Below are positions 1-64,000 of a stretch of DNA of 64,000 nucleotides, piece after piece. The translations under genes were made by a program, and so were the position numbers. The notes under the pieces were generated by a model that searched no databases, was not told the origin of the DNA, and saw only the letters and a program-made list of their open reading frames with translations. This DNA comes from Thermosipho melanesiensis BI429 (lineage in GTDB: Bacteria; Thermotogota; Thermotogae; Thermotogales; Fervidobacteriaceae). Location of the stretch: the NCBI RefSeq assembly GCF_000016905.1, contig NC_009616.1, positions 992,001-1,056,000 of the forward strand. The letters run 5' to 3'. Numbering within the stretch: the first letter of the stretch is position 1; every line of letters starts with the position of its first letter.

Positions 1-512
1 AAGTAATAAAATCAAAATACGCACAGGCTGGTATTAGCGAGATAGTAATTGAAAGACCAGATTCGGAAAGAGTAGTTGCTATTGTTAAAACAGCAAGACC
101 TGGAATAATAATAGGTAAGAAAGGTGCAGAAATAACAGCTTTAAGAAAAGATTTGGAAGAAAAATTTAACAGAAGATTTATTGTGAATGTTGAAGAAATA
201 AAAACTCCTGAGGTTGATGCGCAATTGATTGCCGAAAATGTTGCAAACAGGATAGAGAAACGTGCATCTTACAAGGTTGTTATGAAAAGGGCAATTTTCA
301 ATGCAATGAAAAAAGGAGCAAAAGGTATAAAAATAATGGTATCTGGTAGATTAGCTGGTGCGGAAATAGCGAGAACGGAATGGTATTTAAAGGGTAGATT
401 ACCATTACAGACAATTAGATCGATTATAGATTACGGTACAGCAAGAGCAGAAACGAAATACGGTACAATTGGTATAAAGGTATGGGTTTATAAAGGCGAC
501 GCCGATATCTGA
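1..512 (+). CDS. rpsC: 30S ribosomal protein S3, 5'-truncated by window edge
   Basis: C-terminal part of S3, which lies at the mRNA entry site of the 30S head. The frame is open from the window edge (first whole codon at 3) to TGA at 510-512, giving 169 residues. The family is usually 205-235 residues, so about 40 N-terminal residues are outside the window. The type 2 KH RNA-binding loop GIIIGKKG is encoded from about 102 and the S3 C-terminal domain follows. An internal ATG at 153 is not the start, because recognisable S3 sequence continues upstream of it. rplP follows after 22 bp. Confidence 0.97.
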
Positions 513-534
513 CGTCTAAAGGAGGTAGTACGAC

Positions 535-963
535 ATGTTAATGCCAAAAAGAGTAAAGTATAGAAAACAACATAGAGGAAGAATGAAGGGTAAAGCGAAA
601 GGTGGTTCCTTGGTTGCATTTGGAGATTACGGTTTGAAGGCTTTAGAAGCACATTGGATTACAGCACAACAAATTGAGGCATGTAGAATTGCAATTACAA
701 GAACTTTGAAAAAATCTGGAAAACTTTGGATTAGAATTTTTCCAGATAAGTCATATACAAAACACCCGGCAGAGAGTAAGCTAGGAAAAGGTAAAGGTAA
801 CGTTGAAGGTTGGGTAGCAGTTGTAAAACCAGGAAGAGTGATGTTCGAAATAGGAGGAGTAAGTGAAGAACTAGCCAGAGAGGCATTGGAATATGCTGCG
901 ACAAAGCTTCCAATAAGAACAAAAATTGTAAAAAGACATGAGATAGGTGGTGAAGCAGTATGA
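535..963 (+). CDS. rplP: 50S ribosomal protein L16
   Basis: L16 of the large subunit, placed near the A-site tRNA elbow and needed for 50S maturation. The 142 residues begin [19 protein letters not shown], the family's typical opening. GGAGGT at 521-526 lies 8 bp before ATG 535, so this start is preferred over the in-frame ATG at 541. The stop TGA overlaps the rpmC start as ATGA, which implies translational coupling. Length is normal for the family. Confidence 0.97.
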
Positions 964-1160
964 AGGCTGCTGAACTTAGAAATCTTACAAATGAAGAATT
1001 GATGAACTTATTAGAAGAAAAGAAAAGAACACTCATGAATCTGAGATTTCAAAATGTTCTAGGGCAATTGAACGATCATAGTCAAATTTCGAAGACGAAA
1101 AAAGACATAGCAAGAATCAAAACAATTCTCAGAGAAAGAGAATTGGGTGTAAGGAGGTAA
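960..1160 (+). CDS. rpmC: 50S ribosomal protein L29
   Basis: L29, a small two-helix protein by the peptide exit tunnel that contributes to the docking site for trigger factor and SRP. The 66 residues carry the family pattern [14 protein letters not shown] near the start and the basic second helix ([15 protein letters not shown]) near the end. It starts on the ATGA shared with rplP and is followed 5 bp later by rpsQ. Nothing is unusual. Confidence 0.96.
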
Positions 1161-1165
1161 TCGAC

Positions 1166-1465
1166 ATGCCAAAAAAAAGGCTTATTGGAGAAGTTTTAAG
1201 CGATAAGATGGATAAAACAGTTGTAGTTGCTGTAAGTACGTTGGTAAAACACCCGAGAGTGGGTAAATATATAAAAAGAACAAAAAAATACTATGCTCAT
1301 GATGAGAATAACGAGTGTAGAGTAGGGGATATTGTTGAAATCGTTGAATCAAGACCATTAAGCAAACTTAAGAGATGGAAAGTTGAAAGAATCGTGGAAA
1401 GATCTGTTTTTGCGGAAAAAGCTCCAGAAGAAGATTTGGAAGGAGGTAGTAATAATGATAATTAA
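1166..1465 (+). CDS. rpsQ: 30S ribosomal protein S17
   Basis: S17, an OB-fold protein that binds 16S rRNA early in 30S assembly. The 99 residues open with [20 protein letters not shown] and contain the conserved segment around residues 27-45 ([18 protein letters not shown]). AAGGAGG lies just before ATG 1166. The last 11 bp (1455-1465) overlap rplN in another frame, and the rplN ribosome binding site lies inside this gene. The acidic tail after about residue 80 is longer than in many homologues. Confidence 0.96.
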
Positions 1466-1823
1466 TGAAAGCTACCTCAACGTGGCAGACAATTCAGGTG
1501 CAAAACTTTTAAGAGTGATAAGAGTAATGGGTGGTTCAAGGAGAAAATGGGGAACAGTAGGAGATATTGTTGTATGTAGTGTAAGAGATGCGGTTCCAAA
1601 TGGTGACTTGAAGAAAGGTGATGTAGTTAAAGCAGTTATTGTTAGAACGAAGAAAGAAATTAGAAGACCGGATGGTTCATACATTCGTTTTGATGATAAT
1701 GCTGCTGTTGTACTTGATAAATATAACGAGCCTAAGGGGACACGTGTATTTGGTCCAGTTGCTAAAGAGTTAAGAGAAAAAGGGTTTATGAAAATAGTCT
1801 CCTTAGCGCCGGAAGTATTTTAA
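1455..1823 (+). CDS. rplN: 50S ribosomal protein L14
   Basis: L14, which forms part of the intersubunit bridge at the factor-binding side of the 50S. Translation from ATG 1455 gives 122 residues, the canonical family length, beginning [17 protein letters not shown]. The frame is open back to 1383, but AGGAGGT at 1441-1447 and the family length fix the start at 1455. It overlaps the 3' end of rpsQ by 11 bp. Confidence 0.97.
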
Positions 1824-1836
1824 GGGGTGATGTGCA

Positions 1837-2157
1837 GTGGCAAGGAAAATAAAGAAAGGCGATACAGTTAAGGTATTATCTGGAAAAGATAAAGGGAAGA
1901 CGGGAGAAGTAGTTACAGTTATACCAAAAGAAGATAAAGTCGTAGTTAGAGGAGTAAATATAGTAAAAAGGCATCAAAGACCTAATGCTCAAATGAGGCA
2001 AGGTGGAATTATTGAAAAGGAAGCGCCTATTTATGTTTGTAAGGTGGCATTAGTGTGTCCAAGCTGCGGTCAAGCCACAAGGGTTGGATTTAGATTTTTA
2101 GATGATGGAAGAAAAGTAAGGTACTGTAAGAAGTGCGGAGAAGTCATAGATAAGTAA
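1837..2157 (+). CDS. rplX: 50S ribosomal protein L24
   Basis: L24, a KOW-domain assembly initiator of the 50S subunit. The 106 residues start at GTG 1837 ([20 protein letters not shown]), with AAGGGGTGA at 1822-1830 as ribosome binding site. The KOW motif is at about residues 6-35. The C-terminal part carries two CxxC pairs (CPSC near residue 72 and CKKC near residue 97) that look like a zinc ribbon. Confidence 0.96.
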
Positions 2158-2170
2158 GGAGGCATAGAGC

Positions 2171-2719
2171 ATGCAGTACATACCATTGAAAGAGAAGTAT
2201 GAAAAAGAAATAAGAAATGCAATGATGAAAGAATTTGGGTATAAAAATATTCATCAGGTGCCCAGATTGGAAAAGATAGTTATTAATATGGGAATTGGTG
2301 AAGGTTCTAGAAATAAAGATGTTATAGATATTCACGCAAAAGAGTTGGCTTTAATTGCAGGACAAAAACCTGTGGTAACAAGGGCAAAGAAGAGTATTTC
2401 TAACTTCAAAATTAGAAAAGGTATGCCGATAGGTTTAAAAGTTACATTGAGAGGATTGAGAATGTATAATTTCTTATATAAACTCATTAACTTAGTATTA
2501 CCAAAGGTAAGGGACTTTAGAGGATTAAATCCAAATGGATTTGATGGTAGGGGAAATTATTCATTTGGTTTAACGGAACAATTGGTCTTTCCAGAAATTT
2601 CTCCAGATCAAGTAAGAAGAGTTCAAGGTATGGACATAGTTATTGTTACAACGGCGAAGACAGATGAAGAAGCTAGAAAATTACTTGAGCTCTTTGGATT
2701 TCCCTTTAAAAGACAATAA
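2171..2719 (+). CDS. rplE: 50S ribosomal protein L5
   Basis: L5, which binds 5S rRNA in the central protuberance and touches P-site tRNA. The 182 residues show the family signatures [15 protein letters not shown] (about residues 34-48), [18 protein letters not shown] and the C-terminal [27 protein letters not shown] precedes ATG 2171 at normal spacing. It sits between rplX and the zinc-type rpsN, the standard spc operon order. Confidence 0.97.
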
Positions 2720-2731
2720 GGAGGTTTAAAT

Positions 2732-2917
2732 ATGGCAAGAAAAGGTCTTGTGGAAAGATGGAAAAAGCCTAAAAAATTTAAAACAAGGGAGTATACAAGA
2801 TGTAAGATATGTGGACGAACTCACTCTGTTTATAGAGAATTTGGTGTATGTAGAGTTTGTTTCAGAAAAATGGCCAACGAGGGAAAACTCCCGGGAGTTA
2901 GGAAGGCAACATGGTAA
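2732..2917 (+). CDS. rpsN: 30S ribosomal protein S14, zinc-binding (type Z)
   Basis: Short, zinc-binding form of S14 in the 30S head. The 61 residues contain the CKIC (residues 24-27) and CRVC (residues 40-43) pairs that bind one zinc ion, and end in the family's [17 protein letters not shown] is upstream of ATG 2732. The long zinc-independent S14 form is not seen in the window. Confidence 0.97.
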
Positions 2918-2932
2918 AAGGAGGGGAATACA

Positions 2933-3337
2933 ATGTGGAGTGATCCAATAGCTGACATGCTCACTCGAATAAGAAATGCAAATGTTGTATTTAAAGATCA
3001 AGTAGATATTCCGGCATCTAATTTAAAGAAGGAAATAGCAGAAATATTGAAAAGAGAAGGATTTATAAAGGATTATACATATATTGAAGATGGAAAGCAA
3101 GGAATTATAAGAATTCAAATGAAGTACAAAGGTACAAGAAGAAATAGGGAAAGGGTAATTCATGGAATTGTTAGAATTTCAAAACCAGGAAGAAGAATAT
3201 ATGTTGACAAAGAACACCTTCCAAAGGTAAAAAATGGTTTAGGAATAGCTATTTTGACTACTTCTAAGGGAGTTATAACGGATAAGCAAGCAAGAGAAAT
3301 TGGAGTTGGCGGAGAAGTAATCGCCTATATTTGGTAA
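2933..3337 (+). CDS. rpsH: 30S ribosomal protein S8
   Basis: S8, a primary 16S rRNA binder. In E. coli it also represses the spc operon by binding an operon mRNA site near rplE; no such site was identified here. The 134 residues begin [17 protein letters not shown], and the C-terminal family signature is at about residues 104-125 ([20 protein letters not shown]). AAGGAGG precedes ATG 2933. Confidence 0.97.
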
Positions 3338-3350
3338 GGAGGTGTACTCA

Positions 3351-3905
3351 ATGTCCCGTATTGCAAATAAACCTATTGTTATACCAAATGGAGTAGAAGT
3401 GAAAGTTGAGAATAATGTGTTTAAAGTAAAAGGACCAAAAGGAGAATTAAGCCAAGAGTTTCTCCCATATATCAAGATTGAAGTCAATGAAAATGAAATT
3501 TATGTGAAACCAAATTTGGAGTTTATGAAGAGGAAATCAGATCTAAAAAAGATGAAAATGTTTACAGGAACATATTGGAGACTTTTTAATAATATGATTA
3601 TCGGTGTTACACAAGGATTTAGGAAAGAGTTAGAAATAATTGGTATAGGTTATAGAGCACAGTTACAAGGAAAGAAATTGGTAATGAATCTTGGATATGC
3701 TCATCCAGTTGAAATGGAAATTCCATCTGATGTTGCTGTAGAAGTACCTAGCCCAAATAGAATAGTTGTAAGCGGTATAGATAAGCAGAGAGTAGGGCAA
3801 GTAGCGGCAGATATTAGAAGATGGAGAGAACCAAATGTATATTCCGGAAAAGGAATCAGATACGTAGGAGAAGTGGTAAGGTTGAAAGAAGGAAAGAAAG
3901 CATAA
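3351..3905 (+). CDS. rplF: 50S ribosomal protein L6
   Basis: L6, near the sarcin-ricin loop and the elongation factor site. From ATG 3351 it has 184 residues, beginning [17 protein letters not shown], with two repeated alpha/beta domains and the C-terminal [14 protein letters not shown] signature. A GTG at 3342 in the same frame overlaps the AAGGAGG ribosome binding site (3337-3343), so the ATG is chosen. It sits 13 bp after rpsH. Confidence 0.97.
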
Positions 3906-3920
3906 AGGGGGTACACTGAG

Positions 3921-4289
3921 ATGATAAAAAAGGAGAACAGGAATTGGAGAAGGAAAAAGAGGCACTTGAGCATAAGAAAGAAAATATATGGGACAGTCGA
4001 AAGGCCAAGATTGTGTGTATATAAAAGTGAAAAACATATATATGCACAAATAATTGACGATGATAAAGGACATACTTTAGTAGCAGCTTCCACATTGGAT
4101 AAAGAATTAAGGGAAACCTTAAAGAAAACTTGGAACAAAGAAGCAGCACGTGAAGTTGGTAAACTAATTGGTAAAAGGGCAATTGAAAAAGGTATAAAAA
4201 AAGTAGTATTTGATAGAGGCGGATATAGATACCACGGAAGAGTTGCAGAACTTGCTGAAGGTGCTAGAGAAGCAGGCTTGGAATTTTAA
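3921..4289 (+). CDS. rplR: 50S ribosomal protein L18
   Basis: L18, which binds 5S rRNA together with L5 in the central protuberance. The 122 residues have the basic N terminus typical of the family ([12 protein letters not shown]), the motif [20 protein letters not shown] (about residues 30-49) and the C-terminal [28 protein letters not shown] is upstream of ATG 3921. Confidence 0.96.
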
Positions 4290-4303
4290 GGGAGGTGCAC
4301 TGA

Positions 4304-4834
4304 ATGGCAGATATTGCACAGAAAATAAAGGCAACAGGTGAAGATTTTGAAGAAAGAATAGTTGAAATTAGAAGAACAACTAAAGTTACAAAGGGTGGAA
4401 AAAATCTTTCATTTAGGGTTTTGGCTGTAGTTGGTAATAGAAATGGGAAAGTTGGAGTTGGCGTTGGTAAAGCAAGAGAAGTACCTGATGCTATAAGAAA
4501 AGCTTTATCAGCTGCAAGGAGAAATGTATTTAAAGTTCCTATACATAACGGAACAATTCCTCATGAAATTGTTGGAAGACAAGATGCTGCAAAGGTATTG
4601 TTGAAACCAGCATCACCTGGTACAGGTATAATTTCAAATGGTACAGTTCGTGCAGTTGTAGAATTGGCTGGTATTCATAACATACTTACAAAATCAAGTG
4701 GTTCTACAAACCCAGTGGTGCTAGCTCAAGCAACTGTTAATGGATTGAAAAACCTCCTATCGTTGGAGAAAATAGCAGAATTAAGAGATATTACCCCACA
4801 AGAAGTTATTCACGGCGTAAAGAAGGAGGGTTAA
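4304..4834 (+). CDS. rpsE: 30S ribosomal protein S5
   Basis: S5, at the mRNA entry channel and involved in decoding fidelity. The 176 residues contain the double-stranded-RNA-binding-like N-terminal domain ([18 protein letters not shown], about residues 30-47) and the S5 C-terminal domain with [25 protein letters not shown] precedes ATG 4304. It ends 1 bp before rpmD. Confidence 0.97.
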
Positions 4835-4835
4835 T

Positions 4836-5021
4836 ATGAAGAAATTGAAGATTACATTAGTTAAAAGTCCCATAGGGTACAAATACGATCAGAAAGATAC
4901 AGTGAAAAGGCTTGGATTAAGAAAATTAAATTCTACAGTGATAAAAGAAGACGTTCCTCAGGTTAGAGGTATGATTAGAAAAGTAAGGCATTTGGTTAAA
5001 GTTGAGGAAATAGAGGAATAA
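4836..5021 (+). CDS. rpmD: 50S ribosomal protein L30
   Basis: L30, a small ferredoxin-like protein of the large subunit. The 61 residues follow the family pattern: [21 protein letters not shown], then [10 protein letters not shown] and the end [16 protein letters not shown]. Its ribosome binding site GGAGGG overlaps the 3' end of rpsE, indicating coupled translation. Confidence 0.95.
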
Positions 5022-5035
5022 GGAGGTAATGTAGT

Positions 5036-5479
5036 ATGAGATTATCAGATATAAAACCCACTCCTGGTTCTATGAAAAAAAGAACAAGAGTAGGTAGAGG
5101 TATAGGTTCTGGTAAGGGAAAAACATCGGGAAAAGGGCACAAAGGACAAAAAGCAAGAGGAAGAGGAAAAGTACATCCTTGGTTTGAAGGTGGGCAAACA
5201 CCATTACACAGAAGATTGCCTAAATTTGGTTTCAAAAACTTTACCAAAAAAGTATACAGTGTGGTTAATGTTGAACAATTGGAAAAAATTTTTGAGTCAG
5301 GAGAAGAGGTAACACCAGAAAAATTGTTGGAAAAAGGTGTAATAAAGAAGATAAATGATGGAGTAAAAATTCTTGGAAATGGTGAAATTACAAAACCACT
5401 AACAGTAATTGCCCATGCCTTTAGTTCAAGTGCCAGGAGGAAGATAGAAGCCGTTGGTGGCAAAGTAGAGGTGATCTAA
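5036..5479 (+). CDS. rplO: 50S ribosomal protein L15
   Basis: L15, a late-assembling 50S protein with a long extended basic N terminus. The 147 residues have the glycine- and lysine-rich stretch at about residues 18-45 ([20 protein letters not shown]) and the C-terminal globular part ending in [19 protein letters not shown] precedes ATG 5036. secY starts 2 bp after the stop, and its ribosome binding site is inside this gene. Confidence 0.97.
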
Positions 5480-5481
5480 TA

Positions 5482-6768
5482 ATGTGGAAAGCTTTAAGAA
5501 ACGCACTAAAGATACCAGAACTTAGAGATAGGATAGTATTTACATTGTTAATGTTAATAGTTTTTAGATTAGGAATATATATTCCGGTTCCTGGGGTGAA
5601 CTTAAAGGCATGGGGGACTGCTTTTTCTCAAATGGGAACAGGTGCTGCTGGGGGCTTGTTGAGTTTTTATGATGTTTTTACAGGAGGAGCTTTTAGAAGG
5701 TTTTCTATTTTTGCAATGAGTGTTACACCATATATTAACGCATCTATTATTCTACAATTATTGTCTTCCGTTATTCCTTCCTTAAAAGAGCTTCTAAAGG
5801 AAGGAGAAGAGGGTAGGAAAAAGTTCCAAAGAATAACAAGAAATTTGACGGTTATTCTCGGTGCTTTACAGGGATTTGTGGTTTCTTTTGGTCTTGCGAG
5901 AAGTTTTGAAAATGTTTTAGTAATACCTTTATGGACATTTACATTGTTATCAACAATAACCCTACTTGCAGGTACAATGTTTTTACTTTGGATAGGTGAT
6001 AGGATAACCGAGAAAGGTATAGGAAATGGTATTAGTGTGCTAATTTTTGCTGGTATTGTCGCAAGATATCCGGCATATTTTAGGACAGCGGTATTAGGTG
6101 GATTGAATATATTTGAGTGGATTTTCTTACTTGGTGTAATGTTTTTAATGGTTATTGGAATTATATACGTTCAACAAGCTGAAAGAAGAATTGTTGTGCA
6201 ATATGCTTCAAGAATGGTTGGTAGAAGGATTTATGGTGGAACATCTACACACATCCCTATTAAGGTAAATCACAGTGGGGTTATACCAATCATATTTGGT
6301 TGGGCAATTGTTTCTATACCTGTTGGAATTGCACAATTTACGAATTCTCAGACTCTAAAATCCCTATTCTCAATGACAAGTCCGCTTATAATAACCATTT
6401 ATGCTGTATTAATCTTTTTCTTTACGTATTTCTATAGTGTAGTTGTATTTGATCCAAAGGATATTGCACAAAATATAAAAAGTTATGGTGGGTATATTCC
6501 TGGTATAAGGCCAGGAAAACCGACTGAACAATATATAACAAGAGTTTTAAATAGGATAACCTTTGTTGGAGCATTATTCTTGGTAATAATTGCACTTGTT
6601 CCATATCTGGTACAAGGTGTTACAGGCGTAAGTATATGGTTGGGTGGTACAAGCGCATTAATTGCCGTTGGTGTGGCTCTTGATATAGCTCAACAAATGG
6701 AAGCACACTTGATTATGAGAAATTATGAGGGATTTGTTAAAAAAGGAAAACTCCCAGGAAGGAGATGA
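5482..6768 (+). CDS. secY: Protein translocase subunit SecY
   Basis: Channel-forming subunit of the SecYEG translocon in the inner membrane, used by Sec-dependent exported proteins such as those encoded later in the window. The 428 residues have about ten hydrophobic segments. Recognisable signatures are [11 protein letters not shown] (about residues 29-39), the plug-region motif [17 protein letters not shown] (about residues 75-91) and [16 protein letters not shown] near the C terminus. GAGGTGAT at 5470-5477 lies before ATG 5482. It lies in the spc operon between rplO and adk. Confidence 0.97.
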
Positions 6769-6772
6769 TAAA

Positions 6773-7417
6773 ATGAATATAGTCTTCCTGGGGCCTCCCG
6801 GGGCTGGAAAAGGGACATATGCAAAAGAATTAAAAGAAATTTTAGGTATTCCACATATTTCCACGGGAGATATGTTTAGAGAGGAAATTTCTGCAAAGAG
6901 TGAATTGGGAAGAAAGGTAGAAGATATTTTAAAACGTGGAGAATTAGTTCCTGATGATCTTACAAATGTTATTGTTAAAGAACGTCTTTCTAAGCCAGAT
7001 TGTAAAAAAGGTTTTATTCTAGATGGATATCCCAGAACTGTTGCACAAGCAAAGGCCTTAGATGAAATATTGAAAAAACTTGGTAGAGAGCTTAAATTTG
7101 CAATATATTTTGAAGTAAGTGAAGATGTAGTAGTAAAAAGGATAAGCAATAGAAGAATATGTAAGAATTGTGGAAAGATTTATAATTTAATAACTCTTCC
7201 ACCAAAAATTAACGGAAAGTGTGATGTATGTGGTGGGGAGTTATACCAAAGAGAAGATGACAGGGAAGAAGTTGTAAGAAGAAGATATAAGGTATATATG
7301 GATAACACATACCCTGTAATAGAATATTATCGAAAATCTAACAAACTTTTTACAGTAGATGGCTCCATGGATGTTGATTCAGTAATAAAAGAAGTATTAA
7401 ATATTATCAGAAGGTGA
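6773..7417 (+). CDS. adk: Adenylate kinase with zinc-type LID domain
   Basis: Catalyses ATP + AMP to 2 ADP in the cytoplasm. From ATG 6773 the protein has 214 residues. The P-loop is GPPGAGKGT (residues 7-15), the AMP-binding segment follows ([11 protein letters not shown]), and the LID domain carries four cysteines (C130, C133, C150, C153) in two CxxC pairs, the zinc-binding form. GGAGATGAT precedes the ATG. The frame extends upstream into secY, but the P-loop position fixes this start. It overlaps the upstream region of map. Confidence 0.97.
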
Positions 7418-7422
7418 AAAAA

Positions 7423-8175
7423 TTGATTTACGTTAAAACAATTGAAGAAATTGAAAAAATAAAGATAGCTTCAAGAGCTGTTGCAACAATACTTAACGAG
7501 GCGAAAAAAGTAGCAGTTGAAGGTGCAACAGCTTGGGATTTAGAACTACTTGCGGAAAATGTTTTAAAGGAGTTAAAATGCGAACCAGCTTTTAAAGATT
7601 ATCATGGTTATCCGTATATTACTACTGTTTCTGTAAATGATGAAGTAATACATGGATTCCCGTTGAAGCACAAGGTCTTTAAAAAGGGTGATATAGTTTC
7701 ATTAGATGTCGGAGCAATATACAAAGGTTATTACGGTGATGGAGCATACACATATATAATTGGTGAAACAGATGAAATGGGTCAAAAATTAGTTGAAACT
7801 ACTAAAAGGGCTTTAGAAATAGCAGTGAAAACAGTTAGGGCCGGCATAAGGTTAGGGGATGTGTCGGCAAAAATACAACAGTATGTGGAAAAAAATGGTT
7901 TTAATGTGGTAAGAGATTTTGTAGGACATGGGGTAGGGAAAAAATTACATGAGGATCCTCAGATTCCAAATTATGGTAAAGAGGGGACAGGGATAATTTT
8001 AAGGGAAAATATGACGATTGCAATAGAACCTATGGTTACGGAAGGCGGCTGGCACGTAGTAATTTTGGAAGATGGTTGGACTGTTGTTACTGTGGATGGA
8101 AAAAGAGCGGCACATTTTGAACATACCTTGTGGGTAAAAAAAGAAGGTTGTGAAGTTCTAACCCAGGTGGGGTGA
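7423..8175 (+). CDS. map: Methionine aminopeptidase, type I
   Basis: Removes the initiator methionine from nascent proteins and binds two divalent metal ions. The start is taken as TTG 7423 ([17 protein letters not shown], 250 residues), because AAGGTG at 7411-7416 is correctly spaced for it. The in-frame GTG at 7414 lies inside that ribosome binding site. Metal-ligand motifs are visible: [18 protein letters not shown] (two Asp), [18 protein letters not shown] (His), [10 protein letters not shown] (Glu) and the C-terminal FEHT (Glu). Confidence 0.95.
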
Positions 8176-8180
8176 TAAGA

Positions 8181-8405
8181 TTGTCAAATAAGGAAGATAT
8201 AATTAAGATGGAAGGAACAATTGTAGAAGCTTTACCGAATGCTATGTTTAGAGTTGAACTAGAAAATGGTCATAAAATTTTGGCTCATATTAGTGGTAAA
8301 ATGAGAAAAAATTTTATAAGGCTTGTTCCCGGGGATAAAGTAGTAGTTGAGTTAACAATCTATGATTTAACAAAGGGTAGGATAGTTTACAGAAAAAAGT
8401 CTTAA
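8181..8405 (+). CDS. infA: Translation initiation factor IF-1
   Basis: Single S1/OB-fold protein that occupies the 30S A site during initiation. TTG 8181 gives 74 residues ([20 protein letters not shown]), with GGTGGGGTG at 8167-8174 as ribosome binding site. The GTG at 8172 in the same frame lies within that site and is less likely. Family signatures include [31 protein letters not shown]. It lies between map and rpmJ as in most bacteria. Confidence 0.95.
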
Positions 8406-8423
8406 AAGAAAGGAGAGAGCAAC

Positions 8424-8540
8424 ATGAAAGTACAATCATCTGTAAAGAAAAGATGCGAACATTGTAAGATAATTAAAAGAAAAGGAAGGGTTTATGTTAT
8501 TTGTAAAGTAAATCCAAAGCACAATCAGAAGCAAGGTTGA
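8424..8540 (+). CDS. rpmJ: 50S ribosomal protein L36
   Basis: Very short (38 residues) zinc-binding large-subunit protein, starting [20 protein letters not shown]. It has the C-x2-C pair at residues 11 and 14, then a third Cys and a His (VICKVNPKH) that complete the zinc site. AAAGGAGAG precedes ATG 8424 and TGA is at 8538-8540. Position between infA and rpsM matches other genomes. Confidence 0.96.
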
Positions 8541-8552
8541 GGAGGGAGATAG

Positions 8553-8921
8553 ATGGCTCGTATTGTTGGTGTTGAAATTCCAAATGATAAAAAGGTAGAA
8601 ATTGCACTTACATATATATACGGTATAGGGAAAACAAGGGCAAAACAAATTTGTGAAGCTACAAACATAGATCCAAATAAAAGAGTTAGAGAGTTAGGCG
8701 ATGAAGAAATAAGCAAAATTGCAACATTCATCCAGCAAAATTATAAGGTAGAAGGTGAATTAAGAACAGAGGTAATGCAGAATATAAAAAGGTTAATTGA
8801 TATAGGATGTTATAGAGGTTTGAGACATAAATTAGGTTTACCAGTTAGAGGACAAAAAACAAAATCTAATGCAAGAACAAGAAAAGGTCCAAGACCAAGT
8901 AGAATCAAGAAGAAAAAATAA
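8553..8921 (+). CDS. rpsM: 30S ribosomal protein S13
   Basis: S13 of the 30S head, contacting P-site tRNA and forming bridges to the 50S. The 122 residues open [21 protein letters not shown] and contain the helix-two-turn-helix [15 protein letters not shown]. The C-terminal signature [25 protein letters not shown] is present in full, and the tail is strongly basic. GAGGGAG precedes ATG 8553. Confidence 0.97.
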
Positions 8922-8933
8922 GGAGGGAAATAA

Positions 8934-9323
8934 ATGGCAAAAAAAACTCGTAGAGTTGTAAAAAGAAAAAAGAAAATAGCGGTTGATCATGGAGTAGTTC
9001 ACATAAAATCTTCGTATAATAACACAATAATAACCTTAACAGATCCAGATGGAAAAGTAATAACTTGGGGAAGTGGAGGAACAGCAGGTTTTCAAGGTAC
9101 AAGAAAAGGAACACCTTATGCAGCGCAACTTGCGGCTGACCAAGTGGCAAAAGAAGCTGTAAAGCTTGGAATTAAGAAAGTTGACATATTGGTAAAAGGT
9201 CCTGGTTCTGGGAGAGAAGCGGCAATTAGAACATTTCAAGCAGCAGGACTCGAAATAGGAACGATAAAAGATGTTACACCTATTCCATTCAATGGCTGTA
9301 GGCCAAAGAAGAAAAGAGTTTAA
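8934..9323 (+). CDS. rpsK: 30S ribosomal protein S11
   Basis: S11 on the 30S platform, near the mRNA exit and Shine-Dalgarno helix. The 129 residues contain [41 protein letters not shown] and the C-terminal [17 protein letters not shown], all family signatures. AAGGAGGG precedes ATG 8934. Confidence 0.97.
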
Positions 9324-9336
9324 GGGAGGGAAATAA

Positions 9337-9966
9337 ATGGCTAGATATACAGGTCCACAATGTAAACTTTGCAGACGCGAAGGAATGAAGTTGTACCTGA
9401 AAGGTGAAAGGTGTTTTACAGATAAATGTGCATTTGATAGAAGACCTTTTGCTCCAGGTGATCATGGTAGAGAAAAGAAAAAGTTAACACAATATGGAAT
9501 CCAATTAAGGGCAAAACAAACAATGAAGAGAATTTATGGAGTTCTTGAAGCGCAATTTAGAAGATATTACGAGAAAGCCGCAAAAAAATCAGGAGATACC
9601 CGTGAAAATCTTGTTGTTCAAGTAGAAAGAAGACTCGATAATGTAGTATATAGGTTGGGTTTTGCAGTTAATAGAACAACGGCAAGACAGCTTGTAAGTC
9701 ATGGACACTTTTTAGTTAATGGAAAAAAGGTTAATATTCCTTCATATCAAGTTAGACCTGGTGATGTAATAGAAGTTAGGGAAAAAAGTAAGGACATTCT
9801 TCCGATAAAAAATGCTATTGAACTAAACAAGGATAAAAATAGAATGCCATGGCTTTCTGTTGATTTTGAAAACTATAAAGGGGTTTACGAAAGACATCCA
9901 AAACTAGAAGAAGTTATTGATCTTCCAGTTGATGTACAAGCAATTATTGAATTGTACTCGAGGTGA
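9337..9966 (+). CDS. rpsD: 30S ribosomal protein S4, zinc-binding form
   Basis: S4 nucleates 30S assembly and contributes to decoding accuracy and mRNA helicase activity. The 209 residues include an N-terminal four-cysteine zinc site (C9, C12, C26, C31), followed by the S4 RNA-binding domain at about residues 98-160 ([20 protein letters not shown]). The stop TGA overlaps the ribosome binding site of rpoA. AAGGGAGG precedes ATG 9337. Confidence 0.97.
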
Positions 9967-9972
9967 TAAAAT

Positions 9973-10959
9973 ATGGATTTTATTATGCCCAAAAATCTTA
10001 AGATGGAAGATCATTCTGAAACAGATGAGCATTATTATGCGCGATTCGTATTGTCTCCATTGGAAAAAGGGTATGCAACAACGATTGGTAATACATTGAG
10101 GAGGGTTTTACTTTCTTCCATTCCTTCACTTGCAATTACTGATGTAAAATTTGTAAGGCCAGAGAAGTATCACGAATTTGATACTATTGAAGGTGTAAAA
10201 GAAGATATAATAGAAATTTTGTTAAATTTAAAAAAAGTTCAGCTAAAGATGGAAAGTTATGTGAATACACCTGTAGAACTGACAATTCAGCATAAAGGTG
10301 AAGGAGAAATTAAAGCAGGGGATATAGTTGTTCCGGCAGGTGTGACTGTAACAAATCCGAATTTACATATAGCAACTTTGAATGAAGATGCAGATATAGA
10401 GATAAAGATGTATGCAACCGTTGGAAAAGGTTTTGTTCCAGCAGCTGAAAGAAACGAAAGACCTGATATTGGTTGGATTGTATTAGATGGGGTATACAAT
10501 CCCATATTGAAGGTTAATTGGAAGATAGAGAATGTTAGGGTTGGTAAAAAAACAGACTATGATAAATTGATTTTGGAAGTTTGGACTAAGAAGAATATAA
10601 AACCTGTTGAAGCTTTAAAGCAAGCAGTTAAGATAATTAATGATCACTTTAAACTAATTGAAGAGAGTTTTGGAGATATGGAAGATGCAGGTATAGTTAT
10701 TGAAACAACAAAAGCGGAAATTGTTGAGGAAAAAATAGATGAAAACGAGATTTTGAATAAGAAGATAGACGAGTTGGATTTATCCATGAGGGCATTGAAT
10801 TGTTTAAAAAGAGATAAAATTGAAACGATAGGTGACTTGTTAGAAAGAGGAGAGGAAGAGTTATTAAAAATAAAGAACTTTGGTCAAAAGTCATTAGATG
10901 AAGTCAAAGAAAAGTTGATGGAGAAGTTCGGAATTAGTTTTGGAAAGGAGGAAGAATAA
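9973..10959 (+). CDS. rpoA: DNA-directed RNA polymerase subunit alpha
   Basis: Alpha subunit, whose N-terminal domain dimerises to assemble RNA polymerase and whose C-terminal domain contacts DNA and activators. The 328 residues show the assembly motif [23 protein letters not shown] (about residues 31-52). The C-terminal domain has [22 protein letters not shown] (about residues 268-289) with helix-hairpin-helix features. AGGTGAT, overlapping the rpsD stop, precedes ATG 9973. It is expressed with ribosomal genes, as in E. coli. Confidence 0.97.
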
Positions 10960-10960
10960 G

Positions 10961-11344
10961 ATGAGACATAGAAAGAATAAACATAGAATAGGAAGATACG
11001 GCAGTCACAGAAGAGCAACTTTGAGGAATTTGTCAAGGGAAATTGTCGAACATCAAAGTATTATCACAACTACCAAGAAAGCAAAAGCAGTAAAAGAATA
11101 TTTTGAGAAATTGATGACAAAAGCAATAAAAGCAAAAAAGGCTGAAAAGAAAGAAAGAGAAGTAGCTTTAAGAAGAGAGATATTTAAGGCTTTGGGAGAT
11201 AGAAGATTAGTAAATAAACTTGTAGATGAAATTGCCCCAAAATATTTAGATAGACAGGGTGGGTATACCGCCATTTACAAAGTAGGCCCCAGAAGAGGCG
11301 ATGGAGCGGAAATGTCTTTGATAAAATTAGTAATAGAAGAGTAA
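10961..11344 (+). CDS. rplQ: 50S ribosomal protein L17
   Basis: L17, located near the exit tunnel of the large subunit. ATG 10961 gives 127 residues beginning [23 protein letters not shown]. An in-frame TTG at 10940 is part of the upstream AAAGGAGGAAG ribosome binding region and is rejected. The signature [21 protein letters not shown] is at about residues 33-53. It is the last gene of the operon, and a terminator follows directly. Confidence 0.97.
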
Positions 11345-11364
11345 GGGGGTATTCCCCCTTTTTT
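11343..11364 (+). terminator. Intrinsic terminator after the ribosomal operon
   Basis: AAGGGGG (11343-11349), loop TATT and CCCCCTT (11354-11360) form a perfect 7-bp stem, followed by TTTT. It begins at the rplQ stop codon and separates the operon from tig. The tig ribosome binding site begins only 8 bp after it. Confidence 0.9.
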
Positions 11365-11384
11365 ACTCTTTGAGGAGGTGTGGT

Positions 11385-12692
11385 ATGGAGATCAAAGAAC
11401 TAGGTGTAGATAAAAATATTGTGACAAAGGAGTATTTATTTGATTCAACGGATATAAAAGTTGCAGAAAGAAGGACGTTAAACGAATTAAATAGAAAGTA
11501 TACCATAGAGGGGTTTAGGAAAGGTAAAGTCCCTCTTAATGTTTTTAAAATGAGGTTTGGAAGAGATTTCTATGATTATTTTGTATTTGAACAATTGGTG
11601 GATCAAGTTTACAAATCTTTCAAGGATGAATCAAATCTTTTGCTTATTCCTGAGATTGTAGAAAAAGAGGTAACAGAAGATAAAGGAAGAATAGTAGTTA
11701 ACTTTCATAAAAAGCCGGTTGCAAAGGTAAATGTTGAAAGCATAAAAGTAAGAGTTGCAAATAAAGGCCAGGTTTTAAGCAATTATCTTGACTTAAGATT
11801 AAAATCTTTGCAGGAAGAACATGCTATTTTGGATCCTAAAGATGGGCAAGCTGAATACGAAGACCTTGTTAGGGTAAAAGTTTATATTACCAATAAAGAT
11901 TCCGGAAAAGTATTAATTGACGGTAAGGAAGACGAGTACGTTCTTTATAAAGAAGATGAAAGGCCAACGGTACAAAATGTTATTGGACATAAAAAAGGCG
12001 ATGTTGTGGAATTTGATAAGGAATTTACGGGAAAAGATGGAGAGAAAGTTGTCTATCATTACAAATTGGAAATCTTGGAAGTATACAAAAGAAATCTTCC
12101 GGAAATCACCGACGAATTTGTAAAGGATAACTTGACTGAATTGCATCTTGAAACGTTAGATGAATTGAAAAACAAAATAATGGAAGAAGGTACAAAAATT
12201 TACGATAACGAAATAAAAAATTCTATAAGAGAACAGATTTTAGCGCAACTTTCTGAGGTTACGGAGTTATTTATTTCAGAAAAGACAATAGATTATGCAG
12301 TAAGACTCATAGTTAACAATATGAAAGAAGAAAATAAATACGAAGAATATGTGAAAAAATATGAAAATGAAGAAAAAGCTTTAGAATCTTTGAAGGAGTA
12401 TTATGTAAATGAACTTAAGAAAGAGTCTGCTATTGAAAAACTTGCAAAAGAGTACAAAATAGAAGAAAAAGCTACAGATGAAGAGTTAGAAAAATATGCT
12501 GAAATGCTTGCTCCATATTGGGGAATTAGTGTTGAAAGAGCAAAAGTATTGGTAAAAGAAAGAAACGATATTAGAAACGAAGTAGAGAATATGATTTTTG
12601 TAGATAAGGTACTTGATAAAGTGGCAGAAAAGGTTCAAAGAGAAATAGTTGATGTAAACAAAGAAGGTGAAGAGAGTGAAGAAAATAATTGA
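11385..12692 (+). CDS. tig: Trigger factor (ribosome-associated chaperone)
   Basis: Peptidyl-prolyl isomerase and chaperone that meets nascent chains at the exit tunnel. ATG 11385 gives 435 residues, with GAGGAGGTG at 11372-11380 as ribosome binding site. The ribosome-binding signature [17 protein letters not shown] is at about residues 44-60, the FKBP-like domain spans about 150-240, and the rest is the helical C-terminal domain. The FKBP part is divergent, but length and order are normal. It overlaps the start of clpP by 17 bp. Confidence 0.95.
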
Positions 12693-13284
12693 TCAATATG
12701 TCCCAATGGTGGTTGAAAATACGGGACGATATGAAAGGGCTTATGATATTTATTCTAGATTGTTAAAAGATAGAATAGTTTTCCTCGGGAGTGCTATAGA
12801 TGACCACGTGGCGAATTTAATTGTTGCTCAGCTTTTGTTTTTAGAAGCGGAAGATCCAGATAAAGATATCCAACTATACATTAACTCACCTGGTGGTTCT
12901 GTAAGTGCAGGACTTGCAATATATGATACCATGCAATATGTAAAGTGTGATGTAACGACTATTTGTATAGGACAAGCTGCTTCTATGGGGGCAGTGCTTC
13001 TTGCTGGTGGAACAAAAGGGAAGAGATTTTCATTGCCAAATAGTAGAATTATGATTCATCAGCCTTTAGGTGGAGCAGAAGGACCGGCAAAAGATGTGGA
13101 AATAATGACAAAAGAACTTTTAAGAATAAAAAATAAAATTAACGAGATACTAAGCCTTCATACGGGTCAGCCAATAGAGAGAATTGAAAGGGATACCGAT
13201 AGAGATTTCTTTATGACACCTGAAGATGCTCTTGAATATGGATTGATAGATAAGGTAATAAAGCCTGGGGATAGAAAAAAATAA
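12676..13284 (+). CDS. clpP: ATP-dependent Clp protease proteolytic subunit
   Basis: Serine protease that forms a tetradecameric barrel with ClpX or ClpC-type unfoldases. GTG 12676 gives 202 residues ([20 protein letters not shown]). AAGGTGA at 12664-12670 suits this start better than the in-frame GTG at 12667. The catalytic triad is visible: Ser103 in GQAASMGA, His128 in RIMIHQP and probable Asp177 in ERDTDRDFF. The gene overlaps the tig 3' end by 17 bp, a tig-clpP pairing common in bacteria. Confidence 0.95.
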
Positions 13285-13288
13285 TTTG

Positions 13289-13297
13289 TGGTATAAT
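13289..13297 (+). promoter_or_regulatory. Extended -10 promoter candidate for yebC
   Basis: TGGTATAAT at 13289-13297 is an extended -10 element (TGn plus TATAAT) starting 5 bp after the clpP stop. No convincing -35 is present in the A-rich stretch upstream, which fits an extended -10 promoter. Transcription would begin near 13304, with AAGGAGG before yebC. Confidence 0.55.
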
Positions 13298-13332
13298 GTA
13301 TTTGGTAAGGATAATTTAAAGGAGGTAAAAAG

Positions 13333-14091
13333 ATGTCTGGTCACAACAAATGGGCGAATATAAAACATAGGAAGGCTGCCCAGGATGCAAAAAGATCCAA
13401 AATATTTACAAAATTAATTAGAGAAATTATAGTTGCTGCAAGGGAAGGCGGAGGAGATCCAGAAACAAATCCAAGGTTAAGGGCAGTTATTGAAAGAGCA
13501 AGAGCAGCAAATATGCCGAAAGATACAATTGAAAAATCCATAAAGAAAGGAACAGGGGAGTTAGAAGGTGTAGATTATCAAGAAATAATTTATGAAGCAT
13601 ATGCTCCAGCAGGTGTAGCTTTATACATATACGCAATGACAGATAACAAAAACAGAACAGCACAAGAATTAAGACATTTATTGAGTAAACATGGTGGCTC
13701 TCTTGCAGAGAGCGGTTCAGTTGCATGGTTATTTGAGAGAAAAGGGATCATTGAAATTCCCAAAGATAAGGTTGCAGATTTTGAGGAATTTGCAATGGTT
13801 GCAATTGATGCAGGTGCTGAAGACATTATAGAAGACGATCCTATCCAAGTTGTTACCGCTCCTGAAAAATTAACTGAAGTGAAAGATAATTTGGCAAGCA
13901 ATGGATTTGAAGGCGAAGCAAAAGTAACATTTATTCCAAAGAATACGGTAAAGGTAACAGGTGCAGATGCAGAGAAAGTTTTAAAGTTAATTAGCGTATT
14001 GGAAGATAACGATGATGTACAAGAAGTTTATGCAAACTTCGATATTGATGACAAAGAAATGGAAGAAATAATGGCAAAGCTTGAAGGATAA
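13333..14091 (+). CDS. YebC/TACO1-family protein
   Basis: Cytoplasmic YebC/PmpR/TACO1-family protein. Members have been described both as transcription regulators and as factors helping ribosomes through difficult sequences, so the role here is not fixed by sequence. The 252 residues begin with the hallmark [20 protein letters not shown] and contain [37 protein letters not shown] precedes ATG 13333. An extended -10 promoter lies in the short gap after clpP. Confidence 0.92.
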
Positions 14092-14092
14092 A

Positions 14093-14815
14093 ATGAAGAA
14101 AGTTGTTTTATTCTTTTCTTTGTTTCCAATATTGTGTTTTACGCATATAATTACTTATTGGGTAGATCCCATTAATTTTTCTTATGGTTTTTACATTGAT
14201 CAAAATATTGAGTTTTGGAAAATTAAAGCCCTGCTTCATTATGATTTAAAAGTTAATTGGGAGCAGGGCTTTCCTGTAGTTTTACCAAAAGAACCTGATA
14301 TATTCTTTTATCTATTCTCAGAATATTATTCAGTAGAGTATGGATATTTTCATAGAGATATTCCGTTTTCGGTAAGTGTAAACCCTTATGAAATAGGATT
14401 AAACGTTAGATATGGTTTTGCTGGTTTTTATAACGATCTAAATTATTTTTCTGGAAATGTTGTAGATTTAATGTTTAAAGAGAATTTTATTAATATAGGT
14501 GTAAAATACAAGTTTTTAAAAATTTTTTTCGAAAAATCGTTTGAACAACATATTTTTGGAATACAATTGAAAAATGTGATATGTTTTTATGAGGATTATG
14601 GTGTTAAAATTGCACTATATTTTCAAGGTGACTCGTTTGGATTTTACTTTAATCCTATGTATGAAAAAATAGGTTTTGTTTTGTTGGATGGTGAGAATTA
14701 TTTGTTTGTAAATCAGGATGAAATTTTTTCTAGTGTAAAATGGGGTGATTTAGATGTCTTTGGAAGATTTCAAAAAGAAGAAAAGCGATTTTCTATTGGG
14801 TTCAAAGTTTGGTGA
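14093..14815 (+). CDS. Predicted exported protein, unknown function
   Basis: I do not recognise this protein. ATG 14093 gives 240 residues. A hydrophobic signal-like segment (VVLFFSLFPILCFTHII) is followed by a sequence rich in aromatic residues with alternating beta-strand character (for example FGFYFNPMYEKIGFVLLDG), suggesting an envelope beta-sheet protein. The start is a few bases upstream of the yebC stop, inferred from the signal-like N terminus. The last 62 bp overlap cheR in another frame. Codons are more AT-rich than in the genes upstream. A perfect 11-bp inverted repeat lies within it. Confidence 0.6.
   Translation: MKKVVLFFSLFPILCFTHIITYWVDPINFSYGFYIDQNIEFWKIKALLHYDLKVNWEQGFPVVLPKEPDIFFYLFSEYYSVEYGYFHRDIPFSVSVNPYEIGLNVRYGFAGFYNDLNYFSGNVVDLMFKENFINIGVKYKFLKIFFEKSFEQHIFGIQLKNVICFYEDYGVKIALYFQGDSFGFYFNPMYEKIGFVLLDGENYLFVNQDEIFSSVKWGDLDVFGRFQKEEKRFSIGFKVW
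14225..14272. repeat. 11-bp inverted repeat in unknown exported protein gene
   Basis: AAAGCCCTGCT (14225-14235) and AGCAGGGCTTT (14262-14272) are perfect reverse complements 26 nt apart within the gene upstream of cheR. The purpose is unknown; the sequence is coding on both sides. Confidence 0.5.
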
Positions 14816-15608
14816 AAACCAAGAATTTTCTACAGAAGAGTTCCAATGGTTTTTGGAACAGGTAAAGAAACATTTTAATTTTGATCTTACGGGGTACAAA
14901 CCACACAGGGTAAAAAGACGAATAGAAATGCTAATAAAAAAATATAATCTTAAGTCATACAAGGATTATTATGGTTTGATCTCAAAAGATAAAAAAAAGA
15001 AAGAAGAATTTTTTGATAGGATGACTATTAATGTTACGGAGTTCTTTAGAAATCCAGAAAAATGGTGGGAGTTAAGGGATAAGTTTATACCACAACTCTT
15101 GCGTGAAAGTGGCGTGAAATTTAAGGCTTGGAGTGCAGGATGTTCTACGGGTGAAGAACCTTATTCCCTTGCTATATTATTAGAAGAATTAAGAGCTCCA
15201 AGTACATCCAAGGTCCATGCAACTGATATTGACATTGGAGTTTTAACAAAAGCACGTTTAGGAGAATATGAGGAAAGATCTTTTGTAAATACTCCACCTC
15301 AATATTTAAAGAAGTATTTTGATTTAACAAATAAAGGGACATATAAGGTAAAAGATATTGTAAAAAAGAGGGTATTGTTTAGAAGACACAATTTATTACA
15401 AGATAAATTTGAGAGTGGATATGATTTGATATTGTGTAGGAATGTTGTAATTTACTTTGAACTAGAAACAAAAATGGAATTATATGAAAAATTTTCAAAA
15501 GCATTGAGACCAGGTGGATTGTTATTTGTGGGAAATACAGAGAGAATTTTTAATTACAGACAGTTAGGTTTTGAGGTTGCTTCCCCGTTTATTTATAGAA
15601 AATTGTGA
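14754..15608 (+). CDS. cheR: CheR-type chemotaxis protein methyltransferase
   Basis: S-adenosylmethionine-dependent methyltransferase that methylates glutamates on chemoreceptors. The 284 residues have an N-terminal helical domain at about 28-90 (TGYKPHRVKRRIEMLIKKYN), the TEFFRN motif at 95-100, the SAM-binding AGCSTGEEPYS at 128-138 and the active-site region LILCRNVVIYF. GGGGTGAT precedes ATG 14754. No other chemotaxis gene is adjacent. The N terminus has about 25 extra residues, encoded where it overlaps the upstream gene. Confidence 0.93.
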   Translation: MSLEDFKKKKSDFLLGSKFGENQEFSTEEFQWFLEQVKKHFNFDLTGYKPHRVKRRIEMLIKKYNLKSYKDYYGLISKDKKKKEEFFDRMTINVTEFFRNPEKWWELRDKFIPQLLRESGVKFKAWSAGCSTGEEPYSLAILLEELRAPSTSKVHATDIDIGVLTKARLGEYEERSFVNTPPQYLKKYFDLTNKGTYKVKDIVKKRVLFRRHNLLQDKFESGYDLILCRNVVIYFELETKMELYEKFSKALRPGGLLFVGNTERIFNYRQLGFEVASPFIYRKL

Positions 15609-15617
15609 GGTGGTTAC

Positions 15618-16163
15618 TTGTTTTGGATTACTTTGGCGTTTGTAATAGATCAAATTACAAAGTATATAGCGACAAATTATTGGAGGTTTAATCCAAAAAA
15701 AGTGTTGTTTTTTTATTTTACCTATGCAACAAACAAAGGGGTTGCATTTGGGCTTTTTTCAAATTCAAAAGAAATAGTTGTGTATTTAACGCTTGCAATT
15801 ACGATATTTTTGTCTATAATACCACTTGTAAAAAGACTTGATTTTTTGACAAATATGTTTCTGGGATTTATTATTGGTGGAGCCTTAGGAAACGTAGTGG
15901 ATAGAATTAGATTTGGATATGTAGTAGACTTTGTAACTATGCCTTACTGGCCCACAATATACAATCTAGCTGATTTTTTCATACTTTTAGGTGGTATTGG
16001 AATTGCTATAATTTCTTTGCGGAGGAGAGATGTTGGAAATTCAAGTAACAGCACGGGAGAAGGGTTGGAGATTAGACAAATTTATTCAAGAAAAAGCACC
16101 AGACTGGATATCGAGAACGTACATTCAAAGAGCGATCAAGAGTGGAATGGTAACAGTAAATAA
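15618..16163 (+). CDS. lspA: Lipoprotein signal peptidase (signal peptidase II)
   Basis: Inner-membrane aspartyl protease that removes signal peptides from lipidated prolipoproteins. TTG 15618 (GAGGTGG upstream) gives 181 residues with four membrane segments. The catalytic Asp pair is Asp104 in GYVVDF and Asp119 in YNLADF, with GGALGNVVDR just before. The family normally ends soon after residue 138. Here the frame runs another 43 residues through the start of rluD, giving a hydrophilic tail and a 134-bp overlap. The core assignment is firm; the tail is odd. Confidence 0.92.
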   Translation: MFWITLAFVIDQITKYIATNYWRFNPKKVLFFYFTYATNKGVAFGLFSNSKEIVVYLTLAITIFLSIIPLVKRLDFLTNMFLGFIIGGALGNVVDRIRFGYVVDFVTMPYWPTIYNLADFFILLGGIGIAIISLRRRDVGNSSNSTGEGLEIRQIYSRKSTRLDIENVHSKSDQEWNGNSK

Positions 16164-16950
16164 CGAAGAAAAAAAGCCAAGTTACAAATTGAAGAATGGA
16201 GATGTTGTTTCCTTTGAACTTCCAGAAGAACCAAAGAAAGTGGAAATATTACCAGAAAATCTACCTTTAAAGATAATATACGAAGATAAAGACATTATTG
16301 TAGTTAATAAAGATCCTGGTGTGGTGACTCATCCCACACCAACTTTTCTTTCTGGCACACTGGTAAATGCTTTAATGTATCATTGTAACGATTTTCAAGG
16401 GATTGGTGGAGAATTAAGACCGGGTATTGTTCATCGTTTAGATAAAGATACCAGTGGTGTAATAGTTGTGGCCAAAAATGATAAAGCGCATCAAAGCTTA
16501 TCTATGCAATTTAAAGAGAGAAAAACAGAGAAAACTTACATTGCGATAGTTTCAGGGGAAGTGAAAAAAAATTACGGAACAATAGATGTACCCTTGGGAC
16601 GTAATCCCGTTGTGCGCACAAAAATTGCACCCGTTGATTGGGGAAAGAATGCCATAACTTATTTTAAGGTTATTAAAAGATTTAAAAATGCAACACTTTT
16701 GCTTGCCTTTCCAAAGACTGGTAGAACACACCAGATAAGAGTTCATATGAAATACATTGGCCATCCACTTTTGGGTGATGAGTTGTATGGTAGGGGAAAA
16801 AAGGATGAAATTTTTGGCGTAAAAAGACAAATGCTTCATGCCTTAAAACTTTCCTTTTATCACCCTTCTACCAATGAAAAGATGATATTTGTAGCCCCAC
16901 TTCCAGAGGATTTTAAGCAGGTTATAAGAAATTTGGCGGAAATTGGTTAA
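16030..16950 (+). CDS. rluD: RluA/RluD-family rRNA pseudouridine synthase
   Basis: Converts specific uridines of 23S rRNA to pseudouridine; in the best-known member these are in helix 69. The 306 residues have an N-terminal S4 RNA-binding domain (about 12-60), the catalytic motif HRLDKDTSG at 135-143 (Asp138) and the later signature KTGRTHQIRVHMKYIGHPLLGD. GGAGGAGAG, within lspA, precedes ATG 16030. Exact target specificity (RluD rather than RluC) is inferred. It is commonly found next to lspA. Confidence 0.92.
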   Translation: MLEIQVTAREKGWRLDKFIQEKAPDWISRTYIQRAIKSGMVTVNNEEKKPSYKLKNGDVVSFELPEEPKKVEILPENLPLKIIYEDKDIIVVNKDPGVVTHPTPTFLSGTLVNALMYHCNDFQGIGGELRPGIVHRLDKDTSGVIVVAKNDKAHQSLSMQFKERKTEKTYIAIVSGEVKKNYGTIDVPLGRNPVVRTKIAPVDWGKNAITYFKVIKRFKNATLLLAFPKTGRTHQIRVHMKYIGHPLLGDELYGRGKKDEIFGVKRQMLHALKLSFYHPSTNEKMIFVAPLPEDFKQVIRNLAEIG

Positions 16951-16955
16951 AAAAC

Positions 16956-16983
16956 TTGATTTCTAACGAAAAAGTGTTATAAT
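16956..16983 (+). promoter_or_regulatory. Promoter for glnA
   Basis: TTGATT (16956-16961), a 16-bp spacer and TATAAT (16978-16983), with TG at 16975-16976 making an extended -10. It lies in the 85-bp gap between rluD and glnA. Expected start is near 16990, leaving a leader of about 45 nt. No nitrogen-type (-24/-12) promoter was seen. Confidence 0.75.
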
Positions 16984-17035
16984 TTTGACATATAGGGCTT
17001 TTACGCCTTATTATATTATTTTAGGGGGTGTTTTT

Positions 17036-18355
17036 ATGGGGATAGATGAAATTTTTGAGATTGTGAAGCATGAAAAGATAAAATTTATTAGGCTTCAATT
17101 TTCTGATATTAATGGTGTCTTGAAGAATGTTGAAATACCCTCGAATGACTTAAAAAGGGCATTTGACAAAGGAATTATGTTTGACGGTTCTTCAATTGAA
17201 GGTTTTGTTAGAATTAACGAGTCTGATATGTATTTAAAGCCCGATCCTTCTACATTTGCTATATTACCTTGGACATTGGAAGGTCAAAAGAGTGCACGAA
17301 TAATATGTGATGTTTATAAACATGATGGAACACCATTTGAGGGGGATCCAAGGTATAGATTGAAAAGGGTTATGAATGAGGCAAAAGAAATGGGATTTAT
17401 TCCACATACAGGTCCAGAGGTTGAATTTTTCTTACTTCCACGTAGAGACAATAGACCTGTATTTGAATTTTTAGATGAAGGTGGATATTTTGACCTTTTA
17501 CCTGTGGATATAGCAGAACATCTTAGAAGTGAGGTTGCCGTTATGTTAGAGGAAATGGGAATAGATGTGGAGGCAACACATCATGAGGTTGCTCCATCTC
17601 AACATGAGGTTGATTTTAGATATAGTAATGCACTATCTTCAGCGGATGCTGTACAGACGGTAAAATTAGTTATAAAGACATTAGCTGTAAAGAATGAACT
17701 TTACGCTACGTTTATGCCAAAGCCATTTTTTGGAGTAAACGGCAGCGGAATGCACGTTCATTTGAGTCTTTTAACGGAAGATCTTAAAGATAATGCCTTT
17801 TATGATAAAGAGAAAGATGACATTTCAGATACAATGAGATATTTCATTGGTGGATTGATAAAATATGCAAGACCTATTACCGCAATCACTAATCCAACTG
17901 TGAACAGTTATAAAAGATTGGTTCCTGGTTATGAGGCTCCCGTTAATGTAGCATGGTCACTTGCAAATAGGTCAGCACTTATTAGGGTTCCAATGGCACG
18001 GCAAATGGGAACTAGGTTAGAATACAGAGCACCAGATCCATCTTGTAATCCATATTTAGCTTTTTCGGTTTTGATAAAAGCGGGATTGGAAGGTATAAGG
18101 AAGAAAATAGAACCACCTATGCCAGTTGAAAAGAATATTTATCGGATGGATGAAGAAGAAAAGGGAAATTTTGGAATAAAAGTTTTACCTGAAAATCTTA
18201 AAGAGGCGATTGACGAGATGGAAAAATGTGATTTGATTAAAGAGGCATTAGGTGAACATATTTTTGCAAAATTTATAAAGATGAAAAGAAATGAATGGAA
18301 AGAATATTCTATGCTTGTTACGGAATGGGAAAGAAAAAGATATGAAATAATATGA
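17036..18355 (+). CDS. glnA: Glutamine synthetase, type I
   Basis: ATP-dependent conversion of glutamate and ammonia to glutamine. ATG 17036 gives 439 residues, the short GSI-alpha length, with TTAGGGGGTG upstream. Signatures are FDGSSIEGF (about residues 46-54), EVEFFLLPR with metal-binding glutamates, NGSGMHVHLSL, and NPYLAFSVLIKAGLEGI near the C terminus. An adenylylation-type insert seen in GSI-beta is not evident. A GlnR-type repressor site was not found upstream. Confidence 0.96.
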   Translation: MGIDEIFEIVKHEKIKFIRLQFSDINGVLKNVEIPSNDLKRAFDKGIMFDGSSIEGFVRINESDMYLKPDPSTFAILPWTLEGQKSARIICDVYKHDGTPFEGDPRYRLKRVMNEAKEMGFIPHTGPEVEFFLLPRRDNRPVFEFLDEGGYFDLLPVDIAEHLRSEVAVMLEEMGIDVEATHHEVAPSQHEVDFRYSNALSSADAVQTVKLVIKTLAVKNELYATFMPKPFFGVNGSGMHVHLSLLTEDLKDNAFYDKEKDDISDTMRYFIGGLIKYARPITAITNPTVNSYKRLVPGYEAPVNVAWSLANRSALIRVPMARQMGTRLEYRAPDPSCNPYLAFSVLIKAGLEGIRKKIEPPMPVEKNIYRMDEEEKGNFGIKVLPENLKEAIDEMEKCDLIKEALGEHIFAKFIKMKRNEWKEYSMLVTEWERKRYEII

Positions 18356-18382
18356 GGGCTTAGTTGCCCTCACTTTTTTTTT
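18353..18382 (+). terminator. Intrinsic terminator after glnA
   Basis: TGAGGGC (18353-18359), loop TTAGTT and GCCCTCA (18366-18372) give a perfect 7-bp stem, followed by an uninterrupted T run to 18382. The glnA stop codon is the start of the stem, and the convergent gene's stop lies in the other arm. On the minus strand no T run follows, so it acts only for glnA. Confidence 0.92.
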
Positions 18383-19230
18383 AAATATTTAAGTCCAAAA
18401 GATAAATCTTTTAGCAATTTATTTTTGTTAGCTGGATATCCATAAAAACCGTATGTCTCACAGAGGGTTATAAATTCATCAATTACTTTAGATGGGAAAA
18501 TATAGTCTGTTACCAATACAAATTTTCCTTCTTTTTTAATTTTTAAAATGTATTTTAGTCTTTCTTGGGTGTGTTTTAATTTTTTGCTTTTGTAGAAAAA
18601 CAAATCTTCTATACCGATTCCATCAATTGAGTTTAGATAAGAGCTGTCGGTGTCAAAGTTTAGTATACTTTCTCCATTTTGTGGAACTATTAGTAATTTA
18701 TATCTATTTTTTATCTCTTTCACGAAATTAATCATTTCATGTGCAGTAAATTCTATATCATACCCGTTTTGTGCCCAATATTCAAATGCATCTATTATAT
18801 CTAGATATAATCCGTCAACCTCTGTTTTTGAAATTATTTTGTTTATTGTTTGAAATACTATTTCTTTCCATTCCTTGTACCAGTATTTTACTTTATAGTT
18901 TCCTTTCCAATTTTCGTTTTCTTTCCCTAACCAGTTTGGAGGATCTTTCCACCATATATCTTTCCAGTAGTATCTATAATCTTCTGCTTCTCCTATACTT
19001 ATATAGGCTAGTACTATTGTGCCGTTTTTTCTGAGTTTTTGTAGGTAGATTTTGTCTTCATTATTTAATATTTCAAACACATCTATCACTAAAAACTTTG
19101 GGGTATAAAGATCATAGATTTTTTTTATATCTATTTTTTGTAGTTGGTAGATAAATGGAACATCTGTTTTTTCTATGCTTGGTATTTGTATTAGTATTAG
19201 CGCAATTAATATCAATGTAAGATATTTCAC
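18370..19230 (-). CDS. TM1410/PelA-type glycoside hydrolase (GH114/GH166-like)
   Basis: Predicted exported glycosidase of the TM1410-like TIM-barrel group, the group related to the PelA hydrolase domain that cuts Pel (galactosamine-containing) polysaccharide. The 286 residues have a hydrophobic signal or anchor at 1-16, the motif AYISIGEAEDYRYYW at 75-89, VDGLYLDIID with Asp144 and GIGIEDLFFY with Glu208, plausible catalytic acids. GTG 19230 overlaps the upstream stop as GTGA, with GGAGGAAGAAAA before it. It is the last gene of the pel-like operon, a separate polypeptide from the deacetylase. Confidence 0.8.
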   Translation of the reverse strand: MKYLTLILIALILIQIPSIEKTDVPFIYQLQKIDIKKIYDLYTPKFLVIDVFEILNNEDKIYLQKLRKNGTIVLAYISIGEAEDYRYYWKDIWWKDPPNWLGKENENWKGNYKVKYWYKEWKEIVFQTINKIISKTEVDGLYLDIIDAFEYWAQNGYDIEFTAHEMINFVKEIKNRYKLLIVPQNGESILNFDTDSSYLNSIDGIGIEDLFFYKSKKLKHTQERLKYILKIKKEGKFVLVTDYIFPSKVIDEFITLCETYGFYGYPANKNKLLKDLSFGLKYLKKK

Positions 19231-21497
19231 TTTTCTTCCTCCAAAAACTTTATTGTTAGTTTTGAAAGCTCTGAACTTAATATGTAAATGTCATTTTCTG
19301 GATAAAAAGCAATTATTTTTCCACCTATAACTTTTCTAATAGGTATTTTCGTGCGAAGCAGGAAGTATTTAGGTTTTATTGTTGATGATTCGATAATTAC
19401 TTCCAAGCTATTTCCTTTTATGTTATATTCATACTTTTCCGTTAAAAATTCAAATAGATACGGATATGCTTCTGAAGCTGTTTGGTTTCTTAACCAAGGA
19501 AAGGTGGTTTTGATTTTATAGTAAAATTTATCTAGATGTAACAATAGTTCTTTCCAGCTTTTATTTAACGGATTTCTTTCATTAGAGAAGAAATCATCGG
19601 GATGTATAAAATGTTGAAAAGCACCAAAATTTGAGAGTGTATTTATTGTGGTAAGCAATATTTTTTTTAAAGGATAGTATCCATAAGTAGGACGTGGTAT
19701 GATTATTGTAAAGTTTTCCAAAATTTTGTATTCTGAAAATTCATCTGGTGAGGTATATGTTGTGCCTATTGTTTTTATTTCTGGTAATGCTTTAATTAGG
19801 TTTTTTACTCCAAATTCATCAATAAGGTTATTTGGAGCAACGTAGCTGTTTATAAAAATAGGGTGCCCAAGAACAGATTCAATGAATTTTTTGGCGGATT
19901 TTAATCCTTCTTGTAGATTTTCTTTATTTGTCCAATTTTCTTTTAAAAGTGAAAGGTGATTATATCCGTGAAGACCAAGTTCATGTTTTGAATTGTCTAT
20001 TTCCATTAAAGCCTTAATAGGTTCATCTGTTATTAGAAATTCTGAAAAATCAAAAGGAGGATTACTTGCCCCATTATAACTTAACGGAGTGATAAATGTA
20101 TATTTTATATTGTAACTGTTTGCAAAATCCTTTATATCTTTCCACCATATCTTGTAATAAAAGTCGGTATCTTTTATGCCTTTCTTTTTTATTTCATAAG
20201 AAGGTATTGGAAAATCATCTATGTAGAATATGTAGGAATTTAAAAATCCCATAATGTTGTAATCTTGCATTTCCAATATACATTGTAAGATTAATCCCCT
20301 TAATTCTTTTATTACCAAAGGTGGATATATATATCCTATATATCCACCTTTTTCTTTTTTATACCAAATAGCTGGAAGCTTTTCGTTTGAACTTACAAGA
20401 TATGAAAGAATAGTTTCATTGTCAAGGACAATTTTTAAGTTTTCTTCGAAGGTTCTTTCTAATTCAATTCCATCTTTAGAATTAGTTAATGGAAAAAGTC
20501 TTTTATCAAAAATAATTTTTGAAATTGCATGTTTTTCAATTTTTATCTTATCCTTCCATGGAGTATTGTGCAAATCTGTTATATAAACAATGCTTCCACC
20601 ATTTTCCAAAAACATTTCAGTATTTTCCGTATCTATATATTTTGCATTTGTTATCCAGATTATATATCTATAATCTAAAAGATCTATAAAAGATTTGTTG
20701 TAGAAAGTGCTGATGGTTGTTGTATTAAAGTTTATTTTTGCATATTCTAACATTTTTTCAATTTGGTATTGTATATTTACATAATAATTAGTATCGTATT
20801 TGTCTTTTACTAGTAAAATTTTATTTTTACTTCCTACAGTTTTTTTGAGAAATATGTTGAATATTTTTTCAATGTTTAATATAAATTCTTTATTGTTATC
20901 AAAAAAAGAATTAAACAATGCTCCGCCACCTTTAGGGGAAATAAATATTAGAGGATATGTTTCGTTGTTTGATTTTAGTTCCAGCAAAATATTGACATCT
21001 TTTTCAAAGATTTTGTATTTTTCTACGGGTTGAGGTAATGTAGAAGGAGTTGCAGTGAAAAATTCTTTTTCATATAAAGGTTCAAAGTTTTTTAAAACTT
21101 TGTATCCATACATGTAATGTACTCCAAGCTTATTTAAAAAATTATTTATTTCTCTTTGATTAGTTGAAACTCCAAGGTTATTGAAAAAGAAGAATATACC
21201 GTTATTTTCCACAAAGTTTGATAATTGTCTTAAATAAAGGTTTGGATATTTTAGTTCTGTTGAATAATACCAACTAATTACTCCAAGGTATTCCTTTGTA
21301 GAAATGTTGTAGTAATTAAAGGTTTCTATATCTTTTAGATCATAACTTATGCCGTTTTTTTCTAATATGGGAATAACATAATTTTGAAGCATATATTTTC
21401 CGTATTCTTCTGTTTTTTTATACAATAACAAAATCTTTTTTTGTGAAAAGACAAACAAACTTAAGATTAAAAGTAGAATTATGATAAATTTTTTCAT
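19227..21497 (-). CDS. pelA: PelA-type polysaccharide deacetylase (DUF2194-like)
   Basis: Predicted exported protein with a C-terminal metal-dependent polysaccharide deacetylase domain. The 756 residues comprise a signal peptide (1-19), a long N-terminal alpha/beta region to about 410 and the deacetylase at about 420-700. Visible metal and catalytic motifs are IDDFP (Asp427, Asp428), HELGLHGYNH (His510, His514) and HPDD (His632). In Pel systems this domain partly de-N-acetylates the polymer. ATG 21497 overlaps the pelG stop as ATGA. The hydrolase half of classical PelA is encoded separately downstream. Confidence 0.8.
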   Translation of the reverse strand: MKKFIIILLLILSLFVFSQKKILLLYKKTEEYGKYMLQNYVIPILEKNGISYDLKDIETFNYYNISTKEYLGVISWYYSTELKYPNLYLRQLSNFVENNGIFFFFNNLGVSTNQREINNFLNKLGVHYMYGYKVLKNFEPLYEKEFFTATPSTLPQPVEKYKIFEKDVNILLELKSNNETYPLIFISPKGGGALFNSFFDNNKEFILNIEKIFNIFLKKTVGSKNKILLVKDKYDTNYYVNIQYQIEKMLEYAKINFNTTTISTFYNKSFIDLLDYRYIIWITNAKYIDTENTEMFLENGGSIVYITDLHNTPWKDKIKIEKHAISKIIFDKRLFPLTNSKDGIELERTFEENLKIVLDNETILSYLVSSNEKLPAIWYKKEKGGYIGYIYPPLVIKELRGLILQCILEMQDYNIMGFLNSYIFYIDDFPIPSYEIKKKGIKDTDFYYKIWWKDIKDFANSYNIKYTFITPLSYNGASNPPFDFSEFLITDEPIKALMEIDNSKHELGLHGYNHLSLLKENWTNKENLQEGLKSAKKFIESVLGHPIFINSYVAPNNLIDEFGVKNLIKALPEIKTIGTTYTSPDEFSEYKILENFTIIIPRPTYGYYPLKKILLTTINTLSNFGAFQHFIHPDDFFSNERNPLNKSWKELLLHLDKFYYKIKTTFPWLRNQTASEAYPYLFEFLTEKYEYNIKGNSLEVIIESSTIKPKYFLLRTKIPIRKVIGGKIIAFYPENDIYILSSELSKLTIKFLEEEK
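20317..20351. repeat. 15-bp perfect inverted repeat inside pelA-type gene
   Basis: The arm at 20317-20331 (AAAGGTGGATATATA) and the arm at 20337-20351 are exact reverse complements around a 5-nt loop. Read on the plus strand, antisense to the gene, the stem is followed by TTTCTTTTTT, the shape of an intrinsic terminator. In the sense direction it encodes GGYIGYIYPP and has no T run. Confidence 0.6.
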
Positions 21498-22885
21498 TTT
21501 TTCACTCCTTTGATAATTTTTCCTTCGGGAATAGAAAGCTTTTGTCTGAAAAACTCTATCTTTATTATATCCTTTACACGTCTTTTAAGTATGTTGTATG
21601 AAACAAGTGTACCGACTAAAAATGAAATAGCATAACCCCCTCCAAGCGCAGCGTAACCTATTTTTTGTGTTAGTATATAGCTTAAAACAAGGTTTAAGGA
21701 CAATACCGAAAGCGTTAAAACTAGTGCGGTATTTCTAAAGTCAAAGTACAATATTAACAATAATATCATTAGAAAAAAACCATTTAACATAGCACCTATT
21801 AATCCTAATCTTAAGATTGGTTTAGAAAATTCATTTGAAATAGGAAGCAATTTTAACTCGTTTAGTGTAAACATTAAGGTGGTTACTAATATTTGTATCT
21901 TTATTGTAAGTGATATACTTTGATTTAATTCTTTTTCCATATTTTCTTTTAGTGTTAAGATTTCTGAGTATACGTATCCTTTTATTAGAGATATATAAAA
22001 TTGTTTGTATTTTTTGTAAAAACGTGTTTCTAGGATTAATATAAACATTGTAATTGTAGGAATAATTGTTAGGTAGCTAAAAAACATAGGACTATCGTAT
22101 ATATATGAAAATTTAAAACCTTTTATTAATTCTTCGCCAAATTTTTGTGTGTTCCAAACAATAATATCATCAATCCATATGGAAAGATAGTATAAAAGAC
22201 CTATGAAGAGGAGTTGCCAATAATTTTTAATTTCTTTTTTCCATTCAAACGAAATTTTGTATGATTCGTTTCCAAATGAATTGTAGATTATTATGAAATT
22301 TATTACAATTCCCACATTAACTCCTAGGGCGTATCCGTATATTTCAGAAAACGTTGAAAATGAAAACACTTTTGAAAGTAATATGGCTGAAATTCCCATA
22401 ATAATGTATGAGAGGATGTACCAGTTTATTTCTTCTGTAGCTATAGTAACAATGGAGATTAACCATAATATAGTTAACGAGGTTGTTAAATAGCTAAAGG
22501 CAATTATGAAATCAAAAGGTTGTGGTTTTATAGAAAAGAAAATAGTTAGAAATATGATTAGTATGATTGCATTTGAGACGATTATGCCTAATGTTTCAGG
22601 TAAAATTTTTTGGTAATTTTTTTCGTAAATTAAGTCTGATATTCTCCGTGAAAAAAACATGGAAAATATTCCAGAAATTATTATTGAAAAGATAAAAGAA
22701 TATATTACTGCAGTGTTAAAGTATATATTTGTGGTTTTTATGTAGTTGAGAATTATCCACAATGATATAGTTGTTATAATCCACGGGCCTGCAGATGTTA
22801 AGATTGAATAAAGAATTGCAAGTACATCTGTATATATTTTGTTTTGAAAGAAAAGTCTATTTAATTTGAACCCTATTCCTGCCAC
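21494..22885 (-). CDS. pelG: PelG-like polysaccharide transporter
   Basis: Multi-spanning inner-membrane protein of the PelG family, related to MOP flippases, which works with PelF, PelD and PelE to make and move Pel polymer. The 463 residues start at GTG 22885 with MAGIGFKLNRLF, a recognisable family opening, followed by SAGPWIITTISLWII and about a dozen hydrophobic segments. GGTGGTGAAAT precedes the start. It is 1 bp from pelF upstream and overlaps the deacetylase gene downstream. Confidence 0.85.
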   Translation of the reverse strand: MAGIGFKLNRLFFQNKIYTDVLAILYSILTSAGPWIITTISLWIILNYIKTTNIYFNTAVIYSFIFSIIISGIFSMFFSRRISDLIYEKNYQKILPETLGIIVSNAIILIIFLTIFFSIKPQPFDFIIAFSYLTTSLTILWLISIVTIATEEINWYILSYIIMGISAILLSKVFSFSTFSEIYGYALGVNVGIVINFIIIYNSFGNESYKISFEWKKEIKNYWQLLFIGLLYYLSIWIDDIIVWNTQKFGEELIKGFKFSYIYDSPMFFSYLTIIPTITMFILILETRFYKKYKQFYISLIKGYVYSEILTLKENMEKELNQSISLTIKIQILVTTLMFTLNELKLLPISNEFSKPILRLGLIGAMLNGFFLMILLLILYFDFRNTALVLTLSVLSLNLVLSYILTQKIGYAALGGGYAISFLVGTLVSYNILKRRVKDIIKIEFFRQKLSIPEGKIIKGVKK

Positions 22886-22886
22886 T

Positions 22887-24302
22887 TTATTTCACCACCG
22901 AAAGATATAGGTTTTTATAATTTTTTATCATTTGCTTTAAGGTATATCTTAGTAGAACTCTCTTTTTTCCGATTTCAGATGCTTTTTCTCTAAATGTATC
23001 ATTCTCATAAAGTGTTATTATAGCATTGGCAATTGATTTAAAATCTTTTGGTTTAACTATTATTCCTGCAGGACCAATTATGTCTTCTTTGCTCCCATAT
23101 ACCAATTCTCTACATGCGCCAACGTTTGTTGCAATCACGGGTATACCTATGGAAAAAGCTTCTAATATAACAAAAGGTTGTCCTTCACTAACGCTTGTTA
23201 GTAAAAGAAGATTTAGATTTTCATAGTATTTTTTTACATCTACCATGCCTGTGAACTCAACTGTGTCTTTTAGATTAAATAATTCCACCATTTCATAACA
23301 TTCTTTAAAATATTCTGGTTCTTCATCTTTAGGGCCAATTATATATAATTTGAAATCTTTTATCTTGTCTTTTACTATTCTTGCAGCCTTAATTGCAGTT
23401 TTTATATCTTTTATTTCAACAACCCTTCCAACTAATCCAACGTTGAAGGGATGTTTTTCTTTTTTGTATTTTATATCTTTGAATTTTTCCACATCTATTC
23501 CATTGGGAATTACAAACATTTTTGAATCATCGCTGCAGAATTCTTTTTCAAATTTTTGATTATCTTTAAATAACGTGGTAATTTTCTTTGCACCTTGATA
23601 TACAATTGAACTTATTGTATTAAATAGTTTTATCCAACCTGTTTTGAATTCTTCTTTTATCCAATCAGAGCGTAGTATTTCAAGTTGTCTTTCTCTATGG
23701 TATATGCCGTGTTCCGTTAAAACAACTGGTTTATTGTATTTTAATCCATTTAATATTGCGGATATACCTGCATACCCTGTTGTTATTGTATGGTATATAT
23801 CACATTTTGGAAGATCTATTGTCATTGCGTTTAAAAATGGAATCATCATTGAATATAATGTCCAATAGTAGTTTGGAAAATTTTCGTAAGGTAGATATTT
23901 TTGATAAAAGTTAATTATTGAATTCCAGTAGAAATCTGATTTTAGAAAACTTGTAAAATCAAAAGAGTTATTGTTTTCAAAAAGGTGGTATAGTTTTTTG
24001 CCCATTGCTTTTTCGTCAAATGGATATTTTATTATTTTACTGAGTTCATTGGTAAACTTTTTTGCTATTTTTTTCTTGTTTTTGAATTTATATTGAGCAA
24101 ATAATGAGAATTCAAAATAGTCAGTAACATTTTTTGGAAATTCATATTTAAATTGCCTTTCTTTAGGTATATCTCCAACGTGTATTACACAAAATTCCAT
24201 ATCTTTTATGTTTTTTATTAAAGAATGTCCCCAACTTGATACTCCTCCTACTACGTAAGGATACGTACCTTCAAAAATTATTCCTACTTTCAGTTTAATC
24301 AC
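22887..24302 (-). CDS. pelF: PelF-like glycosyltransferase (GT4)
   Basis: Cytosolic GT-B glycosyltransferase expected to polymerise nucleotide-activated amino sugars in Pel synthesis. The 471 residues begin with the PelF-type N-terminal domain (VGIIFEGTYPYVVGGVSSW, about 6-24). The GT4 donor site is near the C terminus (SEGQPFVILEAFSIGIPVIAT, an E-x7-E pattern, and NVGACRELV). The start GTG 24302 overlaps the upstream stop by 8 bp. The ribosome binding site AAGGTGATT contains that GTG, so the true start may be a rarer codon a few residues later. Confidence 0.87.
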   Translation of the reverse strand: MIKLKVGIIFEGTYPYVVGGVSSWGHSLIKNIKDMEFCVIHVGDIPKERQFKYEFPKNVTDYFEFSLFAQYKFKNKKKIAKKFTNELSKIIKYPFDEKAMGKKLYHLFENNNSFDFTSFLKSDFYWNSIINFYQKYLPYENFPNYYWTLYSMMIPFLNAMTIDLPKCDIYHTITTGYAGISAILNGLKYNKPVVLTEHGIYHRERQLEILRSDWIKEEFKTGWIKLFNTISSIVYQGAKKITTLFKDNQKFEKEFCSDDSKMFVIPNGIDVEKFKDIKYKKEKHPFNVGLVGRVVEIKDIKTAIKAARIVKDKIKDFKLYIIGPKDEEPEYFKECYEMVELFNLKDTVEFTGMVDVKKYYENLNLLLLTSVSEGQPFVILEAFSIGIPVIATNVGACRELVYGSKEDIIGPAGIIVKPKDFKSIANAIITLYENDTFREKASEIGKKRVLLRYTLKQMIKNYKNLYLSVVK

Positions 24303-24681
24303 CTTCTAACATTTTTGTTATTTCATCTTTTTTTGGGTTATTTTTAATTATATACAACCCAAATTTTTGTATAGAAGTTAAATTTAATTTTTCAAGCTCT
24401 TCTATTAGAAGATTAAATTTTAAATTTTCTGCAAATTTGTATTTGTTAAAATCTTTAAGAGTTGAGGAAATTACCATTAATTCTTCTACTTTTGCTAAAT
24501 CTTTTGTTGTTAAGTTTTGTTTGTTGTACAACTCGTTAAATATTTCATTCATTTTTATGTATAAGCTTCTTTTATCCCAAGGTAATTTCTTTATCTCATT
24601 TGGAGAGATTACTTGATTGTAATTTATAACAATTATTATTACTATTAAAAATAGAGTTAGAAAGAATAAGATTTTGTCCAT
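24295..24681 (-). CDS. Small membrane-anchored protein in pel-like operon
   Basis: I do not recognise a family. The 128 residues have one N-terminal membrane segment (about 4-22, ILFFLTLFLIVIIIVINYN) followed by a helical, charged soluble part. GAGTGATAA precedes ATG 24681. Its position between PelE-like and PelF-like genes with 4-8 bp spacing or overlap makes a role in the same machine likely. It could be an accessory or detached piece of PelE, but no repeat motif proves this. Confidence 0.65.
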   Translation of the reverse strand: MDKILFFLTLFLIVIIIVINYNQVISPNEIKKLPWDKRSLYIKMNEIFNELYNKQNLTTKDLAKVEELMVISSTLKDFNKYKFAENLKFNLLIEELEKLNLTSIQKFGLYIIKNNPKKDEITKMLEGD

Positions 24682-24685
24682 TTTA

Positions 24686-25543
24686 TCACTCCAGAATTAC
24701 TTTCAAAGCTTCATTTTTGAAAGTAAAGTTATATGCGTTGAATTTTTCTAGTAACTTTTTAACTTTTTCTTTCTTTTTCTTTTTTATATAGAAAAGTAAA
24801 GCTTTTTCAAGTAAGGTTTGAGAGTTTAGTTTTTCAACTTTTTCATCTATTATCTCCTCAATAAGTTCATCTTCGCCAAGGTATTGTAGTACATCAATTA
24901 ATAATAAAATGGTTTTTATATTAAAAGGATATGTTGCTAGATTGTCTAGTAAGATTTGCTTTATAGAGAGCAAGATATCTATCTTTTGATTTTCCGTGAG
25001 AAAAGGAGATAGGGCATAATAAAATGAATATTTTGCATATTCTATCTTTTTATTCTTTGTTTCTGAAATCTTTTCTAAAAGTATATTTTCCACGTTGTTT
25101 ATACTTTCTGAGGCATATAGGACTACATCTTGGTCCGAATTTGTTTCAATTACGCTGTATAGTAAATTTATTCCTTCTAAAAAATCTATTTGTTCTGTTT
25201 TTAAAAGTTGAAATATCATTCTGATCGCTTCTTTTTTTTGAGAATTACTACCGTATTTAAGTATTATGTTAAAAGGTGCTAGATCCACACTTTTAAAATC
25301 AGGGTTTGAAATTTCCAATATTTTTTCTTCGAAGTCTTCCGAAAAATATGTTGGGCTCCTTGGTTTTAAAAGCATTAATTTTATTATAGGATAATATGGA
25401 AAAAAAATTATTGAGTTTAAAAGATCTAAGATCTTTAGATCAATTAGATTTAAAGCTAGATATAAAAAGAAGAAAAATATGTTTGTTTTTATTATTGGTA
25501 ACACTCCAAATATAATTGTTAAAAACATTATAATTTTTTTCAT
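24686..25543 (-). CDS. pelE: PelE-like membrane protein with helical repeats
   Basis: Predicted PelE-like protein: two N-terminal hydrophobic segments (about residues 4-20 and 22-60), then about 200 residues of amphipathic helices of TPR or HEAT type (for example KTILLLIDVLQYLGEDELIEEII). In Pseudomonas PelE combines membrane helices and TPRs and partners PelD and PelG. Sequence identity to PelE cannot be judged by eye, so the call rests on architecture and on position directly after pelD. ATG 25543 overlaps the pelD stop as ATGA. Confidence 0.65.
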   Translation of the reverse strand: MKKIIMFLTIIFGVLPIIKTNIFFFFLYLALNLIDLKILDLLNSIIFFPYYPIIKLMLLKPRSPTYFSEDFEEKILEISNPDFKSVDLAPFNIILKYGSNSQKKEAIRMIFQLLKTEQIDFLEGINLLYSVIETNSDQDVVLYASESINNVENILLEKISETKNKKIEYAKYSFYYALSPFLTENQKIDILLSIKQILLDNLATYPFNIKTILLLIDVLQYLGEDELIEEIIDEKVEKLNSQTLLEKALLFYIKKKKKEKVKKLLEKFNAYNFTFKNEALKVILE

Positions 25544-26736
25544 TCTTTTGTATATGCCTCCAATACTTTAATGTTTTTTTCTAACCTTATCTTTTCAAGG
25601 ACACGTTCAAGACCTTTAGAATTACAAGAAGTAAGGATTATATTTAATTCATTTTTTTCTTTGTTAAAGAATACGAAGTCAGTTTCTCTAATGTATTTTT
25701 TTATTTCGTTTACCTCGAATTCTTTGGAAACAGATATTTTAATAAAGGAGTATGGAATTTTGAATCTTCGAAATCTTTCATCTATTTTTTCGAAAATTAA
25801 ATTGAACTTTTCTACATCAGTTGTTATTGTTTGTTTTTCAAGTTCCAATGAAACATATAGAAGATTGGATAGCCAATCTGATAAAAGCTTCAAATAGGTT
25901 TCTGTGTTTTTGTTTATCTTTTCTGGGTCAATGTTTTCAATGACTACAAAGCCAACAGTTTTGTTTTTTTGCGATATTTTTGCGGCCATAACCGGCTCCA
26001 TTGAAAAGTCAACATTTTCATCTGAGAGATATAAAACGCTTGCAGATGAGAAGCCTAATTCATTTGCAGTTGAAATAATTTTTGATTTTTCAATGGGAAA
26101 TGAGTTAGGAAGAATTTGTGAACCTTTTCTTACTTTTAATCTTAAAAAATTGTTTTTGCTGATTGTATATATGGAGACGGTTATTGCATTTACGAAGTCT
26201 GAGATAAGTTCAACTGCTTCGTTGAATATATCTTCTGGGTTGTTGAATTCTATCTCCTTTAGTTTATCAACAAATAGTGATACACCTTTATTTTCGAGTA
26301 GTAGTTTGTTTTGCAAGTCTTTCGTTAATGAAGAGTATTTCTTTATATTTTCTTTAAGTCGTTTAATTTTTTCGTTTAGTATCTTTATCTGATTTGCTTG
26401 TTCGTTTATTTTTTGGATGTACATATCTCTAAAAAATCCTATTAGAAATCCTATTGATAAGATAATTAGTGGTATGCGCATAACAGACCATGAAAATATC
26501 ACTGAAAAGATGTTGATTTTGTAGTGTATGTAAAGTGAAGTAAAATAGTAAAATAAGCTCAAAGATGTGGAAAAAAAGAAAAGATTTATACCATGTCTTA
26601 TTGAAATGTAAATATTCAATACAAAATAAGGATTTGGATATGATAGAACATATCCGTAGTATTTAAATAATATATCTATAAAGAATATGATTGTGTTGAG
26701 AACTATGATTTCAATATAATTAAAGTATTTTTGCAT
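25540..26736 (-). CDS. pelD: PelD-like c-di-GMP receptor (TM-GAF-degenerate GGDEF)
   Basis: Predicted inner-membrane c-di-GMP receptor that switches on Pel synthesis. The 398 residues contain four membrane segments within 1-101, a coiled coil at about 105-150, a GAF domain at about 155-295 and a C-terminal degenerate GGDEF domain at about 305-398. RETD at 350-353 matches the RxxD inhibitory-site motif that binds c-di-GMP. The catalytic GGDEF signature is replaced by NKEKNEL, so no cyclase activity is expected. GGAGG precedes ATG 26736. First gene of the operon. Confidence 0.85.
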   Translation of the reverse strand: MQKYFNYIEIIVLNTIIFFIDILFKYYGYVLSYPNPYFVLNIYISIRHGINLFFFSTSLSLFYYFTSLYIHYKINIFSVIFSWSVMRIPLIILSIGFLIGFFRDMYIQKINEQANQIKILNEKIKRLKENIKKYSSLTKDLQNKLLLENKGVSLFVDKLKEIEFNNPEDIFNEAVELISDFVNAITVSIYTISKNNFLRLKVRKGSQILPNSFPIEKSKIISTANELGFSSASVLYLSDENVDFSMEPVMAAKISQKNKTVGFVVIENIDPEKINKNTETYLKLLSDWLSNLLYVSLELEKQTITTDVEKFNLIFEKIDERFRRFKIPYSFIKISVSKEFEVNEIKKYIRETDFVFFNKEKNELNIILTSCNSKGLERVLEKIRLEKNIKVLEAYTKE

Positions 26737-26754
26737 ATTTTTCCTCCGTTTTAT

Positions 26755-26763
26755 ATTATAACA
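26755..26763 (-). promoter_or_regulatory. Promoter candidate for the pel-like operon
   Basis: On the minus strand TGTTATAAT (26763 to 26755) is a perfect extended -10. No strong -35 is seen at the expected distance. The start would lie about 12 nt before the pelD ATG, leaving a minimal leader that is mostly ribosome binding site. Confidence 0.55.
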
Positions 26764-26898
26764 AAAATTACTGGAATGTTATAAAAGTATTATTTTTGTA
26801 ACTTTTATTACAATTTTGACTAGGAATTTTTCAGAAAAATGTTTAAAATATATATAGATACTCAAATAAATATCTTATTGGAAAATTCCATATATAAA

Positions 26899-26927
26899 TT
26901 GACAAATGTAAATATATTGTGTATAAT
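26899..26927 (+). promoter_or_regulatory. Consensus promoter for small-peptide/HD-GYP operon
   Basis: TTGACA (26899-26904), 17-bp spacer and TATAAT (26922-26927) match the sigma-70/SigA consensus exactly. The predicted start near 26934 leaves a leader of about 64 nt before ATG 26998. The leader does not resemble a c-di-GMP riboswitch by eye. This is the strongest-looking promoter in the window. Confidence 0.85.
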
Positions 26928-26997
26928 AATGAACGTAAATAAATATTGTGATAATAATAAGTTTCTTTTCTAAAAAACAGGATGGGGAGGGGATGTT

Positions 26998-27108
26998 ATG
27001 AAAAAACTTTGGAGAAAGATAGTTGTTTTTGCGCTTGTGGCATTACCATTTGTTATTGCTACTGTGGGTAACATTACTTTGTGGCCAGGTAAAGGTGGAG
27101 GAAAATAA
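26998..27108 (+). CDS. Small secreted-type peptide, 36 residues
   Basis: Unrecognised micro-gene. ATG 26998 is preceded by GGAGG at 26986-26990 with ideal spacing, and by a consensus promoter. The peptide has a basic N terminus (MKKLWRK), a hydrophobic core of about 14 residues ending near residue 21, and a short tail TVGNITLWPGKGGGK. A signal peptidase site after ...FVIA would release about 15 residues; alternatively the peptide stays in the membrane. It ends 25 bp before an HD-GYP gene. An exported signal, a small membrane partner of the HD-GYP protein or a leader peptide are all possible. Confidence 0.65.
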   Translation: MKKLWRKIVVFALVALPFVIATVGNITLWPGKGGGK

Positions 27109-27133
27109 AAAAAGAAAAAAAGCGGGTGATTAT

Positions 27134-28426
27134 GTGGGGAGTGGGTTGAAGTCTTTAGTTTTAAAAATGAATTTTGTAACTATATATGCATTTTCATTGG
27201 GAGCGATTTATTTGCTCCTTCTTTTTCTTTCTTATGTGAAATATGGTTTTGACTTTAGGGATATAAATTTTTATTTAATGCTTCTGTTTTATCTGTTATT
27301 TGAATTTATTCCTGTAAGATTTCAGACATTTTTTGAAAGAAAATTTGATGAGAGTAAGAAAACAATTGATATGTTTTTTAGTGTAGGGTTAATTATTTCA
27401 ATTCTTTCGACAATAATACTAAAAATTACGAATGCGTTGGTTTTGCCGTTAATTGTTTTTTTAATTTTAAGAGTTAGGGTTTTGTTTTCAAAAGAGTACT
27501 ATTTTTTTATTTTTAATGTTTCTATGATAGGTATATTGGTTTTTGTTGTTTCAAAATTTTTTGAGATTTTTTCTTTTAAAAATATTGTTTTATCTTCTCT
27601 TTATGTGGCTGGAATTTCTGCTGTATATTCAATATTCAATTTGATATTTAGCTTTTTATTTTTGACTTTTATGTATAAAGACTTTTCAAAGAAATATTTT
27701 AATATGCTCATTGGTGATGGAAGGTTTTACAATATTCTTTCTACGAGTTTGAATGCTTTTTTAGTGTATTTTTTGTATAGGTTAATAGGAATTTCTGCTA
27801 TTCCCGTTTCGTTTTTTACCATATCTAGTATTCAGCTTGGAAATTATTATGCAACAAAATATAGAAATGCAAAACTGGAGCTTTTGATGGCACTTGCTAA
27901 AAGCTTAGAAGAAAAAGATAGTTATACCTTAGGACATGGAGAAAATGTTGCAAAACTTTCTGTGGAGATAGCAAAAGAATTGGGTTTTAGTGATAATGAT
28001 TTAAAGTTACTAGAAATTGCAGGTATTTTACATGATGTTGGAAAAATAGGTATTCCAGATATAATTATTTCAAAGATGGATAAGTTAACTTCAGAAGAGT
28101 ATGAAATAATGAAAGAGCATTCTGTAAAAGGCTATGAAATACTGAAAAATATTACAGAATACAAAGATACTGTAGCAACATGGGTTCTTCATCACCATGA
28201 AAGATGGGATGGAAATGGTTATCCAGGTGGATTAAAAGAGGAAGAAATCCCATTGTTTTCAAGAATATTAACAATTTCAGATGTCTTTGATGCAATAACG
28301 AGTGATAGACCGTATAGAAGGGCATGGAGTAGAAAAAAAGCTATAGCATTTATTAAAGATAACTCGGATATAATCTTTGATCCCGAAATTGTTAATGTTT
28401 TTTTAAAAGTGATTGGGGAGGACTAA
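27134..28426 (+). CDS. Multi-spanning membrane HD-GYP c-di-GMP phosphodiesterase
   Basis: Predicted c-di-GMP hydrolase. GTG 27134 (GGGTGAT upstream) gives 430 residues; ATG 27167 is an alternative start. About seven hydrophobic segments cover residues 10-240, a MASE-like input module. The HD-GYP domain from about 255 contains GHGENVAKLS, HDVGKIGIPD, HHERWDGNGYPGGL and DVFDAITSDRPYR, all intact. It lies divergent from the PelD receptor operon, so lowering c-di-GMP for that receptor is plausible. The open frame extends upstream through the small peptide gene, but no good start lies there. Confidence 0.87.
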   Translation: MGSGLKSLVLKMNFVTIYAFSLGAIYLLLLFLSYVKYGFDFRDINFYLMLLFYLLFEFIPVRFQTFFERKFDESKKTIDMFFSVGLIISILSTIILKITNALVLPLIVFLILRVRVLFSKEYYFFIFNVSMIGILVFVVSKFFEIFSFKNIVLSSLYVAGISAVYSIFNLIFSFLFLTFMYKDFSKKYFNMLIGDGRFYNILSTSLNAFLVYFLYRLIGISAIPVSFFTISSIQLGNYYATKYRNAKLELLMALAKSLEEKDSYTLGHGENVAKLSVEIAKELGFSDNDLKLLEIAGILHDVGKIGIPDIIISKMDKLTSEEYEIMKEHSVKGYEILKNITEYKDTVATWVLHHHERWDGNGYPGGLKEEEIPLFSRILTISDVFDAITSDRPYRRAWSRKKAIAFIKDNSDIIFDPEIVNVFLKVIGED

Positions 28427-28428
28427 AA

Positions 28429-28908
28429 ATGATTTTATATATTTTTTTAATTGCATTTTTCATGTCTTTGATAACAAAAAGAATAATAAAAGTAATTGGA
28501 AGAAGTTATAAATACTTTTATCTGTTTCCAGTACCTTTCATTTTGCAGGTTATTCCATACTATAGAGAGATTCTAATGCCTTTTTCTTTTTCTTTTTTGA
28601 TTATTCTTTTACTTTTAAACAAGCATGTTCCAGGATTTTCACTTATAACCATAGGTACCGTTTTGAACTCATTTGCGATGATGTTATATAACTGGAGGAT
28701 GCCTGTGTTAAAAAGTTTGGCGGAAAAATTTGCTCTTCCCGTTGGTATGAGGCATGTTTTGGTGGATAAATTTAATTGGAGTTTGTTTTTTGGAGATTGG
28801 ATTCCCGTAGTTTTGCCGTGGAAGGAGTATTATATAATAAGTATAGGTGATATCTTTGTATATATTGGGGTCTTTTGTTTTTTGCTTAAGGTAAATAAAA
28901 AAACATGA
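28429..28908 (+). CDS. DUF5317-like integral membrane protein
   Basis: 159-residue membrane protein with about five hydrophobic segments. The sequence WRMPVL followed by GDWIPVVLPWKEYYIISIGDIFVYIGVFCF resembles DUF5317 proteins, whose function is unknown. It starts 2 bp after the HD-GYP stop and is followed by a terminator, so it is the third gene of the peptide/HD-GYP unit. I cannot assign an activity. Confidence 0.72.
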   Translation: MILYIFLIAFFMSLITKRIIKVIGRSYKYFYLFPVPFILQVIPYYREILMPFSFSFLIILLLLNKHVPGFSLITIGTVLNSFAMMLYNWRMPVLKSLAEKFALPVGMRHVLVDKFNWSLFFGDWIPVVLPWKEYYIISIGDIFVYIGVFCFLLKVNKKT

Positions 28909-28910
28909 GA

Positions 28911-28939
28911 AAAAAATACTCCCGAAAGGGAGTTTTTTT
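28911..28939 (+). terminator. Intrinsic terminator after DUF5317-like gene
   Basis: ACTCCC (28918-28923), a GAAA tetraloop and GGGAGT (28928-28933), then a T run to 28939. An A run upstream (28911-28917) extends the pairing and would also allow termination in the other direction. It closes the peptide/HD-GYP operon. Confidence 0.92.
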
Positions 28940-28950
28940 CAATATATCTG

Positions 28951-28959
28951 TGATAAAAT
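28951..28959 (+). promoter_or_regulatory. Weak extended -10 promoter candidate for tsaB-mutS
   Basis: TGATAAAAT at 28951-28959 is a one-mismatch extended -10 directly after the terminator, 21 bp before the tsaB ATG. No clear -35. It is the only candidate between the terminator and the gene. Confidence 0.4.
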
Positions 28960-28979
28960 TAAAAAAAGGAGGGAAATAT

Positions 28980-29618
28980 ATGAATATCTTTGCGATTGAT
29001 ACTTCAACGCCGCAAATAGCAGTTTTCTATAAAACTTTGGATAAGTTGCTTACTTATTCTTTTATGTCTAAAGAAAAACATACAAAAAACATTAGTGCTT
29101 TAATTAAAACTTTAAAAGAGGAGATAAATTTTGAAGAGATAGATGTTGTTGGCATAGGGATAGGACCTGGAAGCTTGACGGGATTGAGGATAGGTATATC
29201 TTTTGCGCTCGGTCTTGGTATAGACAAAAAAATAGTTACAGTACCATCCACCAAGTTAATTGCTGCAAATTTGTTGTATTGTGGAAAAGATATTGTAGTT
29301 GTAAGAAAGGCAAGGAGTGGATATGTGTATGGTGCAGTCTATACGGAAAACTTGGAAACCAAGGTACCTCCATTTGTTGAAGAAATTGAAAAGTTTAAAC
29401 AAAAATTAGAAGGTGATTATTTTTTAATAGGAGATGCTGCAGAATTTTTTGGGGAAAAATTACCAGATGTTTTTGATTATCCCGTTCCAAAGATGTTGGG
29501 AATGTTTGTTGAAGAAGAAATAAAAAAGAAAAATTTTGTTGATAAAGTAGAACCCCTTTATATACAGAAATCTATTGCGGAGATTAATTTTGAAAAGAGG
29601 CAAAGAAAGGATGGGTAA
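28980..29618 (+). CDS. tsaB: tRNA threonylcarbamoyladenosine biosynthesis protein TsaB
   Basis: TsaB is a non-catalytic partner of TsaD in making t6A37 in ANN-decoding tRNAs. ATG 28980 gives 212 residues with AAGGAGGG upstream. The N-terminal ASKHA-fold motif MNIFAIDTSTPQIAVF and the signature GIGIGPGSLTGLRIGISFALGL (about residues 58-79) are clear. The C-terminal half is divergent, as usual in TsaB. It overlaps the mutS start by 8 bp. Confidence 0.9.
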   Translation: MNIFAIDTSTPQIAVFYKTLDKLLTYSFMSKEKHTKNISALIKTLKEEINFEEIDVVGIGIGPGSLTGLRIGISFALGLGIDKKIVTVPSTKLIAANLLYCGKDIVVVRKARSGYVYGAVYTENLETKVPPFVEEIEKFKQKLEGDYFLIGDAAEFFGEKLPDVFDYPVPKMLGMFVEEEIKKKNFVDKVEPLYIQKSIAEINFEKRQRKDG

Positions 29619-32070
29619 TTTGGAAAAATTAACTCCAATGATGAAGCAATATATGGGGATAAAGGAAAAATATAAAGATGCAATACTTTTATTTAGACTT
29701 GGTGATTTTTACGAAGCATTTTTTGAGGATGCGGAAATAATCTCAAAAGTGTTGAATATTGTTTTAACAAAAAGGCAAAATGCCCCCATGGCGGGGATAC
29801 CGTACCATGCATTAGATAATTATTTAAAAAAACTTGTTGAAAGTGGGTATAAGGTTGCGATATGTGAACAAATGGAAGATGCATCTCAGGCAAAGGGAAT
29901 AGTGAAAAGAGAAGTGACAAGGGTAATAACTCCTGGTACTATTATTGAAGATGAACTTCTTTCAAATGATAATAATTATTTAATGGCGGTAATATTTGAT
30001 GAAAAATATGTTTCTGCCTTTATAGATGTTTCAACTGGTGAATTGTTTTTGAAATCTTTTGATACCTTTTTAGAGTTTGTTGATTTTGTGAAAATTTCAA
30101 GTATATCGCAAGTAATTTGTAGTAAAGAGTTGTTTGATAAATTAAAAGAAGAAATACCTCACCTTTTTGTTGAAGAACTGGATGAATGGTATTTTCAAGG
30201 CTATGAAGAAAAGATAAAAGAAACATACGGGCTTTTTTCCATTGAACATCTCGAAATAACTGAACTTGAAAAAAAGGTATTAGGTGCTTTGTTTAAGTAC
30301 CTTGAATACACTTTGATGGAAAATAAACCACCACAAAAACCTAAAAGATTAGAAGGTTCAAAGTATATGATTTTAGATTCAAAAACCGTTGAAAATTTAT
30401 CTCTTATTCCTGGAGAAAAAGGTAAGAATTTATTTGATATACTTAATAAAACAAAGACGTCTATGGGAGCAAGGCTTTTAAAAAAGTGGATTTTGCAACC
30501 TTTAAAAGAAAAAAAAGAGATATTGGAAAGGCAAAAGTTGGTAGAAGCGTTTTATAACGATCATCTTCTTTTAAATGAAGTAAGGGAATACTTAAGTGGT
30601 GTTTATGACTTAGAGAGGATTTTAACTAGATTAGGTTATGGAAAAGTTTCACCTAAAGATCTTGTTTCCCTGAAGAGAAGCCTGTATTTGGTTCCAAGTA
30701 TAAAAGATGCTTTGAGAACTAATGAAAATCTAGTGAGTTTTGCACAGAGTTTGAATGAATTTAATGAAGTTGTAGGTATTTTGGAAAAAGCCTTGTATGA
30801 TGAGCCATCAAATGCTCCAGGAGACGGTAATGTAATAAAAGGTGGGTATTCTGTTGAATTAGATGATTATCGTAATTTGTTATTTCATTCTGAGGAAAAA
30901 CTCAAGGAGTTTCAAGAAAGTGAACGGGAAAAGACTGGTATTCAAAAATTAAGGGTAGGTTTTAATCAAGTCTTTGGGTATTATATTGAAGTACCAAAAG
31001 GTCAGGTGAAAAATGTTCCAGATTATTACATTAGAAAGCAAACGCTTGTGAATTCAGAAAGGTATATAACGCAAGAATTGAAGGAATTTGAGGAAAAAAT
31101 AATGTCTGCTCGTGAAAAGGTAGAATTGATAGAAAAAAGTTTATTTGAAGAATTGAAACAGAAACTTTCTGAGTATATAGATGGTTTAAGAAATTTAGCA
31201 CAGAAGTTATCTGAGCTAGATGCTATTTCGAACCTTGCTATGGTTGCTAGATTGTATGGATATACAAAACCCAAATTTACAGGTGGAGAGTTTTATGTGA
31301 AAAATGCTAGGCATGCTGTTGTTGAGCGGTATGTTTCAGATTTTGTGGCAAATGATATATACATGGATGATAGAAGGAGAATGTATATAGTTACAGGTCC
31401 TAATATGAGTGGGAAGAGTACGTACATTAGACAGGTAGGTTTAATAGCCGTTATGGCACAAATTGGTTCTTTTGTACCGGCGGATGATGCAGAAATTCCC
31501 ATTTTTGATAGGGTATTCACACGAATGGGAGCCCGTGATGATATTTCAACTGGTAAGAGTACTTTTTTAATAGAAATGAGTGAAGTAGCTTTGATACTTG
31601 AAAAAGCTACGAAAAAAAGTTTGGTGTTATTGGATGAGGTTGGTAGAGGAACAAGTACATTTGATGGAATAAGTATTGCTTGGGCTATGAGTGAATATAT
31701 ATACAATGAAATAGGATGTGAAACTATGTTTGCAACTCACTTTACGGAGCTTACAGAACTTTCAGATGTTTATGAAGGAATTAAAAATTTAACAATAGAG
31801 GTAAGGGAGACAAACAATGGTGTGGTGTTTTTGCATAAGGTTGTTGAAGGAATCGCAGATAGAAGTTATGGTATAGAGGTTGCTCAAATAGCTGGTGTTC
31901 CTGATGGAGTTGTAGAACGTGCAAAAGAGATTTTAGATATAATTTCTCAAAAGAGTGAACTTGAGAAAAAAGTAAGGGTTTTAAAGGAAGGACAACTTAA
32001 GAAGATAAAGAGTAAGAAAAAAATACCAGAAGGACAACTTTCACTTTTCGAGGTGGGTGACATAGAATGA
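29611..32070 (+). CDS. mutS: DNA mismatch repair protein MutS
   Basis: Mismatch-recognising ATPase. ATG 29611 gives 819 residues. Domain I carries the mismatch wedge in [15 protein letters not shown] (about residues 29-43). The ATPase has Walker [10 protein letters not shown], Walker [17 protein letters not shown], and the C-terminal helix-turn-helix region [26 protein letters not shown] at 29620 is an alternative start. mutL is not in the window. The stop overlaps the next ATG as ATGA. Confidence 0.96.
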
Positions 32071-33749
32071 GATTGAGTACATTTATTTGGAAAAATTATA
32101 TTAAGATAATTTTATTGTTATTAGTTATTTCATTTTTTATAATTTTTTCGATTTATTTTATGTTAAGTAATAGATTAAATGAGCAGATTGAATCCATGTC
32201 AGTAACTTTTGTGAAAAACACTATGGATATATTTGAACAAACACTGAAAGATTTTAGTTGGTATTTTAATAAAGAACTTGAAAATACAATAGTTGAAATA
32301 AAACAAAATCCGAAAAAGGCCGAAAAAATGTTATCTTTCCTTTTTTCAAGGGCCCCTTTTTATTTTAAAAATGTGTATATGTATATATTGGAGTATAACA
32401 AGCTAGATGAAAAAATAAAAACCAAATTGAAAGAGCCCGTAGATTATTTTGTATTTAAAAACATAGCAAAAGGAAGGTTTGAAAATAAGTTATATATTAG
32501 AGTGGAAGGGAAAGTTTATCTTTTGGAAATGTATTTACCTATTGAAATTTTTAATAACGCGCTTTTAAGTATATTAAATGTTAAGAAAAATTTTGATTTT
32601 TTAAAATCCGTTAATTTTTGTAATTATTCTGGTGACCCAATATCAGAAAAATTTCAAAGATTTAGTTTAAAAAAGGAAAAATTATTGGAAATTTTTGAAG
32701 ATGAAAAGCCCTATGTTCAAATTGAAGATGGGATATATACTATACATTATCCTTGGAAAATAGAAGGTGAAAAGGAAATTTTTGGGCCTTTGCTTTTAAG
32801 TATAACCTTTGATTTTTCTTATGTCCACGAGGTGATCTTTTACATAATTTTAATTGTTATTTTTTCAATTCTTTTTGGTGTTGTAATTTCCATTAAATTT
32901 TCTCAAAAAGTTTCAAAAAAGATTTCCAATCATTTTGAAAAGTTAATTTCAAACATGAGAGAGTATAGGAAAAACAAGGTTTTTAAAATAGAAGATTTTG
33001 AAAATTGTGAGATTAAAGAAATAAATGCTCTTGTGTATGAGTATAAATATATGGTAGAAGAAATATCAGCAGCTTTCCAAGAGTTAAATGCTATGAACCA
33101 GGAATTAGAAAGTAGTTACGTAGAATTAGAAAAACTCAATAATGAACTGGAGGATTCATACCTTTATTTTAGTACAAGGCTTGCAAAAATAGCAGAAGGT
33201 TACGATGAAAATACGGGAAATCACATAGATAGAGTGGGATTGTTATCTGCTTTTATTGGTGGAAAAATGGGGCTTTCCAAGGAGTTTGTTTACAAACTTA
33301 GATTTTACGCACCACTACATGACATTGGAAAGATTTTTGTCGATAGAAGTATTTTGTTAAAGGAAGGAAAATTAACAGAAGAGGAATGGGAAGAGATGAA
33401 AAAACACACTATTTATGGAGCAGAGTTGATAGGTGATAAACCCCATTTTAAGATTGCTAAGAATATAGCACTTTGTCATCATGAAAATTGGGATGGAAGT
33501 GGTTATCCGTATGGTTTAAAGGGCGAAGATATTCCAATAGAAGCTGCAATTGTACATCTTGTTGATGTCTATGATGCATTACGTTCAGAAAGACCGTATA
33601 AAAAAGCGTTTTCTCACGAAGAAGCTATGAGAATAATATTAGAAGGTGATGGAAGAACAAAACCTGAGCATTTTTCACCTGAGATTTTGGAGATTTTTAG
33701 AAAGTATGAAAAAATAATAAAAAGGCTTTGGAATAGAATATATCAATGA
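32067..33749 (+). CDS. Sensor HD-GYP c-di-GMP phosphodiesterase
   Basis: Predicted membrane sensor and c-di-GMP hydrolase of 560 residues. A first membrane helix (about 12-33) is followed by an extracytoplasmic sensor region of about 220 residues, a second helix (about 255-277), a coiled-coil stretch (about 330-365, [20 protein letters not shown]) and a C-terminal HD-GYP domain with [30 protein letters not shown] and [13 protein letters not shown]. All key motifs are intact. It starts within the mutS stop (ATGA), an unusual partner. The ligand of the sensor region is unknown. Confidence 0.87.
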
Positions 33750-34261
33750 TATCTTTGGACGGTAAATTTGAATATTTCAAAGTTATTGTCAAAGATTCCA
33801 GCTTTTAATTTTGCTATTTTAATTTGTTCTTCTACTGTTTCAACCCCTTCTATATCAGGAAGCAGTAATCCTCTTCTAAAACCTTTTTGTACTATTATTC
33901 CAAATTTTTTGGGATCCAGCTCGTTAATTGAATCTACTTTTTCTATATCACTTAAAATATCAACTGAAACAACAATGTTTTCCAATTCTTCTTTTGAAAC
34001 GGGTGGGAATCTTGGATCTTGCATTGCGGCTGCTATGGCGTTATTTCGTATTTCTAGCGCAAGATTTTCTTGGGTAGGTTGAAATGTTCCTATGCATCCT
34101 CTTAATTTCCCAGCTTTTGTGTGAAGGGTTACAAAACATCCTGCACGTTTTTCAAATAACTCTTTTGGAAGGTTATTATGAGGTTCAATTACTATTGAAT
34201 GCAAAACATAATTTTCTATAACATTAATTGCCCATTGGACGTATGGGTGTTTTCCTATCAT
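33743..34261 (-). CDS. AMMECR1-domain protein
   Basis: 172-residue cytoplasmic protein of the AMMECR1 family, present in all domains of life with uncertain biochemical function. The hallmark [11 protein letters not shown] (about residues 53-63) is intact, followed by [23 protein letters not shown] 34261 overlaps the upstream stop as ATGA. The 3' end overlaps the convergent HD-GYP gene by 7 bp. It is the last gene of the cysteine desulfidase-ttuA group. Confidence 0.88.
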
Positions 34262-34770
34262 AATTTCCCCCCTTTTGACCTTACAAAAAGATCAATTATT
34301 AACCTTACTTCTCCTATTCCTATTCCAAATCTTTTGGCAATTTCTGCCTCATCAGTTCCCACATTGTAAAGGTCTATTATTTTTTCTTCCAAAGTTTTTT
34401 CTTTTTGTGCTTTTACTGGTTCAGTATTTGGTTGTTTGGTGATTTCTTTTTCTGTGTGTGGTGTTTCGATTTCTTTGTTCACTTTTTCTTTTTTGTTTTC
34501 TATTGTGGATAAATCTAACAGTACTTTTGAGTAAAGGTCATTTATTTCAGTAATTAGGTTGTTTACTTCTTCCATTTTTTTGTCAAGCACATCTAACTTT
34601 GAATCAACAAAAGTTTTTACACGCCCCATTAATTGAATGAGACGCTCTTCATCTTCTTTTAACTTTTCGGGTTGATTTTTTGACGAAAACACGTTTAAAA
34701 GATATATGCCCCATGCAAATGAAACACTTGAGATTGTTGAAAATAATATTAACCATTCAATTAGGTTCAT
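34258..34770 (-). CDS. Membrane-anchored coiled-coil protein with C-terminal HTH-like segment
   Basis: I do not recognise a named family. The 170 residues have one N-terminal membrane segment (about 5-26), a coiled coil (about 32-95), a charged linker rich in Glu, Lys and Thr, and a C-terminal helix-turn-helix-like end (VGTDEAEIAKRFGIGIGEVRLIIDL, about 137-161). The arrangement suggests a membrane-tethered adaptor or DNA-binding protein. It overlaps both neighbours by 4 bp, so it is probably cotranscribed with them. Confidence 0.65.
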   Translation of the reverse strand: MNLIEWLILFSTISSVSFAWGIYLLNVFSSKNQPEKLKEDEERLIQLMGRVKTFVDSKLDVLDKKMEEVNNLITEINDLYSKVLLDLSTIENKKEKVNKEIETPHTEKEITKQPNTEPVKAQKEKTLEEKIIDLYNVGTDEAEIAKRFGIGIGEVRLIIDLFVRSKGGKL

Positions 34771-35342
34771 TTTTTACCTCCATAGGTTATAGTTGGAAAG
34801 TATTTGAGTATATTGCCAGACCAGTATATTTTGTTTCCTACAATATTTGTAGGTGTAGGATCTGCCGACAATAAAACAGCTTCTTTTGGTATGTAGACGA
34901 TGAAAGATGAATTTGAGTTTGGATTTATTTGGATTTTTCCCATACTTAGTACATATTCATCATTGTTATGTTCCACCAAGTTGTTTATAACCGCTATTTC
35001 CTTTATTTCAAGAAGACCTGCTCTTTCCGTTGCAGAGTTTGTATAATTTTCTACAACTAAGTTTTTTCCAATTTCTTGAGAAATTCTTTTGAAATATTCT
35101 ATGAAAGTTGCAGATGAATTTCGAGTGTAGCTTATTTTGTAATCTTCCATGTCCTTTTTCTCTTTAAAAGAAAGTCCCGCAATTGTTGTAATTGTAGCTG
35201 TGGTTGAATAATCTGTTTCTACAATTGTTTGATAGTATGATATATCAAACTTTGATTTTCTATTGAATATTGTAAAAAAATCAAAAACCAAAAATGCAAC
35301 AATCATTAAAAGTAAAATATAGAATAGAGTTTTGTTTTGCAA
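34767..35342 (-). CDS. Predicted membrane-anchored extracytoplasmic protein, unknown
   Basis: 191 residues with one N-terminal hydrophobic segment (about 5-24), then a mixed alpha/beta domain rich in Thr, Ser and Asn, probably outside the cytoplasm. I cannot name its family with confidence. TTG 35342 is chosen because AAGGAGGT is well placed before it. It lies 5 bp after ttuA and overlaps the next gene by 4 bp. Confidence 0.6.
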   Translation of the reverse strand: MQNKTLFYILLLMIVAFLVFDFFTIFNRKSKFDISYYQTIVETDYSTTATITTIAGLSFKEKKDMEDYKISYTRNSSATFIEYFKRISQEIGKNLVVENYTNSATERAGLLEIKEIAVINNLVEHNNDEYVLSMGKIQINPNSNSSFIVYIPKEAVLLSADPTPTNIVGNKIYWSGNILKYFPTITYGGKK

Positions 35343-35347
35343 TTAAA

Positions 35348-36211
35348 TTACCTCCTTAACCTTTCTTTAGTTTTGCAGAATTTACATGTATCTGATGTAG
35401 TTGGATAACCACAATTTTGGCAGAATTTTAATTCAACCTTTTCTTCTGGAAGATATTTTTTTACTTCTAGTATTGTGTATACAATATTTAGTTTTTGGTC
35501 TCTTGAAAATTCAATGTTTGTTTTAAATTTTCTTTGGGTACTTTTTAGTGAATTTGGACATGCACAGCCTATGTAAGGTAGAGAGTTTAGTTTTGCATAG
35601 AGTAAAATTTCTTCTTCTGTTAGGAAATAAAGTGGTTTTATTCTACCTATTAATTTTTTTTCTTTTATCGTAAGAGTTAAAGGACCTGTTCTTTGGAGTT
35701 GAGAAATATTTTTGTTAAACATATTGTTAAATAAAAAGAATACCTCATCATCTAAGTTGTGTCCTAAAACTACATAGTCAAAGTTATTCTCGTATGCATA
35801 TTTGTTTAGTATATATCTTCTTATCATTCCACAATATGAGCACGGTTTGTATTTAATATCCATTATTGTAAAACCATCTTCTTTTTCTAAGTTGTATATT
35901 ATTAATTCATTATTCAATTTTTTTGTTACTTCTAAGGAAATTTCTTTTGATTTTTCTGAAAAAATTGGTATTCCAAGATCTATAAAAAAATACTCGATTT
36001 GCAGGTTGTATTTTTCCTTTAGTTTTGATAAAACATAGCTTACAACTACCGAATCTTTGCCACCAGAAATTGAGACAAGTATTTTTTTGTTTTTTATTTT
36101 GAATTTATCCAAAAATTTTCCAATTTTTCTTTCGAAATATTCTGGAAAATGATCCTCGCAAAGTCTGGGAGATTTAATTATTGCTTTTTTTCTACAATGT
36201 TGACACTTCAA
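35348..36211 (-). CDS. ttuA: tRNA-5-methyluridine54 2-sulfurtransferase TtuA
   Basis: Thiolates position 2 of T54 in tRNA, a modification that stabilises tRNA at high temperature. The 287 residues have an N-terminal zinc finger (C3, C6, C18, H21), the PP-loop SGGKDS at 49-54, the probable iron-sulfur ligands C124, C127 and C216, and a C-terminal zinc finger (CQNCGYPTTSDTCKFC). TTG 36211 follows AGGAGGGA. It lies 12 bp after a cysteine desulfidase-like gene. Its presence fits a thermophile. Confidence 0.9.
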   Translation of the reverse strand: MKCQHCRKKAIIKSPRLCEDHFPEYFERKIGKFLDKFKIKNKKILVSISGGKDSVVVSYVLSKLKEKYNLQIEYFFIDLGIPIFSEKSKEISLEVTKKLNNELIIYNLEKEDGFTIMDIKYKPCSYCGMIRRYILNKYAYENNFDYVVLGHNLDDEVFFLFNNMFNKNISQLQRTGPLTLTIKEKKLIGRIKPLYFLTEEEILLYAKLNSLPYIGCACPNSLKSTQRKFKTNIEFSRDQKLNIVYTILEVKKYLPEEKVELKFCQNCGYPTTSDTCKFCKTKERLRR

Positions 36212-36223
36212 AATATTCCCTCC

Positions 36224-37417
36224 TTAGCATTTTCCAATATAATCTAAAACATCTTTATCAAAATTTTTAACTGAATTTGTAAGTTTTTCTACCCTTCTTA
36301 TGGTTTCTTCAACATCTTTGGCAACTATACCATTACCGCAGGGGACATCAATATTGTTTAATGCGAGGCTACTTACTTGAAGTGCAGTAAATGTCCCCGT
36401 TATAGCTTTTAGTGCACAACCTCTTTTTGCACCATCACAAGTCAGACCAAAGAGGGTTCCCAAAGTATCGTTAATGGCATTTTTTATTTGAGTGTTATTT
36501 CCACCTTTAAGATAAGTTAATCCTGCAGCAGCACCTGCTGAGGAGATACTTCCCGCCCCGCATATAGGTGTTAAAAGTCCTGTATATGCTTTTATATAAA
36601 TTGTTACTAAGATGCTTAGTAGTGTTGCTTTTAGTAATTTTTCTCTTTCCACCTTTCCTTTGAATATGGCTATGGGTAATATGCATGCAAGTCCTTGATT
36701 TCCACTGCCTGCAACTGTCATTACTGGCATTAAAACACCACTCATTCTTGCATCAACGCCAGCACTTACATACTTTACGTATTCATTTATAGCTGCATTT
36801 GAAAAATTTCCCTTGGTATTTATACCATACTCTGCAATTTTGAGATTCATGTCAATAGCCTTTTCAACGTACTTTAAGACGTCCTCATCAGGGTGTTCAA
36901 CGTATTTGATTATCTTGTCTAGTGAGTAATTTTTAATCTTTTCAATACTTGTCATTCCTGGGTGAAATTCTTCGTTTTTTATTACTTTATCATTCACGAC
37001 TATTTTTGCAATGTTATCGTGCTTTCCTTCTATTACTATTTGTACTGTATTTTCAGCAATTATTGTTGTATTTACAAATAAATGTTGTTCTTCGTTCAGA
37101 GAGATATTTACCATGTTTTTCATTTTCATAGCTTTTTTTAAACAATCTTCGTTTATGTCTTTTAAAACTTCAAGTCCTTTATTACCATCTCCACATAGAT
37201 ATCCAAGCGCTGCAGCAAGCTCAAGTCCAAATGTATTTGTTCCGGGTATATTTACCACTAAACCATTTTTGTAGGTGTTTTTGTCTAATGTTATGTTTAT
37301 TGATTTTACATTTCCTTTGGAATACTTTTTTCCTACAGCAGTTGATAATGCAATTGCTATAGGTTCTGTGCAACCGTATGCAGGTTTTACCTGTTCAAAG
37401 AAAATATCTTTTAACAT
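36224..37417 (-). CDS. cyuA: L-cysteine desulfidase-like protein (CyuA/UPF0597)
   Basis: Predicted iron-sulfur enzyme of the serine dehydratase alpha-like family; characterised members split L-cysteine to pyruvate, ammonia and sulfide. The 397 residues contain GCTEPIAIAL (Cys16), the conserved core PICGAGSISSAGAAAG and LTCDGAKRGCALK, with cysteines suited to a [4Fe-4S] cluster. Substrate is by family, not proven. It is the first gene of a five-gene minus-strand group, with ttuA next. Confidence 0.83.
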   Translation of the reverse strand: MLKDIFFEQVKPAYGCTEPIAIALSTAVGKKYSKGNVKSINITLDKNTYKNGLVVNIPGTNTFGLELAAALGYLCGDGNKGLEVLKDINEDCLKKAMKMKNMVNISLNEEQHLFVNTTIIAENTVQIVIEGKHDNIAKIVVNDKVIKNEEFHPGMTSIEKIKNYSLDKIIKYVEHPDEDVLKYVEKAIDMNLKIAEYGINTKGNFSNAAINEYVKYVSAGVDARMSGVLMPVMTVAGSGNQGLACILPIAIFKGKVEREKLLKATLLSILVTIYIKAYTGLLTPICGAGSISSAGAAAGLTYLKGGNNTQIKNAINDTLGTLFGLTCDGAKRGCALKAITGTFTALQVSSLALNNIDVPCGNGIVAKDVEETIRRVEKLTNSVKNFDKDVLDYIGKC

Positions 37418-37439
37418 GTTATTCCCCCTTTCAATGAGA

Positions 37440-37459
37440 ATTATACCATATGGTAAAAT
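37440..37459. promoter_or_regulatory. Back-to-back divergent promoters with palindrome
   Basis: On the minus strand TGGTATAAT (37448 to 37440) is an extended -10 for cyuA. On the plus strand TGGTAAAAT (37451-37459) is one for the secreted OB-fold gene. The two halves create the 12-bp palindrome TACCATATGGTA at 37444-37455. The two promoters face away from each other and overlap, so use of one may exclude the other. Confidence 0.55.
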
Positions 37460-37487
37460 AATATGATAAAAAAAGGGAGGTGAGGTT

Positions 37488-39047
37488 GTGAAAAAGCTAA
37501 TTGTTTTATTTTTGGTTATCGTTTCAGTAATTTATTTACCAATGAGTATCATTGATGCAAAGAAATTATCGGATGGGACAAATGTTGTAGTACGTGGAAT
37601 TGTAACTGTTGAACCAGGGCCATTCGATGTAAACATTATATTTGTCCAAGATGAGACAGCGGGAATTAACGTGTATTTTAGAGGTGGGTATTTTGAAGAA
37701 ATTGATAGGGGTGATCTTGTAGAGGTTAGTGGATATCTATGGACGCATAGGTTAAATAGGGAAATAATTGTTGAACAAAGTGGGGTTAAGGTTATTTCAA
37801 AAGGAAATAACCTTCCAAAACCAAAAAGGATAAAGAGTGTGGATATAAATAACAAAGATTTACAGGGGCTTTTGGTGGAAGTTGAAGGTAAGGTAGTAGA
37901 AATAGATAGAGGTGATCCTAGAAAAGTTTATATAGATGATGGATCAGGTAAAGGAATGATCTTTATTAGGGAGAATACCGGGATATTAACTTCCTATTTT
38001 AAGATAGGCATGGAATTGAAAGTAAGAGGAGTTCTTGGTAGATATCAAGCATTTTTTGAATTATGGCCAAGGGGAATGGAAGATATTGAAGCGGGAGATG
38101 TATTTCCTCCAGAAGTAAAGTCTGTTTTTCTGAAAGATGAGAAACTATATGTGGTATTTAATGAACCTGTGGATCCAAATAGTGTGATAGATAACAAAAC
38201 AGTTAGGATTTCAGGTATTAATATAGTTGCTCATGAGATGTTTTTTGATAACAAAGTTTTGATATTTGAGCTGGATAGGAATTTTGGAAAAACAGAAAAA
38301 ATAATGATTAGGTTTATTAGGGACGTAAATGGTAATAAAATGGGTTCGAGGATTTTGTCCGTAGATCCAGAGAAGGACATATTTGAAAGAAGGGTTTTAT
38401 TTGATGAAGGGCATGGGCAGCAAGCTGGTAATGCCGATTGGGTTATAAATGGTGCATATTCTAACTTTGCAGATGCAATTGATGGTTATGTTGAAGGAAC
38501 AAAAGAAAGAATTTCATTTGAACTTTTGAGTTTATACAAGGTATTTGTAATTCCTGAACCTAATAAACCTTTTAGTAAGGAAGAAATAGATGCCATTTTA
38601 AGATTTGTAGAAAATGGTGGAGGGCTGTTTTTGATAGCAGATCATGGTGGGTCAGACAGAAATCACAATGGTTGGGATTCACCAAAGATTTTTAACGAAT
38701 TTGTAGAAGAGTTTGGTTTTAGATTTAACGGTGATAATATAGAAGAAGAGCCTTTAAGTTATATTTATCCGCATAAGATAACGAAAGATGTGAAAAATAT
38801 CGGAGTATGGGCAGGGACTACTATAAAGGTTTTATCAGATAATGTTATAGTTTTGGCTGCGGATAGATATAAAAAACCATATTTGGTTGTGGTTAACTAT
38901 GAAAGGGGAAAGGTTGTTGCTATAGGTGATAGTTCGCCTTTTGACGATGGAACAGGTGATATTAATGATGTATTGCATAATGGATGGGAGTATGGAGATG
39001 ATGCGAAACTTGCGGTGAATATAATCAATTATCTAATGAGAAATTGA
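37488..39047 (+). CDS. Exported OB-fold protein with C-terminal DUF4350-like domain
   Basis: Predicted exported protein of 519 residues with unknown activity. A signal peptide (1-23) is followed by two OB-fold-like domains (about 25-100 and 110-200, for example GLLVEVEGKVVEID), a short Ig-like domain at about 205-285 (VKSVFLKDEKLYVVFNEPVD) and a C-terminal amidotransferase-like alpha/beta domain (VLFDEGHGQ, FVENGGGLFLIADHGG, GKVVAIGDSSPFDDG). OB folds followed by such a domain occur in exported nuclease-associated proteins, but no catalytic set is evident. GGAGGTGAGG precedes GTG 37488. Confidence 0.7.
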   Translation: MKKLIVLFLVIVSVIYLPMSIIDAKKLSDGTNVVVRGIVTVEPGPFDVNIIFVQDETAGINVYFRGGYFEEIDRGDLVEVSGYLWTHRLNREIIVEQSGVKVISKGNNLPKPKRIKSVDINNKDLQGLLVEVEGKVVEIDRGDPRKVYIDDGSGKGMIFIRENTGILTSYFKIGMELKVRGVLGRYQAFFELWPRGMEDIEAGDVFPPEVKSVFLKDEKLYVVFNEPVDPNSVIDNKTVRISGINIVAHEMFFDNKVLIFELDRNFGKTEKIMIRFIRDVNGNKMGSRILSVDPEKDIFERRVLFDEGHGQQAGNADWVINGAYSNFADAIDGYVEGTKERISFELLSLYKVFVIPEPNKPFSKEEIDAILRFVENGGGLFLIADHGGSDRNHNGWDSPKIFNEFVEEFGFRFNGDNIEEEPLSYIYPHKITKDVKNIGVWAGTTIKVLSDNVIVLAADRYKKPYLVVVNYERGKVVAIGDSSPFDDGTGDINDVLHNGWEYGDDAKLAVNIINYLMRN

Positions 39048-39048
39048 G

Positions 39049-39072
39049 AGGGTAACCACTTTTGGTTACCCT
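39049..39072. terminator. Perfect hairpin between convergent genes
   Basis: AGGGTAACCA (39049-39058), loop CTTT and TGGTTACCCT (39063-39072) form a perfect 10-bp stem between the stops of the OB-fold gene and the convergent FGGY kinase gene. The T runs are weak on both sides, so termination efficiency is uncertain. Confidence 0.65.
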
Positions 39073-40613
39073 TAATCTTCAGGATAATTTGTTATCTTTT
39101 TGATATCTTCGTATATGTTTTTTAAAGAGGAGTATATTTTTTTGTATACCTTTTTATACAATTTTTCGTATATTTCGACTTCTTCTTTTTGCGGATAAAA
39201 AACTTTTGAATAGTGTACCATATTTTTTACCACAGTTTTAATATCAGAATATGCTGCAAAAACACAGATTGCAGCACCAAGACCAGATGTTTCATGGGTT
39301 AAAGGTTTGTATACAGGAAGGTTAAACATATTTGCCGTGATTTGACATATGCGATTGCTTTGGGCACCGCCACCTGAAACTGTTAACTTTTTTATTTTTA
39401 TCTTTCCCTTTTTTTCAATCCTTTCCATACCATCACGTAGTGCATAATTAATTCCTTCTATTATTGCTCTGTATACGTGTCCTTTTGTATGAACATCTCC
39501 AAATCCAATAATTGCACCTTTTGCGTTTGGCATATCAAGTCCCGGTGTCCACATGGGGTGGAGTACAAGACCGTGTGAACCAGGCGGTATGTTATCTAAA
39601 AAACCGTTTAATACTATTTCAGGAGCGACATTTAGCTTTTCCGCAAGTTTTATTTCCTTTTCGCCAAATTCCTTTATGAACCATTTGACAAGCCAATACC
39701 CTCTAAATATTTCTATTTCAGGATTGTAACTATTCGGCACAACTGCTGGATATGGAGGTATAAATGAAATTGGTTCAAAGTATTTTTGGGAAGTAACCTG
39801 TATTGTAGCTGTTGTACCGAAGCTTAAACTTGCACAATCGGTATTTATACATCCCGTTCCTAGTGTTTCACACCCCTTATCAGAACCAGATGTTATTATA
39901 TCAATCCCTTCTGGTAAACCAGTTTCGTTGGCAACTTTTTTTGTTATTTTTCCCACAGCAGTGCACGGTTCTACTAGTTCAGGTAAAAAATCCCGTCTAA
40001 AGCCAAAAAGTCTCCATCTCCAATGTTTATCACTTTTTGGCCAACTTTGTCTTTTGTAGTCAAATGGAATATGTCCGATTTGCGAAGCTTTTGAATCTAT
40101 AAATTTTCCCGTTAGTTTATATAAGAAATAACTAGAAAGAAGCAAGATTTTTGAAATTTTCCCCCAAATTTCTGGCTCCATTTCTCTTACCCAATTTGGT
40201 CTGCTTTTTCTATATATTCTTAGTGCTGTTTCTTTCATTCTTATTATGGAAAAAGCTATGTTTTCAAAGAAATTTAAAGGATTTTTTGGCGGTGCCTTTC
40301 GCTGATCAAGCCAAATAATAGCAGGCCTAAGTGGATTGCCATCTTTGTCTAAAAATACCACTGTATCTCTTTGAGTTGTAATGCTTACACCTAATACTTT
40401 ACGGAATTTTTCTTTGTTTCTTTCTTTTAAATTTTTTACAGATTTGCAAAGCGCATTCCAATATACATCAACATGTTGTTCTGCCCAACCTGGCATTTTT
40501 GAAAAATATGGTGTGTATGTTATTTTTTCCATGTCGTGTAATTGCCCGTTTTCATCAAATAACAGAGTTCTAAGACTTTGTGTACCGCAATCTATACTAA
40601 TTGCATAATTCAT
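39072..40613 (-). CDS. FGGY-family carbohydrate kinase
   Basis: ATP-dependent sugar or polyol kinase of the FGGY family, 513 residues. Visible motifs are the N-terminal phosphate-binding ISIDCGTQSLRTLLFD, SITTQRDTVVFLDKDGNPLRPAIIWLDQR (about 77-105), the central GSDKGCETLGTG and the C-terminal family signature TVSGGGAQSNRICQITANMFN. The substrate cannot be read from sequence; it is longer than a typical xylulokinase because of an insert around residues 110-200. It stands alone, with GAGGTGATT before ATG 40613 and a TATAAT at 40636-40631 behind the upstream terminator. Confidence 0.85.
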   Translation of the reverse strand: MNYAISIDCGTQSLRTLLFDENGQLHDMEKITYTPYFSKMPGWAEQHVDVYWNALCKSVKNLKERNKEKFRKVLGVSITTQRDTVVFLDKDGNPLRPAIIWLDQRKAPPKNPLNFFENIAFSIIRMKETALRIYRKSRPNWVREMEPEIWGKISKILLLSSYFLYKLTGKFIDSKASQIGHIPFDYKRQSWPKSDKHWRWRLFGFRRDFLPELVEPCTAVGKITKKVANETGLPEGIDIITSGSDKGCETLGTGCINTDCASLSFGTTATIQVTSQKYFEPISFIPPYPAVVPNSYNPEIEIFRGYWLVKWFIKEFGEKEIKLAEKLNVAPEIVLNGFLDNIPPGSHGLVLHPMWTPGLDMPNAKGAIIGFGDVHTKGHVYRAIIEGINYALRDGMERIEKKGKIKIKKLTVSGGGAQSNRICQITANMFNLPVYKPLTHETSGLGAAICVFAAYSDIKTVVKNMVHYSKVFYPQKEEVEIYEKLYKKVYKKIYSSLKNIYEDIKKITNYPED

Positions 40614-40640
40614 CTAATCACCTCTTTAGTATTATACATC

Positions 40641-40668
40641 AAAAAAGCGCCTCTTTTGAGGCGCTTTT
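40641..40668 (-). terminator. Intrinsic terminator after KamA-family gene
   Basis: On the minus strand an 11-bp stem (AAAAGCGCCTC and its complement, 40643-40653 with 40658-40668) around a 4-nt loop is followed by a run of six T. It separates the KamA-family gene from the FGGY kinase gene read in the same direction. Confidence 0.92.
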
Positions 40669-40679
40669 GAAAATTATTT

Positions 40680-41792
40680 TTAAGTTAAAGGATTTTCTAT
40701 AACGTATTCTTCAACAAGTTCATTGTAATCGTCAAACCAATAAGCATTTGGGTTTCTTTTAAAGACCATTATTTTGCCAGCATTTTTCGGGTTATGGGCC
40801 CTTTGGTATCTAAAAATGATATGTTCTTTTGTTAAGGCTGATACTTCTATTTTACCTGTTTCATGAGACATTGCAAATCTTGCTCTTTTTGCAAGTCCAG
40901 AAACGTTCATTATTGCTTTTAAAAAGATTTGGTATCCTTCTTCTACGGGCACAGCAAATGGTTTGTTACCAGCAACAGGTCTTCCCTGGAAGACATAGTA
41001 TGGTGGAACACCTATAAAGGAAAGTTTTTTAAACAGTTCCATTAATGTTTTCCAGTCATCATTTACGCCTTTGATTAATGGAGTTTGGTTTGCAAGTATA
41101 GCACCAGCTTTTTGAAGCATGTTAACGGCTATAATTGCTTGTTCTGTAAGTTCTCTTGGGTGATTAAATTGTGTCATTATGTAAATTTTCTTTTCGTTTG
41201 TTGAGTATTTTTTAATTAATTCTATTAATTCCGGGTCTTCTATGATTCTGTATGGATTGAAGGCAACCATTTTACTACCTATTCTTATAATTTGTACGTG
41301 TTCAATTTCTCTAATTTGGGATATTATTTTTTCCAATTTTTTTGTTGATAATAACAAAGGATCTCCGCCGGTGAGTAATACATTTGTAATTTCTTTATGT
41401 TTTTTTATGTATTCTAAGTCTTCAGTTACATCTCTTGCAACTTCTTCACCTATGTTTATGAATAACCTTTTTCTAAAGCAAAATCTACAAAAACCACCGC
41501 ATACATCGTTTACCAGTAAGAGTGCTGTATCTCTGTATTTGTGTTGAAGTCCTTTGCTTATTGTATAACTTTTTTCGTTTGATGCATCTAATTTACCCCA
41601 TTCTTCTAATTCTTCTAATTGAGGAATAATCAGTTTCCTAATGGGGTCATTTGGATCTTCCCAGTTTATTAGACTTAGGTAATAGTCATTTGCACGGAAT
41701 TTATACTTTTCCGTGACTTTTTTCAATTCTTGTTTTTCTTTTTCCGTTAACTGGTCTACTTTTTCAATGTTTATAATGTAGTTGACAGGCAT
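40680..41792 (-). CDS. KamA-family radical SAM/PLP aminomutase-like protein, substrate unknown
   Basis: 370 residues with the radical SAM cluster motif C98-x3-C102-x2-C105 (CGGFCRFC), the SAM-binding LLTGGDPLLL (139-148) and a PLP lysine candidate Lys314 (ETGK). The fold and order match lysine 2,3-aminomutase. The aspartate that binds the lysine side chain (in QCDLS of lysine aminomutases) is replaced by Arg271 (QGRPV), and the second one is also missing near 307-311. So lysine is an unlikely substrate. AGGAGGGATATC precedes ATG 41792. Weak promoter candidates lie at 41879-41890. Confidence 0.8.
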   Translation of the reverse strand: MPVNYIINIEKVDQLTEKEKQELKKVTEKYKFRANDYYLSLINWEDPNDPIRKLIIPQLEELEEWGKLDASNEKSYTISKGLQHKYRDTALLLVNDVCGGFCRFCFRKRLFINIGEEVARDVTEDLEYIKKHKEITNVLLTGGDPLLLSTKKLEKIISQIREIEHVQIIRIGSKMVAFNPYRIIEDPELIELIKKYSTNEKKIYIMTQFNHPRELTEQAIIAVNMLQKAGAILANQTPLIKGVNDDWKTLMELFKKLSFIGVPPYYVFQGRPVAGNKPFAVPVEEGYQIFLKAIMNVSGLAKRARFAMSHETGKIEVSALTKEHIIFRYQRAHNPKNAGKIMVFKRNPNAYWFDDYNELVEEYVIENPLT

Positions 41793-42033
41793 GATATCCC
41801 TCCTTTGTGAGAATTTTTTTGGTGGGAAAGCGGGGAAAATTAGGCATCTCTTATTTTATCAATTCAAGGTTACGATAGATTATAATTATAGAAACTACTA
41901 AGTTTCTTTTTAATTAATATTTTTTTGATTTGCATAAAACAAATTATATTATTTGATTAAAATTTATTACCTAAATATTTTTTTAGTTTCAGTATTGGAA
42001 GAAAACTGTATCATAATTAATATGAATAAATAA

Positions 42034-42063
42034 AAAAATAGACAGCTTAAGCTGTCTATTTTT
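42034..42063 (-). terminator. Palindromic terminator after GH38 gene
   Basis: A perfect 30-bp palindrome made of AAAAATAGACAGCTT and its reverse complement. Read on the minus strand it begins at the GH38 stop codon and ends in a T run, so it terminates the glycan operon. Being palindromic, it also has T residues in the other direction. The remaining 240 bp to the KamA-family gene is AT-rich, with only weak promoter-like sequences. Confidence 0.88.
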
Positions 42064-45022
42064 CTATTAGGAGGGTATATATTTTGAAAGGGAAGTAGGT
42101 TATTTCATTACTTTTTAATTCGATTTTTTCTTCTTCTAAAATATTAGTCAGTGAGATTTTTCTGGAAAATGGAATGTTTAATTTAAGTTTGCCACTTGTT
42201 CCTACAACTTCTGCTATTCGTAAGACTATATTGTTGTTTGTTTGTTTTAAGGCTAGGATTTTGAAATTATCTGGAGAGATTTCTATCTTTCTTTTACATT
42301 CTAAATCCTTGTAAAATGCTATAATGTTTTTGTTAAATATATCTGCGGCTTGAATGGTTTCTTTTACGTCGTTACTTGGAAGGATAGCGTATGAAAATTC
42401 GTGTTTTCCTTCGTCTGCAAAAAAGTCAGGGTATATTCCTGATTTTAATAAAGACAATTCAATTGTGTTTCTGTCAACATGGTGTCCATATTTTCCATTA
42501 TTGAGTATGGATATTCCAAAATCGTATTGCGAAAGATTTACCCATCTATGTCCTAAAACTTCAAATCGGGCCTTTTCATAATTTGTATTTTTATGAGTGG
42601 GTCGTTGTATGTATCCTATGTCTAAATCATATGTTGCTATCCTACTAAGTATATCTGTTGGAAATAAGGCTTTTAATAGACTCCTTCTCATATGCCAATC
42701 TATTTCATTTTTTATTTCCACAACTTTTGAATCTTTCCAAATAATGTAATATTGTCTAATAGTTGAATTTTCAATGTTGTATGTTATTTGTATTACTTTT
42801 CTTAATGGCCCTTCTTCGAGTGTTTGTATGTTTTCTGCTTCAAGCTTTATACCAGATTTTTTGTAGTTTATGTCAATATCCCAGTTTTCCCAATAGTATG
42901 GAATGTCTTTGTAAAGCATTAAGGTGTTCAAATTTTTTTCGTATTTATCTTCATAATATAAGTTTATTGTGCCATCTTCATTTATTGAAAAATCTATAGG
43001 ATTGTTTTTAAATTTGCCTTCTTCAAAAATAGGCTTTGAATTTTTTATTTTTAATTTCAAAAATTCAAGTGGATCTATTGTTTCATCTAAATAATATATG
43101 AATTTACCATCAAATGTTTTTTGAACTTTTAGAGATTTTCCATTTAATTCTAGTGTAAATGCCTTGTCTAATGTGAATTTTATCTTTTGTTTAAATGAAG
43201 AAGGATTAAATATGGTAATATATCTATCTGTTTTTTCTCCCGTTATTTTATCTTCGATCTCTTTTGCTTTTTTTAATACAAATGATAATTCTTTTTCTGC
43301 TCTTTCGTATACCTCATTTATTGAAGAGCCTGGAAGAATGTCATGGAATTCGTTGTACAATACAGTATCCCAGAGGTTGTCTATTTCTTTTTGGTAATCT
43401 TTATCTAGTAAAACATTTAGTATTTCTACTTCTCTTAATTTGTCTTCACATTTCTTATGTAATATTTTTATCCTAGATTGTGAAGTAAGAGTTCCTCTGT
43501 GTAATTCAAGGTATAGTTCACCATCCCATGTTGGGAGGTTTTTGGTTGGAAGTTTTTTTACAAAATTTCCAACTTGGGAATATTGTATATCGGGTATCCC
43601 GGGAATTTCTTTTAGCGCATAATAGTTTTCACACATTTCTTCGGTAGGACCCCCTCCACCATCACCATATCCAAATGAAAGTAGAATATTAGATGTAAGG
43701 TCTTTTTGTCTAAAATTTTCAAATGTGTTTAGTACAGATTTTGCCGATATTTTTCCGTTGTATCCTTCTTCTAAATTTTTGAAGCTATAGTATATTACTT
43801 CACTTCCATCTAAACCACGCCATTTGCATAGGTCGTATGGAAATTCATTTGATTCGTTCCAGTAAAGTTTTGTGGTTACAAAGTAGTCTATATTTGCTTC
43901 TTTTAATATTTGAGGGAGAATCCATGAAAAACCGAAGACATCTGGAAGCCAACAAACATTTGATTTTTTTCCAAATTCTTTTTCAAAAAACTTTTGCCCA
44001 TAGTAAAATTGCCTAATTAATGATTCAGCCGAAGGAATATTACAATCTGATTCTACCCACATTCCACCAATTGTTTCCCATTGCCCACCTTTCACCTTTT
44101 GTTTTATTTTTGAAAACAATATGGGATTTGTTTCTTTGATGTCTTTGTACATTTTTGCAGAGGATTGTGTAAAGATGAATTCTTTGTATTTTTGAGAAAG
44201 GGAAATTGCGTTTGAAAACGTTCTGTTTATTTTTCTTTTTGTTTCATCAATAGGCCAAAGCCAGGCATAATCGATATGTGCATGTCCTACTAAAAAAACT
44301 TTCCCGTATTTTGGAATATCTATTTCTTTTATTTTTGCTTTGTATTTGCTAAATGCAGTTAGAAATTTCTCTTTAATTTCTTTGTTGTCCCTTGAGTTTT
44401 TTTGTTTTAATTTTGGGGGATTCCATACACTTTTTACTTCATTTATTATTGCTGGGTTGTCCAAAGCGTTTTCCAAATATTCTTCTGTATTTCTTGGAAT
44501 GTGTATACTGGAGAGAAATTCATCAGTTAAATCCATGAGTTTTTTTGAGAGTGTATTATTTTTTGTCTCTTCTGCTACCTGAATTACGTTGTATACAAAA
44601 TTTAATGCCCGTTTAAATTCTATGTCGTATTTTATAAAGAAAGATTCATTAAAGATAGGTTCTTCTTTTGTTCCAAATAATCCTCTTGGAACTGTTTCAA
44701 CTTTTATGTTGTGTTTTTTTCCATCAGAAAAATGAGAAAGGTCTATTTCACGGTGATATGGATTTATCTCTCCAACTGTTTCACCATCTATATACACCAA
44801 TGATTCTCCTCCAAACCATCCTCTGAAATACACATTTTTTTCAGAAAGTAAAAACTCGTTTTCAAAGATAATTAAATTTTTATTCCATTTAAATGGAGGT
44901 GATATCAGTTTTTTATTTACTTTCCAACCTTCAAGTGGTGTCCTTTTTATTATGCAATATGGAAAGATTTCCGATAACATTCTCTTTAAATGATTTAATT
45001 CCTTGTCTTTGCTTCTATACAT
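42056..45022 (-). CDS. Alpha-mannosidase, glycoside hydrolase family 38
   Basis: Metal-dependent retaining alpha-mannosidase, 988 residues from ATG 45022. AAGGGTG is well placed before it; an in-frame ATG further upstream lies inside the regulator gene and is rejected. Zinc-site motif GHAHIDYAWLWP contains HAHID at 247-251, and the nucleophile is Asp361 in CWLPDVFGFSW. The beta-rich C-terminal domains follow. No signal peptide is seen, so it should trim mannosides after import. Last gene of the operon; it overlaps the regulator by 8 bp. Confidence 0.92.
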   Translation of the reverse strand: MYRSKDKELNHLKRMLSEIFPYCIIKRTPLEGWKVNKKLISPPFKWNKNLIIFENEFLLSEKNVYFRGWFGGESLVYIDGETVGEINPYHREIDLSHFSDGKKHNIKVETVPRGLFGTKEEPIFNESFFIKYDIEFKRALNFVYNVIQVAEETKNNTLSKKLMDLTDEFLSSIHIPRNTEEYLENALDNPAIINEVKSVWNPPKLKQKNSRDNKEIKEKFLTAFSKYKAKIKEIDIPKYGKVFLVGHAHIDYAWLWPIDETKRKINRTFSNAISLSQKYKEFIFTQSSAKMYKDIKETNPILFSKIKQKVKGGQWETIGGMWVESDCNIPSAESLIRQFYYGQKFFEKEFGKKSNVCWLPDVFGFSWILPQILKEANIDYFVTTKLYWNESNEFPYDLCKWRGLDGSEVIYYSFKNLEEGYNGKISAKSVLNTFENFRQKDLTSNILLSFGYGDGGGGPTEEMCENYYALKEIPGIPDIQYSQVGNFVKKLPTKNLPTWDGELYLELHRGTLTSQSRIKILHKKCEDKLREVEILNVLLDKDYQKEIDNLWDTVLYNEFHDILPGSSINEVYERAEKELSFVLKKAKEIEDKITGEKTDRYITIFNPSSFKQKIKFTLDKAFTLELNGKSLKVQKTFDGKFIYYLDETIDPLEFLKLKIKNSKPIFEEGKFKNNPIDFSINEDGTINLYYEDKYEKNLNTLMLYKDIPYYWENWDIDINYKKSGIKLEAENIQTLEEGPLRKVIQITYNIENSTIRQYYIIWKDSKVVEIKNEIDWHMRRSLLKALFPTDILSRIATYDLDIGYIQRPTHKNTNYEKARFEVLGHRWVNLSQYDFGISILNNGKYGHHVDRNTIELSLLKSGIYPDFFADEGKHEFSYAILPSNDVKETIQAADIFNKNIIAFYKDLECKRKIEISPDNFKILALKQTNNNIVLRIAEVVGTSGKLKLNIPFSRKISLTNILEEEKIELKSNEITYFPFKIYTLLIEK

Positions 45023-46043
45023 GTTTTTCACCCTTTCCACATCCACATGAATTTCTAACCACAATATTGCTTTTTATTCTATTGATCATTTCTATGTTTT
45101 CCTTTTTTATAAGTCTAACTATTAATGAAGCTGCTGTTTCTCCTATTAATGATAAATCTTGGTTAATAGTTGTAAGTGGAGGTTCAATTACTTTGGATAC
45201 GTAGTCGTTATCATATCCCACAATCTTTACATCTTCGGGTATTTTTACGTTTGCCTTAAGTAATGTGGTAATTCCTCTAACTGCCATCATATCGTTACAG
45301 AAGAAGATTGTATCGAAATTCTTTGAGAGTTTTACAAGTTTGGAATAGTCTCCGTCTATTGTGGGAATTTTTAAAATTTCAGGTTTTATTTTTAATCCTG
45401 AAGAGATACCTTGATATCTTTCTTGAACGCTTGAAATTGTCAAATCTTCGCTTGTAACGTATAGCGGTTTTTTTGTTTTATGATATTTTCTCATATGTTC
45501 ACCTAATATTTTTCCACCGTGGTAATTGTCGTTTAAAACTGTTGGTACTGACATTCCTATATCAATATTTCTATCTACAAAAACAATTGGAAAGTTTGAA
45601 TTTAATAAAGATTTTAATATTTCGTTTCCCATAGTAATTATTGTTGGCTCCATTATTATACCGTCTACGCCCATTGAAAGTAATTCTTTTATAGCGTTTT
45701 TTTCTGCTTCAAGATTTGGTATGCTTTCTACTACAAAACATTTACTTCCTATTTTTGAACAAAACTTTATTATTCCGTATACAATTTTTGTGTTCTGAAC
45801 AATGATACCTATTTTCTTTTTAGATATGACGTTGATTTCCGTTACAAAGGTCCCAATTCCAAAAACACGGGTTATTATTCCCTTTTTCTCAAGTTCTGAT
45901 AAGGCTTTTCTTACAGTGCTTCTGGTTGTGTTAAATTCTTCGGCAAGTACATTTTCCGAAGGAATTTTATCGCCTGGTAAATAGTCGCCTTTTAATATTT
46001 TGGTTTCGATAAAATTTGCAATTCTTAGATAGAGAGGGATCAT
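45015..46043 (-). CDS. GntR-type/LacI-type hybrid transcriptional regulator
   Basis: 342 residues: an N-terminal GntR winged helix (about 1-70, GDKIPSENVLAEEFNTTRSTVRKALSELEKKGII) fused to a LacI-type periplasmic-binding-protein effector domain (about 75-335, KIGIIVQN..., GVDGIIMEP, FFCNDMMAVRG). This is the AraR layout, and such proteins usually repress sugar operons until a sugar binds. It lies within the glycan operon, so it probably acts on the palindrome at 52764-52795. The CGCGKG tail is odd. AGGAGGT precedes ATG 46043. Confidence 0.9.
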   Translation of the reverse strand: MIPLYLRIANFIETKILKGDYLPGDKIPSENVLAEEFNTTRSTVRKALSELEKKGIITRVFGIGTFVTEINVISKKKIGIIVQNTKIVYGIIKFCSKIGSKCFVVESIPNLEAEKNAIKELLSMGVDGIIMEPTIITMGNEILKSLLNSNFPIVFVDRNIDIGMSVPTVLNDNYHGGKILGEHMRKYHKTKKPLYVTSEDLTISSVQERYQGISSGLKIKPEILKIPTIDGDYSKLVKLSKNFDTIFFCNDMMAVRGITTLLKANVKIPEDVKIVGYDNDYVSKVIEPPLTTINQDLSLIGETAASLIVRLIKKENIEMINRIKSNIVVRNSCGCGKGEKHV

Positions 46044-46053
46044 GTTGTACCTC

Positions 46054-46992
46054 CTAGTTTTCGTATTTTAACCAATCTAATATTTCACTAATATATCCAA
46101 AAGCAATTGCAGTTACCGTATCAGCGGCACCATAATATATAACTACGTTGTTATTTTCGGTAATTGCCGATACGGGAAAGACCACATTTGGTACATCTCC
46201 AACTTGTTCGTAAATTTCCTGTGGAGATAGAAGATAAGATTTTGAGCGTTTAATAACCTTCCATGGTTTTTCAAGATCAAGGAGAGCAGCACCAAAGCTA
46301 TATACATAACCGTTACATGAAAGTAGTACACCATGATAAAACAAGAGCCAACCTTCTTTTGTTTCAATAGGAGCTGGACCTGGTCCTATTTTCAAAGATT
46401 GCCATGGAGTGTATCCTGCTCCCATAACATATCTGTGTTTTCCCCAGTGTATCATATCTGGACTTTCGCTGTAAAATATATCTCCAAATGGTGTGTGTCC
46501 AGTGTCAGAAGGTCTACTAAGCATTGCATACTTTCCATTTATTTTTCTAGGAAATAATACGCCGTTTCTATTGTAAGGTAGGAATGCATTTTCTATTTGG
46601 TAAAATTTTTCAAAGTCAAAGGTATATCCCACTCCAATAGTTGGACCGTGGTAACCATTACACCAGGTTATCCAATATCTATCTTCAATATATACCACTC
46701 TAGGATCGTATTTATAGTCGCTTTTGATTTCTTCTGACTCTTTTATGAACTCTATGGGATGATTATTTATTGTCCAATCTAATCCATCTTTGCTAAATCC
46801 TGTTCTTATGTTCATATTTCTTTGTTTGTCATCTACCCTAAAAACTCCCGCAAAACCATCTTTGTGCTTTACTATCGCGCTGTTAAAAATACTATTTGAA
46901 TTTTTTGCAGCATTTCTTTTTATAACCGGGTTTTTGGAATATCTCCACAAGATTTCAGTTGAACTATTTGGTCTTTCTTCCCAAGGAATCAA
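46054..46992 (-). CDS. GH130 beta-mannoside phosphorylase
   Basis: Predicted five-bladed beta-propeller phosphorylase that splits beta-mannosides with phosphate to give mannose 1-phosphate. TTG 46992 gives 312 residues, with AAGGAGTG correctly spaced; the GTG at 47001 lies inside that site. YDPRV at about 95-99 contains the conserved Asp thought to be the general acid, and [15 protein letters not shown] is another family segment. No signal peptide. With GH85 and GH38 in the operon, the best substrate is Man-beta-1,4-GlcNAc from N-glycan cores, but beta-1,4 or beta-1,2 mannosides remain possible. Confidence 0.85.
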
Positions 46993-47005
46993 TTTTATCA
47001 CTCCT

Positions 47006-47827
47006 TTATTTTATTCCAGTAAGTTTAATACCTTCTATTAAATACTTTTGTGCGATAAAGAAAAAGATAATTGTTGGAATAAGAGTAAGCGTTGCAGCTG
47101 CCATAGCTTGATTCCAGTACGTACCGTATCTACTCATAAACATAGGCATACCTAAAGCAAGAGGATATTTTGTTTCGCTAGTGATATAGATTAAAGGTCC
47201 CATATAGTTGTTCCAGGTGCCTGTAAATGTAAAGAGTGAAACTAATGCCAAGACGGGTTTTGATAGGGGGAGCATTATTTTAAAAAATATTTTAAAGTCA
47301 CTTGCACCATCGATTTTTGCGGCTTCAATTATTTCGTTTGGAATAGTGTTGAAAAATTGCCTTATTAAAAACACATTCATAGCACCACCCCCTAAAAAGG
47401 CAGGTACTATTAGCGGAAGAAATGTATCTAGCCATCCAAGATGTTTGTATATAAGAAAGACAGGTATCATCGTTACTGCACCAGGAAGCATTATACTTGC
47501 CATCATAACAGCAAAGAAAAAGTTTCTTCCCCGCCATTTTATTTTTGAAAATCCGTATGCAACAAATGGAGCGGAAAAAACAACCCCAACAAGGTTTCCT
47601 ATGGTAATAATTATACTATTTTTTAAGTAAAGAAAAAAAGGAAATTTTTCCAAAGCTTTTTTGTAATTGCTCCAATCTGGATTCTGTGGAAATATTTTTG
47701 GTGGAAAAGTTAAAAGTTCACTATCAGGTTTTAGTGAAGTGCCTATCATCCAAAAAAAGGGTAATAGGTATATGAAAGTGATGATTAATAGAATAATTCT
47801 CCTTATGATATACGTATTTTTTCTCAT
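47006..47827 (-). CDS. ABC sugar transporter permease, MalG type
   Basis: Inner-membrane permease of the carbohydrate CUT1 group. ATG 47827 (GGTGGTGTAA upstream) gives 273 residues with six membrane segments. The cytoplasmic EAA loop is visible ([35 protein letters not shown]), the contact site for the ATPase. It starts before the stop of the MalF-type gene's coding end (47839) by a small gap. No ATPase gene is in the operon, so a shared MsmK/UgpC-type ATPase elsewhere is likely. Confidence 0.92.
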
Positions 47828-47838
47828 TTTTACACCAC

Positions 47839-48717
47839 CTAGTTTCCAAAATAGTAGACCCATTTTTTAGAGGTTGCAAAATACAATAAGGTTAAAATGA
47901 ATGTGAGACCAAATAAAATCCAAGAAAGAGCAGAAGCATACCCCATATTTGTGTAAGTAAATGCGTGTTTGTAAATATATATGGATAGAGATAAACTTGC
48001 ATTTGCTGGCCCACCATTTGTTAATAGCATAGGAAGATCAAAAATTTGTAACGCACCTATTGTTGATGTAATAAGATAATACAATATAGTAGGGGTAATA
48101 AGTGGTAGTGTGATTTTTCTAAACATTGTAAAGCTTTTTGCTCCATCTATTTTTGCAGATTCATACAGCTCTTTGGGTATGTCTTTTAAAGCAGCGGAAA
48201 AAATCAACATAGCACTACCTACGCCCCATTGTGCGGCAATAATAATTGTAGGTTTTACCCATTTTTCACTACTTAACCATAATGGCCCCTCAACACCTAT
48301 TAAATCTAATAGGCTGTTAACCAATCCAAGATAAGGATGGAAAAACCAGGTGACAACTGCCGAAAAAGCAAAGGCTGGTACAATAGAAGGCATATATATT
48401 GCAGCTCTATAAAATGCCACTTCTTTTAATGGTTTGTTTAATAAAAATGCTATTCCCAATGCCACGATTAATCCCAGAGGAACTAATCCTATTGCAAAAA
48501 TTAAAGTGTTTTTCAAGCTTTTCCAAAACAAAGGGTCGTTAAAGATTTTTACGTAATTTTCCGTGCCGATCCATTTTACATCGGTGGTAATACTAAATTC
48601 TGTAAAAGAATAGTAAAATGAAGCTATAAAAGGTATAAGGGTAAAAATAATAAATCCAAATAGCCAAGGAGAAATAAATATAAGTCCTTTTAATATGTTT
48701 TTTCTTTCTTTTTTCAT
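47839..48717 (-). CDS. ABC sugar transporter permease, MalF type
   Basis: Partner permease of the CUT1 transporter. ATG 48717, 292 residues, with AGGAGGT (48731-48725) as ribosome binding site. The frame is open to 48759, but that start would lie within a hairpin. Six membrane segments; the EAA loop is KDIPKELYESAKIDGAKSFTMFRKITLPLITPTI. It should import the glycans bound by the substrate-binding protein two genes upstream. Confidence 0.92.
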   Translation of the reverse strand: MKKERKNILKGLIFISPWLFGFIIFTLIPFIASFYYSFTEFSITTDVKWIGTENYVKIFNDPLFWKSLKNTLIFAIGLVPLGLIVALGIAFLLNKPLKEVAFYRAAIYMPSIVPAFAFSAVVTWFFHPYLGLVNSLLDLIGVEGPLWLSSEKWVKPTIIIAAQWGVGSAMLIFSAALKDIPKELYESAKIDGAKSFTMFRKITLPLITPTILYYLITSTIGALQIFDLPMLLTNGGPANASLSLSIYIYKHAFTYTNMGYASALSWILFGLTFILTLLYFATSKKWVYYFGN

Positions 48718-48738
48718 ATAAATTACCTCCTGAAAGAC

Positions 48739-48761
48739 CCATGTGGCGTAAAGCCACATGG
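48739..48761 (-). repeat. Intercistronic 9-bp hairpin, GH85 to permease gene
   Basis: CCATGTGGC (48739-48747), a 5-nt loop and GCCACATGG (48753-48761) form a perfect stem between the GH85 stop and the permease ribosome binding site. There is no T run, so it is probably not a terminator. It could protect the 3' end of the SBP-GH85 part of the mRNA or delimit processing. Confidence 0.7.
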
Positions 48762-48768
48762 TAAAGAA

Positions 48769-51411
48769 TTAAAATGATTCAAGTCCGTAAACTTCAACTT
48801 CGTAAATCCTTGCTGCTTTATCTCCAGTTTGTGTTGGTGTTTCAACGAAAAGTCTAAAATATCTAGTTTTTACAGGGGCAAATGAATGTTTGGTAATACC
48901 TTTTGTATTACCCTTAACAACGGATATATCTTTCCAGCTTTTTCCATCATCACTTGCTTGTAATCTAAAGTCTTTTGTGTTCCAATCAGGCGATTCGTGG
49001 CCAGCCTCGGCGTGTTTTATTATTACGCTGCTAATTATTACTTCTTTACCAAAGTCTATTACCAACCAATGTGGAAGTTCTCCTACAGCACACCATTTGC
49101 TGTTATTTTCAACTGTTCCATCGACTGCCATAGAAGGTTTTTCAGTAGGAACGTTTGAGCTTGCATAAGTTTTTTTGTTTAAAGCAAGGTTTTTAATATT
49201 TTTTGCCTTTGTTGTTACCACTATCAGAGGATTGTATATTTTCACATCTTCTCCTTCGGAGTTCATGGCAACCAATATTGCTGGATATATTCCCTCTTTT
49301 TTATAAGTTACAACGGGATTTTTCTCGTATGAAACATTTGGAGTAGCACCTGGAAGTATCCATAGCCATTTTTCAGTTACTTTTGAAGATTTATCAAAAA
49401 ATGTTACACTGCTATTTGGAAGAATAATTGTATTACTTACCTCAAAGTTTGCCTTGGGTTTGGGGTAAGGTGGCCAATTGAAAGATATTTTAGTTGGAAT
49501 GGATCTTTGCATATCTTTGGAAACTCCAACTATTTCAAGAGTGGTAGAGGTTTCTTTTCCGTACCTTGTTATTTCAGATATGTACGTGTAGTTATTATAT
49601 GTTGCCCAGACAAATTCTCTTTTTCCATTTTTTATCCTGTAGATTTCGTAATATTCTGCATTTGATTTGTTCCAGTGGAGTTTCATTTGTGCGTATAAAC
49701 CTTCTTTGAATGTTAATTCATCAATTTTTACGTTCGTAACTTTTCTTACCTTTTCATTTTTTACAGGTATTATTCCTATTTTACCTATATTTATGTTGTA
49801 TGACGTCTTGGTTGAACCTTCTATCTCAAAAGAGATGTATTTAATGTTTTTTTCTGTTTCTAAGTTGTAAATGGTCTTTACCCAATCATCAAATAATTTT
49901 AACTCATAACTTTTGTTTTTGTTGTTTTCAAAAGTGAGTATGACTCTGGTTTTTATATTTCCTGTTCCCTTTATAACCGTTTCAAGGATGGTTGGATTTT
50001 CAATATAAAGTTCTGCTGCATACAAAGTTATTAAGGTTCTTTCGCCTTTTTCCAAATTACCTTGGATTTTAAGTGAGCTTCCGCCGTAATATGCAGTTGA
50101 ATAATCAACAAAAATTTTTGGAATAGGGCCAGTTACTTTCCATCTATAGGTTGGAAAGATGTCCATTAGACTTCTGTTGTTCCAAGGGATATTGGAAAGT
50201 TTTTTTCCGTCAACGTAAAATGCATATCCATGCCCTGCATTAAAATGGGTAATAAATGGGAGGGAAGTTATTGGGGATTTTTCTACAACAAATTTTGAAG
50301 GAGCTTGCCATCTGTATTGTTTGTAGTTTTCATTCCATTTTATTTTGAAAAATTCTTCTTTTCCGTTATAAGTTAGCACTGGATGGTCTGCAATCCAAAG
50401 TGTCTCTTCATTTTGCCAGAATTTTGAAATGTTCTTTGTTGAATAATATGCCCAGCTTGGACAGTAAAATCCTAAAGAAACTTTTAATTTTCCATTTTCG
50501 TCGATTATTTTTGGCCAGTTTGAGTATGTGTAGAATCCATTTGCCTGGAGATCAAAACCTACGAAAATATCATCTTTTTTTAGGTTGTATTTCTTCATGG
50601 TATTTAACGTATTTTCAATTGTTTCAGGTCTTTTTAAGGATTGCCACCTAAAATCCAAAAAGATGGCATCTACTAACTTTTTGTCGTTGTTCACTATATA
50701 CACAACATTGTTTTCGTTTAATTCTCCTTGCCATTCTATTGCACCAATTTTTGACATGGCATCATACCAGACTACCTTCATCCAAGGAGCTTTTTCTTTA
50801 AGGTAGTTTAAAAAATTTATCATCTTTTTTACATGGGTTTCATTGCAACCTTTAGTTTCTTGGTTAATAAACCAACCATCAAAACCATATGTTTCGGCTA
50901 CTTCTATAAGTTTATCTGCAATTATAAATTTTCCGTTTTCCTCTTTTAAGAGTTGATCAACCCAATTTCTTCTTCCACCATATATGTTTGGAGGGAAGAA
51001 TATAGTTCCAAGAACGTAAACTCCGTTTTTATGTGCAAGGTCGATAACATCTGCACTTGGAGGGACGATAATTCCTTCGCCAGCTGATCCAGCCCATGCA
51101 ACAAGATAATCAACGTATTGCCAGAAGGAAAAGGGATATGTTTTAAAGGAGTTATTACTTCCTTGTGATGGCATACCACTCGTAGAAGGATTCATAATGG
51201 ATAAAACCATTATTTTTACATCTTTTTCTGCAAAGTTTGTAATTGGTTCGGCGTATATTCTTTTTGCAAGTGGTATGTGGGATATGTTATAAACGATATT
51301 CGGATCAGATTTCCAATCCAATAAATCGTTCGGATACCAATATGAGCTTTCCGGGATTGCGTAGACAAATATAGAGAAAATTATTAAAAGAATAAATACC
51401 AGTTTTTTCAT
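48769..51411 (-). CDS. Secreted GH85 endo-beta-N-acetylglucosaminidase with PKD and F5/8C domains
   Basis: Predicted exported enzyme cutting between the two GlcNAc residues of N-glycan cores. The 880 residues have a signal peptide (1-18), a GH85 TIM barrel (about 20-400) with GFDGWFINQET at 176-186, giving the catalytic pair Asn183 and Glu185, then beta-sandwich domains, a PKD domain (about 665-745) and a C-terminal F5/8 type C/CBM32-like domain (about 750-880, SMAVDGTVENNSKW and RYFRLFVE). AGGGGGCG precedes ATG 51411. It lies 11 bp after the solute-binding protein gene. Confidence 0.9.
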   Translation of the reverse strand: MKKLVFILLIIFSIFVYAIPESSYWYPNDLLDWKSDPNIVYNISHIPLAKRIYAEPITNFAEKDVKIMVLSIMNPSTSGMPSQGSNNSFKTYPFSFWQYVDYLVAWAGSAGEGIIVPPSADVIDLAHKNGVYVLGTIFFPPNIYGGRRNWVDQLLKEENGKFIIADKLIEVAETYGFDGWFINQETKGCNETHVKKMINFLNYLKEKAPWMKVVWYDAMSKIGAIEWQGELNENNVVYIVNNDKKLVDAIFLDFRWQSLKRPETIENTLNTMKKYNLKKDDIFVGFDLQANGFYTYSNWPKIIDENGKLKVSLGFYCPSWAYYSTKNISKFWQNEETLWIADHPVLTYNGKEEFFKIKWNENYKQYRWQAPSKFVVEKSPITSLPFITHFNAGHGYAFYVDGKKLSNIPWNNRSLMDIFPTYRWKVTGPIPKIFVDYSTAYYGGSSLKIQGNLEKGERTLITLYAAELYIENPTILETVIKGTGNIKTRVILTFENNKNKSYELKLFDDWVKTIYNLETEKNIKYISFEIEGSTKTSYNINIGKIGIIPVKNEKVRKVTNVKIDELTFKEGLYAQMKLHWNKSNAEYYEIYRIKNGKREFVWATYNNYTYISEITRYGKETSTTLEIVGVSKDMQRSIPTKISFNWPPYPKPKANFEVSNTIILPNSSVTFFDKSSKVTEKWLWILPGATPNVSYEKNPVVTYKKEGIYPAILVAMNSEGEDVKIYNPLIVVTTKAKNIKNLALNKKTYASSNVPTEKPSMAVDGTVENNSKWCAVGELPHWLVIDFGKEVIISSVIIKHAEAGHESPDWNTKDFRLQASDDGKSWKDISVVKGNTKGITKHSFAPVKTRYFRLFVETPTQTGDKAARIYEVEVYGLESF

Positions 51412-51422
51412 AAATTCGCCCC

Positions 51423-52676
51423 CTATTTACCCAAAATTTTGTCGTATGCTTCTTGTACTTCTTTTTGAGCATCTAAAAGTGCTTGTTCTACTGATTTTTT
51501 ACCTGTTAATACATAATCCCTTGCTTCAACAAGTTTATCCCAAAGTAATGCTCCTACTGGAAGAGGTGGTCTTGTTTTTGCATTGTCAAGAAGCTCTACA
51601 AATACCTTTTGGGATGGGTCTTTTTCTAAAAAGCTTTTTACAGCTGGTTTATATGTAGGAAGATGTAATGTATCAACGCAGTATATTACTTGTCCTTTTG
51701 TTGCAATATAGTATGCAAGTTTTGCAGCCGCTTCTTTGTGTTTTGCACCTCTTGGTATAGCAAGGCTCCATCCTCCTGCCCAGGTGACGGGTTTTCCACT
51801 TTTTGTTGGTATGCCACTTATTTTGTATTCAAAGTCTTTTGGTGCGAACATTTTCAATCCTGAAATAGTCCAATTTCCATCTACAATCATTGCCAATTTT
51901 CCTGCTGTAAATGGATTTAAATCTCCAATTTGCAACGAGCCAAATGCATTTAGAGCTTCATAACCAAATCTATTTGCCCATTCTTCTTGCCATTTGTATG
52001 CTTCAATTACACCTGGATCAGTTGCAAATATAAATTTTCCGCTTTCTTTATCAAAGATTTTTCCCTCGAATGCGAAAATCCATGTATAAGGCCATCCTTG
52101 GGCATACCAGGGGATAAATCCAACGGTTTCATACCTTCCTCTTTTACCTTCGACTGTTAATTTATCCGCAACGTTGATCATTTCGTAGACAGTTTTTGGT
52201 GGTTCGTTGTATCCTGCTTTTTTTAGAAGTTTTGCATTATAGAGTAGGATTCTCACATCTGTATCAAATGGCAAAGCCCACATTTTTCCGTTGAAAATAC
52301 ATTCTTCAATCGCAAAACTGTAGAATTGATTTTTCATTTCAGATATATCAATACCTATTTTTTTAAGGTAATCTTCCATAGGTTCGAGTACGTTGTTTGC
52401 AGCTCTTTGAGAAACTGTAAATCTGTCTAAGTAGACAAGATCTGGTCCTGTGCCAGCTGCTACAGCTGTTAATAGTTTTGTTGAATCAGTTTCTGCTGCT
52501 GGAACAATTACCACTTTTACTTTTATGTCTGGATTTTCATTTTCAAACTCTTTAATGATCTTTTCAATACTACTTTTGTCTGGATCTCGAGATAGTCCAT
52601 GCCAAAAAACAACTTCAACTTGTGAAAAAACCAATCCAATGATAAGTGTTAAAAAAATACTAACTAACTTTTTCAC
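51423..52676 (-). CDS. ABC transporter solute-binding protein, family 1
   Basis: Predicted extracytoplasmic sugar-binding protein of 417 residues. Signal peptide about 1-18 with no lipobox cysteine. Family features include VVFWHGLSRDP near the mature start, AVAAGTGPDLVYLDR (about 93-107), ALPFDTDVRILLYNAKLLKKAGYNEPPKT and AGGWSLAIPRGAKHKEAAAKLAYYI. GTG 52676 follows GGGGGTG. First gene of the glycan operon; the likely cargo is oligosaccharide released by the GH85 enzyme encoded next. Confidence 0.92.
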   Translation of the reverse strand: MKKLVSIFLTLIIGLVFSQVEVVFWHGLSRDPDKSSIEKIIKEFENENPDIKVKVVIVPAAETDSTKLLTAVAAGTGPDLVYLDRFTVSQRAANNVLEPMEDYLKKIGIDISEMKNQFYSFAIEECIFNGKMWALPFDTDVRILLYNAKLLKKAGYNEPPKTVYEMINVADKLTVEGKRGRYETVGFIPWYAQGWPYTWIFAFEGKIFDKESGKFIFATDPGVIEAYKWQEEWANRFGYEALNAFGSLQIGDLNPFTAGKLAMIVDGNWTISGLKMFAPKDFEYKISGIPTKSGKPVTWAGGWSLAIPRGAKHKEAAAKLAYYIATKGQVIYCVDTLHLPTYKPAVKSFLEKDPSQKVFVELLDNAKTRPPLPVGALLWDKLVEARDYVLTGKKSVEQALLDAQKEVQEAYDKILGK

Positions 52677-52763
52677 CTAAGACACCCCCTTGTTTTTGAT
52701 AAGTTAACCTGATTGTATAATTTCTTCTTGTTTAAAGTCAAAGTATAAGAGAAGTGATTGTCA

Positions 52764-52795
52764 TTGATTATACCTGTATATACAGGTATAATCAA
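52764..52795. promoter_or_regulatory. Perfect 32-bp palindrome holding a promoter on both strands
   Basis: The left half TTGATTATACCTGTAT (52764-52779) is followed exactly by its reverse complement. On each strand it reads TTGATT, a 17-bp spacer with core CCTGTATATACAGG, then TATAAT. The minus copy (-35 at 52795-52790, -10 at 52772-52767) is placed to drive the glycan operon; the plus copy points to the RND gene. The core resembles operators of GntR-type regulators, so the GntR-LacI hybrid is the likely ligand. Confidence 0.8.
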
Positions 52796-52843
52796 GAAAA
52801 CTTTATTTTTTTATATAATTTTGGTTAATTTTTTGCGTGTTTA

Positions 52844-52858
52844 TTATGCATTGCATAA
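52844..52858. promoter_or_regulatory. Operator-like box 1 (TTATGC-N3-GCATAA)
   Basis: TTATGC, ATT, GCATAA: perfect 6-bp arms around 3 bp. The same arms recur at 52909-52923. It lies upstream of the proximal RND promoter. A dimeric TetR- or MarR-type repressor is likely, but no such gene is in the window. Confidence 0.6.
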
Positions 52859-52882
52859 AAATTTACATTTGGGATAATTGAT

Positions 52883-52910
52883 TTGTAACAAAAAGGTGTT
52901 AAAGTATATT
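52883..52910 (+). promoter_or_regulatory. Promoter candidate for RND cassette
   Basis: TTGTAA (52883-52888), 16-bp spacer and TATATT (52905-52910). The -10 element shares its last two bases with the second TTATGC box, so a bound protein would block polymerase. The start would be near 52917, with GGAGGTG at 52930-52936 just after. Confidence 0.5.
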
Positions 52911-52923
52911 ATGCGATGCATAA
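52909..52923. promoter_or_regulatory. Operator-like box 2 (TTATGC-N3-GCATAA)
   Basis: TTATGC, GAT, GCATAA: identical arms to box 1 with a different 3-bp centre, 65 bp downstream of it. It covers the predicted transcription start of the RND gene. Conservation of the arms but not of the centre argues for a protein-binding site. Confidence 0.65.
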
Positions 52924-52941
52924 TAAAAAGGAGGTGTAGTT

Positions 52942-55527
52942 TTGGAAAGGTTGGGAAGATTTGTTCAAAAACACGCGTTTTGGATAATTTTGGTTACTTT
53001 TTTACTAACGATATTTTTTGGTTATCAAATAAGAAATTTGGAGGTGAAAGATGATATTACAAAATATCCCCCGAAAGATGATCCGCTTGTAAAAAAGTAT
53101 GAATCACTTGCGGATGAATTTGGGATTAATTCTATGGTTATGGTTGGTTTTGAAATTGATTCTTTTGGTGATTTGGAGAAAATTGATAATTTAACGTTGA
53201 AGGTTGGAAAGACCGAGGGAGTTGAACACGTAACATCATTAACCAATATTCCGCTTGTAGTTAAGACGGAAAATGGTATAGAAGTTTCTACTGTGTCTGA
53301 AATGTTAAAGGCAAGGAAGGTTGAACCAAAGGAGCTTTTAAAGTATAAAACGTTGAAAGATAAGTTTATTTCAAGCGATGCAAGAGCAGGATTAATGCTT
53401 GTTTCTCTTGAAGAGGGGAAAGAGTCTGAAACATTTGATTCAGTGAAAGCACTTATTGAGAGTAATTATGACAAAGGGGTACATTTTTATGGGATTTCTG
53501 CTGTAAATCAGTCGGTAAAAGAAATTACATTGAGAAATTTATTAAAGCTTGTTCCTATTTCCCTATTCATTGTTGTTTTGATATTGACTATTACCTTTAG
53601 AAAACTCACAGGAGCTTTATTGCCTATTTTAGGTGTGGTTATAAGCGTTATTTGGACGATGGGGTTAATTGTACTTTTTGGTTTTAAAATTACAATTGCA
53701 AATTCAGTTATTCCAGTTGCTTTGATCTCAATAGGTACTGCATATTCAATACACGTAGTTAATAAGTATTATGAAGAAAAGGGAGACAGAGGAGAAAGAG
53801 CAATATATACACTAAGAGATGTTGGAATGGCTGTGTTGTTAAGTGGAATTACAACAGCTGTAGGGTTTTTGTCTTTGCTTACAGCTGATATAAAACCTGT
53901 GTGGGTAATGGGGATTTTTTCTAGTGTCGGAGTAATGCTTTGTAATTTCATTGCATTGTTTTTCGTTCCCTCAATGCTTTATTATATTAACCCACCGGCT
54001 ATTTTTCATATAGAAAAGAGACATTCAAAATTAGATTTAAAACCTAAATTTACATTAATTGTTTTGTTAGTTTTAGTAGTTTTAACTATACCGTTTTTGT
54101 TTCGTATCAAAACGGATATGGATATAATAAATTCCATTAATAAAAATGAAAGAATAATAGTTGATAAGAAATTTATAGAGAAAAGTTTTGGGGGATGCGA
54201 TTATATATTTATAGATATACAAGGAGATTTTAAAGATCCAGGTGTGTTAATGGCACTTAATGAGATTGAAAAGAGATTAAAAGGTGTAAAAGGTGTTGTT
54301 AACACATTTTCCATAGTTGATACAATGCTAGATTTAAGTAAAGCATTTACAGGTTTTTATTCTATTCCGTTCTCAAAAGAGGAGTTATCCAATTTATGGT
54401 TTTTCCTCCAGGGAAATGAAACGATTTATTCTGTTGTAAACAAGCAATTAAATAGAGGTATTATCCAAGTAACGGTAAAAGTTGAAAGTGAAAGTGAGAC
54501 ACGAAGATTGATTGACGATATTGATAATATATTAAATCAAGTTCCAAAGGGGTTTAGGTTGGAAAGATTACCAGATTTTAATTATTATGCATCAGCATTA
54601 AACGTTGATGTGAAAAAGTTAAAAAGAGCGTATGATGAAGTAAAATCTCTTTCTTTTTCGGATATAGCTAAATTACATGTTGGTGATATTTTAAGTGCAA
54701 TTTCAAATGTGGAAGAGTTGATGGGAGAAGAGTTAAAGGATAAAGAAGGTGTTTTAAAAGATATTCTAAAGGTTATGCATTTTTCCGAGGAGGCATTTGA
54801 AAACACATTACGGGATTTGGATTTGGGATATTTGCTTTACAACGAGTTATATGTTCCATATAAAATGTGGAAGAGTCAGGTTTTTGCAGAGAAATTAGGT
54901 GTGGATTACACAGAGAAAACTGAACAGTATCTAAAGATAGTTTCAGAGGAGCAAATCTATGTGCCTTCGAAAAAAGAGACTTATAGTGCAATTCATACAG
55001 GAGCGCAAGAAATAGCGTTATACGTAAGTGATCTTTTATTTAAAAACCAATATCAATCAATGTTTCTCACACTTCTTGTTGTATTTTTCCTGCTTTTTCT
55101 ACAGATGAAATCTCTAAGGATAGGTTTGATTGGGATAATCCCATCTATATTTACCGTATATTTCAATTTTGTGTTAATGGGAGCTTTTAATATACCGCTT
55201 AATACTGCAACTATCTCTATTGCTGCAATTGCAATAGGTGCGGGTGTAGATTATGCAATTCATTATATTTCAAGGTATAAAATTGAAAGACAAAGGGTTA
55301 AGGATGATAAAGAAGCAGTTGTTAGAACAATTTTTACCAGTGGAAGGGGAATTATCTTTAATGCATTTGCAGTTTCTTTTGGATTCTTTACTTTTGTGTT
55401 TTCAGATATAAAGATGCTTAAGCAGTTTGGTGTGTTAACGGGTATAACTTTAATTTTAAGTGCAATTTTGACAATAGTGTTTCTTTCTTCAGTATTTTTA
55501 TTAAAAAAAGAAGGAGGGAGAGTATGA
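52942..55527 (+). CDS. RND-superfamily (MMPL/HAE3-type) exporter
   Basis: 861-residue inner-membrane transporter with two repeats of one plus five membrane helices separated by large extracytoplasmic loops. Helix 1 is at about 13-33, the first block is about 200-355, and the second half begins near 375 (FTLIVLLVLVVLTIPFLF). The GxxxDY-like segment GAGVDYAIHYISRY in the second block is typical of MMPL proteins. TTG 52942 follows GGAGGTG. Such proteins move lipids or other hydrophobic cargo; the cargo is unknown. Its stop overlaps the LolA-like gene. Confidence 0.88.
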   Translation: MERLGRFVQKHAFWIILVTFLLTIFFGYQIRNLEVKDDITKYPPKDDPLVKKYESLADEFGINSMVMVGFEIDSFGDLEKIDNLTLKVGKTEGVEHVTSLTNIPLVVKTENGIEVSTVSEMLKARKVEPKELLKYKTLKDKFISSDARAGLMLVSLEEGKESETFDSVKALIESNYDKGVHFYGISAVNQSVKEITLRNLLKLVPISLFIVVLILTITFRKLTGALLPILGVVISVIWTMGLIVLFGFKITIANSVIPVALISIGTAYSIHVVNKYYEEKGDRGERAIYTLRDVGMAVLLSGITTAVGFLSLLTADIKPVWVMGIFSSVGVMLCNFIALFFVPSMLYYINPPAIFHIEKRHSKLDLKPKFTLIVLLVLVVLTIPFLFRIKTDMDIINSINKNERIIVDKKFIEKSFGGCDYIFIDIQGDFKDPGVLMALNEIEKRLKGVKGVVNTFSIVDTMLDLSKAFTGFYSIPFSKEELSNLWFFLQGNETIYSVVNKQLNRGIIQVTVKVESESETRRLIDDIDNILNQVPKGFRLERLPDFNYYASALNVDVKKLKRAYDEVKSLSFSDIAKLHVGDILSAISNVEELMGEELKDKEGVLKDILKVMHFSEEAFENTLRDLDLGYLLYNELYVPYKMWKSQVFAEKLGVDYTEKTEQYLKIVSEEQIYVPSKKETYSAIHTGAQEIALYVSDLLFKNQYQSMFLTLLVVFFLLFLQMKSLRIGLIGIIPSIFTVYFNFVLMGAFNIPLNTATISIAAIAIGAGVDYAIHYISRYKIERQRVKDDKEAVVRTIFTSGRGIIFNAFAVSFGFFTFVFSDIKMLKQFGVLTGITLILSAILTIVFLSSVFLLKKEGGRV

Positions 55528-56288
55528 ATTTGAAGAAGCAGGTATTGTTGATGTTTTTAACACTTTTTGTAATTTCTGCGTTTTCCTTGACAGGACAACA
55601 GGTATTGGATTTAGTTAAAGATAACTATCAAAATGTAAAGGATGAAAAAGCTTTGTTTGATTTAAGGATGGTAGATGAAAAAGGAAATGTCCAGGAAAAA
55701 GAGTTCGAAATTTACATGTATAAAAAAAGTGAAGATGTTGTTTATGCGATAATTAGGTTCAACAAGCCTAAATCTGATAAAAATTTAACGTTATTGGTGA
55801 AAGGTGCAGATAATATTTATCTTTATATGCCCGCTTTTAGAACAACAAAGAGAATTAGTGGTGCGGCAAAAAACGATAGATTTGCAGGCTCTGATTTCAC
55901 GTATAAAGATATAGAGCTTGTTTATAAAGTTAGTGATAAAAATTATGAAGCTGAGCTTACAAAAGAAGATGAAAATTATTACTACTTACATATTACACAC
56001 AATGATTCAGAATTGGATTTTAAAGAATTGAATATGAAAGTTGATAAAAAGTTAAAAATTCCCGTTTACATTGAATTTTTCAATTGGCAAGGAGAAAAAT
56101 ATAAGAGTATAACTTTTGAAAAAATTGAAAATGTAAAAGGGTACAATGTCCCAAAAAAGATAGTTGCAAAAAATTTAAAAGAAAATACTGTTACTGAAAT
56201 TGTCATGAAAGAAGTGGAATTTGATATAGGTATTCCTGAAAGATTCTTTTCACCAGTTACAATTTCAAAACCAATATTGAGATTTTAG
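55524..56288 (+). CDS. LolA-like outer-membrane lipoprotein-sorting family protein
   Basis: Predicted exported protein of 254 residues: signal peptide about 1-21, then a LolA-like half-barrel. Segments such as VKGADNIYLYMPAFRTTKRISGAAKNDRFAGSDFTYKDIE are typical of the family that partners RND MMPL exporters. It may carry a hydrophobic molecule between membranes. GGAGGGAG precedes ATG 55524, which overlaps the RND stop as ATGA. The next gene encodes a barrel-like protein, suggesting a three-part export path. Confidence 0.85.
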   Translation: MNLKKQVLLMFLTLFVISAFSLTGQQVLDLVKDNYQNVKDEKALFDLRMVDEKGNVQEKEFEIYMYKKSEDVVYAIIRFNKPKSDKNLTLLVKGADNIYLYMPAFRTTKRISGAAKNDRFAGSDFTYKDIELVYKVSDKNYEAELTKEDENYYYLHITHNDSELDFKELNMKVDKKLKIPVYIEFFNWQGEKYKSITFEKIENVKGYNVPKKIVAKNLKENTVTEIVMKEVEFDIGIPERFFSPVTISKPILRF

Positions 56289-56304
56289 TTGAGGAGGGAA
56301 ATGT

Positions 56305-57507
56305 ATGAAGAAAATTAGTTTTGCTTTGTTGTTATTTTCTATTTTAGCTTTTTCCTTTAACTTAAATTTTGAAAGTGGATATTTTTACATAGACTCAGAT
56401 ATTTTGAATATTGGTGAATATGATTTTGGAATGTTAAAGCTAAGTACAGATACAAAGTTTAATGGAACATTTTATGCAAAATCTTCATTGGTATTTGATC
56501 AAATTTATGAAAATTCGTATTTATATTTTAAAGGAGATTTTTATGCGATTTCTTTACCAATTCCCACTTTTGTTACTGCTTTAGAAGAAGCCTATGCTGA
56601 GATATATACAAATTTGGGAGATATTAAGGTTGGAAGATTTGTAGATAAATTACCAGATTCCGAGGTATATAAAGTGTATGATAAGGTAGGAAAGTATGTT
56701 GATAATAAAAAGTTGCCATTAACAGGTTTAAAATACTTGTATACAACGGATTTTGGAAGTTTTATGTTTAATGTATTTTCAAATCTGGAAACATTTGCAA
56801 GTAATCCTTCTACTTATACTTACACGGTTAAAACGGAAATACCAGATTTGTATAAATCTCAAATTTTGGCTTTGTTGTCTTCTCAATCGACACCGATTCT
56901 TGAAGATTTGTTAGGTGAAAAATCAGGGTATGGTTTGGGGTTTATGGGAAATATTTTTGGGATTGATTATTCTTTTTACTTAACATACAAGTTAGCAGAT
57001 TACTTTGTCGTAGATAGAGTGCTTGAAGAAGGGCCATTGGTAAAAAGACCATTTATATACACGATTTCAAATAGTTTAGTCTATCAAATACCGGACACTC
57101 TATTTATGCTGCACAATTATTTTGGTTTTGAGTCTGAAAGTATAAGTAATTTTGATATAATTGTATCGGGATTGGGAAAAGTGGATATTGAAGAAAAAGT
57201 TCCAAGTGTTTTGGAAAATGTTTTGGGAATTGAGTATCAAATTGGTAGTGATGGTTTAATAGGTCTGGATGTTTATACGAAATTTTTAGATTTAAAATAT
57301 CATTCAAGTTCTTTTGGTGTTTATGGAAATTATACAAAAGATAATATGGATATTAAAGGTGTGATAAAATATAACGTGGAAGATAAAAAAATTGGCATTT
57401 TATATGAAGCAGGTTATGGTTTTGATGATTACACTAAACTATTTATTAGGGGAAAGTGGAATGATGATGTAAATTTGATAATGGTTGGTGTAAAATCTGA
57501 AATTTAA
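56305..57507 (+). CDS. Predicted envelope beta-barrel-like protein
   Basis: 400 residues with a signal peptide (1-18) and alternating hydrophobic and aromatic strands ending in a beta-strand (KSEI after NLIMVGV). No family is recognised. Repeated short strands (for example YGLGFMGNIFGIDYSFYLTYKL and YEAGYGFDDYTKLFIRGKW) suggest an outer-envelope barrel of the toga. GAGGAGGG precedes ATG 56305. It follows RND and LolA-like genes with 16 bp spacing and may be their outer partner. Confidence 0.65.
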   Translation: MKKISFALLLFSILAFSFNLNFESGYFYIDSDILNIGEYDFGMLKLSTDTKFNGTFYAKSSLVFDQIYENSYLYFKGDFYAISLPIPTFVTALEEAYAEIYTNLGDIKVGRFVDKLPDSEVYKVYDKVGKYVDNKKLPLTGLKYLYTTDFGSFMFNVFSNLETFASNPSTYTYTVKTEIPDLYKSQILALLSSQSTPILEDLLGEKSGYGLGFMGNIFGIDYSFYLTYKLADYFVVDRVLEEGPLVKRPFIYTISNSLVYQIPDTLFMLHNYFGFESESISNFDIIVSGLGKVDIEEKVPSVLENVLGIEYQIGSDGLIGLDVYTKFLDLKYHSSSFGVYGNYTKDNMDIKGVIKYNVEDKKIGILYEAGYGFDDYTKLFIRGKWNDDVNLIMVGVKSEI

Positions 57508-57523
57508 TTTTATGGAGGAATAT

Positions 57524-58006
57524 GTGCGGTTAATAAAAAAATACAAAAACAGAAAATTGTATGATACGTTTGATAAACAATTCATTACATTGGATGATAT
57601 TGCTAATTTTGTTAAAAAAGGTGAGATTATTAAAGTTATAGATGACCTGGGTAATGATATTACCCAGGAAATTTCTTTAAAAGCAAGGTTAAAGGGAAAG
57701 ATATTTGGAAATATTAGAAGGGAAATTATTGAAAAACTCATACATGGTTTTATTAAAATATTTAAGGGAAATACGGATGAATTTGTGGAGATTTTACTTG
57801 ATTTAGTAAATCAGGGGGTTTTACCTGCAGATATAGCCAAAGAGCTTGGAAATTCCGTAATAAAACATTTTAATGAATTTAATGATAGAATAAAGGAAGA
57901 TATTTTGGAAATTATAAAATCAACAGGTTTTGTTCCAAAACAAGAATATGAAGAGTTAAAAGAAAAGTATGAAAGGTTAAAAAGAAAATGTAAAGAGGGG
58001 GAATAG
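57524..58006 (+). CDS. PhaR-type (PHB accumulation regulator) DNA-binding protein
   Basis: 160 residues from GTG 57524, chosen because GGAGG at 57514-57518 is correctly spaced; the ATG at 57512 has no binding site. The N-terminal domain matches the polyhydroxyalkanoate regulator DNA-binding type: [30 protein letters not shown]. The rest is helical, with a coiled coil at the end ([18 protein letters not shown]). In PHA producers PhaR controls granule proteins. No PHA genes are seen here, so its targets are unknown. A 10-bp inverted repeat lies inside. Confidence 0.8.
57646..57668. repeat. 10-bp perfect inverted repeat inside PhaR-like gene
   Basis: CCTGGGTAAT (57646-57655), loop GAT and ATTACCCAGG (57659-57668). 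This GC-containing hairpin stands out in AT-rich coding sequence. It encodes about LGNDITQ and is followed by AAATTTCTTT, a poor terminator tail. Confidence 0.55.
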
Positions 58007-58007
58007 G

Positions 58008-58763
58008 ATGTACATATCAAAAAGTGCAAAGTTGGGGAAAGATGTAGAATATGGTTATAATGTGGTTATAGAAGATAATGTTGTAATTGAAGATGAAGTG
58101 GTTATAGGTCATAACGTAGTTGTAAGAGAAGGGACTGTTATTAAGAAAGGAAGTGTTATAGGAGATAACACGGTATTGGGCAAAAGACCTTTTAAGGCTA
58201 AATCTTCCGCAACTACAGAAGAAAAAGAATTGTTACCGTTGGTTATTGGAGAGTATGTTACAATAGGTGCAAATTGTGTTATATACAGAGGAGCTGTATT
58301 AAATAATTTTGTTTTTGTTGGTGACCTTGCAAGTATAAGAGAAGATGTTGAAATAGGCGAATTTACAATAATTGGAAGAGGAGTAACAGTTGAAAACAAA
58401 ACTTCTATAGGCAGATATGTGAAAATTGAAACAGAAGCTTACATAACAGCTATTTCTACGATAGAAGATTATTGCTTTATTGCCCCTGAGGTTACATTTA
58501 CAAATGATAATTTTTTGGGTAGAACGGAAGAAAGAAAGAAATTTTTCAAAGGACCAACGTTAAAAGTTGGTGCAAGAATAGGAGCAAATGCAACAATATT
58601 ACCTGGTATAGTTATTGGTGAAGATGCATTGGTTGCTGCAGGAACTGTAGTTACAAAGAATGTACCGCCAAGAAAAATATATGTAGGGGTACCTGCAAAA
58701 GAACTTCGAGATGTTCCAAGTGAACAACTTTTAGAAAATCAAAGTTTTTACAAGAATTTATAA
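58008..58763 (+). CDS. Hexapeptide-repeat acyltransferase
   Basis: 251 residues built from left-handed beta-helix hexapeptide repeats (for example [31 protein letters not shown] at about 23-53, and [28 protein letters not shown] near 190-220). It resembles N-acetyltransferases acting on nucleotide-linked amino sugars for surface polysaccharides. Acceptor and donor are not determined. GAGGGGGAAT precedes ATG 58008, 1 bp after the PhaR-like stop. The 3' end overlaps the convergent chromate transporter gene by 16 bp. Confidence 0.8.
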
Positions 58764-59248
58764 AAAACGATCCCTAATATCCCTGATAAAAGAATTATAA
58801 AAATTGGATCTATTTTTGTTTTGATAAACAGTATGAGCGATAAAAGAGTGATAAGTATTTGATAGAAATTTTCTATATGTAAAGCCAGTGATTGGATAGT
58901 TAATAAGATAAGGAAAATTACTCCAAACTTAAGGGCACTAATTAATTTGTTTGAGATTTTGTTTCTGAAAAAGAAAAATAACGTTGTAAAGGTTATAGGT
59001 GCAACCAAAACTGCAAGAGAATTTAGTATTGCTCCCGTTAAACCAAACGTCTTTAGGCCAACGTAAGTTGCTATATTTAAAAAAACGGGTCCAGGAGTCA
59101 TCTGGGCTATTGAAAGAATCTCTTTAAATTGTTCGGGGGTTAACCAATTGTTTGAAAGTACTTCGTTCTGTATTATTCCAATAATTGACCATCCACCGCC
59201 AAATGCCAAAAAGCCAATTTTTACAAATGTGAGAAAGACTTTAATCAA
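58748..59248 (-). CDS. chrA: Chromate transporter, single-domain ChrA type
   Basis: 166-residue membrane protein from TTG 59248, with GAGGTG placed before it; an upstream ATG lies inside topA. The hallmark [26 protein letters not shown] (about 6-31) and the later [19 protein letters not shown] are typical ChrA half-domain motifs. Single-domain ChrA proteins usually occur as adjacent pairs; no second copy lies beside it. Actual substrate may be chromate, sulfate or another anion. Confidence 0.85.
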
Positions 59249-59258
59249 ATTTTTCACC

Positions 59259-61349
59259 TCATTTTGGTTCATTCCATGACATATAATCACAATCTGGATT
59301 TGAACATGCCCAATATATTTTGTTGTTTTTACTTCTTTTCATAACAACTACAGAACTACATTTGGGGCATCTCCCCGCCGCAATTTTATATCCGGAAACT
59401 GTAAAATCACAATTGTCACATTTAAAGTAATATCCAAATTTTCCTTTTTTTCTTGTTAAATGTCCGCCACATTTTGGACATGAATTTTCAGAAACTGTTT
59501 CTTTTATATTTTTTTCAATAGCTTTTTGTATGTATGCATTGTTTTTGATTATAACTGCATTTAATGTGTTATCGATGCTTTTGTTTTTCCCACAAGATTC
59601 GCAGTTTAAGTACAATCCATATTTTCCTATTTTTAATTTATATGTATTTTCACATTCTTCGCATTTTAAATCTGTTTCATAGTTTATTGTATAGAATTCC
59701 TTTTGTGCATTTAATAAGTCTTTTGAAAATTTAGAGTAAAATTCATTTAAGACTTCTTTCCACTTTTTTTCTCCTTCTTCTATTTTGTCCAATTCCTCTT
59801 CCATTAGTGCTGTAAATTTTTTGTCTACTATTTCTGGAAATTTTTTTGTTAAAAAGTCTTCTACCACAAAACCAAGGAGTGTGGGAACGAGTTCTTTTTT
59901 TTCTTTTACAACATATTTTCTTTGGAGTAAAGTAGAAATTATGGTCGCATAAGTGCTTGGTCTTCCGATTCCTTCTGCTTCTAGTGTTTTTACAAGTGTT
60001 GCTTCGGTAAATCTTGAAGGTGGTTTTGTAGCGTCTTTCTCTACATTTATTTTTGAAACTTTGTATTTTTCTCCTTCATTAAGCTGTACAGCTTTTTCTG
60101 TAGTTTCTTTTTCAGGGTAAATTATTTCAAAACCATCAAATATCCTATGCGAAATTGTTGTTCTAAATTCGTATTTTCCACTTTTGAATATATAGGTTTT
60201 GTCTTTGTAGGTAGCCTCTTTCATTTGTGAGGCAACGAACCTTTTCCATATGATTTTGTATAATTTGTACATATCTTTATTGAGCAGATCTTGTGCAATC
60301 TCAGGTGTTATTTCAACATTTACAGGTCGTATACATTCATGGGCATCTTGTACGTTTTTCTTTTTTTTCTTTCCTTTTTTGGTTGTACCAAGATAATTTT
60401 CTCCAAATTTTTTTTCTATAAATGCTTTTGCCATTTCTTTTGCTTCTTCTGAAACGCGAGTTGAATCAGTCCTCATATAGGTTATAAAGGCGATATGACC
60501 TTCTTTTGTATCCACACCTTCGTACAACGCCTGTGCAATTTGCATTGTTTTTGAAACGGGAAACCCCAGTTTTGTTGCAGCGTCTTGTTGTAATGTACTG
60601 GTTATGTATGGTAAAGGTGAAGATTTTTTTCTTTCTTTTTCTGAAATTTTTTCAAGTATTACTTCTTTTACCGTTTCTTTAATGTCATTTGCTATTTCTT
60701 CAGTTATGTTTTCTTGTTTTATCTTTTTTCCAGAAATTCCCCAAAGGTTTGCTTTCACCTTTTTTATTTCTATAGAAACTTTGTAGAATTCCTTTGGTTT
60801 AAATAAGAATCTTTTTCTTTCTCTATCACATATGATTTTTAGTGCCGCTGATTGAACCCTTCCTGCACTCATTGCACCTTTAATTATTTTCCAAAGAAGG
60901 GGACTTATTTTGTATCCAACTATTCTGTCGAGTATCCTTCTTGCAAGCTGAGCATTTACCTTTTTTATATCAATCTCTCTTGGATTTTCTACGGATTTTT
61001 TAATGGTATTTGGAGTGATTTCAGTGAAAATTATACGGTTTTTTCCAGATAGATTTAAGATATTTGACAAATGCCAGGCAATAGCTTCTCCTTCTCTATC
61101 CATATCTGAAGCTATAAGTACTTCTTTTCCCTCTGTTTCTTTCTTTATTTTTTCAATTACCTTTTCTTTCCCGGGAATTATCTCAAATTCGGGCTCAAAA
61201 GTTTTAAGGTCCACTCCAAATTTTTTTGGTGGAAGATCCCTAACGTGTCCTTTGGATGATATAACTTTAAAATTTTTCCCCAATATCTTTTCTATAGTTT
61301 TTGCCTTTGCCGGAGATTCAACAATTATTACTTTCTTTTTCTTTTCCAC
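59259..61349 (-). CDS. topA: DNA topoisomerase I (type IA)
   Basis: Relaxes negative supercoils through a transient 5'-phosphotyrosine link. GTG 61349 gives 696 residues, with GAGAGGGG before it. Toprim motif VIIVESPAKAKTIEKILG near the start and DMDREGEAIAWHL at about 83-95; active-site Tyr291 in FITYMRTDSTR. The C-terminal part has three four-cysteine zinc-ribbon-like units (starting CEEC, CPKC and CPKC). It starts 1 bp after the YhaM-like gene's stop and overlaps nothing downstream. Confidence 0.95.
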   Translation of the reverse strand: MEKKKKVIIVESPAKAKTIEKILGKNFKVISSKGHVRDLPPKKFGVDLKTFEPEFEIIPGKEKVIEKIKKETEGKEVLIASDMDREGEAIAWHLSNILNLSGKNRIIFTEITPNTIKKSVENPREIDIKKVNAQLARRILDRIVGYKISPLLWKIIKGAMSAGRVQSAALKIICDRERKRFLFKPKEFYKVSIEIKKVKANLWGISGKKIKQENITEEIANDIKETVKEVILEKISEKERKKSSPLPYITSTLQQDAATKLGFPVSKTMQIAQALYEGVDTKEGHIAFITYMRTDSTRVSEEAKEMAKAFIEKKFGENYLGTTKKGKKKKKNVQDAHECIRPVNVEITPEIAQDLLNKDMYKLYKIIWKRFVASQMKEATYKDKTYIFKSGKYEFRTTISHRIFDGFEIIYPEKETTEKAVQLNEGEKYKVSKINVEKDATKPPSRFTEATLVKTLEAEGIGRPSTYATIISTLLQRKYVVKEKKELVPTLLGFVVEDFLTKKFPEIVDKKFTALMEEELDKIEEGEKKWKEVLNEFYSKFSKDLLNAQKEFYTINYETDLKCEECENTYKLKIGKYGLYLNCESCGKNKSIDNTLNAVIIKNNAYIQKAIEKNIKETVSENSCPKCGGHLTRKKGKFGYYFKCDNCDFTVSGYKIAAGRCPKCSSVVVMKRSKNNKIYWACSNPDCDYMSWNEPK

Positions 61350-61350
61350 A

Positions 61351-62361
61351 TTATCCCCTCTCAATGTGTTTTAATAAAAAGCGTCTTCCAAGATTTGGAT
61401 CAAAATCACTCCACTCTTTATCTGGATTTGTTTCTAGCTCTTTTTCTTTTATATTTTGTATTCTATTTAACTTTGAATCTAGATTTTCTATCATGTGCAA
61501 AATAAACGCTTCAGGAGTTTTTGGAACTATGGGAGAACCCCATTCCAGTTCTCCATGATGAGAAATTATCATATGGAGAAGCTCGGTCTTTAATTCTTCA
61601 TTAAGGCCTATACTTTCTATTTTTTTCTCTACAATTTCATAACCTTTTACAATATGGCCTATTAATTCACCGGATTTAGTTATTTCAATCCCTTTTGGGT
61701 TAATAACATAATCGTATATTTTTCCAATATCGTGTAATAGCGCTCCTGTAATTAAAAGATCACGATTTATCCAAGGATAAACCTTTGAAAGGTTATCACA
61801 CATCTTTGCAACAGTAATGCTATGTTCTGCAAGTCCTCCCCTATAATTGTGATGAATTTTTAAACCTGCAGGTGCTTCTTTAAACTTTTCAGAAAGCTCT
61901 TTATCGTTAAATATTTCTTCCAATAGTTTTTTAAGATGATAGTTTTTAATCGATTTTATCATGTTATTTAGATCTTTCATTATTACATCTATTGGAATTT
62001 TTGATTCGGCCACGAATCTTTCATAAGAATATTCGTTGTTGTTTAAGACTATAATATCCGAGTCTTGGAGTATATTTAGTTGCAATCTTCCGTCATAAAG
62101 TACTACTTTCCCATTTGCCCTAACAACATTTCCAACATCTATTTTTGAATCGTTTTTTTCTGCGTTAAACCAATCAATAGCTCTTAATATGCCTGTTTTG
62201 TCTTCAAATGTGATAAGTAGGTATTTTTGACCATTTTTATTTTCGAGCAGTCTTTTGCTTTTAACTTTTACTATTAATTCTACTTCGGAGTTAATGTAAT
62301 TTTCTAGCTCTGAAATAAACGGTTCTTTAAATTTTTCAATTAATTCTTTAGGTAATTTCAA
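61351..62361 (-). CDS. YhaM-like OB-fold/HD-domain 3'-5' exoribonuclease
   Basis: 336 residues: an N-terminal OB-fold nucleic-acid-binding domain (about 22-110, RAIDWFNAEKNDSKIDVGNVVRANGKV) and a C-terminal HD phosphohydrolase domain (about 165-310, GLAEHSITVAKMCDNL, GALLHDIGKIYDY, ISHHGELEWG). This is the YhaM layout; the relatives degrade RNA from the 3' end. TTG 62361 follows AGGGGTGG and overlaps the alr stop by 4 bp. Confidence 0.85.
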   Translation of the reverse strand: MKLPKELIEKFKEPFISELENYINSEVELIVKVKSKRLLENKNGQKYLLITFEDKTGILRAIDWFNAEKNDSKIDVGNVVRANGKVVLYDGRLQLNILQDSDIIVLNNNEYSYERFVAESKIPIDVIMKDLNNMIKSIKNYHLKKLLEEIFNDKELSEKFKEAPAGLKIHHNYRGGLAEHSITVAKMCDNLSKVYPWINRDLLITGALLHDIGKIYDYVINPKGIEITKSGELIGHIVKGYEIVEKKIESIGLNEELKTELLHMIISHHGELEWGSPIVPKTPEAFILHMIENLDSKLNRIQNIKEKELETNPDKEWSDFDPNLGRRFLLKHIERG

Positions 62362-63452
62362 AGTTCCACCCCTTTGTATATTCTAGGTACTCTGCTTGAT
62401 ATTCTGCATGTTACTTCATAATTTATACTTCCCACCTTTTGGGCTATTTCTTCTGCGGTGATTTTTTCATTTCCCTGGGAGCCGATTAGAACAACTTCAT
62501 CACCTACTTGTACCTCGTCGTCCGCTTCAACTACGAATTGATCCATACATACCCTTCCCAAAATTTTCCTTCTTCTTCCCCTTATTAATACTTCTCCCAA
62601 GTTTGATAGATGTCTCCAGTATCCATCTGCGTATCCCACGGGAATTGTTGCAACCTTCATCTTTTCTTTTGCTCTGAATGTTCTACCATAACTAATTGAT
62701 TCCCCTGGTTCTATATGTTTTACATGAGAAACTATACTTTTCCAAGTAAGAACAGATTTTAAATTTTCATCTTTTACTTCATTACTTGGCATCAGTCCAT
62801 AGCTTGCTATTCCTATTCTCACATAATTTTCAATTGGAACAATACCAAGAATAGCCCCCGCACTGTTGTTAACATGTTTTATTTTAACATTTAAATTTAA
62901 TTCTGAGAATAACTTGTATTGTTTTTTGGTAAATAAAATATCTTCCTTTTTTGTGGAATCGGCCACTGCAAAATGTGTATATGCTCCTTCTACGATGAAT
63001 TCATTTTCAATCAAAGCATTGTAAAATTTTTTTGCATCTTTAGGCTTTATACCAACTCTATTCATTCCCGTGTCAACGTTTATATGTACCTTTGGCTTTT
63101 TCTTAAGTTTTTTGTAAAGTTCAAATTGTTCCCAAGAAAGCATGGTTATAGTTATGTTGTTTTCAACTGCAAGCTCTACAAAGTCTTTATCTATGTAATT
63201 AAAGACCAATATATCTGATTTTATACCATTCTTTCTTAAAGTTAAAGCTTCTTCTAGAAATGCAACTGCAAAATAGTCTATTCCATACTTTTCCGCTGCC
63301 TTTGCCAAGTATATTGCGCCATGCCCATATCCATCAGCCTTTATCACAGGCATTACTTTAGAAGGTGCACATTTTTCTTCGAAGTATTTTAGGTTGTGTA
63401 TATAATTTTTAAGGTCTATTTCTGCAAAAGTTCTTCTACTTTCCGTAAACAT
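62358..63452 (-). CDS. alr: Alanine racemase
   Basis: PLP enzyme that makes D-alanine for peptidoglycan. The 364 residues include the PLP lysine Lys38 in PVIKADGYGHGA (35-46), INVDTGMNRVGI, THFAVAD, the second catalytic Tyr region ESISYGRTF and the C-terminal GRVCMDQFVVEA. GGGGGG precedes ATG 63452. The first 37 bp overlap the end of the upstream small membrane protein gene. Confidence 0.95.
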   Translation of the reverse strand: MFTESRRTFAEIDLKNYIHNLKYFEEKCAPSKVMPVIKADGYGHGAIYLAKAAEKYGIDYFAVAFLEEALTLRKNGIKSDILVFNYIDKDFVELAVENNITITMLSWEQFELYKKLKKKPKVHINVDTGMNRVGIKPKDAKKFYNALIENEFIVEGAYTHFAVADSTKKEDILFTKKQYKLFSELNLNVKIKHVNNSAGAILGIVPIENYVRIGIASYGLMPSNEVKDENLKSVLTWKSIVSHVKHIEPGESISYGRTFRAKEKMKVATIPVGYADGYWRHLSNLGEVLIRGRRRKILGRVCMDQFVVEADDEVQVGDEVVLIGSQGNEKITAEEIAQKVGSINYEVTCRISSRVPRIYKGVEL

Positions 63453-63754
63453 CCCCCCATTGGTGGAAAAGTATATTTTTTTCCTTCAGACCTAATTTTA
63501 ACACAAAAGTGGGAATATCTAAAATATTCTATTTTAGAGAGATCGAATTTTCTTTTGTAAAATATTGTATTTATCTCCAAGAAGTTCTCTTTTAATTTGG
63601 CGGAAAATGTAATTGTTTCTAAAAAGAGGGAAAAAATTACAAAGTAAGAAAAAAAAGTTACTAAGAAGATGTGGAGATTTATGGGAAGGAATAATATGTA
63701 GAATAGAAAGTAGTGTGAAATAACAAAAATTAAAATTGTTAAAATTCTATACAT
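63416..63754 (-). CDS. Small two-helix membrane protein, possibly PH-like
   Basis: 112 residues. Two hydrophobic segments (about 4-25 and 28-50) are followed by a short beta-rich part (LEINTIFYKRKFDLSKIEYFRYSHFCVKIRSEGKKYTFPP) like the bacterial PH domain of small membrane proteins. Function unknown. ATG 63754 has no clear ribosome binding site, because the rpmB terminator lies directly upstream and its T run reaches the start codon. It overlaps alr by 37 bp. Confidence 0.6.
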   Translation of the reverse strand: MYRILTILIFVISHYFLFYILFLPINLHIFLVTFFSYFVIFSLFLETITFSAKLKENFLEINTIFYKRKFDLSKIEYFRYSHFCVKIRSEGKKYTFPPMGGCLRKVEELLQK

Positions 63755-63760
63755 AAAACA

Positions 63761-63779
63761 AAGCGGGACTTCCCCGCTT
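63761..63779 (-). terminator. Terminator-like hairpin after rpmB
   Basis: Minus-strand AAGCGGG and CCCGCTT pair as a 7-bp stem (63779-63773 with 63767-63761) around a 5-nt loop, followed by TGTTTTATG. The stem contains the rpmB stop and the T run touches the ATG of the next gene. Some readthrough is needed to express alr and topA unless an unseen promoter exists. Confidence 0.75.
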
Positions 63780-63990
63780 ATTGTGCCTCCACCTTTGTAC
63801 TTACGTATCTTTTTACCTTACCTGCACTTAGACAATCTGTACAAACCCACATTCTTTTGATTTTTCCTTCGTCTGTTATTACTCTAACTTTTTGTAAATT
63901 TGGCTTAAACCATCTATTTGTTCTTCTGTTTGAGTGGGATACGTTCTTTCCAGTTACGGGTCCTTTTCCACATACTTGACATTTTGCCAT
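63778..63990 (-). CDS. rpmB: 50S ribosomal protein L28
   Basis: L28 of the large subunit, 70 residues. It begins [24 protein letters not shown] and has four cysteines in two CxxC-type pairs (residues 4 and 7, and VCTDC near 49-52), the zinc-binding form. ATG 63990 leaves only 10 bp of upstream sequence in the window, so its promoter and ribosome binding site are outside. Confidence 0.95.
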
Positions 63991-64000
63991 AGCATTTCTC

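Follow-up and report, generated by a model that had tools for sequence, protein, structure and literature searches.

The locus considered here lies in the genome of Thermosipho melanesiensis BI429 (phylum Thermotogota; a single contig of 1,915,238 bases) and was analyzed within a stretch of 64 kb, to which we refer as the window. It comprises a three-gene operon—a micropeptide gene, a gene encoding a predicted membrane c-di-GMP phosphodiesterase of the MASE9-HD-GYP type, and a gene for a DUF5317 membrane protein—along with a divergently oriented Pel-like exopolysaccharide cluster (Table 1). A first-pass annotation had described a consensus promoter and an ideal ribosome-binding site at the micro-gene, an HD-GYP enzyme with about seven membrane helices, and a DUF5317-like protein followed by a terminator, and each of those elements was recovered in our analysis, the promoter being the sole perfect match with a 17-bp spacer on both strands of the window. 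Of 92 relatives of the micro-gene, 89 had at least four G residues at positions -15 to -6, which degree of enrichment was found at only 15% of random positions. The start of the HD-GYP gene is uncertain, either the GTG at 27134 or the TTG at 27146 being likely; a 467-aa HD-GYP reading frame starting at 27023 was discarded as a mechanical over-extension across the peptide gene. The window also encodes a second membrane HD-GYP protein (32067–33749, + strand), which gene adjoins a mutS-like gene; no MASE9 match was found in that protein, and a profile search located only one MASE9 in the genome.

Table 1. Features of the operon and of the divergent cluster, in window positions.
Feature	Position	Strand	Remarks
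Pel-like exopolysaccharide cluster, divergent from the peptide promoter	18370..26736	-	PelD-like TM+GAF protein, two unassigned proteins, PelF, PelG, DUF2194, GH114
Sigma-70-type promoter TTGACA-17 bp-TATAAT of the peptide/HD-GYP/DUF5317 operon	26899..26927	+	12/12 match
Shine-Dalgarno GGGGAGGGG of the micro-gene	26984..26992	+	Sequence; 5 nt ahead of ATG 26998
Micropeptide gene, 36 codons, MKKLWRKIVVFALVALPFVIATVGNITLWPGKGGGK	26998..27108	+	Basic N-terminus, membrane helix with small-residue face, AxVG-x4-W core, PGKGGGK extension
MASE9-HD-GYP gene, predicted membrane c-di-GMP phosphodiesterase	27134..28426	+	Pfam PF20972 + PF13487
DUF5317 membrane protein, encoded third in the operon	28429..28908	+	Pfam PF17248, 3.7e-22
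Hairpin, intrinsic-terminator-like, at the operon end	28918..28933	+	Sequence

In Pfam, the HD-GYP protein matched HD_5 (3.3e-39) and MASE9 (1.1e-28; 101 bits versus the PF20972 cut-off of 24.3), the latter domain spanning about 27230–27853; by curated score the enzyme is a member of the MASE9-HD-GYP proteins, of which Pfam describes the sensor domain only. The AF2 model of 27134–28423 (pLDDT 89) contains about 6–7 membrane helices. Since the catalytic residues (HDxGK, HHE, GxGYP) are invariant in 43 homologues and the HD-GYP domain matched the c-di-GMP-bound HD-GYP structures 4mcw and 9rbz in Foldseek, this intact active site would be expected to hydrolyze c-di-GMP. The MASE9 membrane bundle, for its part, weakly resembled the riboflavin ECF S-component TmRibU (Foldseek probability 0.7–0.85, E 1.4–2.5), which likeness does no more than hint at a bundle that binds ligands. 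The DUF5317 protein scored 79.4 bits versus the PF17248 cut-off of 25 and was modeled with a pLDDT of 94.9 (AF2); neither a Foldseek search with that model at E≤0.001 nor a profile search yielded a fold match in the PDB. Its invariant residues are G76, N80, M91-P92, D123, S138, G140, D141, and G147, with H109 conserved at ≥90%. The motifs SxGD and LGDxIP led us to consider an LspA-like membrane aspartyl protease, which candidate we rejected, LspA being absent from the fold matches and no profile match being found.

The micro-gene is a real gene that is conserved and on which purifying selection acts. Its in-frame pN/pS was 0.13–0.30 in six well-sampled groups, as opposed to 0.56–4.7 in the other two frames, and 0.60 in a small extra group of three sequences, the substitutions falling mostly in third codon positions. 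Because this low in-frame ratio is accompanied by the phylum-wide linkage to MASE9 and by the tandem copies described below, we conclude that the micro-gene is not a chance reading frame, as the first-pass annotation had surmised when it described the 36-codon gene as looking real. Neither Pfam nor NCBIfam contained a sequence match to the peptide family, and the viral contigs searched contained no relatives; the family is unannotated, which shows that conserved genes of about 25 codons can be overlooked by annotation.

Members of the family have 22–36 residues and begin with a basic N-terminus, after which come a single membrane helix, a turn of small residues, and a tail ending in Trp; examples are MKKMWKKIIVFALIALPFVIATVGNLTLWPSKGGK from the same genus, MRKLMKIVLVLGSLFGTLMAVVGANKIW of the Thermotoga type, and MKGKIFKLAIVAGGLLSLILAAVGSSKWW of family f8. 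Throughout the family set the peptides accordingly have a single hydrophobic stretch and fewer than 50 aa, as would small membrane-protein regulators, the topology being predicted from sequence only. The common core is small-x-VG-x4-W in Thermotogota and LAGGA-x3-W in Bacillota. With the turn's Gly/Ala as the anchor of the alignment, positions -3 (98–100%), -7 (93–98%), and -10/-11 (73–87%) were occupied by small residues in Thermotogota and Bacillota alike, a basic residue was found at -17 or -14, and the shared core closed with a Trp at +5 or +4. The small residues are spaced as one helix face, so that the peptide has the look of a membrane helix made to pack on another. The anatomy proposed earlier for the window peptide—basic start, hydrophobic core, Gly-Lys tail—was present in full, but the Gly-Lys tail proved not to be the conserved part, being a lineage-specific extension confined to family f1.

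With DUF5317, which is present in 42 of 103 Thermotogota genomes, as an anchor, the regions fetched contained a micro-ORF with a strong ribosome-binding site directly 5' of the MASE9-HD-GYP gene. A peptide profile run against all 103 genomes gave 50 matches at E<1e-6, the next match being at E=0.009; 48 of those 50 were on the same strand as a MASE9 match and 100–511 bp 5' of it, while the other two, and likewise the single MASE9 gene lacking a peptide, were all situated at contig ends. When counted by genome, MASE9 was present in 42, the peptide in 42, and both in 41 (Fisher p=1.8e-26); that is, 41 of the 43 genomes holding either held both, one having MASE9 only and one the peptide only. In the Thermotogota genera without MASE9 there was no significant peptide match, save for a single genome, where it lay at a contig end. 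The peptide remains beside the HD-GYP gene in family f2 even though DUF5317 is located elsewhere. The test suggested by the first-pass annotation, that of whether the micro-gene is conserved beside orthologous HD-GYP genes, thus gave a positive answer, and these counts support a genuine partnership between the peptide and this HD-GYP subfamily.

A comparable arrangement was found in a set of 398 genomes, whose label of Bacillota we inferred from the clostridial seed locus. MASE9 occurred in 121 of them, and in 49 of the 60 loci examined a ...LAGGAxxxW peptide was located just 5' of the MASE9 gene or overlapping its start. A Bacillota peptide profile gave 90 matches in the same genomes, 78 of which lay 65–414 bp 5' of MASE9, and MASE9 was present in 82 of the 89 peptide-bearing genomes (p=5.6e-46). 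Among loci whose 5' side was complete, 41 had the order UP, peptide, HD-GYP, DUF5317, where UP denotes a protein of ~210 aa (EIHVLA...RxPKQIVRDIESA...DHKKISVAQ), belonging to no Pfam or NCBIfam family, whose gene lies directly 5' of the peptide leader in loci L154–L213. Five MASE9 loci, likewise complete on the 5' side, had neither UP nor DUF5317 and lacked the peptide too, and three of those five encode long MASE9 proteins (570–600 aa). The DUF5317 gene is usually 3' of the HD-GYP gene, the overlaps being often of 4 or 11 nt, and at L192 both belong to a single fused MASE9 reading frame of 604 aa, preceded by the UP gene and the peptide. None of the DUF5317 genes of Bacilli and other genomes (L116–L122) lay beside an HD-GYP gene, and no MASE9 was found in six of those genomes (L119 left out).

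The Natranaerobius thermophilus plasmid NZ_CP144220.1 (L110, 3344–5282) carries a copy of the module in which the HD-GYP and DUF5317 genes are split and seem to be frameshifted; ahead of them stands an intact peptide ORF, MNKVVLILVTLLGVVLAGGASFTWGGGG, for which there is no CDS in the plasmid table; an intact copy of the module at L166 has a peptide identical to that of the plasmid. In Chloroflexota, peptides such as MKDRILRLSITLMAIAATALAGGASLKGF precede MASE9-HD-GYP genes, a purely descriptive count giving some 7 convincing cases among 20 sampled loci. Going by these loci, the peptide sits directly 5' of one membrane HD-GYP type in at least three bacterial phyla. MASE9 and DUF5317 also occur together in one genome of Thermus/Deinococcota.

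Two or three tandem copies of the peptide occur in five genomes. Where those copies have diverged, as in three genomes, the seven-residue tails were identical at 7/7 positions in five comparisons, whereas the cores were only 28–50% identical, and the nucleotide differences between the tails were exclusively synonymous. Positions +1 to +4 were identical in 20/20 cases versus 36/95 for the core (p=7e-8, the comparisons not being fully independent), and copies up to 511 bp off retain identical tails with synonymous changes. In L048 and L049, which are sister genomes, pairing follows orthology for the cores (17/21 and 15/18) but the genome for the tails (SITWW versus NVTWW). The coexistence of identical tails with diverged cores indicates that selection keeps the tail constant within a cell while leaving it free to change between lineages, which behavior would be as expected if a single receptor read the tail, in so far as three genomes may tell. 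A mature part constant within the genome and diversified between lineages, the pattern sought in a pheromone, was thus found in those three genomes, although tail identity within a genome would be compatible with a membrane partner and with a secreted signal alike.

We consider that the peptide is probably the dedicated partner or signal of the MASE9-HD-GYP enzyme. To the more specific reading, that the peptide would serve the MASE9 sensor domain of the HD-GYP protein encoded beside it as a dedicated membrane ligand or regulatory subunit, we assign about even confidence. In such a scheme the peptide would span the membrane once, with the N-terminus inside and the C-terminus outside, according to the positive-inside rule; its small-residue face would pack on the MASE9 membrane bundle, or on that of DUF5317; and the short Trp-ending tail would be the part recognized at the outer membrane face, so that binding or loss of the peptide would switch or stabilize the phosphodiesterase, DUF5317 joining the complex as its third membrane component. 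The output in a Thermosipho-type genome would probably be the c-di-GMP control of, for example, the divergent Pel-like exopolysaccharide cluster. We favor the membrane-subunit reading because of the purifying selection, the near-absolute adjacency to MASE9, the helix-packing face, the identity of the tails, the invariant HD-GYP residues, and the fusion or overlaps of HD-GYP with DUF5317. Against that reading, the turn and the short tail might just as well represent a site for signal peptidase that yields a product of 5 residues, the presence of up to three gene copies would be unusual for a stoichiometric subunit, and some clostridial MASE9-HD-GYP proteins (L204, L208, L211, L179) do without the peptide.

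The main rival, which we consider less likely, is that the peptide would be a pheromone precursor whose basic-hydrophobic part serves as a signal sequence and which is cut at the turn by a membrane protease, the released Trp-ending peptide (e.g., NVTWW or ANFRW; here NITLWPGKGGGK) being sensed by MASE9 and thereby setting the level of c-di-GMP. This possibility would account for tails that are identical within a genome, variable between genomes, and paired by genome in L048/L049 with synonymous differences between copies, and is consistent with the multiple copies, with the strong promoter and ribosome-binding site, and with the weak likeness of MASE9 to the ligand-binding TmRibU (E 1.4–2.5). 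A packing face conserved in two phyla would, however, be superfluous in a signal sequence, and that face seems to fit a membrane partner better than a secreted signal; moreover, no exporter or processing protease is linked to the module, DUF5317 has no protease-like fold match, and the tail in most members lies only 4–5 residues from the membrane.

That the peptide might be an assembly or stability factor of the CydX type for the HD-GYP/DUF5317 membrane complex, devoid of a signaling role, we regard as improbable: the invariant linkage, the helix-packing face, and the HD-GYP/DUF5317 fusion would be accommodated readily, but neither the tail pattern—varying between genera and identical within a genome—nor the occurrence of up to three tandem copies would be explained by assembly itself. 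Least of all can we credit a cis-acting leader peptide whose translation would control the downstream HD-GYP gene by attenuation or translational coupling, since, despite the position of the micro-ORF directly 5' of that gene and the structured leader RNA ahead of the micro-ORF in Bacillota, selection acts on the amino acids, among them those of the helix face and of a motif conserved over a long range, the tails stay identical, their changes being synonymous, in tandem copies lying up to 511 bp away, and there is no regulatory codon run.

Among known systems, small membrane-protein regulators of signaling enzymes, such as MgrB acting on PhoQ and the CydX-type subunits, come near to the present one; like those, the present peptides have fewer than 50 residues and one membrane helix and are encoded with, or would act on, a membrane sensor or enzyme, but here the partner would be a MASE9 c-di-GMP phosphodiesterase along with DUF5317, and the peptide combines a conserved small-residue face with a variable Trp tail. 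The short hydrophobic peptide pheromones of streptococci, SHP/Rgg and ComS/XIP, share with this family a short basic-hydrophobic precursor and a conserved C-terminal segment, sometimes with Trp-Trp, encoded beside a receptor gene; in contrast, there is no Rgg/ComR-type cytosolic receptor here, the neighbor being a membrane HD-GYP enzyme, and the processing and release of the peptide are hypothetical. The peptide likewise recalls AgrD as a short membrane-associated precursor beside a membrane-protein gene, but we rejected that identity, there being no AgrB or histidine kinase, no conserved thiolactone Cys, and no NCBIfam match, and the neighbors being HD-GYP, DUF5317, and UP.

The first-pass annotation had also raised a possible relationship to TM0504 of Thermotoga maritima, a short glycine-containing peptide reportedly linked to exopolysaccharide formation in coculture. 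We found none. In a Thermotoga genome (L230) the position just 5' of groES, which we take to be that of TM0504, holds a 43-codon ORF (934–1066) without the peptide-family motif, which ORF overlaps the tmRNA (945–1300), reads through the tag frame, and ends in the tag peptide ANEPVAVAA. Should this ORF be TM0504, the peptide reported in relation to EPS would correspond to the tag frame of tmRNA.

Few direct inputs of membrane HD-GYP phosphodiesterases are known, to our knowledge. A review of c-di-GMP sensory perception mentions many putative sensory domains, including MASE1, without discernible physiological purpose (PMC8846402). Our searches, confined to an open-access library, returned nothing relevant on MASE9 or DUF5317, on any peptide linked to them, or on HD-GYP proteins with peptide pheromones or small ORFs, so that an earlier report may yet exist. 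Tentative, and somewhat on the doubtful side, is the broader proposal that in Thermotogota, Bacillota, and Chloroflexota a gene-encoded peptide would be read directly through MASE9 by a membrane c-di-GMP phosphodiesterase, with neither kinase nor import, the Trp-ending tail setting the specificity and DUF5317 being part of the receptor or a peptide handler. Should this be true, a dedicated co-encoded peptide would constitute a concrete and testable c-di-GMP input in three phyla, many thermophiles and clostridia among them, and would give a peptide encoded by a gene a direct connection to the second messenger governing biofilm formation and lifestyle switching; the pairing would in addition provide a lead to the function of MASE9 and DUF5317.

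With respect to the divergent cluster, the family matches were PelF (NF038011, 1.1e-109) and PelG (PF16933, 2.9e-110), DUF2194 and GH114 being also matched. The membrane-GAF protein has a RETD motif conserved in 4 orthologues and is in that respect reminiscent of PelD, although no family model matched it. The neighbors on the PelF side are the same in three further genomes of the genus and were not found in the other genera examined, so that we infer a c-di-GMP link between the module and a Pel-type polysaccharide for this genus only.

As to the leader RNA, no known riboswitch was found in Rfam at either gathering or lax thresholds, and the motif AGCGRA is absent from the window. That motif occurs at 2.17 per 180 nt, against a background of 0.06, some 120 nt 5' of the peptide start in loci L154–L213 (e.g., L199, L189, and L170), and the Thermotoga leaders (L052–L065) have three copies. 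The leader arms were too variable for RNAalifold on plain MAFFT alignments. In an anchored helix search with a swapped-partner control, the Bacillota leader showed a hairpin with covarying arms around a UAGCGGA-type loop, at least 6 bp being formed in 26 of 35 leaders versus 15% after the arms had been swapped between genomes.
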